DNA of 31,226 nucleotides, taken from positions 1 through 31,226 of the IMG/VR virus record IMGVR_UViG_3300042691_010634; one strand, given 5' to 3'. Of the stretch, positions 1 to 31,226 are shown one piece after another; the first letter of the stretch is position 1; each line of letters starts with the position of its first letter. The notes under the pieces are model-generated. The model searched no databases. It had not been told where the DNA came from and saw only the letters and a program-made list of their open reading frames with translations. The stretch comes from a virus. A program made the translations under genes and the position numbers.

Positions 1-3000
1 GGCAGCAGCTTCTTCAGCGCGGCCGGGACGATCTTGTCGTAGAAGGAGCGCATGCCGGCGCCGCCCACTTTCAGCCCGTCGCCAGCGATGCCTCGGAACC
101 CTTCCTCGTCAGGTTCCTGTTGCATGAGCTTCTCGGCGATCTCTTTCCCGATGTAGTTCTCGATCTCCTTTGGGGGAACGTCGTCCTTCTCCAGCACGGG
201 GCGCGTGGAGGTGTTGATCGTTTCCCCGGGCTCAGTGGCAATCAGCGTTCCACGCCCGACCCCGTCCTGCATGTAGTAAACGCCACCGACCGCGCGGCTC
301 AGACTGTATCGATCGGCAGACTGCTCGCCCGTCACGAACGCGACACGGTCGTGACCTTCCTGCACAGCCATCGTGATGATGCGCTTGAGCGCGAGATTCA
401 CCCACGAGTCGGTCTTCTCGACGAAGGGGGCGCGGGGGGTAGTGCCCCTGCCGTGCGCGTTCCCCGTGCCGGCCCGGCCGGCGGGCGGCTCGCCGAGCTG
501 GCGCAGGATTTCGTTTTCGCGCGCGCGCAGTCGCTCGCCCTCTTGCGCCCCGTCGCGGCCAGCCGGAAGCGCGCGGAGCTGCTGCTTGATTTGCTTCAGC
601 TCTTCGCTCAGCTGCTCTTTGGTGCGCTTGGGCGGGATGAACCCATTCTTCCTTCCATCCTGCGCCCAGTCGGACTGGATCTCCTCGACGAACAGCACGC
701 GCTTGCCATCGGCATCCGCGCGTTCGTTCATGCGGATGTGAGCAAGGACGTTGGGGTCATCCCAATGCGGCGACTTATAAGTTCCGGGTCCGCCGCCGCG
801 AATTGGGGCCGCTATGAATTGGGCGCGCTGCGCCTCGCCCATGCGATCCCAGACTGCCGGGTCGATCAGGGAGCGGGCATATTTTTCTTTGTCGATGGGC
901 AGCGTCAGCAGCACTTCTCGGTACTTGTCGCCGCCCGGAAGGGTGTAGCTGGAATACTTGGCGGGGTTCCCGACGCTTTCGATGGCGCGCCGCACATCGT
1001 CGCGGCCTTCTTTCGCTGCGGCATCATCAATCTCGTCCCACGACTGGCCGGCATGGATTGCGCGAGCCGTCTCGGTGTCTCGGTTTTCGAAAGACCAATC
1101 GTCCAGCCATTCATCGAGTTCGCGGCCGCTCTCGAATCCGCCACCGAGCTGCGTCTCGCGGATCTGCACGCCGCCCCGCTTCAGGTACTCGACGAGCTGG
1201 TCGCGCGTCACCTTGCCCTGCTGCAGGTCGAGCCACTCGCTGATGCCAGACCACTCGACCTCGTCGCCCTTCACCTTGCCCTGCGCGATGAGCCCCTTCA
1301 GCACGCCCTTCCACCCGTCGACCGGCGCGGCCTTCATCGGCACGTTGTTCGCGAACTGCTCTTCGAGCGCGGAGTACATGCCGAGCTTGTTGATGCGGCG
1401 GGAGAAGCGGGTGTCGCTATCGCCGACGCGACCCTCGGTCCACGTCCACTCGGGCATCAGGCCGGTCTTCTGCTCAGAGAATACCGTGCCCTCGACCTTC
1501 GCCGTGCGATTCGTGTCGCCGTGTGGGCCGTAGTTCAGCCAACTATTCTGGCCGCGCGTTTCGCTGGTGATGGCGCCGACAGCGGAGCCGGTGAACAGGC
1601 GCACGTGCGACTGCCACGCGTTCTCCTCGCCATGCTCGCGGAAGCCGGCGCCCTCCATGCCGTGGCCGAAGGCGTCGTGCACAGCGCGGAACAGGTCGTT
1701 CGCGAGGACACGCTTCGGCTTGCCATCCAGCGAGCCGTAAGGCCAAGTGATGCCGGTGCCGACCAGCATGGCATTGTCGTCCGGCGCAGCCTCGCCGGTG
1801 CCGAAGCCGTCTTCGGTCGCGTACACGCCCATCGTCTGCGTCTTGCGCAGGTCGCGCATCGCGTTCCACGGGTTGCCGGCGTAGGGATCGTTGGACGCGT
1901 CGTAGAACCAGAACTTGAAACCGGCGCGTTCGAGCGCCCGGTACTGGGCGACCGTCTGGCGAATCAGGTTGTCGTAGGCTTCCTTGACCTTCGGGTCGTT
2001 AGGAGCGTGCGGCATCGCCTCGTAGGCGGCGGCGATGCGCTTGGCGCGGGCGGGATCGACCTGAGCGTATTCAGCCTGCCGCTGCAGGTCGATCCCGTTT
2101 TCTTTGGCGTAGCGCTCTGCTACTTGGACGACTTGGGGGTCTGGTCCGGTCGCGCCCTCAACAACCGGTCCACCTTCAAGCGGCGGATAGCTTCGGCCCG
2201 AATCCCGTCCTCCTCGGTTTCCGACTCGTCGCGAGAGCCGGGTGCCGCTGTCGCCGTCGAGCTTGGCGATGTAGCGGGATCGGATTCCCTCCACACTTTC
2301 CCGCCAACCATCAAGCCGGTCGAGTAGATCGGGTCGTCCTCGGTTGCTGATCTCACGTCGTAGCCCTTCGCGCGCAACCTCTGGCGAATCCCATCCAGCT
2401 CCTGTGATTCCTTTGACATCGTGGTATTCCCCTGTCGATTTGACGTCGTCGGTGACCTTCGTGATTTTACCACTAATGGAACTCGGGAGCGCGTCCAGCG
2501 CGGCTTCGACGGCGGCGTAGAATTTCTTGTAACCCTTGCCGACATTCCCGAAGTCGATGATGAACACGCGCTTGCCGGCCTGCGTGAACCCGGCATTGCC
2601 GAGCTTCGCGCGCAGCGCACGCTCCAGCACTTCGAGGTCGCGCTGCGACGGGGACTTCGCGAACTCCAGCGCAATGCCCTTGTCGGCGTTGGTCGCCTTC
2701 GGGTCCAACTGGAACCACGGCACAGCGTCCTGACTGTGCACGTACAGCGTTGCAATAGCGTAGAGGTCGGCCAGTGAGCGGTCGTAATTGTCGGGCTTCA
2801 GGGCGGCCAGCGTCGCAACCATGTTGCTATTGACCGCGCCCTCAAACGCACCTTTGCCGCGCTCGGTCGAGTAGAGCGGGGCCTGCAGCGCATCCATCAG
2901 CAGGTCTTTCCCGCCCTTCACCGTGACGGCGGCGGCTTCCTTCGTGTAGCGCTCGCGCACGTCGCGCGGTGCATTCACGAGCGCTTCAGCGCCCGGCAGG

Positions 3001-6000
3001 CTGGCGGACGGCACCGCTTCCCACGTGATGTTCTGCTCGGCCCGCTGCAGGTAGGACTGGAAGTCGTACTTCGCATCGAAGTCCGCGTCGGCCCCGTCGT
3101 CCAATCCGGCGGCGCGCGCGTAGGTCCACAGCGCTGCTTGCGCCATACGGGGCTTGAGCTGCGTCTGGTGCTTCGAGTTGTAGGCGCGGGTCACTTCCTG
3201 CGTGATGTAGTTCGCGAAGCGATACTGCGCGTCGGTGAAGTGGTCCGTGGTGTACCCGTACAGGCGCGCCATCCACATGTCCATCGTGGCGGCGTTTTCG
3301 TACTTGTCCGACTTGAAGGTCGCGTCCCACAAATTGCGGTAGAAGTTCAGCACCTTGCGGTTCACGCCCGGGGTGTCGAGCGTCATCTCCTTGTCGGTGA
3401 GCAGGCGCTCCGCTTCGCGCGCGAACACATTCGGGAAGCGGCCGGACTTGACGCGCTCGCCCCGCGCGATCTGGTAAGCGGCCTTGACCGCGAAGGTCGT
3501 GTTGGCACCGACCTGCGCATTCACCGAGAAGCGCGCCATGACGCGCACGATCTTCTCCATCAGCACCTTGTCGTGTTTCGCGAGCCGGCGGATCTCCTCG
3601 CCGCTGCGCTCGTACCACCACGCCGACTCGGGCATCTGCGCGAGCGGGTCTTCCATGTTCTCGATGACCCGGTTCACCAGTGTCTGGATGTCGGCGTCGG
3701 TCTTGATGTTCTGGGGCGCACCGGAAATGTCGCCGTTGCCATTGCGGCGCCACGAGCCGTCGGCAAGCCGGAGGATCTGGTCGTGCCCTAGCCGCTGCGT
3801 GCCGACGCTGCGGGCGAAGCGCGTGTCACCCGGCAGGCCGCGCGCGAAGCGCGAGCCCCGGAAGTCCTGCGTGACGTTGCCGCCCTCTTCGGTGTAGCGC
3901 CGCGCACGGGCCAGCAGGGCGTCGATCTCGTCCTGCGTGATGTGCTTGAAGTATTGCCCCAGCACGGGCGTCCTGCGCAGCGCCTGCGCCACCATGACGC
4001 GCGCACGGGGCATCACGCCGGCGGGGTCGCGCGCGCCGCGCTCGGCGGTGCGGGCGATGTACTCCTCGGCCGCCTCGCGCGCGTCAGTAAACTCATTTTC
4101 CCGCAGGTTGAGCTTGCCAGCGCGCCCTGCCGCGACAACGTCGTCGAGCAGCTTGTCGAACGCGCGCCTGCCCTCGGGGGAGTTCGCGATGTCGAACAGC
4201 CCGCGAAGCCCGGCGTGAGCGACCTGCTCGTGGAAGTAGGTGCGCGCGGCCTTGACGGGGTTCGGCAGCTCGTCGGCGACCATGTACACGGTGCCGTTGT
4301 CGTACACGCCGGCCACGCCTTCGGCGCTTTCCGCCTCCATTTTCGCGCGGATGTGCGCGGGGAGTTCGCTGGAGGTCGCCACGACCCGGACGGGGGCGGC
4401 ACCTTTGAGCGAGGAGGTCAGCCCCTCAAAGGCTTGTTGAAGCCGACCCACGTCCGGGCCACGGCGGACGGGTGCGCCCTGCTGATTCGGCACGGCGCGC
4501 GAGAGGCGCGTCCCGTCCGGGGCGGGCAGGGCTTCGATTTGTTCGGCCGGCTCGAATGCCGCCTCGATGCCGTCGGCGGCCGGCTGCGGCCGCAAGTCTG
4601 GCGTCAGCGCGTCGCGGCGCATCGCCATTGCGCCCTCGACGTTGCCGGTGCGCTCAGCTGCAGCGGCACGCTGTTCGAGTTGCTGCTGCATGGCAGGGGT
4701 CGCGGCCACGCCGCGCGAGTCGACAGGCATTGCCGGCGGCGGCAGCGCGAGCGTCCCCTCCTGCGGCGGCGGCGCCAGCTCGATCTCTTCGAGCAGGCTG
4801 CCGATGTCCTCGACCTTCGTGCCCTTCTTCGGCGGGGCTGGCGGGAACGGCTCATTCAGCCGCGCCTCGGGCGCAGGGAGCGCTTCTATTTCCTCGACCG
4901 GCACATTCTCGTCGACCTGCGTCTGCGCGCGCTGCGCGCGTTCCTGCGCCTCGCGCATGCGCACGACCATGTCGACCAGCTGGTCATTCAGCCGCACCGG
5001 TGCCGGCGGTTCCTGCGTCGGCGGGATCTCCACTTCGTCGAGCATGGTCGGCTCAACCGCCACGCCCGGCGACGGGCTCGTGCCGGTGCGCTGGAACAGG
5101 TCGGCAATCTGGTCGTAGCCGCCGCGCAGGCGTTCGTTGCCGGCGGCGATCGCGGCGGGGGCAATCTGCGTCGGGTCGGCCTGCTGCTCGTAGGCGGGGG
5201 CGAGCGCCTCGACCGCGCGCAGGATGTCGAGCTTCTGCTGGTCAGTTGGGCCGGGCGGCTGGTTCGGGCCCGGCTGCGTGCCCTGCACGGCGCCGGAGAC
5301 GCCGCCCAGTGGGCCGCCGTAGCCAGCCCCTGCCACTGCCCCTGCCAGTGCCCGATCGCCCGCCTCGCGCCACGAGAGCTTGTCCTGCGGGGTCGTCGTC
5401 AGATATTCGAGCGCTTCCTGCGGGGCTTCGGTGAGCCCTTCGCGCGTGCCGGCGGTGAGTGCGCCGACGGCCCCGCCCTTCAGTGCGCCCATGCCTGCGG
5501 TGCCGGGGTTCAAGATCCCCATCGCACCGATCCGCTCCAGCGCGGAAACAGCGGCCGCCGTCGGCACAGCCATCGAGAGGTCGGTCGCGGAGACTTCGGA
5601 TCGCCCGTGCGCCGTTGCGCGGTCACGCGCCAGCTCGCCGCTGCGCATCGTCATGTAGGTCGGCAGGCCGGCGGGCGACGCCGCCATGAACATGTCGGGG
5701 ATGGAAACGATGCCCTGCTCGGCAGAGAATTTGCCGACCTCGGCCAGCGTGTCGACGATCCCCTCGGCGCTCTTGACTTTCTCCCACGTGCCCTGCGGCA
5801 CATAGCCCGCATTGTTCGCGCGTAGCGTCTTGGCAAGGTTGCCCGCGACGGACGGGGCCTGACGGTACTCGTCGCCGGTGACGAAGCGCAGCCCCTGATC
5901 GTCGTAGACCACGCCGGCCTGCGCCCAGTCGGGCAGCGCCTCGGCAATGCCGACGCCCGCGTCGATCAGGCCGCCCATCAGGTCCGCGCCACGCTCTGCC

Positions 6001-6179
6001 ATGCCGCGCGCAGCGTTCGCGAAGAAACCCGGCTGCGACTGCGGTTCCACCACCTTGAAGCCCGGCGGGGGCGGCGGCAGCTCAATAGGCTTGATGGGCG
6101 ACAGCGGACCTTCGGCCTGCGCCGGCTGCGCGGCCTGCCCTACAACACGAAAGCCCGGGGGAGGCGGCGGCAGCGTCAT
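1..6179 (-). CDS. Giant multidomain polyvalent (LPD-type) phage protein, 3' end outside the window
   Basis: An uninterrupted frame of 2,059 codons starts at ATG 6179, overlapping the previous stop as ATGA, and runs off the left edge. Residues 1-44 carry two LPPPPPGF[R/K]VV motifs. About 150-297 is an Ala/Gly-rich hydrophobic stretch and 300-560 is Pro/Gln-rich linker. About 580-775 contains HEQVAH (H650, E651, H655) with E705/E706 downstream, like zincin metallopeptidase domains. About 790-1040 is helical. About 1350-1585 has HDAFGH (1501-1506) followed by a Glu/Asn/Trp-rich conserved-looking block. From 1600 on it resembles the C-terminal region of large polyvalent phage proteins, including EEIQSDW at 1832-1838. 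TR[L/F][S/A]R motifs at 557, 786, 1313 and 1590 separate the blocks. Families of this kind are thought to be packaged and delivered with phage DNA and to act in the host. Its place after the virion-internal genes agrees, but delivery is inference. The overall family is fairly sure; individual activities are not. Confidence 0.8.
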   Translation of the reverse strand, partial: MTLPPPPPGFRVVGQAAQPAQAEGPLSPIKPIELPPPPPGFKVVEPQSQPGFFANAARGMAERGADLMGGLIDAGVGIAEALPDWAQAGVVYDDQGLRFVTGDEYRQAPSVAGNLAKTLRANNAGYVPQGTWEKVKSAEGIVDTLAEVGKFSAEQGIVSIPDMFMAASPAGLPTYMTMRSGELARDRATAHGRSEVSATDLSMAVPTAAAVSALERIGAMGILNPGTAGMGALKGGAVGALTAGTREGLTEAPQEALEYLTTTPQDKLSWREAGDRALAGAVAGAGYGGPLGGVSGAVQGTQPGPNQPPGPTDQQKLDILRAVEALAPAYEQQADPTQIAPAAIAAGNERLRGGYDQIADLFQRTGTSPSPGVAVEPTMLDEVEIPPTQEPPAPVRLNDQLVDMVVRMREAQERAQRAQTQVDENVPVEEIEALPAPEARLNEPFPPAPPKKGTKVEDIGSLLEEIELAPPPQEGTLALPPPAMPVDSRGVAATPAMQQQLEQRAAAAERTGNVEGAMAMRRDALTPDLRPQPAADGIEAAFEPAEQIEALPAPDGTRLSRAVPNQQGAPVRRGPDVGRLQQAFEGLTSSLKGAAPVRVVATSSELPAHIRAKMEAESAEGVAGVYDNGTVYMVADELPNPVKAARTYFHEQVAHAGLRGLFDIANSPEGRRAFDKLLDDVVAAGRAGKLNLRENEFTDAREAAEEYIARTAERGARDPAGVMPRARVMVAQALRRTPVLGQYFKHITQDEIDALLARARRYTEEGGNVTQDFRGSRFARGLPGDTRFARSVGTQRLGHDQILRLADGSWRRNGNGDISGAPQNIKTDADIQTLVNRVIENMEDPLAQMPESAWWYERSGEEIRRLAKHDKVLMEKIVRVMARFSVNAQVGANTTFAVKAAYQIARGERVKSGRFPNVFAREAERLLTDKEMTLDTPGVNRKVLNFYRNLWDATFKSDKYENAATMDMWMARLYGYTTDHFTDAQYRFANYITQEVTRAYNSKHQTQLKPRMAQAALWTYARAAGLDDGADADFDAKYDFQSYLQRAEQNITWEAVPSASLPGAEALVNAPRDVRERYTKEAAAVTVKGGKDLLMDALQAPLYSTERGKGAFEGAVNSNMVATLAALKPDNYDRSLADLYAIATLYVHSQDAVPWFQLDPKATNADKGIALEFAKSPSQRDLEVLERALRAKLGNAGFTQAGKRVFIIDFGNVGKGYKKFYAAVEAALDALPSSISGKITKVTDDVKSTGEYHDVKGITGAGWDSPEVAREGLRREISNRGRPDLLDRLDGWRESVEGIRSRYIAKLDGDSGTRLSRRVGNRGGRDSGRSYPPLEGGPVVEGATGPDPQVVQVAERYAKENGIDLQRQAEYAQVDPARAKRIAAAYEAMPHAPNDPKVKEAYDNLIRQTVAQYRALERAGFKFWFYDASNDPYAGNPWNAMRDLRKTQTMGVYATEDGFGTGEAAPDDNAMLVGTGITWPYGSLDGKPKRVLANDLFRAVHDAFGHGMEGAGFREHGEENAWQSHVRLFTGSAVGAITSETRGQNSWLNYGPHGDTNRTAKVEGTVFSEQKTGLMPEWTWTEGRVGDSDTRFSRRINKLGMYSALEEQFANNVPMKAAPVDGWKGVLKGLIAQGKVKGDEVEWSGISEWLDLQQGKVTRDQLVEYLKRGGVQIRETQLGGGFESGRELDEWLDDWSFENRDTETARAIHAGQSWDEIDDAAAKEGRDDVRRAIESVGNPAKYSSYTLPGGDKYREVLLTLPIDKEKYARSLIDPAVWDRMGEAQRAQFIAAPIRGGGPGTYKSPHWDDPNVLAHIRMNERADADGKRVLFVEEIQSDWAQDGRKNGFIPPKRTKEQLSEELKQIKQQLRALPAGRDGAQEGERLRARENEILRQLGEPPAGRAGTGNAHGRGTTPRAPFVEKTDSWVNLALKRIITMAVQEGHDRVAFVTGEQSADRYSLSRAVGGVYYMQDGVGRGTLIATEPGETINTSTRPVLEKDDVPPKEIENYIGKEIAEKLMQQEPDEEGFRGIAGDGLKVGGAGMRSFYDKIVPAALKKLL
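2120..2419 (-). CDS. Nested out-of-frame small gene inside the giant gene (99 aa)
   Basis: The ATG at 2419 is preceded by AGGGGA with 8 bases of spacing, and the frame stays open to TAG at 2120. It lies one base downstream of the giant gene's frame (+1). The product begins MSKESQELDGIRQRLRAK, has a mixed hydrophobic core with YDVRSATEDDPIY and MVGGKVWRE, then a Ser/Thr/Pro/Ala linker, then a charged helix rich in Arg, Lys and Glu. By hand count, 76 of 99 codons end in G or C in this frame, against 54 of 99 in the giant frame, whereas a sampled stretch of the giant frame elsewhere had 16 of 19. Only the linker segment shows stronger bias in the giant frame, where it encodes TRLSRR. This suggests real dual coding. 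Function is not recognised. It could still be a chance open frame, since GC-rich DNA makes those common. Confidence 0.5.
   Translation of the reverse strand: MSKESQELDGIRQRLRAKGYDVRSATEDDPIYSTGLMVGGKVWRESDPATSPSSTATAAPGSRDESETEEDGIRAEAIRRLKVDRLLRARPDQTPKSSK
6048..6173 (-). repeat. Duplicated LPPPPPGF[R/K]VV motif at the N-terminus of the giant protein
   Basis: Two copies of an 11-residue motif at residues 3-13 and 34-44 of the giant protein. The DNA of the copies is also similar, so the duplication is likely recent or maintained. Proline-rich short motifs of this kind may serve as docking or packaging tags, which is inference. Confidence 0.6.
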
Positions 6180-7600
6180 TTGGCTGGCACCCACTGCTTC
6201 GTGACCGGGTCGCGATACATGATGTCGCCCTTGTCGTTTGTTGCGATTTCCGCGCCCGGCGGGACTCCGGCTGGCGCGGCGGCTGGCGCGGCGGCTGGCG
6301 CGGTCTGCCCATAGAACTGCCGGCCGTAGTCGGTGAGCTGAAGCATGCCCTTGTCGTCGATGGTCGAGACGGTTTGCTGGTTCGCCACGTCGGCGTAACC
6401 CTTGACCAAACCATTCGCGTCGCCGATCGGCTTCAGCGTCCCGTCGACGACAGCCTGCGCTGCGCGCGGGGGCATGCCCTGAGCAACCAGTTCGTTGTAG
6501 CGCTGCTGCTTGGCCGTGCCGTCCGCGCCGCCACCGCTACCTGCGTCCATCTGCTGCGGGGTCATCGGCGCTCGATAGACCTCCTGCAGCGTGTCGACAA
6601 CGCGATTGCCTGCGCGCTGCTGGAACTGCTGCTGCTGCCACGACGCCTCGCGGTCAATCTGCGGATGCTGACGCAGTGCATAGTCGACCTCGGCGTCGTC
6701 GACGCTGTCGTAGCTTGCGTAGGGTTTGCCGGTGTACGGGTCGACGCCCTTGCCGCCGACCGCCGCTTCGAGCGCCTGCTCGGGCATCACGGTCTGGCCG
6801 TTGATCATGGTCGGGATGTTGGTGGCGCGGCCGCCGTTCAGGCGCGGGTCGGTGACGGTCGCCATGCGGTGCGTGCTGATTGAGCCGTCGTCGTTCTGCA
6901 CGATCGGGCGGCCGTCCGGCAGCGCGCCGATGATGCCCGGCATTTGCGCGGCGGGCTGCTGGCCCAGCTGCACAACGCTGTACCCCGGAGCGACGTCTCG
7001 ATACCGCTCGTTCATCGCCTGCTGCTGGTACAGCCCGGCGTGCGCGTCGCTGGCGCGGCCAGCTGCAGCGCTTGCGCCTGCTGCTGCGTTACGCGAATTC
7101 ACCAGCGCTCCGTGACCCGGGCTCCACGAGTGATTCCCGGTGATCGAGTTGATGACGCCAGACTCGGACTGCTTGAACGGCTCCACGCCCGTGCCCGGTT
7201 GCGCGGCCGCGCCGTACAGATTGACGCCCATCACGTCGCCACGCTGTGCGGCGCCGAGCGCGCCACGCTGCGCCTCGTAGCTGTTCAGGTCGCCGAGCCC
7301 CTGCGTGACATCGCGCAGGTTCGGGTTTTCACTGCTGGCATACAGCGACGCAATCGCGCCCGGGGTAATCCCGGCCGGCAGCGGGATCTCGGACAGCACG
7401 CTCGGCAGGCTCTCGCGCGCGGCGTACTTCTGCTGGTTCAGTCCCGTCTCGCTGTCGTCGCGTGCTGCGCTGGAGCGCGCACTGTCGACGTAGGCGAGGT
7501 CGCGCATCTGGTCGCCGTAGGCGTTGCCGCCGCGCGAAGCGAATGCGCCCATGACGTCGTTGATGCCGCGCGACGCGCCGGCGTAGGTGCGGAACCTCAC
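6176..7600 (-). CDS. Virion-associated protein, candidate internal/ejection protein (474 aa)
   Basis: GTG start at 7600 overlaps the previous stop as GTGA, and the stop overlaps the giant gene as ATGA. The product is rich in Ala, Gly and Gln, with no signal peptide or membrane segment. Around residues 255-305 it has a NIPTMINGQTVMPEQA block followed by a YALRQHP segment; blocks of this form recur in phage virion proteins of unknown role. Near the C-terminus an APAAAPAAAPAG linker is encoded by a tandem 12-base repeat, and the protein ends in PVTKQWVPAK. Its position between two Ala/Gly-rich virion-like proteins and the giant protein suggests a structural or DNA-ejection role. That is inference from context. 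Confidence 0.6.
   Translation of the reverse strand: MRFRTYAGASRGINDVMGAFASRGGNAYGDQMRDLAYVDSARSSAARDDSETGLNQQKYAARESLPSVLSEIPLPAGITPGAIASLYASSENPNLRDVTQGLGDLNSYEAQRGALGAAQRGDVMGVNLYGAAAQPGTGVEPFKQSESGVINSITGNHSWSPGHGALVNSRNAAAGASAAAGRASDAHAGLYQQQAMNERYRDVAPGYSVVQLGQQPAAQMPGIIGALPDGRPIVQNDDGSISTHRMATVTDPRLNGGRATNIPTMINGQTVMPEQALEAAVGGKGVDPYTGKPYASYDSVDDAEVDYALRQHPQIDREASWQQQQFQQRAGNRVVDTLQEVYRAPMTPQQMDAGSGGGADGTAKQQRYNELVAQGMPPRAAQAVVDGTLKPIGDANGLVKGYADVANQQTVSTIDDKGMLQLTDYGRQFYGQTAPAAAPAAAPAGVPPGAEIATNDKGDIMYRDPVTKQWVPAK
6269..6304. repeat. Three tandem 12-base repeats encoding APAA units
   Basis: Units begin at 6269, 6281 and 6293 (ggctggcgcggc, with the last base differing in the third). 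They lie in the 474-residue gene and code for the Ala/Pro linker. Such repeats can expand or contract by slippage, keeping frame. Confidence 0.7.
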
Positions 7601-8370
7601 GAGAAACCTCCCTGCCGCAGAGACGAGCCGAGTGACGGCTGCGACACGCCCGTGCGTCGGCCCGGCACAGCGTTGCCTCGCGTGCCGAACTTCGTGGAGG
7701 CGGCGCCCGGGACCACGCTGCCCGGCATCATGCTCGGCGCGGAAACGGGCGCGGCGCCGGCGCCAAACATGGGGTAACCCTGCGGCGCGGGCGTGCCCAT
7801 CGCCATGCCGGCGCCCTGTAGCATGTCGCCCGCCATCATCATGCCGCCGCTCGGCTCGATCGAATTCATCTGCAGCTCACGCACGCCCATCGCGCCCCGC
7901 AGGTCGGAGCGAATGCCAGCCCGCTGCAGCGAGCCGTCCATGTTGTTGAACGACTCCTGTAGCGCGAGGTCCGCAGGCGCCGCTGCCTTGCCTTGCAGTG
8001 ACGCGAGGCGCGTGGCATAGCGAAGCTCATCTGCCGCGCGGCGCGCCTTCGCGTCGCTGTAGGCGTCGGACACCTTGCCGCCATACACCGGGCCCGCGAT
8101 GGCAGCGCTCGGCGCAGTGACGTCGGATGTCAGGCGCTGCACTGCCTGCTGCTCGGCGCGGTCGAGCGCCGGCATGCGCTGCTGCGGCTGGTACTGCTGG
8201 ACCTGCTGGTCGGTGACCGCGACCTGCTTGCGCATCGCGTCGTTGTTCATCGCGCCCATTTCGCGCATCACGGCCGCGCGCTTCTTGTCGGCGGACTTCA
8301 CCGCAGACTGCTTCACGAAGTGGCCGGCGGCGGTCGCCGCGATCGGAAGGAGTGCGTCGAGAATGTTCAT
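7597..8370 (-). CDS. Candidate internal virion protein (257 aa)
   Basis: ATG start at 8370, one base after the preceding stop. The N-terminus MNILDALLPIAATAAGHFVK is a short hydrophobic helix, followed by a charged and Gln-rich helical region (about 30-150) and a Met/Gly/Pro-rich C-terminal half with low complexity. The composition and short hydrophobic N-terminus resemble small internal or ejection proteins of short-tailed phages, which help carry DNA across the envelope. No family is recognised. It is coupled to the genes on both sides, so it probably belongs to the same assembly. Confidence 0.6.
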   Translation of the reverse strand: MNILDALLPIAATAAGHFVKQSAVKSADKKRAAVMREMGAMNNDAMRKQVAVTDQQVQQYQPQQRMPALDRAEQQAVQRLTSDVTAPSAAIAGPVYGGKVSDAYSDAKARRAADELRYATRLASLQGKAAAPADLALQESFNNMDGSLQRAGIRSDLRGAMGVRELQMNSIEPSGGMMMAGDMLQGAGMAMGTPAPQGYPMFGAGAAPVSAPSMMPGSVVPGAASTKFGTRGNAVPGRRTGVSQPSLGSSLRQGGFS

Positions 8371-8371
8371 G

Positions 8372-9766
8372 TCAACCCAACCTGTTGTAGACGGTGCCGG
8401 AGCTGTTGCTCGCCGGGCCTACGCCCGAGCCCCCGCGCATCGCGCTGTAGTCGCGCACAGCGGCCGCGCGCCCCCTTTTCTGCTGCCCCTGATCGTAGAG
8501 ATAGGAGAGGCGCGAGAAGGTGTCGCCGAGGTTCTGGCCGCGCGCCTGATCGAATGCCTGCTGGCCGGCGAGCTGCGACTGGTTGATGGCGCTGTTGATT
8601 GCAGTGCCTGAGTCGACGTCGAGCGTGATGTCGCGGATGGCCTGCGCGCGCGCACTTTGGTCGCCGGCCCGGGCCTGATTGCGCGCGCTGTCGGCGATGC
8701 CGCCGGCCTGCAACAGCCCCTCGTTGTAGAGGCGCTGCAGGTCACCGGTGGCGTCGACCTCCTGCGATCCGCCGAGGTGCCCACGGCGGATCATTTCGAA
8801 CTTCAGCCGACGCGACTCGTCCGCCATGTCGCGGTCGAGGTCGCCTTTGTGGTAGTCGAACACGGAGCCGCGCAACCGGTTGTAGAAGTCGTCCTGATTG
8901 GCGAACGCGTTGTTCGCGCTCTGTACGCCGCTAGCACGCATCGCCTGCGTGGCGCTGTTCTGGTTGCGCGCGTCGAGCAGCATTTTGTCGTAGGCGTCGC
9001 TGCCGTCGCCCGAGCCCGCCGAAAGCGCGGCACCGACGAGCTGCGGACCGCCGGCAATGAGCTGATCCCTCATCGATCCGCCAGTGCCGCCGCCTGCTGC
9101 GCCGACCGCTGCGCGACCGGTGTTCACGGCAAGCTTGGTAGCGGTCTTCCCGAGTGCGGCTGCTGCATTCCCGCCGTAGCCCGGGGCCACCCCTTGCAGT
9201 TTCGTGAGCGCATCGCGGCCGAGGTTCGAGGCGAACGTGCCCGGCGCCTTTAGCAGCGTGCTGGCGCCACCGGCGCCCTGCCACATCGAGGAGATACCCG
9301 GCGCGGCCTGCCCCGCCATGTAGCCGGTGGCGCCGCCAAGCAGCGCGCCACCAAGCCCATCACGCACGCCGCCAACTGTGGCGCCAATCGCGGGCGCGAG
9401 GAATTGCCCGCCGGGCAGGAAGGCTGCCGCGTAGGGCGCGATGTCGCCGAGGATCTTGCCGATGCCGACATCGAAGATCCCGTTCTCCTTCTGGATCTTT
9501 CGCGCCACGTCGCGGCCACGCCAGTCCGCCGCTCGCGTCAGGCTGTTGCCGTTGGACGCGAGCCCGCGACGAACGTCCGCCTGCACCGCTGCGGGCTGGC
9601 TGTTGAACCAGCGCTGCACCTGCGCGTCGACATCCGGCGCGTTCGGATCGATGCCGATCGACCAGAGCCCTGCGCCCTGCGCTGTATGGTCGAAGCGGTT
9701 GGGGCCGCCCGCGCCGGCGCCGAATCGCGCGCCGCCCGGGCCGGCTGTGCCTTGCGGAATTGCCAT
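8372..9766 (-). CDS. Candidate internal virion protein (464 aa)
   Basis: ATG start at 9766. The first 100 residues are soluble-looking, with RWFNSQPAAVQADVRRGLA and a RKIQKENGIFDVGIGKILGD segment. Residues about 105-250 are a long Gly/Ala-rich hydrophobic region (AAFLPGGQFLAPAIGATVGG and following) that could insert into a membrane. The C-terminal 200 residues are Gln/Asn/Arg-rich and helical, with repeated ARAxxQxxR-like heptads. This layout, a glycine-zipper-like hydrophobic middle and a helical tail, fits DNA-ejection proteins of short-tailed phages. The family is not identified, and the role is inferred from composition and position after the connector genes. Confidence 0.6.
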   Translation of the reverse strand: MAIPQGTAGPGGARFGAGAGGPNRFDHTAQGAGLWSIGIDPNAPDVDAQVQRWFNSQPAAVQADVRRGLASNGNSLTRAADWRGRDVARKIQKENGIFDVGIGKILGDIAPYAAAFLPGGQFLAPAIGATVGGVRDGLGGALLGGATGYMAGQAAPGISSMWQGAGGASTLLKAPGTFASNLGRDALTKLQGVAPGYGGNAAAALGKTATKLAVNTGRAAVGAAGGGTGGSMRDQLIAGGPQLVGAALSAGSGDGSDAYDKMLLDARNQNSATQAMRASGVQSANNAFANQDDFYNRLRGSVFDYHKGDLDRDMADESRRLKFEMIRRGHLGGSQEVDATGDLQRLYNEGLLQAGGIADSARNQARAGDQSARAQAIRDITLDVDSGTAINSAINQSQLAGQQAFDQARGQNLGDTFSRLSYLYDQGQQKRGRAAAVRDYSAMRGGSGVGPASNSSGTVYNRLG

Positions 9767-9775
9767 GCTGTTACC

Positions 9776-11398
9776 TCAGTTCGGCCCGAGCAGCTCGTAG
9801 TAGAGCGCGAGCCGTGACATCGAGAAGGCTTCGTTTGCGCGGTGCGTGATGCGAGGGGCGATCGCTGTGGCGCACAGCTCCACCGGGGTCATGACGCCGG
9901 GCATGCTGTTGTCGAGCAGGATGACCGGGTCGGTGATGCCCTCGGTCGGGTTGCCGTTCGCGTCCGTCGTGCGGTAGCGGAAGCTGATCGAGGCCGAGCC
10001 CTCGCCGACCCAGTCGACGCCCTGAAAAAGTTTCAGCGCGCCCGGCGCCTTGCAGTCGATGAACGGCATTTCGATGACGACCTCGGGCGCGCTGTCACCG
10101 TCCTGATGCGTGTTCTCGTCGAGCAGGTAGGCGTTGTTTCCCTCGCGGAGGTAGAGCTTGCCGTTCAGCGCGGCTGCGTCTTCGATGTTCCACGGGAAGC
10201 GGAACCGGCTCCACGCATTGACCTTGCTCGCGCGGCTGAACGTGAACGCAAACACGTCTGCCCCGCACACCGTCCACAACTGCCCGGCATACCACTCGGA
10301 GAACGGGTCGGTCAGCGTCGCGATCAGCGGTTTCACGATCGAGTCGATCGGCGCGCCGATGTCGCTGTCCTGCAGCTGATCCGTGTTCACCGACAGCGCA
10401 ATCGACCGGAACCCGTTGTCGCTCAGGAACAGCGTCTCCTGCGATACCTGCCCGACAGCGCGCGGGAATCGCGTGCCGACGTGCGGGACGGTGTCCGACA
10501 GCGCCGTCAGGCTTGGGTCAGGGTCCGCCGCCCACACCTGCACTGCGTCCGCGAAGAACACGGCGAGCGCGGACTTGAACTTGCCGACCGCCAGCGCTTC
10601 GCTGCTGTCGTCTTGATACGAGCCGGTGGCGAGGAAGCCTGCGTCGCTGGCCGTCGTCCAGTCGCGCGCGTTCGCCGCAGCGCAGAACCGGACGACCTCG
10701 CCCTTCACGGCATAGAGCTTCTCCTGCACCTTCACAACCGACTTGGTCTGCGGGCAGTTCGTGTCGGTGATGACGAAGCTGCGGCAGGTGAAGGTCGCCC
10801 CGCCGCTCACGACAGTCGCGCCGAGGGTCGTCGGCCATGCCGGCTCGGTGGCGCCGCTGGTGCCGGCGACGGTGCATTCGTAGCGAAACCCGTTCGGCGT
10901 CGTGGGCGTGACGTATGAAGGGCCGAACGTCGGGCTGGCAGGATTGGTGACATACGCAGTCGACGCCGCCCATTTCGGCGAAGCATCCCTCGGCTTTGCG
11001 CTCGCGCTGCCGGCGTCGAGGTAGTGGTGAAACACGCTGCCGTTGTCGTACTCGACGACGACGTACAGGTATCCCCGGAACGCTTCGCAATAGTGGATCT
11101 TCGCGATCGTGCGCGTGCTGTCGGTCGGGTGCGGGACAAAGTTCGCCCGCACCAGCGGGTTGCCGTGAACCAGCGTGCGGTCGGTCGTGAAGGTATTCAG
11201 CTTGCCGAGCGCAGCGCGAAGCCCGACAGAGCCGGACTCAAGCTCCAACTGCAGGCTCGCGCAGGCGCGCTTCACCAACTCCTGCCCGGCGTTGACGTGG
11301 GCGTTGGTCAGCTCGAAGAGCGCGTCGGCGCCGGCGGTGTCGCGACTCTTGCGGCGATCGAGGCCAGAGCTGAACTTGTCGAAGACAACCTGCGGCAT
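9776..11398 (-). CDS. Tail/head-completion protein, P22 gp10-like stabilisation type (540 aa)
   Basis: ATG at 11398 shares its A with the preceding TGA (TGATG), which fixes the start over an upstream in-frame ATG. The N-terminus MPQVVFDKFSSGLDRRKSRD and following NAHVNAGQELVKRACASLQL are of the kind seen in proteins that plug the connector of short-tailed phages. The rest is beta-rich with repeated Trp/Tyr blades (for example LYAVKGEVVRFCAAANARDW, SEWYAGQLWTVCGADVFAF and AWSRFRFPW), as in a beta-propeller-like fold. A P22 gp10-like (packaged DNA stabilisation) or T7 gp12-like role is inferred from length, fold pattern and its place just before the internal proteins. It could also be another tail-hub component. 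Confidence 0.55.
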   Translation of the reverse strand: MPQVVFDKFSSGLDRRKSRDTAGADALFELTNAHVNAGQELVKRACASLQLELESGSVGLRAALGKLNTFTTDRTLVHGNPLVRANFVPHPTDSTRTIAKIHYCEAFRGYLYVVVEYDNGSVFHHYLDAGSASAKPRDASPKWAASTAYVTNPASPTFGPSYVTPTTPNGFRYECTVAGTSGATEPAWPTTLGATVVSGGATFTCRSFVITDTNCPQTKSVVKVQEKLYAVKGEVVRFCAAANARDWTTASDAGFLATGSYQDDSSEALAVGKFKSALAVFFADAVQVWAADPDPSLTALSDTVPHVGTRFPRAVGQVSQETLFLSDNGFRSIALSVNTDQLQDSDIGAPIDSIVKPLIATLTDPFSEWYAGQLWTVCGADVFAFTFSRASKVNAWSRFRFPWNIEDAAALNGKLYLREGNNAYLLDENTHQDGDSAPEVVIEMPFIDCKAPGALKLFQGVDWVGEGSASISFRYRTTDANGNPTEGITDPVILLDNSMPGVMTPVELCATAIAPRITHRANEAFSMSRLALYYELLGPN

Positions 11399-11628
11399 CA
11401 GGCGCCCTTCAGCGCCCTGAGCGCTTGCGTGCCGACCCACACCAGCGCACCCACGATAACCGTGCCCACGATCGTCTTGTAGACGTGGTCGACGATTGCC
11501 TGCCGTCTGTGCTGCGCCTCGACCTGCAGTTCGATCCAGCGGTGGTGCGTGGCGTGCGTTTCACCATCGACCCGCGCGCGCTCCTCCAGCACGCTGACGA
11601 GGACGTGGCGCAGAGCTTCTGGATCCAT
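11398..11628 (-). CDS. Small coil plus single-TM protein, XhlA/holin-like (76 aa)
   Basis: ATG at 11628 has AGGGG 6-7 bases upstream and the stop is fused with the next start (TGATG). Residues 1-47 are a charged, His-rich helix and 51-68 (KTIVGTVIVGALVWVGTQ) form one membrane span with a short basic tail. This helix-then-TM order is that of XhlA-type accessory lysis proteins and of some small phage membrane proteins. Its place among tail genes, away from the lysis block, makes the lysis role uncertain. Confidence 0.6.
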   Translation of the reverse strand: MDPEALRHVLVSVLEERARVDGETHATHHRWIELQVEAQHRRQAIVDHVYKTIVGTVIVGALVWVGTQALRALKGA

Positions 11629-11631
11629 GCG

Positions 11632-11967
11632 TTACCCCTGCTCGGTGAATTGGGGCGCTTTGGCCTGCGCCTTTGCCTGCCCTGCGCGCAGCTTCGCGTA
11701 GTCGCGCACGCCGCTGCTGATGAACCGCTCGCCCTCGCGGGTGACCGTGGCCGTTGCCTTGTTCAGTTCAAACGGCCGGCCCGCGCGCTTCGACGCGCTG
11801 ATCGTGTCGCCGACCTCGACCTCGCGCAGCACGTCTGGTAGCTCGGCGGTCGCTGGTGCCCATCCGTCGTAGCCGCGCACGCGGCACCACTCGTCGCAGT
11901 ATCCGGGGTCGCACATCGACACCTCGATGACGGTGCCGGCTTTCACGAAGATAGTTCGCTGACTCAT
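11632..11967 (-). CDS. Unknown small protein with a Cys cluster (111 aa)
   Basis: ATG 11967 shares its A with the upstream TGA. An in-frame ATG at 11979 has no better ribosome site, so the coupled start is preferred. The product starts MSQRTIFVKAGTVIEV, has a Cys cluster MCDPGYCDEWC at about residues 18-28, and ends in a Lys/Ala/Gln-rich tail. The cluster could bind metal or form a disulfide. No family is recognised. The position between fibre-like and tail genes suggests a structural or accessory role. Confidence 0.6.
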   Translation of the reverse strand: MSQRTIFVKAGTVIEVSMCDPGYCDEWCRVRGYDGWAPATAELPDVLREVEVGDTISASKRAGRPFELNKATATVTREGERFISSGVRDYAKLRAGQAKAQAKAPQFTEQG

Positions 11968-12788
11968 CAGTCCACCCATTCAATTCTGACGAACCCGGCA
12001 GTGCCGTTGCCGCCGTTTCCGCCCGCGCCAGTGCCACCGCCACCACCCCCGCCGCAGCCGTAGTTGGACGCGTCCGGGGTGGCGCCGTTATTGCCAGCGG
12101 TGCCCCCTACGCCAAAGGCAGAAGACTGGACATTCCCCCCGAAAAGCCCGCAGGTGCCGCCGTTTCCGCCAGAGTTATTCCCAAGCGAGCCGCCGAACGA
12201 CATGTCTGTGGCCGCAATCGCGCCGAACCCGGCCGATCCTCCATTGTTGTTGCCGCCCGAGCCTGTCGACCACATGATCATTCGGCCTTGCGCGTTGCCG
12301 TTGCGTGCCATTGAGGCGACCGCGCCTGCGGCAACACTGCCCTGACCGTAAAGCCCGCCAGAGGCGCCGCTCGCGCCACCGGCTGCCGCCGCCCCCGCAA
12401 CCCCGCCGCCGGGGCCGGAGGCGCGCGACAGCAGCCGGCCGCCCGCGCTCACGACAGTGCTGACCGTGCCGAGCCCGCCGTTACCGGGCGCTGCGCCGCC
12501 ATTGCCGCCAGAACCGAACGCGCCGACGGTCACCGTCAGCGTCTCACCGGGGGTGACGCGACACGGCACGCGCCACCAGCCATTCGATCCTGACCCGCCG
12601 CCGCCACCACCGCCGGTCGTCGCCGTGTTGTTGCCGCCGCCACCACCACCACCGCCGGCGACTATCGTCAACCAGATCATGTTGACGTGCGACGGCACGA
12701 TAAATGTGCCGTTGCCCGCAAAGCCCCTTGCGCGGATACGCCCAGAGCGGCGGGCTGAGGATGCGACTGCGTTCAAATTGACAGGCAT
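11967..12788 (-). CDS. Glycine-rich virion protein, second tandem copy (273 aa)
   Basis: ATG at 12788, four bases after the previous stop. After a 30-residue N-terminus comes GTFIVPSHVNMIWLTIVAGG, a polyglycine run, WWRVPCRVTPGETLTVTVG, then long Gly/Asn/Ala-rich stretches and a C-terminal NYGCGGGGGGG...FVRIEWVD. The VPxGV...GGGGGG...PGETLTVxVG pattern is that of glycine-rich domains found in phage tail or head fibres. The same order of elements and nearly the same length are found in the gene just upstream, so the two are tandem paralogues. A surface fibre or spike role is inferred. Confidence 0.7.
   Translation of the reverse strand: MPVNLNAVASSARRSGRIRARGFAGNGTFIVPSHVNMIWLTIVAGGGGGGGGNNTATTGGGGGGGSGSNGWWRVPCRVTPGETLTVTVGAFGSGGNGGAAPGNGGLGTVSTVVSAGGRLLSRASGPGGGVAGAAAAGGASGASGGLYGQGSVAAGAVASMARNGNAQGRMIMWSTGSGGNNNGGSAGFGAIAATDMSFGGSLGNNSGGNGGTCGLFGGNVQSSAFGVGGTAGNNGATPDASNYGCGGGGGGGTGAGGNGGNGTAGFVRIEWVD
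12596..12660. repeat. Trinucleotide-rich (GGC/GGT) polyglycine array, second copy
   Basis: Low-complexity glycine codon run in the second glycine-rich virion gene, with a short interruption coding Asn/Thr/Ala. It may be prone to slippage in threes, changing fibre length without frameshift. Confidence 0.6.
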
Positions 12789-12792
12789 GTCG

Positions 12793-13617
12793 TCACTCCC
12801 ACCACTGGATACAGATCGTGCCGGAAGCGCCAGCCGCGCCCGCGCCGCCGGGACTTCCGCCGCCACCGCCACCGCCACCGCAGCCGTACATATTGGCGGC
12901 AATGGCCGGGGCGTTGCCGCCGGGCGCGCCGCCTCGCCCGCACGCGCCATTGACCAAGTTCATTGCGAGGATTGTCGTTCCGCCATCGCCGCCAGAGTTG
13001 TTCGCTTGCGCAGTGTCTTGGCTGCCAGACCCGACGTACCACGCCGCAGCGCCGGGAAACGAGGCATTTCCGCCGCCAGAACCCCCCGTGGAGGAAATGA
13101 ACATTTCCATCTGCTTGTTGTTGGTCGTGTTGATCGCGCCAGCAACCGCAGCACTTGCGGTCGCGCCAGCACCGCCGCTCGCGCCGATAAACGAGCCGGC
13201 TGCCGCGCCGCCGTTTCCGCCGTTGGTTCCGGTGCCTGCTTGTCCACCGACGCCGGAATTAGCGTTCCAGATCGGATTCGCGCCGCGCAGGATTTGCGAC
13301 GCATTGCCATTAGAGCCCGCGAGCGGCGATGCGCCACCCGCGCCGCCTGCACCGCCTTGCCCTACGAAAATCGTCAGCGTTTCACCGGGGACGACAGGTA
13401 CTGGCGTTTCAAGCCACGCCCGTGCGCCGCCGCCGCCGCCGCCTCCCCCTGCGGTCGCATGCCCACCGCCACCGCCGCCGCCGCCGCCGCACCCCGTGAC
13501 GATGATTTCTTCAACGCCGCCGGGGACCACGAAAGACGAGCTACCGATGGCGTCGAACCACACTGACCGGAACACCCGGCCCATCGAGTAAGCCGCCCCT
13601 GTCACGTCGACCGGCAT
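12793..13617 (-). CDS. Glycine-rich virion protein, first tandem copy (274 aa)
   Basis: ATG at 13617 follows the previous stop at 13619 by one base; longer in-frame starts lie inside the upstream gene and give shadow-like sequence. Order of elements: SSFVVPGGVEEIIVTGC, a nine-glycine run, a second glycine run, PVPVVPGETLTIFVGQGG, Gly/Ala/Asn-rich middle, and a C-terminal MYGCGGGGGGGG followed by TICIQWWE. Both copies place a Cys immediately before the C-terminal glycine run. Likely a fibre or spike protein exposed on the virion, possibly receptor-binding, but nothing in the sequence shows the ligand. Confidence 0.7.
   Translation of the reverse strand: MPVDVTGAAYSMGRVFRSVWFDAIGSSSFVVPGGVEEIIVTGCGGGGGGGGGHATAGGGGGGGGARAWLETPVPVVPGETLTIFVGQGGAGGAGGASPLAGSNGNASQILRGANPIWNANSGVGGQAGTGTNGGNGGAAAGSFIGASGGAGATASAAVAGAINTTNNKQMEMFISSTGGSGGGNASFPGAAAWYVGSGSQDTAQANNSGGDGGTTILAMNLVNGACGRGGAPGGNAPAIAANMYGCGGGGGGGGSPGGAGAAGASGTICIQWWE
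13425..13492. repeat. Trinucleotide-rich polyglycine array, first copy
   Basis: Equivalent array in the first glycine-rich gene, at the matching place between the beta N-part and PGETLT. The two arrays support tandem paralogy and could allow recombination between the copies. Confidence 0.6.
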
Positions 13618-13618
13618 G

Positions 13619-13948
13619 TCAGACCGCCAAGTCCACGTCGACGGTAGACGTCGCGCTGATCGCGTTGAGCTTGGCGTAGATGAAAGGCCACGGCGCGTCG
13701 AAGGCGAAGCCATCGCGCGCGACCGTCGTGCCGGACAGGGTGATGGTTGCGAGCAGGATGCCGTCGGTGTTGTCGTTGCGCGTGTTGCCGTAGATCTCGA
13801 TGGTCGCGCTGACCGCGCCGGTCGTGTTGTGGCGAACGGTCGCCTCGATCGCCTTGCCGAACGCCGGCGCTGTGGCGACGCTTCCAGTCGTTGCGCTGGC
13901 CTGCGCTGACAGCAGGGCTTTTACTTCGCCGGCAGGGGAGCTGAACAT
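13619..13948 (-). CDS. Small virion-associated protein (109 aa)
   Basis: ATG at 13948 with AAGGA eight bases upstream. The product is short, Ala/Thr-rich and beta-prone (SATIEIYGNTRNDN, LATITLSGTTVARDGFAF), without Cys, membrane spans or coils. It sits between a connector-type gene and two glycine-rich genes, which suggests a structural or baseplate-like role. Family not recognised. Confidence 0.6.
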   Translation of the reverse strand: MFSSPAGEVKALLSAQASATTGSVATAPAFGKAIEATVRHNTTGAVSATIEIYGNTRNDNTDGILLATITLSGTTVARDGFAFDAPWPFIYAKLNAISATSTVDVDLAV

Positions 13949-13966
13949 GTGAGTGTTCCTTTCAAG

Positions 13967-14644
13967 TTAGATGTCGCGCCCGACGACGAGCGGCTTCGGT
14001 AGCCAGCTGCCTGCGTCGTCGCCCTCTCGGAAGACGCGCTTGGTCCACTGCTTGTTCTTCTGCGCGGCGACGAGCTGCTCGACCTGCTGCAGGTACAGCG
14101 ACGCATCCGGGTGTCGGTAGTGCGCCTTCGCAGCGGCCAGCGCGTGCAGGAACACGATGTCGCTGTCGAGCATCGTGCGGTCGCCGTCGAGGCTGAAGCG
14201 CGCGAGCGGCGCCATGCCGTAGACCCGGTAGTCGTAGCTCGTGTCGGTCTCGGGCCAGAACTCGATCTGCAGCGTGCCGGTCGCGATGTTCGTGTCCCAG
14301 TGCGTGGGCACGCTCACCCGGTCCTGTGAGGTGTACATTTCAGCGCTGATCCCGCGCTCAAGCGGCGGGGTCCATACGTTGCTGTACTTGATGCTGACCC
14401 AGTCGACACGGTCGGGATGAATTTCTGCTGGGAAGTCGACGTTGATCTGGTTGGCGCCGACTGTTTCGACTTTCCACGCGCGCAGCGCGCGCCAGTCAAA
14501 CCCCCAGTACAGCTGCACCTGCGAGCTGAACAGGATGTTGTTCAGGATGCTGACGAGCGCGCCGTTGTTCGCGCCCGCAGCACCGAACCCGAGGCGGCTC
14601 GACAGCTCGCCCCGGAGTTCGCCGAGGGTGCGATTAAGCGGCAC
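13967..14644 (-). CDS. Head-tail connector/adaptor-like protein (225 aa)
   Basis: GTG start at 14644 has GAGG six bases upstream and overlaps the preceding gene by 11 bases. The N-terminal half is helical (LGELRGELSSRLGFG, then ILNNILFSSQVQLYWGFDWRALR). The middle is beta-rich (VDFPAEIHPDRVDWVSIKY), and the C-terminal half is helical again, with LHALAAAKAHYRHPDA and a QQVEQLVAAQKNK segment. This two-part organisation and length are like gp4/gp11-type adaptors that sit under the portal in short-tailed phages. The position after the capsid gene agrees. The identification is by pattern, not by a diagnostic motif. Confidence 0.5.
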   Translation of the reverse strand: MPLNRTLGELRGELSSRLGFGAAGANNGALVSILNNILFSSQVQLYWGFDWRALRAWKVETVGANQINVDFPAEIHPDRVDWVSIKYSNVWTPPLERGISAEMYTSQDRVSVPTHWDTNIATGTLQIEFWPETDTSYDYRVYGMAPLARFSLDGDRTMLDSDIVFLHALAAAKAHYRHPDASLYLQQVEQLVAAQKNKQWTKRVFREGDDAGSWLPKPLVVGRDI

Positions 14645-15197
14645 CCTTCACCTCGACTCTCGCGGGCGATTCCGCGTAGTCCTCCGGCTTGTACAGGCCG
14701 CCGCATGCTTCGACGAAATCCATTTCGTGCGGGTACACAGCGTCGACGAAAGCTTCCTTCTTTTCGTGGTGCATGCCGTACACGGTGCGCAGGCGCTGCA
14801 TTTCGTCGCCGACGAACACGGGGTCCATGACCCAGCGGTGGCCTGCCGCTTCGTTGTTTTCGTCGATCAGCTCTTTGCGCATCGGATGTTCGGTGTGCAT
14901 GAACAGCGCGACGACGCGCTGCCCACGCTTCGCGGCGCGCTGGGCCTCCACGCGCGCGGCGTCAATGACGTCCGGTGGCCCGATCAGGATGTTGTGCTTC
15001 AGCGGGTCGTCGATGACGGTGACGTTGCCCTCGCCGTGCACTTCGCGCAGCACGTCGATCTCGTGTTCGTACACGAGCTTCGCAATGGACTCGGTCATGT
15101 CGCGGCGCACTTCGACGAGGGCGCGGCGCGGCAGCACGAGGCTGTTCGCAAGTTGCTCCTTCGTCATCGCGCGGGTTCTGGGTTTCGGTTGGCTCAA
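14634..15197 (-). CDS. Unknown protein downstream of the capsid gene, TTG start (187 aa)
   Basis: The start is placed at TTG 15197 because AGGAGG lies seven bases upstream; the first in-frame ATG, at 15167, has no ribosome site, and upstream ATGs fall in the terminator. From the ATG the product reads MTKEQLANSLVLPRRALVEV, continues with long charged helices, a short beta segment (GNVTVIDDPLKHNILIGPP), and two His/Glu-rich parts (HTEHPMRKELIDENNEAAGHRW and GMHHEKKEAFVDAVYPHEM). A neck or completion role is possible from position. No family is recognised. Confidence 0.6.
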   Translation of the reverse strand: MSQPKPRTRAMTKEQLANSLVLPRRALVEVRRDMTESIAKLVYEHEIDVLREVHGEGNVTVIDDPLKHNILIGPPDVIDAARVEAQRAAKRGQRVVALFMHTEHPMRKELIDENNEAAGHRWVMDPVFVGDEMQRLRTVYGMHHEKKEAFVDAVYPHEMDFVEACGGLYKPEDYAESPARVEVKGAA

Positions 15198-15217
15198 GGC
15201 GTGACCTCCTCGGGGTG

Positions 15218-15250
15218 GAAAGAAAACAGGGGCGGCTGTCACACCGCCCC
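15218..15250 (-). terminator. Intrinsic terminator after the major capsid gene
   Basis: On the minus strand the 7-bp perfect stem GGGGCGG/CCGCCCC (15250-15244 with 15235-15229, 8-base loop) is followed directly by TGTTTTCTTT. It lies in the 67-base gap just after the capsid stop codon. It could lower expression of downstream genes relative to the capsid gene. Confidence 0.75.
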
Positions 15251-15264
15251 AAGCCGTCAATGGA

Positions 15265-16317
15265 TCAGGCGATCGCCGCGACGCCCATGCCGTTCAGGCG
15301 ATTGACCGTGAGCGCACCGCGCCACGTGATGGCCCAGTAATACTCGTAGCGGTCGTAGGGGCGCGGGGGCTTGCGGGTGATCATGTCCTGCCCCTTCATC
15401 GGGCGCAGCTTCATGTTGTCGCCGAGGCGCAGGAAGTAGCAGCGCTTCTCCCACGTCGGAGAGCCGCCGAACTCGGCGTCGATGTCGGAGAATTCCGGCG
15501 CCCACTCCATTTCCACGCCGTGGAACGTGAGCATTTCAGTGCCGGTCTGGATGCGCTTGAAGCCCACTGCGCCGAAGTCCATCTTGCCGTAGGTCTTCAG
15601 CATGAAGTTGCGGAAGGCGTCGTAGAATTCGCCGCCGCAGATGATCTTGGTCGGGCGACCCCCGTTGCGGACCATCTGCCGCCACAGCAGCTCCATCCGG
15701 TCGAGGAACGTGCCGGTGGCAACGGTGGCATCGATCGAGGTAGCCACCTGATTGCGCCACCACGGGTTGTTCACGCGGCTGATGCCGCCCAGTGTGCCGG
15801 CAGTCGGCGCCGTCGACACGAGCGCATCGAGGCCCGCCAGCGCATCAGTCGAGCTGGTGCCGTCGAGGTGCAGGAACTTGCTGAACCGCTCCTCAAAGCC
15901 GAGGCGCAAGACTTCCATCTGCTCTTCGAGCAGGTTGGTCAGCACCGTGATCTCGGAGCCGCTCGCCATGCCGCCCGGGCCACCGTCGGTGACGGTGATG
16001 CCGTGCTGAATCAGGCGGTCTTCGTCGATGCTGACGCCGTCGTGCGCGGAGCGCCACGGGAACTGCGTCTGCTGGATGGTGTGGCGACGGTTGTAGGTCA
16101 CGACCTGCGCGCCGTTGAACCACTGGAAGTTCGACTGGTACTTGTCGCGAATCTGCTCCTGAATGAACTGCTTCGCGGCAGCGACTTCCTTCTTCGTCGG
16201 CATCAGCGCCTTGAGCAGCACGCGCTCAACGGCGATCTGGTCGATGGGCTTGTTGCGCAGGTAATGGTCGAGAACTGCGACGCCGGCTTCGGCGATTTCC
16301 TGATCGGTAAAGGGCAT
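15265..16317 (-). CDS. Major capsid protein, HK97-fold type (350 aa)
   Basis: ATG at 16317 with GAGG six bases upstream. The length, the GISRVNNPWWRNQ segment near residues 178-190, the ICGGEFYDAFRNFML region and the C-terminal YYWAITWRGALTVNR strand are of the kind seen in major capsid proteins of short-tailed and related phages. It forms the icosahedral shell. The scaffolding-type gene is directly upstream and an intrinsic terminator directly downstream, which is the usual setting for the most strongly expressed virion gene. There is no long N-terminal delta domain, so a separate scaffold is expected, and one is present. Confidence 0.85.
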   Translation of the reverse strand: MPFTDQEIAEAGVAVLDHYLRNKPIDQIAVERVLLKALMPTKKEVAAAKQFIQEQIRDKYQSNFQWFNGAQVVTYNRRHTIQQTQFPWRSAHDGVSIDEDRLIQHGITVTDGGPGGMASGSEITVLTNLLEEQMEVLRLGFEERFSKFLHLDGTSSTDALAGLDALVSTAPTAGTLGGISRVNNPWWRNQVATSIDATVATGTFLDRMELLWRQMVRNGGRPTKIICGGEFYDAFRNFMLKTYGKMDFGAVGFKRIQTGTEMLTFHGVEMEWAPEFSDIDAEFGGSPTWEKRCYFLRLGDNMKLRPMKGQDMITRKPPRPYDRYEYYWAITWRGALTVNRLNGMGVAAIA

Positions 16318-16385
16318 GAGACACCTCGTCAGTTGAAACGGTTTTCCGCTTCCGCTGGCGAGGCGAGTTCACTGCCTAAACGACG

Positions 16386-16431
16386 CCCCGGGTGCGAGCC
16401 GGGGTGCCGCCCACGTTCTCGCTGTGTGGGC
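16386..16431 (-). promoter_or_regulatory. Two adjacent hairpins in the scaffold-capsid gap
   Basis: In the 141-base gap 16318-16458, the largest in the window, the minus-strand transcript can form GCCCAC/GTGGGC (16431-16426 with 16414-16409, 11-base loop) and then CCCCGG/CCGGGG (16404-16399 with 16391-16386, 7-base loop). No T-tract follows, so they are not standard terminators. An RNA-stability or processing element ahead of the capsid gene is possible. No clear sigma-70 promoter was seen in the gap. Confidence 0.45.
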
Positions 16432-16458
16432 TTCGGAGGTGGCGAGCCTCAGACTGCC

Positions 16459-17541
16459 TCAGTAACCGAGGCGCTGCCGTACCGCATCTTCGGACGACGA
16501 CGCCTGCGAGGTTACTGTGCCGCCTGCTCCTCGCGGCCGCAGCGGGGTGACCCCGGTTCGCGGCGCCTGCACGGAGCGTGCGGCAAGTTGCTGGACCGAA
16601 GCGTAGTGGCTCTTGATGAAGTTGAGCCAGTTCTTGGGTGGCGTTTGCGCCAGAATTTGCTGGGTCGCCGGCTGCTGCAAAAACGTGACGACCGCGCCTT
16701 CCATGACATCCCAGTCGATTGAGGACTGCTGCGACTCGGTCCACGCCTTGATCTCAGACAGCGCCGACGCGCGCTCCGCGCTGTAGGCGTCCATCTGCTG
16801 GCGCTGCTGCTCCTGCTGCTGCTGAGACTGGCGCTGCGCATCGAGCTGCTGCTGCCCTCGGCGCAGCTTCGCCATTTCGAGCGCGTCCTGCTCGGTCAGC
16901 TCGAAGCCGTCGACGCGCTGCCGCAGGTCGGGGAAGTCGGCGAGAAGGTCGACCCCCTCGATGGGCTTGCCGATGGCGCGGGCCAGCGCGGCACGCTCGT
17001 TCTCGATGAACGAGAGCGCGCCCTCAAGGTCGCCACTGTTGATCGCCTTGATGTAGTTCAGATGGCCGCTCAGCACCTCTGGCGTGGCGCCGGCATCGCG
17101 CAGCACTGACTCGTAGGTGTTGATGCGCTGGGCGACCGCCTCGTAATCCTTCGAGCGCTCGCTGAGCTGTTCATTCAGCTGCCGCGCGTGGTCACCGAGC
17201 GCTTTGTAGCGGGCTCGCGCCTCGCCGCTCAGGCCGCGCGGGATCTGCGTCAGGTCGTCGAGCGGGGCGCGCTGCGAGTCAGCCGGGGGCGCCTCGCCCG
17301 GGACCGGGCTCTTGGCTTCAGGAGCGGCCGCAGGCGCGGGTTTCGCCTCCGGGGCGGGCTCGGGTGCCATGCTGCCGAGCGCGGCCTTCACAGCCTCCTC
17401 CGCGCTCTCGTGCGAGGCGTCGGGCGCGGCGGCCGGGGCTGCCTCTAGGCTTGCGTCAGCGCTGGTGTCCGCGCCGGTGTCGAGCGGCGCCGAGCCGGCG
17501 TCGTCTTCGGGGCTGCGCAGAATGCGATCAGGGATGAACAT
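16459..17541 (-). CDS. Scaffolding protein (360 aa)
   Basis: ATG at 17541 with GAGGAGG seven bases upstream. Residues 1-95 are acidic and Ala/Pro-rich, 100-245 are helical with a Gln-rich coiled coil (about 228-250, QQQQEQQRQQ type), and 255-325 are a helical C-terminal part with WTESQQSSIDWD and NWLNFIKSHYAS. An acidic disordered N-terminus plus coils, directly upstream of the major capsid gene, is the usual form of a phage scaffold that guides procapsid assembly and leaves before or during packaging. No protease motif is visible. Confidence 0.75.
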   Translation of the reverse strand: MFIPDRILRSPEDDAGSAPLDTGADTSADASLEAAPAAAPDASHESAEEAVKAALGSMAPEPAPEAKPAPAAAPEAKSPVPGEAPPADSQRAPLDDLTQIPRGLSGEARARYKALGDHARQLNEQLSERSKDYEAVAQRINTYESVLRDAGATPEVLSGHLNYIKAINSGDLEGALSFIENERAALARAIGKPIEGVDLLADFPDLRQRVDGFELTEQDALEMAKLRRGQQQLDAQRQSQQQQEQQRQQMDAYSAERASALSEIKAWTESQQSSIDWDVMEGAVVTFLQQPATQQILAQTPPKNWLNFIKSHYASVQQLAARSVQAPRTGVTPLRPRGAGGTVTSQASSSEDAVRQRLGY

Positions 17542-17553
17542 CGGGTGACCTCC

Positions 17554-17976
17554 TCAGTCGATCAGAAGCAGGAGCAGCACGTCCTCATCGACATCGGGCG
17601 TGCGGCGTTTCGGGGGAGCTGTCAAGGATTCCTTGACGGCTGCCTGCGGGGGAGTGGGGGATTTTTCCCCCACATCCAAATTGGGGACGCCCAGCAGCGC
17701 CTTGACGACCTCCGCACCGGGAGCTTTCGGCGCGGGGTTTGCTGTTGCGGGGGCAGCTTGGTCGTCAGCGGGTAGGCGCTGCTGGGCGCGTTCTTCGAGC
17801 GCGGGCTCGGCGGCCTGCTGCTCATCCAGTTCGTCGCGGATGCGCCAGTACGGGTGGCGCGGATCGCTGATGTCGTAGCCGTGCGAGCCGCCCTTGTCGG
17901 GCGCGGCCGGGGCGACGGCCGCCCCACCCCACGAAAGCGCCCACGATGACGCCCACGACGAGGCCCACGTGGACAC
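17554..17976 (-). CDS. Small protein with W-rich N-terminal repeats (140 aa)
   Basis: GTG at 17976 begins immediately after the upstream TAA. The product starts MSTWASSWASSWALSWGG, three WxxSW-type repeats. It then has PDKGGSHGYDISDPRHPYWRI, Ala/Pro-rich linkers and an acidic C-terminus ending DVLLLLLID. Small phage proteins with this Trp/Ser start occur in structural gene clusters, but their role is unknown. A tail-ending run of five leucines is odd and could be a short hydrophobic anchor. Confidence 0.6.
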   Translation of the reverse strand: MSTWASSWASSWALSWGGAAVAPAAPDKGGSHGYDISDPRHPYWRIRDELDEQQAAEPALEERAQQRLPADDQAAPATANPAPKAPGAEVVKALLGVPNLDVGEKSPTPPQAAVKESLTAPPKRRTPDVDEDVLLLLLID

Positions 17977-18597
17977 TTACACGGGCCCCCACTCGTTCCC
18001 GGCCTGCCCTGTGCCCTTCACCTGCGCGTCGTTCACGTACTGGATGTTCGCGTCAATCTGACCCGCGACCGTGAACGTCAGGGAGTCGGTCTTGACCTTG
18101 ATTGCGTCGACGACGGTGTCGACGGTCGCCAGCGCAGCCGCCGTTGCGCCGGCGGCAAACTGCGTGTCGAGGTTGGCGGCGGCAAGCCCGAGCGCTGCGC
18201 GCACGCCGGCGGCGTCGAGCGTGGACAGCCCGGCCTGCAGCTCGGTCACTGCGCTCGCGGCAATGCTTGCCGCAGTGATCGCGTCATTCGCGATGCTGGC
18301 AACCGCCACGGACTCGCCCGGCAGCGCGGCGAATACCTGCTCTCGCAGGTCAATCGGGTCGGACCCGGCGGCCGTTGCGCGCAGCGCGAGGTCGCCCAAT
18401 GTGTCGGTGTGCGCCGTGGTCAGCGCCACGCTGTACCAGCCATTGCCGCGCTCGGTGACCGTCGGCGTGATCGACGCGAATGCGCCGCCGTTTTTCGACG
18501 CCGTGATCGTGAGCGTTGCGCCGGTCTTGCCGGAGACGTGGTCGGCGGAATCCGTCAGGAACACCATGAGGTTCCGCGCCGTGGATTGCTTCAGCAT
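17977..18597 (-). CDS. Structural protein with beta N-domain and helical tail (206 aa)
   Basis: ATG at 18597 with AAGGG upstream. Residues 1-90 form a beta-rich domain containing TGATLTITASKNGGAFASIT and TERGNGWYSVALTTAHTDTLGDL, a pattern common in phage structural proteins of unknown fold. Residues 90-165 are an Ala-rich helical stalk with DAITAASIAAS-type heptads. The rest is a small C-terminal part. Stalk-plus-domain layout suggests a trimeric fibre or decoration component; its position before the scaffold gene is consistent with a head role. Confidence 0.6.
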   Translation of the reverse strand: MLKQSTARNLMVFLTDSADHVSGKTGATLTITASKNGGAFASITPTVTERGNGWYSVALTTAHTDTLGDLALRATAAGSDPIDLREQVFAALPGESVAVASIANDAITAASIAASAVTELQAGLSTLDAAGVRAALGLAAANLDTQFAAGATAAALATVDTVVDAIKVKTDSLTFTVAGQIDANIQYVNDAQVKGTGQAGNEWGPV

Positions 18598-18600
18598 CTG

Positions 18601-20028
18601 TCAGCCCTTGTTGACGACGCGCGACTTGCTGTAGGTGTTCCCGCCGCCGCCCGCGTAGGTGCCGGTGAACTCCGTGCCGCTCGCGCCGTATTGCACGCCC
18701 GCCTTCACGTCGGCCGCCGCCGGCTGTTCAAGCGTGCCGGTGTAGTCGTTGCCGTTCGGGCCGTAGGCCACGCCCAGATCCACGTCACCCGCGAGCGGGT
18801 AGGTGCCGCTTCCTGCGGGCGGCGGGTAATGCAGGATCGTCGCCTCGATGTCGAAGTTGATGAAGGTCGAGTTCGACCCAATAGCCATCGGGCCGCCCAC
18901 TGAAAGAACCACCTCCCTGCCCGCCACCAGCGCTAGACCGTCGCCGGGCTTGATGATGATTCCGCTGCCGGGTTCGGCGCTGAACAGCAGGTCGTTGCCG
19001 AGCGCGCTACGCTGCATGCCGATCTTCGTCTCGCCCACTGCCGGGAAGATGTTCGCCACCGTCGCGCGCGAGAATGTGCCGGCGTCAATCTGTTTCTGAT
19101 TCCATATCGGAATTGATTGGTTTGAGTTAGCGAACGACGCGCCCGCAGTCTGGTAATAGTCCGCCTGCCACTCGCCGGCGATCACGGGTTGAAACGGGCC
19201 AGCTTTCAACGACAGCGACGAGGGCGCGGTCTTGCTGGTGTCGGGCCGAATCGGCGTCACGCTGTCGCCGCCCATCGCGATGCCAGCAATGCGGCAGAGA
19301 CGCAGGCCGGGGGTCAGAACAGCCTCGCCATCCATCGGCAGCACCCAGAGCCTGACCGCGAGCGTTACGCCCGAGCCGCTGCCGTTCATGATCGCAAAGT
19401 TCGCTTCGCCCAACCGCCGGTCGGTGCTTATGTCCACCGAGCGGCAGATGTAGGTCGCGCCGGTGGCGACGTTGGTCACGACTGCTGCGGTCTGCATCGA
19501 GTGCTGCGAGCCGTAGCTGTCCTGAAAAAGCCCGATCCCCTCGCCCGCGCGCAGGATGATCGGCTCTACATCTGCGCTTTCGCCGCCGCGCCAGATATCG
19601 GCGAAGTGGCTCTTCTGGTGAGTCACCATCGACCCACCGTAGGTGCGACTGCTCAGTTGCGTATTGGCCGCAATCATCGAGTACGTGGGCGCGTCCGCAA
19701 TCCTGCGCAGCACGTCCGTTGCTGTGACCGAACCGGGGTTGTTGCTGACGACGACCTGCGACGGCAGCGAAGCGTCAGCGGTGTCCATCTTGATTGGCGT
19801 CACCGCATCGCCGCCCGACAGAGCGGTAATTCGGCGCACCGACATCGACCCGGCTGTCCCGATGCCCGCAGTGCCATTGCTGACAGGCGCGGCGGGCGAT
19901 ACTCGCAGCGCGACAAGCTCGAAATAACGGCGCTCGTCCGCTGCTTCGTTGTTGAAGATCGCGAACAGCCCGTCTTCGAGCGGGCGCACGTCTACTGCAT
20001 CCAGTCGGACGTGCAGCGTCTCAGGCAT
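18601..20028 (-). CDS. Virion protein with two copies of a repeated module (475 aa)
   Basis: ATG at 20028 overlaps the end of the 58-residue gene upstream. Two similar modules are visible. The first (about 24-185) has RRITALSGGDAVTPIKMDT and DIWRGGESADVEPIILRAGEG; the second (about 212-400) has RIAGIAMGGDSVTPIRPDT, a PIW segment and IIIKPGDGLALV. The same elements occur once in the 173-residue protein of gene 20199-20720. The C-terminus has two 19-residue repeats, DV..GV.YG..G....TGT, at 415-433 and 440-458. Such modules are typical of phage head or tail surface proteins. Function is inferred from context only. Confidence 0.65.
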   Translation of the reverse strand: MPETLHVRLDAVDVRPLEDGLFAIFNNEAADERRYFELVALRVSPAAPVSNGTAGIGTAGSMSVRRITALSGGDAVTPIKMDTADASLPSQVVVSNNPGSVTATDVLRRIADAPTYSMIAANTQLSSRTYGGSMVTHQKSHFADIWRGGESADVEPIILRAGEGIGLFQDSYGSQHSMQTAAVVTNVATGATYICRSVDISTDRRLGEANFAIMNGSGSGVTLAVRLWVLPMDGEAVLTPGLRLCRIAGIAMGGDSVTPIRPDTSKTAPSSLSLKAGPFQPVIAGEWQADYYQTAGASFANSNQSIPIWNQKQIDAGTFSRATVANIFPAVGETKIGMQRSALGNDLLFSAEPGSGIIIKPGDGLALVAGREVVLSVGGPMAIGSNSTFINFDIEATILHYPPPAGSGTYPLAGDVDLGVAYGPNGNDYTGTLEQPAAADVKAGVQYGASGTEFTGTYAGGGGNTYSKSRVVNKG

Positions 20029-20197
20029 TCTCCACTACCTCGAAACCCGAGTAGCGATCCTCGACCTCGCAGGCCGGGCACTTCAGCGGCGGCGACTTCC
20101 CGCCTGTCCCGCCGTTCAGGTCGTGCAGCACGCGCTCGCCAAGCTCTTGCGCAACCTGCCACTCATGCCCGCACGATTTGTGGCGAAGCGTGACCAC
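20021..20197 (-). CDS. Small zinc-ribbon protein (58 aa)
   Basis: GTG at 20197 lies one base after the stop of the upstream gene, and the frame closes at TGA 20021 overlapping the next ATG. The product begins MVTLRHKSCGHEWQVAQELG and contains CPAC near residue 40. Candidate zinc ligands are C9, H11, C40 and C43. It is too short and starts with GTG, so it is easily missed. Coupling on both sides and the Cys pattern support it. It may help fold or modify a neighbouring virion protein, but that is open. Confidence 0.65.
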   Translation of the reverse strand: MVTLRHKSCGHEWQVAQELGERVLHDLNGGTGGKSPPLKCPACEVEDRYSGFEVVENA

Positions 20198-20198
20198 G

Positions 20199-20720
20199 TC
20201 AGGTCGCGGAATCCGTGAACTCGATTTCGAGGTCCGCAGTGCCTACCGCTGACGTGCCGCTGTGGAACAGATGCACGCCCTCGGCCGCCCGGCAGACAAT
20301 GGGCTCGACGTTGGTGTCGCCATAGCCGGCGTTCCAGATTTCCGCGAACGGCACCAGCGTCAGCCAGTTTGCCTGCGTCGTGCCGGCGACGATTGGCTCT
20401 TCGTTCACGAACAGGAAACGGCGGAAAATGTCGGTGCCGGTCACGGTGCGCCCCGTGCCGCAGCTCGTGTTCGCGTCGAGCGCGCTGCTGTTGCTGTCGT
20501 GCTTCACTGGGGTCACGGCCGTGCCTGCAGAGGCTGCGGTGATTCGCCGCACCTGCGCGGTCGTGAGCACGCCGGTAACCGCAGCGGTGCCGTTGTTGAA
20601 CCAGTACATGCGATAAGCGCGGATCACGCGCGCCGTGCCCGTCGCGTTGAACACGTTCAGCATGTCCTTGCTGGATGCATACGCCACCGCGCCTGCGGTC
20701 GCTCGCCAAGTCGCTGCCAT
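20199..20720 (-). CDS. Virion protein, single copy of the repeated module (173 aa)
   Basis: ATG at 20720 with a GGGGG sequence six bases upstream; longer in-frame starts are not preferred because they overlap the upstream gene in a shadow-like sequence. The product has VRRITAASAGTAVTPVKHD (57-75), FAEIWNAGYGDTNVEPIVCR (125-144), AAEGVHLF (145-152) and a C-terminal DLEIEFTD. These match elements of both modules in the 475-residue neighbour, so it is a single-module paralogue. Probably a decoration or fibre component. Confidence 0.65.
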   Translation of the reverse strand: MAATWRATAGAVAYASSKDMLNVFNATGTARVIRAYRMYWFNNGTAAVTGVLTTAQVRRITAASAGTAVTPVKHDSNSSALDANTSCGTGRTVTGTDIFRRFLFVNEEPIVAGTTQANWLTLVPFAEIWNAGYGDTNVEPIVCRAAEGVHLFHSGTSAVGTADLEIEFTDSAT

Positions 20721-20722
20721 CG

Positions 20723-21022
20723 TCAGCCCCCGAGAGAAATGATTTTGCCGGTGCCCTGCGTTGAGCCGAACACCTCGATTTCGCCAGACCCATCCATCTG
20801 CGGCCCGGCGGCCCACTGCCGCACCCTGCCCTCGCGCAGCGCTTGCACGCTTGCGTCGAGGTCGTCGCGCATATCGCCCGGCTTCAGCGCAAGCCGGCGC
20901 GCGGCCTGCGTCTTCAGCAGAAACGCGACCGCGCCCTTGACCGCCCGCTCGGGCAGCGGCGACTCGGTGCGCAGCAACCACATACCCATGCTCGGGCGCC
21001 ATTCCATCGACGGCTGTTTCAT
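20723..21022 (-). CDS. Unknown small protein after the portal gene (99 aa)
   Basis: ATG at 21022 with GGAGG four bases upstream, ten bases after the portal stop. The product is helical (ERAVKGAVAFLLKTQAARRL, DDLDASVQALREGRVRQW) with a Gly-rich C-terminus. No family recognised. Its place between the portal and structural genes suggests an assembly factor or small virion protein. Confidence 0.6.
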   Translation of the reverse strand: MKQPSMEWRPSMGMWLLRTESPLPERAVKGAVAFLLKTQAARRLALKPGDMRDDLDASVQALREGRVRQWAAGPQMDGSGEIEVFGSTQGTGKIISLGG

Positions 21023-21032
21023 CGGACCTCCG

Positions 21033-23393
21033 CTAGTCGTCGTCTTGCTTCTTGGATTGCAGGTAGCTCATGACCTGCTCGCGCGTGCGCCGCTTCTCCT
21101 CGGCGTCGCGCGCCAAGCTTTCGGAGAGCTGCTGCACGACCGACGTGAGCGCGGACAGGCTTTCCATTTCGGCTTGGTTGTCGGGGTCGGCGCCGAGCTG
21201 TTCGATGCGCGTGCGCAGCTGCTCGACCTGCTGCTGTAGCGCAGCCTGCTCCCGCTGGAACTCGCGATCGGCCTCGGCCCGCGTATCCTCGCGGTCCCAT
21301 TGCTCGCGCTGCATGGACGCCTTGCCCTGCTGTTCGGTGGACCGGGCAGCCTCCTGCTCCTGCGCCTTGCGTGCGGCTTCCTCGCGCGCCATGCGCCGCT
21401 CTTCTGCGCGGTCCTGATACTCGCGCTCCTTCAGGCCTCGCTCGTGCTGGCGGTCGACAGCGGCCTGCTGCTCGGTCTGCATCTTCTGCTGGTCGATTTG
21501 TTCGAGCTGAGCCATTGCCTGCTCAAGCTGCTGCTGCAGCTGCATGATGGTCTGCTGCTGCTGCGCCATCTGCATCTGCGTGGCCTGACCGCTTTCATCC
21601 TCTGGCCCGAGCAGCTCTTCGAGGTCGAGCCGCTCGTCGTACCGGCGCAGCGTTTCCTTCAGCAGCGTGCGCATCACCGAGGCGAGCTGCATGTTGCCGG
21701 TCATCTGTAGCTCGAAAATCTGCGTGACGGTCTGCTGCAGTACGGGCAGCAGCTCCTTCCACTGCTCGCGCTCCTTCGCCTGATTCGGCTTGCCGGTGGA
21801 GCCCGCGCGGATCTCGATGTTGATGAGCTGAAAGATCTCGGGCTTGGGCATCAGCGGCCACTGGGCGCGCTCGCCGGCGATGAACTGCACCTGTTGTACG
21901 GTGAGTTCCTGCAGCAGCATCTCGGCGGCCGCAGTCGCCATCTCCTGAATGATGTCCTCGGTGACATCGCGCCGGTAGTCGCTGCGCGACATCAAGCCGG
22001 CCTGCTGGATCTCCGCTTCGGTCGCGGTCTTCGCTTCGACGATGCCGCCCGCCGCCGCGTCACCACGCCCAGCGACCAGCTCCATGTCGCCGCGAATGGG
22101 CGAGGTGTCGTACACCGCCGGGTCGACCTGCATGCCCTCGATGCTGCCGAGGTCATCCTGCAGGGGCGTGCCGGGCTTCCCCTCGATCACGACGATGTCG
22201 TTGTTCTTGCGGTTCTTGATCCGCTCCACGTCCTCTTGCGTGAGGCTGCCGTTGCCGCGCACCACGCGCACCGGGCGCGCTTCTTTGCGCACGGCAGCCC
22301 ACTGGGTGCGGCTCGCGTTGTACTCGTCCTGCAGGTCACGCTGGAGCGTCACGTCGGGGATCGGCTCGTGCGTGCCGTCTTGGATGTTCCACCCCATGCG
22401 GAAGAACGGATACCAGCGCTCGGCCATGCGCTCGGGCTGGTACGGCTCGCGCGCCCATTGCTTCGCGCCCTCGCCGAACGTGAACACCGTGTTCGTGCGC
22501 ATGTTCCAGATCTCGTGCACGCACACCAGCTCGGCCGCGCCGGGCTTGTTCGTCGGCTGTATCGCTTCGGGATTCTTCAGCGTGCGCTCGTGGAAGATGG
22601 TCGGGCCGCCGCCCTCCTTCGGCATCATGCCGAAGCGCTCCTCGTACTCCTCCCGCGTCATCCACACCATGTGGTCCATCGCCTCGGACTGCGAGTACGC
22701 GTCGAAGTCGATGAGGGTGCGGTCGAGGATGAGGATGTCGTCGGTCAGGATGCGGTCGATGACGAGCCCTTCGCTCACCACCACTTCAACCTGCTTCTCC
22801 AGCGCGCCAATCATGACGCGGATCTCGTCGCGCTCGCGCTCCGCTTCCTTCGAGCTGTCGGCGTCGCGTGTCGATGCGATAAGTCGCTCCAGTCGCGCGA
22901 GGTTGTCCTGCGCGTCGTGGATGCGGTTTTTGATGATGGGGTCGGTCTGAAGGTCGCGCTGGTAGATCATCTTCAGCCACGCCTGACCGGTGTTCTGCAC
23001 GCTGTACAGCGAGCCACGCATGCGATGCTTGAGGCGCGCTTCGACGATGAACATCCGCTGCAGCACGATCTCCAGCGTGCGCGAGAAGTCCCTCACCACC
23101 GCATAGCGCGCGGGATGCACAGCCTTGCTGGGCGTGACCGATATCTCGGGATTCTTCGAGTAGACGTGCGGGACGATGGTCGCCTGATTCGCGTAGATCA
23201 GGTTCGTCGTAACGAGACCCGGCGACGTGTCCCGATTCTGCTGCCCGCGCGAATAGGTCCGGTTCTTCTCCCACTCCTTGACGCGTTCGCGTTGCTCGTC
23301 AAGAGCCGGCTTGATCCGCTCCTGCCATTTTTCGAGGAGAGGGGGACACTGATAGTCCCCCTCCTTCCCGAACTTGTCGGGAGCTGCCTGCAT
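21033..23393 (-). CDS. Portal protein with long C-terminal coiled coil (786 aa)
   Basis: ATG at 23393, two bases after the upstream stop; a longer in-frame extension runs back into the 214-residue gene and is not preferred. Residues 1-110 have the portal-like opening (WQERIKPALDEQRERVKEWE, TTNLIYANQATIVPHVYSKN), and there is a helical stem region and a conserved-looking DDILILDRTLIDFDA segment. Residues 607-786 are a Gln/Glu/Arg-rich coiled coil. The portal is the twelvefold ring at one vertex through which DNA enters and leaves. The length is like that of large portals of N4- or P22-type phages. The coil may form the internal barrel that contacts DNA. Confidence 0.8.
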   Translation of the reverse strand: MQAAPDKFGKEGDYQCPPLLEKWQERIKPALDEQRERVKEWEKNRTYSRGQQNRDTSPGLVTTNLIYANQATIVPHVYSKNPEISVTPSKAVHPARYAVVRDFSRTLEIVLQRMFIVEARLKHRMRGSLYSVQNTGQAWLKMIYQRDLQTDPIIKNRIHDAQDNLARLERLIASTRDADSSKEAERERDEIRVMIGALEKQVEVVVSEGLVIDRILTDDILILDRTLIDFDAYSQSEAMDHMVWMTREEYEERFGMMPKEGGGPTIFHERTLKNPEAIQPTNKPGAAELVCVHEIWNMRTNTVFTFGEGAKQWAREPYQPERMAERWYPFFRMGWNIQDGTHEPIPDVTLQRDLQDEYNASRTQWAAVRKEARPVRVVRGNGSLTQEDVERIKNRKNNDIVVIEGKPGTPLQDDLGSIEGMQVDPAVYDTSPIRGDMELVAGRGDAAAGGIVEAKTATEAEIQQAGLMSRSDYRRDVTEDIIQEMATAAAEMLLQELTVQQVQFIAGERAQWPLMPKPEIFQLINIEIRAGSTGKPNQAKEREQWKELLPVLQQTVTQIFELQMTGNMQLASVMRTLLKETLRRYDERLDLEELLGPEDESGQATQMQMAQQQQTIMQLQQQLEQAMAQLEQIDQQKMQTEQQAAVDRQHERGLKEREYQDRAEERRMAREEAARKAQEQEAARSTEQQGKASMQREQWDREDTRAEADREFQREQAALQQQVEQLRTRIEQLGADPDNQAEMESLSALTSVVQQLSESLARDAEEKRRTREQVMSYLQSKKQDDD

Positions 23394-23395
23394 GC

Positions 23396-24040
23396 TCAGA
23401 CCAACAGCACCACGTTGAGACCGCCGGCGGTGCGCGCCGAGCAGTTCAGGTACATCATCCGACGCAACGTGATGTTGCGGAACTCGGTGATGCCGTCCGT
23501 CGTGCCGGCGCCGGCGTCGCCCGGGACAGACCAAGCCACGTCGGACACGCAGTCCTCGAAAAAGGTTGCGAGGGTGGTGGCGTCGCTGGCGAGGATCGCC
23601 GCGTCGCTGGCGTCCAGCGAGGAGTCTGCGCCGCTTCGGTTGCCCATGACGGCGAACGTACCGTCGAAGGGGGCTTGGTCGACGAAGTTCAGCGCCATCG
23701 CAACCGCGCTGTGGCCGCGCATGAACGGCGTAGAGTCCATCACCGCAGCCACTACAGCGTTGGTGGTCACGACGGCGGTGCCGTTCGCGACGCTACCTTC
23801 AAGGGCAAAGGTGTTGGCACCGGTCGCGCGCGCGGTCCAGATGCCGTTGATGCTCGTGCCGCCCGTGCATCCGAAGATGGCAATGCGCCGAAAGGCGTTG
23901 TTCGGGTGCTGCGCGATGCTCGGGATCTGGTGGTTGGCGTTGAGCGTTGCGACGTGATTGCCGCCGGTCGGGCTGGTGGCGGACGCCAGCGTGATGCCGC
24001 GAACAGCGGACGACACGGCGCCGAGGGAACGAACTTGCAT
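23396..24040 (-). CDS. Structural protein of unknown role between terminase and portal (214 aa)
   Basis: ATG at 24040 with GGAGG eight bases upstream. The N-terminal half contains SINGIWTARATGANTFALEGS, a pattern found in beta-domains of many phage virion proteins. The C-terminal half has DSTPFMRGHSAVAMALNFVDQ and TEFRNITLRRMMYLNCS. No signal peptide or coil. It lies between packaging genes, which is unusual for a virion protein, and is coupled to the portal start. Precise role unknown. Confidence 0.6.
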   Translation of the reverse strand: MQVRSLGAVSSAVRGITLASATSPTGGNHVATLNANHQIPSIAQHPNNAFRRIAIFGCTGGTSINGIWTARATGANTFALEGSVANGTAVVTTNAVVAAVMDSTPFMRGHSAVAMALNFVDQAPFDGTFAVMGNRSGADSSLDASDAAILASDATTLATFFEDCVSDVAWSVPGDAGAGTTDGITEFRNITLRRMMYLNCSARTAGGLNVVLLV

Positions 24041-24095
24041 GCGAGGATCCTCCGGCAGAGAGCAGCCCTGCCAGCCGGCGCGACTTCAAAGCGTC

Positions 24096-24127
24096 CCCGC
24101 GCGGACGACCCACGCACCTCGCGCGGG
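24096..24127 (-). promoter_or_regulatory. Perfect 8-bp GC inverted repeat in an intergenic gap
   Basis: CCCGCGCG (24096-24103) and CGCGCGGG (24120-24127) form a perfect stem with a 16-base loop in the 95-base gap before the 214-residue gene. No T-tract follows on the minus strand. It may be an RNA structure or a protein-binding site. No promoter boxes were found nearby. Confidence 0.4.
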
Positions 24128-24135
24128 TGCCGCAG

Positions 24136-24651
24136 TTATCGCCGCTTCGGCATGCTGGTTTCCACCGAGATCCCGGGATTTTGCTGGGTCAGGTCGACGC
24201 CCATCTCGGCGGCGAAGGCGTAGCGGTGGGCAGCGCTGACGGTAGCCAGCAGCCCTCCCTGCGCGAGCTTGCTGGCCTCGGCCTGATTGGCAGCGCTGAC
24301 GATCATGAGCGAGTCGCCGAGCAGGCAGCGCTCGAACTTGCCGCCGCCGTTGCCGTGCTGGCCGTCGATGCTGAAGAAGAACACCCCGTGGTTCACGCCG
24401 TGCACTGGCGGCAGCTCGCCCTCGAAGTGCACCCGCGCCCACTCGGCGTCGCACAGCTGCTGCAGCGTGAGCCAGCCGCGCGAGACTTGCAGCCCGGCGG
24501 CAAACCTCATGCACGCGCGCTGTATCTCGTCAGCAGCGATCGCCTCGGCCTCGCTGTTCGGCGCCGTGTTGAACGGGTTCAGGTCTTCCTTGTCCTCGCC
24601 GGTCTGGCGCCGGTCGAGGATGGCGCTGCGGATCTTGTTGCTGTCGTTCAT
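24136..24651 (-). CDS. Unknown protein next to terminase (171 aa)
   Basis: ATG at 24651, two bases after the terminase stop, with GAGGG five bases upstream. The N-terminal part is helical and charged (SNKIRSAILDRRQTGEDKED, AEAIAADEIQRACMRFAAG); the middle has beta-prone GVNHGVFFFSIDGQHGNGG. The C-terminus is Lys/Arg-rich. Soluble, no membrane span. Position suggests a packaging or portal-assembly accessory. Not recognised. Confidence 0.6.
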   Translation of the reverse strand: MNDSNKIRSAILDRRQTGEDKEDLNPFNTAPNSEAEAIAADEIQRACMRFAAGLQVSRGWLTLQQLCDAEWARVHFEGELPPVHGVNHGVFFFSIDGQHGNGGGKFERCLLGDSLMIVSAANQAEASKLAQGGLLATVSAAHRYAFAAEMGVDLTQQNPGISVETSMPKRR

Positions 24652-24653
24652 GG

Positions 24654-26207
24654 TCACCCTCGGTAGAGCGAGCGCTGCGCCTCGCGTTGCTGGTCGGTCA
24701 CGTGCAGCAGCCAGTCGAAGGTGCCGTACTGCGGTTTGCCCGCAGTCTTCTCCGCTTCGCGGCCGCCGCGCATCTGGTAGACGAGGCGCCCGAGCAAGCC
24801 GCACGCATCGTGGTCGTCGTCGCGCGCACTGGCGCCGAAGCGCAGCAGGCGGTCGAGGAGTTCGTTTGCCCACGGGGCGCCCCGGGGCAGGTAGACGCGG
24901 CGCTGCGCGGCGAGCGCGCGGAAGGATTGCCCGCGCTGCGCCTTGTCGCCGGAGACCGACATCTGGACCCGCTGCGTCCACGCTTTCCGGCGCAGCTGTT
25001 CGAGATCGATCATCGGGCCCAGCGACTTGCTGATCTGCCCGTGTTCCTCGGCCCAGTCGGTGGGCTTCCAGCGCAGCACCATGTCGCAGAATTCGCTGAT
25101 CCACGTGTCGCTGCTGGTCTGGCCCGTCCAGTAGTCGACGAGATACAGGTCTTCCATCATGTGGTTGCCGGCAACCGCGCCCACTACGTGCGTCGTCCAG
25201 TCGCCGCCGTCCTGCGTCACGGCGTAGTCGGACGCCCCGTAAAACTGCGCGTGCTTCGGCAGCTGCTCGGGGTCGTACCACTGGAACCACTCGCGCTTGT
25301 AGTAGTCGCCCTCCTCGGGGCTCGGGCGCTGCTGGTAGAGCGCTGACCACGAGCGCGGCGTCAGGGTGAGGCGCTGCTGTTCCAACCAGCCGCGCGAATA
25401 GTAGTTCGGCCAATACGATTCGCCGGGCTCGCGACCGAGAATGTCGTCACCGCGCTCGGCCAGCGCTTGGATGCTGACCACGAACCACCATTCACCGTCG
25501 CGCGCGCGCACCCAGCCTGATTCACCGCTGTAGCCCTCCGGCAGGATGCGGCCGCACAGGTCGTCCTCGTGCCAGCGAGTGTTCACGATCACGATCGCGC
25601 CGCCCGGCTTGAGGCGCGTGCGCACGTCGTCGGTGTACCAGTTCCACACCTCGTCGCGGCGCACGTCGGAGTCGGCGTCCTTGCGGGACTTGAACGGGTC
25701 GTCGATGAACGCGAGGTCCGCGCGCTTGCCGGCGATACCCACGCCGACGCCGGCCGCTCGGTACTCCGATGAGCGAGCGTCGCCCATCGTGGTCTGACGC
25801 GTCGCCCACTCATGCGCAGCCTGCCAGCCCGGGTCGAGCACGGTGTCGAACACGTCACGGTAACGCGGGTCGCGGATGAGGTTGCGGACCTTACGACCGA
25901 AGCCCCGGGCAAGGCCCATCGTGTGACTGCCCGCAATGATCGCAACGCCCGGGCGCCTGCCGACCGCCCATGACGGCGCGTACACGCTGCAATAGGTCGA
26001 CTTCGCCCCGCCCGGCGGCATGAACACCATCACCCGCCTCATGTGCCCCTCCACCACCATCTGCAGGCACGTGCACAGCATCAGGTGGTGCGGCGCCGGC
26101 TGGTGTTCGCCGAAGAAGGTCACGAAACCGCTCAGGTTCCTGCGGGCCAGCGCTTGGCGCGCTCGGTGACGCAGCGCTTGCGCCACCTGCGAGTCGGATG
26201 AGTTCAT
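24654..26207 (-). CDS. terL: Terminase large subunit (517 aa)
   Basis: The motor and nuclease of DNA packaging. The Walker A-like motif PPGGAKS is at 64-70, Walker B LAFIDD at 165-170, and the coupling segment IVNTRWHEDD at 207-216. The C-terminal RNase H-like nuclease shows acidic candidates D327 (ASDYAV), E387/E388 (WAEEHG) and D463-D467 (DDDHDA). Length fits a complete subunit. It starts inside the long C-terminal end of the small subunit gene, and its codon use is clearly the stronger in the overlap, so the ATG at 26207 is credible. Confidence 0.9.
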   Translation of the reverse strand: MNSSDSQVAQALRHRARQALARRNLSGFVTFFGEHQPAPHHLMLCTCLQMVVEGHMRRVMVFMPPGGAKSTYCSVYAPSWAVGRRPGVAIIAGSHTMGLARGFGRKVRNLIRDPRYRDVFDTVLDPGWQAAHEWATRQTTMGDARSSEYRAAGVGVGIAGKRADLAFIDDPFKSRKDADSDVRRDEVWNWYTDDVRTRLKPGGAIVIVNTRWHEDDLCGRILPEGYSGESGWVRARDGEWWFVVSIQALAERGDDILGREPGESYWPNYYSRGWLEQQRLTLTPRSWSALYQQRPSPEEGDYYKREWFQWYDPEQLPKHAQFYGASDYAVTQDGGDWTTHVVGAVAGNHMMEDLYLVDYWTGQTSSDTWISEFCDMVLRWKPTDWAEEHGQISKSLGPMIDLEQLRRKAWTQRVQMSVSGDKAQRGQSFRALAAQRRVYLPRGAPWANELLDRLLRFGASARDDDHDACGLLGRLVYQMRGGREAEKTAGKPQYGTFDWLLHVTDQQREAQRSLYRG

Positions 26208-26664
26208 GGTCTGGCAGATCCTCGATTCTGCTGTACTCGCCGTCGACGATCGCGGCAGCCTGCGGACTGGGCATCGACGCCGGGCGCGTCGGGTCGAATC
26301 CGATCAGGCGGCTGATGAACTTCAGCCACGCGCGCGCCTCCTTCGATTCGTCGCGCAAGTCGACCTTCCAATACTGCCGCTCGGCCTGCGCGAGCACCCA
26401 CGCGAAGTCGAGCTGCTGCCGTTTGATGCCCTTCGCGCGGATGGTGTCGATCAGCTCCCATATCGCCGGATTCTTGCGGAGCTTCGAGATCCCCCCATGC
26501 AACGATTCGCTCGGCCACTCGCGCGACCTCGGATAGGCGTGGTGATAAGCGCTCACCCAGTCGCCGTGCACGCCGTAGTGCTCCGCGAACGCTCGCTGCT
26601 GCGCGGTGAGGGTTGTACGCCGCTGACGCGGCTCGCCGTTCGCCTTCTTGGTGCGGTCGTTCAT
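25891..26664 (-). CDS. terS: Terminase small subunit, with a long C-terminal overlap of terL (257 aa)
   Basis: ATG at 26664 overlaps the holin stop (ATGA). Residues 20-90 contain LTAQQRAFAEHYGVHGDW and ISKLRKNPAIWELIDTIRAK, the helix-turn-helix-like DNA-recognition part of Terminase_2-type small subunits. It then has helical oligomerisation segments to about residue 150 (IEDLPDHELIRLAGG). From about 153 on, the frame overlaps terL by 317 bases and becomes Ala/Gly/Pro/Arg-rich without clear structure. The N-terminal identification is good; whether the tail matters is unclear. Confidence 0.7.
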   Translation of the reverse strand: MNDRTKKANGEPRQRRTTLTAQQRAFAEHYGVHGDWVSAYHHAYPRSREWPSESLHGGISKLRKNPAIWELIDTIRAKGIKRQQLDFAWVLAQAERQYWKVDLRDESKEARAWLKFISRLIGFDPTRPASMPSPQAAAIVDGEYSRIEDLPDHELIRLAGGASAASPSAPSAGPQEPERFRDLLRRTPAGAAPPDAVHVPADGGGGAHEAGDGVHAAGRGEVDLLQRVRAVMGGRQAPGRCDHCGQSHDGPCPGLRS

Positions 26665-27248
26665 TCACGTGATGCGAGCAACGCGTCCTTCTCGCGCGAG
26701 CCACGCGACGAGCCGAATTCGAACGTAAATGCGTCGCGCAGGCTCAGACCGAAATAGCTTCCGATGGTGCTGAATTGCGCGACAAGCGCGCCGAACACCG
26801 CATCGCTGACTGCCGCCGGGTAGCGGGCCTTGAGGTAGGCGAGCAGCACCATGCCGAGGATCGAGCCGATCAAGCCGGTGGCTGCTATCGCGACCATCCA
26901 GTCGGCGCGCTTGTTCTGGCCGCCCGACACGGTGCGCACATCGATGTCACGCTTGCGTGCGCCACCGATGTTCTGCAGCTCAGTAGCGCGCCAATAGCGC
27001 TGCAGATCGGCATAGAGCTGCAGCTTGAACTCCTCGTGCTTGAGCAGCGCGAGCCTGAACTCCTGCGCGAGCAGCGGGTCGTCTTCGAGCGCTTCCTTCA
27101 TCTCGGTCGGCGTGTTCTTGCCGGTGACGGCGCGCGCAGCGTCGAACACCTTTGTGGCTGCCTCCTCGGCCTTCGGCCCCTTCAGCAGGCCGAGCAGTGA
27201 GGGCGCGAACTTCGCGGCGATGTCGAGTGCGAACAGTATCGGGGCCAT
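26661..27248 (-). CDS. Holin of the GTA 3TM type (195 aa)
   Basis: ATG at 27248 with GAGG eight bases upstream. An amphipathic N-terminus (4-22), a long helical region, then two clear membrane spans (about 117-138 and 148-168) and a C-terminal FEFGSSRGSREK segment resemble the GTA_holin_3TM family, which makes holes in the inner membrane at lysis. It follows the endolysin gene by 405 bases, separated by two small genes. Confidence 0.75.
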   Translation of the reverse strand: MAPILFALDIAAKFAPSLLGLLKGPKAEEAATKVFDAARAVTGKNTPTEMKEALEDDPLLAQEFRLALLKHEEFKLQLYADLQRYWRATELQNIGGARKRDIDVRTVSGGQNKRADWMVAIAATGLIGSILGMVLLAYLKARYPAAVSDAVFGALVAQFSTIGSYFGLSLRDAFTFEFGSSRGSREKDALLASRE

Positions 27249-27253
27249 AGTCG

Positions 27254-27400
27254 TTACCTCGTGTAGCCGAACGTCACAACAGCGGTGATGCCGCAGGCAA
27301 ACACCCAGTACAGCGCATCAGCACGGTGTCCGTGAGCGAGCCACCACAGCGCAGCGGCGCAGTAGTTCGCCATGATCCAGCAGTTCCATGCGAGCTTCAC
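27254..27400 (-). CDS. Small two-TM membrane protein (48 aa)
   Basis: GTG at 27400 overlaps the preceding stop (GTGA), with no strong ribosome site, so translation is probably coupled. The product begins MKLAWNCWIMANYCAAALWW; after a short polar loop (HGHRAD) a second hydrophobic stretch (ALYWVFACGITAVVTFGY) follows. Two helices joined by a short loop are compatible with an antiholin or second holin in the lysis block. Function unproven. Confidence 0.6.
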   Translation of the reverse strand: MKLAWNCWIMANYCAAALWWLAHGHRADALYWVFACGITAVVTFGYTR

Positions 27401-27708
27401 AGCAGCCCGATCTCGGATGCTGCGTGGAAGATGTCCATGCGCAGGTCGATCGGGTCGACGCGGCGCGTGTAGTATCCAATCATGCAGTGACCCCACTTGG
27501 CGATGAGCGTGTGGTAGATGCGCCGGCCGTCGACGCGCGCGAAGAAGATCCCCTCGGGCGTGACGAACACGGCGACGGTGTGCGCGTTGCCGTACCGTCG
27601 AAGGTGGGCAACGATGCGGGCCGCTTCCTCGCGGCAGTAGACGTCCGCATCGTTTACGGCGCGGGGGAGAGCTGCTGCACGCGCTGCCTGAACCAGCCGT
27701 TCACCCAC
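27397..27708 (-). CDS. Unknown protein in the lysis block (about 103 aa, start uncertain)
   Basis: The credible part reads VNDADVYCREEAARIVAHLRR, then AVFVTPEGIFFARVDGRRIY, then a HCMIGYYTRR segment and an acidic C-terminus. No ATG lies nearby; the GTG at 27708 is the best candidate but its AGGAGG is too close, so the start is uncertain. It overlaps the end of the endolysin gene by about 55 bases. No membrane span or lipobox, so it is not an obvious spanin. Confidence 0.5.
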   Translation of the reverse strand: MGERLVQAARAAALPRAVNDADVYCREEAARIVAHLRRYGNAHTVAVFVTPEGIFFARVDGRRIYHTLIAKWGHCMIGYYTRRVDPIDLRMDIFHAASEIGLL

Positions 27709-28247
27709 TCCTCCTGCGTCGGGTCGCTCATCGCCAGCTGCACGTAGTGCCAGCGCTGGAATGTCTCCAGCACCTGCAGCACCAGCCACCGGTGCTGCTT
27801 GTCGCTGCAAGCCTTGCTGATCGCCTGCATCGTTTCGCTTGACGGCAGCCCGTCGACTCTGACGTCGGGCCATCGTGTGCCCCTCCGGTTGCTGATGTTG
27901 AGCGCTTGCTGTAGCCACTCGACGGCCCTCCTTGCCCCGCAGTTGACTGCCGTGTCATAGACCTCCTCGGCAATCGCCTGATCGCTGATGGTGCCGCCGC
28001 CGACGCGGGACCAGAATTCGTCGAGGAAAAACTTCGCGTGCAGGTCGCGCAGGTTCGCTTCATCTGCGCCGGCGAGCGGCACGTGATGCCGCAACGTGCG
28101 GTCGATGATGGGCCAGCCGCCCCACTTCGGATGGTGCTTGCGGCTGATGCCTGCGTAGGTTTCGCCGCCACGGTCGACGGCGTGGTTGCTGAGCACCTTG
28201 CCCTCGTAGCGGTTGGTGCGCTCGTATGCGCTTCGGAACTCAGCCAC
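27654..28247 (-). CDS. Endolysin, GH108-type N-acetylmuramidase (197 aa)
   Basis: GTG at 28247 with AGGAG seven bases upstream. Residues 12-35 (NRYEGKVLSNHAVDRGGETYAGIS) match the GH108 catalytic region, with the proposed catalytic E15, and the C-terminal half (about 90-195) has the segments EEVYDTAVNCGARRAVEWLQ and GLPSSETMQAIS typical of the associated PG_binding_3 domain. It cuts the glycan strands of peptidoglycan. No signal peptide is visible, so release depends on the holin. Confidence 0.85.
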   Translation of the reverse strand: MAEFRSAYERTNRYEGKVLSNHAVDRGGETYAGISRKHHPKWGGWPIIDRTLRHHVPLAGADEANLRDLHAKFFLDEFWSRVGGGTISDQAIAEEVYDTAVNCGARRAVEWLQQALNISNRRGTRWPDVRVDGLPSSETMQAISKACSDKQHRWLVLQVLETFQRWHYVQLAMSDPTQEEWVNGWFRQRVQQLSPAP

Positions 28248-28491
28248 GCGTCTTCTCCTTTTCCGCCCATCTGTCGATGCGGTCTATCGCATCAGCAAGC
28301 TGCATTGGGCCGACGAGCGACTTGCGCGCATCGCGCGGCGTGCCGCCCAGCGCACGGCTGATGACGATGCCGCACACGCGCTGCGCCGACGAGCGGGTGA
28401 GCCCGGTCATCAGCGCGAGCGCTTCCTGCTTCGTGCCGCGCAGGTAGGCTTTCGCGATGTCGGCGTTGCGGTCGATCAGGTGCGGGAACAT
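28240..28491 (-). CDS. Unknown small protein (83 aa)
   Basis: ATG at 28491 shares its A with the previous TGA (TGATG). The product MFPHLIDRNADIAKAYLRGT continues as an all-helical, basic protein with TRSSAQRVCGIVISRAL and a charged C-terminus. Its small helices with an arginine-rich middle allow nucleic-acid binding, but no family is recognised. Confidence 0.6.
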   Translation of the reverse strand: MFPHLIDRNADIAKAYLRGTKQEALALMTGLTRSSAQRVCGIVISRALGGTPRDARKSLVGPMQLADAIDRIDRWAEKEKTRG

Positions 28492-28631
28492 CACAGGAAC
28501 CTCGGCGGGTCTTCGTCGCGATGGCCGCGCCACTCGGCGGCAATGACCAGCCCGACGAGCGCGAGCCCGAACGTCGCCACGAACGTCAGCACGCCCGCCC
28601 AGAACCACGCCCAGTTCGAACACTCAACCAT
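28491..28631 (-). CDS. Single-TM small membrane protein (46 aa)
   Basis: ATG at 28631 with GGAGG six bases upstream; it overlaps the end of the previous gene by eight bases. MVECSNWAWFWAGVLTFVAT continues into FGLALVGLVIAAEW, giving one long hydrophobic stretch, followed by an acidic/basic tail. Position before the endolysin suggests an accessory lysis or membrane protein. Confidence 0.65.
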   Translation of the reverse strand: MVECSNWAWFWAGVLTFVATFGLALVGLVIAAEWRGHRDEDPPRFL

Positions 28632-29199
28632 CGTCGTCCTCCCCGGCCACGACCGTGACGCCAGCGCGCGAGTACAGGTCGGGGTCTTCCTCGACTTCCT
28701 CGGTCGGGACGAAGTCTTCGTCGTCGCCCTCCTCGGCCTGCAGCTCGGCCGCAGCGCGCGCATCCTCCTCGGCCCAGCGGCGGCGCAGGTCGGCGAGCTG
28801 CGGGTCGACAGCAGGCTCTGCCTCGCCCTGCGTGACCGTCGTCACGGTGATGTCGAGGAACATGTCGCCCTGCTCGGGCAGGTTGTGCGCGCGCAAGAAC
28901 TCACGACGCGTGCGGGCCTTCTTCGAGCGTTTCTCCTCGTCGACTTCGAGCAGCTTGGTCAGCGAGCGGAACTCGTTGCGGTCGAGGCCCAGCGCATCAA
29001 TGCGCTCAAGGCACGCCTTGCGCAGTTCGTTGATCGCCTTGCCCTCGGCCTTGAGCCGCTCGAACTCGGCGGTGATGTCGCGGATACGCTCGGCGCGCGT
29101 CGCGTCGTCGAGCGTGAGGTCCACCACGTTGCTGCCCTTGTCGCGTGCGCGCTGGCGCTTCGCCTCGGTGTTTTCGTTGTGCCGTGCTGCCGATGTCAT
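28624..29199 (-). CDS. Helical protein, possibly GapR/DUF2312-like (191 aa)
   Basis: Two ATGs compete, at 29205 and 29199. GGAGG lies one base before the first but seven before the second, so 29199 is preferred. Residues about 35-90 (ITAEFERLKAEGKAINELRK, ERIDALGLDRNEFRSLTKLL) are charged helices whose spacing recalls DUF2312/GapR DNA-binding proteins, but the match is only by pattern. The C-terminal third is strongly acidic (GEDDDG end). DNA-associated role inferred. Confidence 0.55.
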   Translation of the reverse strand: MTSAARHNENTEAKRQRARDKGSNVVDLTLDDATRAERIRDITAEFERLKAEGKAINELRKACLERIDALGLDRNEFRSLTKLLEVDEEKRSKKARTRREFLRAHNLPEQGDMFLDITVTTVTQGEAEPAVDPQLADLRRRWAEEDARAAAELQAEEGDDEDFVPTEEVEEDPDLYSRAGVTVVAGEDDDG

Positions 29200-29201
29200 G
29201 C

Positions 29202-29666
29202 TCATGCCTCCACTAGGATTACGTTGATGCCGTATATCGCTTCAGCAAGCGCGCGTCGCAGCTTGCTCGCCTCGTCGGTGCGGCTGATGTTGCCCTTCAC
29301 GTCTTCGATGCGCGTGTCGCCGTCGCGCGTCCTGTACCGGAAGTCCGCGACGTAAGTGCAGACCTTCGTGCCGTTCACCACGCACACGAAGCGCGGGTGC
29401 AGCTCGATCTCGCTGGTGATGTCGCCGTAATAGCGCTGCGTGCGCAGCTCGGCGTAGCGCCGTGCTTCGGCCTTCGAGGGGAACGACACGATCGGCCCGA
29501 GCTGGCACGACGGCAGCTCGCAGCGCTCCACCTTGCCGACTTGCCAGTAGCCGCATGCAGCGCATACGTACACGCGCTTGCTGCGGCTGAAGCCGTCGAC
29601 CTTGCTGGTGAACTGTGTCGCCTTCGTAGCCTTGCCAAAGCGGCGATCGGGCACCCAAATGCTCAC
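29202..29666 (-). CDS. DUF1064-type PD-(D/E)XK nuclease with inserted zinc ribbon (154 aa)
   Basis: GTG at 29666 overlaps the previous stop (GTGA) and has GGGAG eight bases upstream. DUF1064 signature: SKAEARRYAEL (64-74), DITSEIELHPRF (82-93), YVADFRYR (105-112) and EDVKG (121-125), giving D108, E121 and K124 as candidate catalytic residues. A Cys4 element (C35, C38, C49, C54) sits between the usual VDG start and the SKAEARR helix. A resolvase- or nuclease-like role in recombination or replication is inferred from the fold. Confidence 0.75.
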   Translation of the reverse strand: MSIWVPDRRFGKATKATQFTSKVDGFSRSKRVYVCAACGYWQVGKVERCELPSCQLGPIVSFPSKAEARRYAELRTQRYYGDITSEIELHPRFVCVVNGTKVCTYVADFRYRTRDGDTRIEDVKGNISRTDEASKLRRALAEAIYGINVILVEA

Positions 29667-30085
29667 GCGCGCAGCTCCCTGAACAGCGACAGGGGCACGC
29701 TGACGGCGGGCGCGATGTCTTGCCAGTCGTCGCGGTCGCGGCGACCGGTGATGAGCAGGTCGCCCTTGACGAGCGACGCGTCGGCGTGCACGTAGCCGAA
29801 CCAATCAGGCCAGCACACGACGAAAAATGCGGGCTTACCGGTTACCTCAGCCAGCTCGGCAGCAGCCACCCACTTCTGCAGGTTGATGTAGTACGGATCG
29901 AAGCGACGCCTGCGCTGCCGAACCTCTGCCCAGCTCACGACCTTGTTCGCGCGGCACAGCGCAAAATCCACGCGCATTTCGATCGGCAGCTTCACTGCCT
30001 CGCACTTCCACGCCGCGCACACGCGGTCGATGAGCGCGCGCTCTTCGCTCAGGCTCTCGGCGGTTTCGTACAGTGGGCGCGCCAT
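29663..30085 (-). CDS. PD-(D/E)XK-like nuclease-fold protein (140 aa)
   Basis: ATG at 30085 shares its A with the upstream TGA and has GAGG seven bases upstream; an upstream in-frame extension gives shadow sequence. MRVDFALCRANKVVSWAEVR (37-56) and NLQKW (68-72) give D40, E54 and Q70/K71, the layout of a PD-(D/E)XK core, but the usual lysine in ExK is Arg56. FFVVCWPDWFGYVH follows as a beta strand. Activity is therefore uncertain. It is directly followed by another nuclease-type gene. Confidence 0.5.
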   Translation of the reverse strand: MARPLYETAESLSEERALIDRVCAAWKCEAVKLPIEMRVDFALCRANKVVSWAEVRQRRRRFDPYYINLQKWVAAAELAEVTGKPAFFVVCWPDWFGYVHADASLVKGDLLITGRRDRDDWQDIAPAVSVPLSLFRELRA

Positions 30086-30282
30086 CAGCAGTCCTCGCTG
30101 CCGTCGAGCGGCGCCGAGCGAATCTCGAACTCGCCGCACCAATCCTTGAGCCCGGTGATCGGCCAGTCCGTTTTGCGCTTGGCCGGCGATCGCCGCCTGC
30201 ACTGACCCACCAGCAGCGGGCCTTGTGTTTCGCCCGTATCGAGCGGATCCCAGTACTCGCACTGATTGCACGCGCGCTTCAT
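30085..30282 (-). CDS. Small Cys-rich zinc-binding protein (65 aa)
   Basis: ATG at 30282 overlaps the previous stop (ATGA). The product begins MKRACNQCEYWDPLD; C5 and C8 form a CxxC, and GQCRRR and WCGEF supply two more cysteines. Small phage proteins with this CxxC, C, C and Trp arrangement are probable zinc-binding proteins. The partner is unknown. Confidence 0.65.
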   Translation of the reverse strand: MKRACNQCEYWDPLDTGETQGPLLVGQCRRRSPAKRKTDWPITGLKDWCGEFEIRSAPLDGSEDC

Positions 30283-30593
30283 ACCTTCAGCCTCCCCGCC
30301 GCGTATTCGTCGGCCACGAAGCGCGCGTGGTCGTCGCCGGTGAGCAGGCGGAATCTGCCGTCGCGATACAGCGAGAGTGCAGAGTCGAGCATTCGCTGCA
30401 ACGCCTGCGCGTCGCCCATTTCGCGGCGATGCTCGGCGTACATCGCGAGCATGCAGGCAATGGCGATCTCGGCTGTCGCATCGGTCAGTCCCGCGCCACC
30501 GAGGCGCGCGAGATGCTCGATCATCCCCGCGCCGAGGCGCGCTTCCGTATCACTGACGGGCCGCATGAGCACCGGCATCGCTGTCTCAAGCAT
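30279..30593 (-). CDS. Unknown helical protein (104 aa)
   Basis: ATG at 30593 with GAGG about ten bases upstream; it overlaps the previous gene by eight bases. MLETAMPVLMRPVSDTEARL is followed by AEIAIACMLAMYAEHRREMG and LLTGDDHARFVADEY. A soluble, helical protein; the hydrophobic segments are too short and interrupted for clear membrane spans. No family recognised. Confidence 0.6.
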   Translation of the reverse strand: MLETAMPVLMRPVSDTEARLGAGMIEHLARLGGAGLTDATAEIAIACMLAMYAEHRREMGDAQALQRMLDSALSLYRDGRFRLLTGDDHARFVADEYAAGRLKV

Positions 30594-30882
30594 GGTAAAA
30601 ATCCCTCTCTGGGATCGACTCCAGCGACTCCTCGTCCACCACCAGTCCCAGCCTGTGCATCGCCTCGTGCGCGCCGTTCATCACGTCCTCGACCAGCTGG
30701 CACGGATTGGAAAATCCCGACACGTAGCGGGCGAGGAACGTCATCAGGCCGAGCCCAGCGTCCTGCGGGCCCACGACGTCGGCGTGCTTGTGCATCACCG
30801 CCAGCAGCTCGTTGGTGAGCGCCGCGAGCTTCTCAGCGCGATCTTGGATATCTCGCATTTGAGACTGCTCAGGCATGGTCAT
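30586..30882 (-). CDS. Unknown small protein after the helicase gene (98 aa)
   Basis: ATG at 30882 with GGGAG seven bases upstream, overlapping the helicase stop by 14 bases; an alternative ATG is at 30876. Mostly helical: MRDIQDRAEKLAALTNELLAVMHKH, then LGLMTFLARYVSGF and an acidic tail ending ESIPERDFYHA. Possibly involved in replication because of its neighbour, but nothing diagnostic. Confidence 0.6.
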   Translation of the reverse strand: MTMPEQSQMRDIQDRAEKLAALTNELLAVMHKHADVVGPQDAGLGLMTFLARYVSGFSNPCQLVEDVMNGAHEAMHRLGLVVDEESLESIPERDFYHA

Positions 30883-31226
30883 CGGTTTGCTCCCAGTTGC
30901 GCCGCAGATAGCCAATCGTCTCGCGCGTATTGCGCCCCACGTACTGGCACGTCGGCTGATTGAACCACAGCAGGATCTTGCCCTCCCACGAGCCGTGGCG
31001 TTGCTTGTCCACGTTGATGCACGCGTCGGGTGCTTCGAGGGTCTCGTCGTCCGCCTCGCCGGCCTGCATTGCCTGCTCTTTGCGCTTGTTGCGCCAGCAG
31101 AGCAGCACGTTGTCCGCCATGTCCGAGATCTCGCTGGCGCCCTTGATCGAGTACTTGCCGTCGATGCTGTCCTCGCCGCTGCTCTTGCGGTTGTGCGCGA
31201 CGAGGTGGATGTGCACGCCGGTGTCC
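30869..31226 (-). CDS. DnaB-like replicative helicase, C-terminal part only
   Basis: The frame enters from the right edge and ends at TGA 30869; 118 codons are visible. GVHIHLVAHNRK and YSIKGASEISDMADNVLLCW, then VDKQRHGSWEGKILLWF match the C-terminal motor segments of DnaB/gp4-type hexameric helicases (histidine-containing H3-like strand, then the arginine/basic region). It would unwind the phage fork. The N-terminal part, including Walker A, is outside the window. Confidence 0.8.
   Translation of the reverse strand, partial: DTGVHIHLVAHNRKSSGEDSIDGKYSIKGASEISDMADNVLLCWRNKRKEQAMQAGEADDETLEAPDACINVDKQRHGSWEGKILLWFNQPTCQYVGRNTRETIGYLRRNWEQTDDHA

Follow-up and report, generated by a model that had tools for sequence, protein, structure and literature searches.

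The window analysed here, a 31,226-nucleotide stretch of viral DNA (IMG/VR record IMGVR_UViG_3300042691_010634, positions 1 to 31,226), carries a 99-codon ORF that very probably constitutes a true gene for a small protein. It lies in the +1 frame of a polyvalent-type giant gene, where two domains of the latter meet. Comparison with related giant genes makes it highly likely that the ORF is a real gene that is separately initiated, and two different proteins are probably read from this DNA. Judging from these relatives, the nested ORF belongs to a family of unannotated overlapping genes that sit where domains of phage polyvalent genes join; the arrangement is seen in more than a hundred related phage sequences.

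Layout of the nested ORF and of its host gene

The features of the region are the following.

2120..2419, minus strand: putative nested gene in the +1 frame, 99 codons and a TAG stop (MSKESQELDG...TPKSSK), based on ORF reading, composition and homologues
2428..2433, minus strand: Shine-Dalgarno-like (SD) sequence AGGGGA, 8 nt 5' of the nested ATG (anti-SD duplex energy -6.5 kcal/mol)
3..6194, minus strand: giant polyvalent-type host ORF, 2064 codons, open at the contig end
2324..2338, minus strand: motif DDPIY of the nested N-half, out of frame with host GRPDL, kept in 9/9 loci that have the upstream domain
2159..2221, minus strand: motif ETEEDGIRAEAIRRLKVDRLL of the nested C-half; relatives that have the downstream domain keep it in the +1 frame
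2271..3773, minus strand: DUF7178-like domain of the host (residues 808-1308), overlapping the nested N-half with its C-terminal end
1515..2204, minus strand: host domain starting PLxGxPxxxGATGPD (residues ~1331-1560 of the host), its N-terminal end lying over the nested C-terminal tail
2226..2243, minus strand: TRLSRR, an inter-domain motif of the host frame within the nested gene

The nested ORF extends on the minus strand from an ATG at 2419-2417 to a TAG at 2122-2120. It is wholly contained in the host ORF at 3-6194 and its codons start at host codon position 2, which defines the +1 frame; nested positions 1, 2 and 3 correspond to host positions 2, 3 and 1. An earlier, sequence-only reading of the window had described a 99-codon +1 frame that begins at an ATG with AGGGGA eight bases upstream, and this description is exact (ATG at 2419-2417 and AGGGGA at 2428-2433, minus strand). 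The SD AGGGGA of the window is weaker than that of most relatives.

The host ORF, of 2064 or more codons, may belong to the polyvalent class: its own DUF7178 match is below cut-off, and ART-PolyVal and LPD22 domains score above Pfam cut-offs in homologous giant genes. Its residues 808-1308 have a 39% match to a related locus (L006) and contain the DUF7178-like domain, the match of which is sub-threshold in the window ORF and above the cut-off in the homologous domain of locus L063. From about residue 1325 the host frame matches L002, L003, L004 and MW202722.1 at 59-73%. The unconserved stretch of the host frame is only a linker of roughly 20-30 residues, and these comparisons indicate that the host frame is real at the nested site too. 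Faulty assembly of the window, or a frameshift error in it, was rejected: conservation of the host frame extends to either side, and many independent contigs share the arrangement with the isolate DC33. Note that motifs of the TRLSR type (TRLSR, SRFAR, TRFAR and TRFSR) are repeated at host residues 562, 781, 791, 1318 and 1595, at domain borders of the minus-strand ORF 3-6194. They might mark processing sites or linkers in the giant protein.

Codon composition changes sharply over the nested ORF. A recount gave 76/99 codons ending in G/C in the nested frame versus 54/99 in the host frame, precisely the figures of the sequence-only reading. The host GC1/2/3 values are 0.70/0.48/0.84 over the entire ORF versus 0.77/0.56/0.54 in the nested region. 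GC3 minus GC1, followed in 100-codon windows (393 in total), has its gene-wide minimum in the one starting at host residue 1260, the nested ATG being at residue 1259, and a scan with 60-codon windows gave a host GC3 of 0.50-0.62 only for those starting at residues 1221-1321. The bias flips over nested residues 41-60. This is the low-complexity linker where the flip had been proposed; the proposal that the flip falls where the host encodes TRLSRR holds within a few codons, the motif starting at host residue 1318, which is nested residue 60. The open length of the +1 frame was rejected as evidence for a gene. The frame is open for another 126 codons upstream of the nested ORF, chance ORFs of 80 codons or longer are many in the window, and 32% of host-synonymous recodings leave all 99 nested codons open. 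A 99-codon open +1 frame is therefore not unusual here, and the evidence must come from the shift in composition and from homologues.

Conservation of the +1 frame in related giant genes

Searches with the nested protein alone (tblastn and patterns) gave no homologue in phages or viral contigs and the host domains were thus taken as anchors. The downstream anchor was the PLxGxPxxxGATGPD domain (555 IMG/VR stretches), with loci picked without regard to the nested ORF. A filter at 93% DNA identity over the compared stretch left 72 non-redundant loci, which are still related to each other. The +1 frame just upstream of the GATGPD domain reads ...DPNxPETE(E/Q/A)DGIRAEALRRLKVRR... in these 72 loci, the motif kept across them being ETE(E/Q/A)-DG--AEALRRL. 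Its E, T, E and R at -13, -12, -11 and -1 are found in 63, 65, 67 and 69 of the 72 loci, respectively. The complete set of four is present in 60/72 loci, where host-synonymous recoding predicts 0.2; like most selection statistics given here, these numbers come from homologues and not from close relatives of the window ORF. At position -11 the host alternates between Gly and Arg (GGA, CGA or AGA), while 67/72 loci keep Glu in the +1 frame. Variability over the motif peaks at host position 1, which is nested position 3 (p1/p3 of 1.35 versus about 0.35-0.5 in the adjacent host domain). The recoding tests and this reversal of the codon-position pattern point to selection on the nested amino acids beyond the constraint of the host frame.

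The borders of the ORF are conserved as well. A +1 start is present upstream of the conserved motif in 72/72 loci, being ATG in 62, and SD pairing of -5 kcal/mol or better is found in 60; a start and an SD of its own are also kept at another joint, where the SD is AGGAGGT. In the 72 loci +1 stops are absent from codons -20 to -6 before the conserved host domain, and a +1 TAG at +41, generated by the rare Val codon GTA, is found in 41/66 loci, where the codon usage of the individual genes predicts 8.7. The +1 stops, the loss of start or SD and the unreduced synonymous variation that the sequence-only reading had set against its own proposal were looked for in these relatives, and the proposal held: codons -20 to -6 carry no +1 stop, all 72 loci have a start, 60 of them with the SD pairing given above, and the codon-position pattern is reversed. 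A profile of the nested C-half, searched against viral contigs, retrieved 70 loci, of which 70/70 have the same phase, an open host ORF and a position upstream of the same domain, in host ORFs as short as 450 codons.

Two further ORFs were seen around this domain. The myovirus record MW202675.1 (L162) has a +1 ORF (MDKMILKHEPKRENFQTQEEYEEALAFFKHRVKHL...) upstream of 5001, ahead of a GATGPD domain that is only distantly related (51%). A recurrent +2-frame ORF with SD and ATG (MAG.R..V...) lies about 600 nt into the GATGPD domain of L083, L112, L140, L163 and L164. The latter is probably incidental, a product of the strongly conserved ENAWQ region of the host.

The nested N-half was followed through the upstream domain. 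The host C-terminal motif GR(S/P)D(L/V) reads DDP(I/M)(F/Y) in the +1 frame and DDP[IM] is found in 9/9 upstream-domain loci, window included, always through GGA CGA YCC GAT (summed expectation 0.005). Most relatives with the upstream domain start MGK.T..GL...DDP(M/I)F behind AAGGAG or AGGAG. One and the same N-half is paired with different C-halves, depending on the next host domain. Such varied pairing of halves across loci implies that the nested ORF spans cassette joints, and the linkage suggests that each half travels with the domain it touches, the N-half with the DUF7178-like domain and the C-half with the GATGPD domain. This linkage could reflect overlap alone and not interaction.

The overprinting in a spacer of the giant protein, with selection on both frames, that had been proposed from the sequence alone is supported by the +1 motif of the relatives, by their start and SD and by the reversal of codon positions. 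The comparison adds two refinements: within the spacer the nested frame is usually the better conserved and the host frame passive, and the first and last parts of the nested ORF run over conserved host domains.

Alternative readings of the +1 frame

The +1 frame could simply result from the codons and amino acids that a high-GC host gene uses, with its openness and its likeness between loci both deriving from conservation of the host. The abundance of chance ORFs of at least 80 codons in the window and the 32% of synonymous recodings that keep 99 codons open agree with such an origin, and host PL.G.P does account for the end of the motif (RRL...). It accounts poorly for the four-residue motif (60/72 loci versus 0.2), the +1 stop (41/66 versus 8.7) and the DDP (9/9 versus 0.005), for the reversed variability of codon positions, or for the nested proteins of family c described below, which are 55% identical where the Gly-rich host reading is 43% identical. 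We consider this explanation very unlikely. Programmed frameshifting, a means by which phages join overlapping frames, has equally little probability. The +1 segment would then be an alternative end of the upstream domain, or a -1 shift would lead from the nested start into the downstream domain, and a -1 shift from the nested frame would indeed re-enter the host frame. In-phase -1 slippery heptamers are, however, present in 4/72 loci, as in the other phases, and none occurs in the window. Many loci have a +1-frame stop immediately 5' of the nested ATG while the start is always present, and the conserved +1 stop fits an independent ORF.

The conserved element might instead be a signal in cis, the internal SD and start making translation pause or re-initiate at domain borders in aid of co-translational folding, with a peptide of no importance. 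The repeated presence of SD and ATG at domain joints is in line with this, as is the start lying 14 codons or fewer before the motif in 38/72 loci. Conservation is nevertheless phased by +1 codons, acts at the amino-acid level and continues well beyond the SD, and a selected stop codon 40-60 codons further on is not expected of a pause site, which leaves this possibility hardly probable. The phase reversal, the start, the SD and the selected stop argue for a separately initiated protein.

Putative product and other nested families

Ribosomes would initiate internally at the nested ATG on a long late mRNA to yield a separate protein of ~99 amino acids, predicted to be mostly disordered with two short helices, while other ribosomes would translate this stretch in the host frame, as a linker between domains of the giant protein. 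The structural model of the window protein (pLDDT 72) has two helices and low-confidence stretches; that of a nested protein from the low-GC group has helices only (pLDDT 63). No convincing family was found for the nested proteins in Pfam or PHROGs, where the best isolated match had an E of 0.004, and no match was found among PDB sequences. A lysis pair of the Rz/Rz1 type was rejected, as the nested sequence has neither a hydrophobic signal stretch nor a lipobox and matches no lysis family. The linkage of the halves to the domains they touch leads to the expectation that the product would be a small accessory of the polyvalent protein, namely a binding partner, a chaperone or an inhibitor of the flanking domains. 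As for a toxin-antitoxin or effector-immunity pair, in which the small product would neutralise a toxic domain beside it, the observation made is this linkage to the flanking domains. That it is a partner of these domains and not an unrelated passenger is a tentative proposal, which the linkage makes possible. A bolder and rather doubtful extension is that polyvalent genes are made of two-frame cassettes, each with a frame-0 domain and half a small gene in +1 at its ends, whose joining would give a giant protein together with a mosaic small protein acting on both domains touched. If this were true, the mosaic protein might, for instance, keep the flanking domains inactive or packaged until injection and processing.

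Other nested +1 families are found at other joints of giant genes, many of these ORFs being preceded by a perfect AGGAGGT. In about 30 loci one such joint has AGGAGGT-5nt-ATG, which opens the ORF of a nested protein M(N/S)...SAQQEQNE...; in a low-GC subgroup at this joint the nested protein has about 129 amino acids and the host third-position change is 0.20 versus 0.33-0.38 in the flanks. In family c, QGAISLAEAWAFQDLV, the nested proteins are better conserved than the Gly-rich host reading (see above). Among 110 non-redundant giant ORFs, 85 +1 ORFs of 45 codons with SD and ATG were counted against 28.1 +/- 6.7 when synonymous codons were permuted. The +2-frame candidates with SD and ATG number 12 versus 2.9 in the control and belong mostly to one site in the conserved ENAWQ region of the host. 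A distinct +1 family, MSAQxxxLExxLxxxVxQGAISLAEAWxxQDL..., is present at L063:1594, L003:3172 and L070:1615, where the host reading is Gly/Ala/Thr-rich. A single giant gene of MW202722.1 (L014:5094-6164) contains three SD-bearing nested +1 ORFs; two of these lie back to back, in the manner of a hidden operon. The isolate Limnohabitans phage DC33 has one nested ORF (PQ492659.1, 27781-27566, complement; MNAQDEHDYRM...). None of the annotated phage records examined, MW202722.1 and DC33 included, annotates a nested gene. Note that DC33 (L160) is filed under Inoviridae despite a 39 kb genome and a giant gene related to podovirus records, and this assignment looks wrong.

Known cases of out-of-frame nested phage genes that have a ribosome-binding site of their own are Rz1 inside Rz of phage lambda and, in phiX174, gene E within D and gene B within A. 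The nested ORF resembles them in its full same-strand nesting, in having its own start and SD and in the apparent selection on both frames. It differs in its giant modular polyvalent hosts, in its position at domain joints, in the existence of several unrelated sequence families and in lacking resemblance to known families. The polyvalent proteins of phages and conjugative elements are giant multi-domain ORFs (Iyer et al. 2017, PMC5512222). The host genes described here are alike, the giant genes of the relatives having ART-PolyVal and LPD22, and the words 'overlapping' and 'out-of-frame' have no match in the text of that paper. Overprinted viral genes (PMC8227390; PMC6195259) share the situation in which one frame is constrained and the other is free in a disordered linker. 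They usually consist of a new small gene over an old structured one, whereas here the giant frame appears to run through the small genes, using them as linker. No paper on such nested genes was found in the open-access literature, and one may exist elsewhere.

These genes very probably represent a widespread unannotated coding layer in giant phage genes, with small proteins encoded out of frame in apparent linkers, and they supply a concrete set of candidate phage accessory proteins. The presence of a nested gene in an isolated phage, Limnohabitans phage DC33, makes its expression directly testable. The many divergent examples, the clear phase reversal and the mosaic halves offer an unusually clean natural system for the evolution of overlapping genes.
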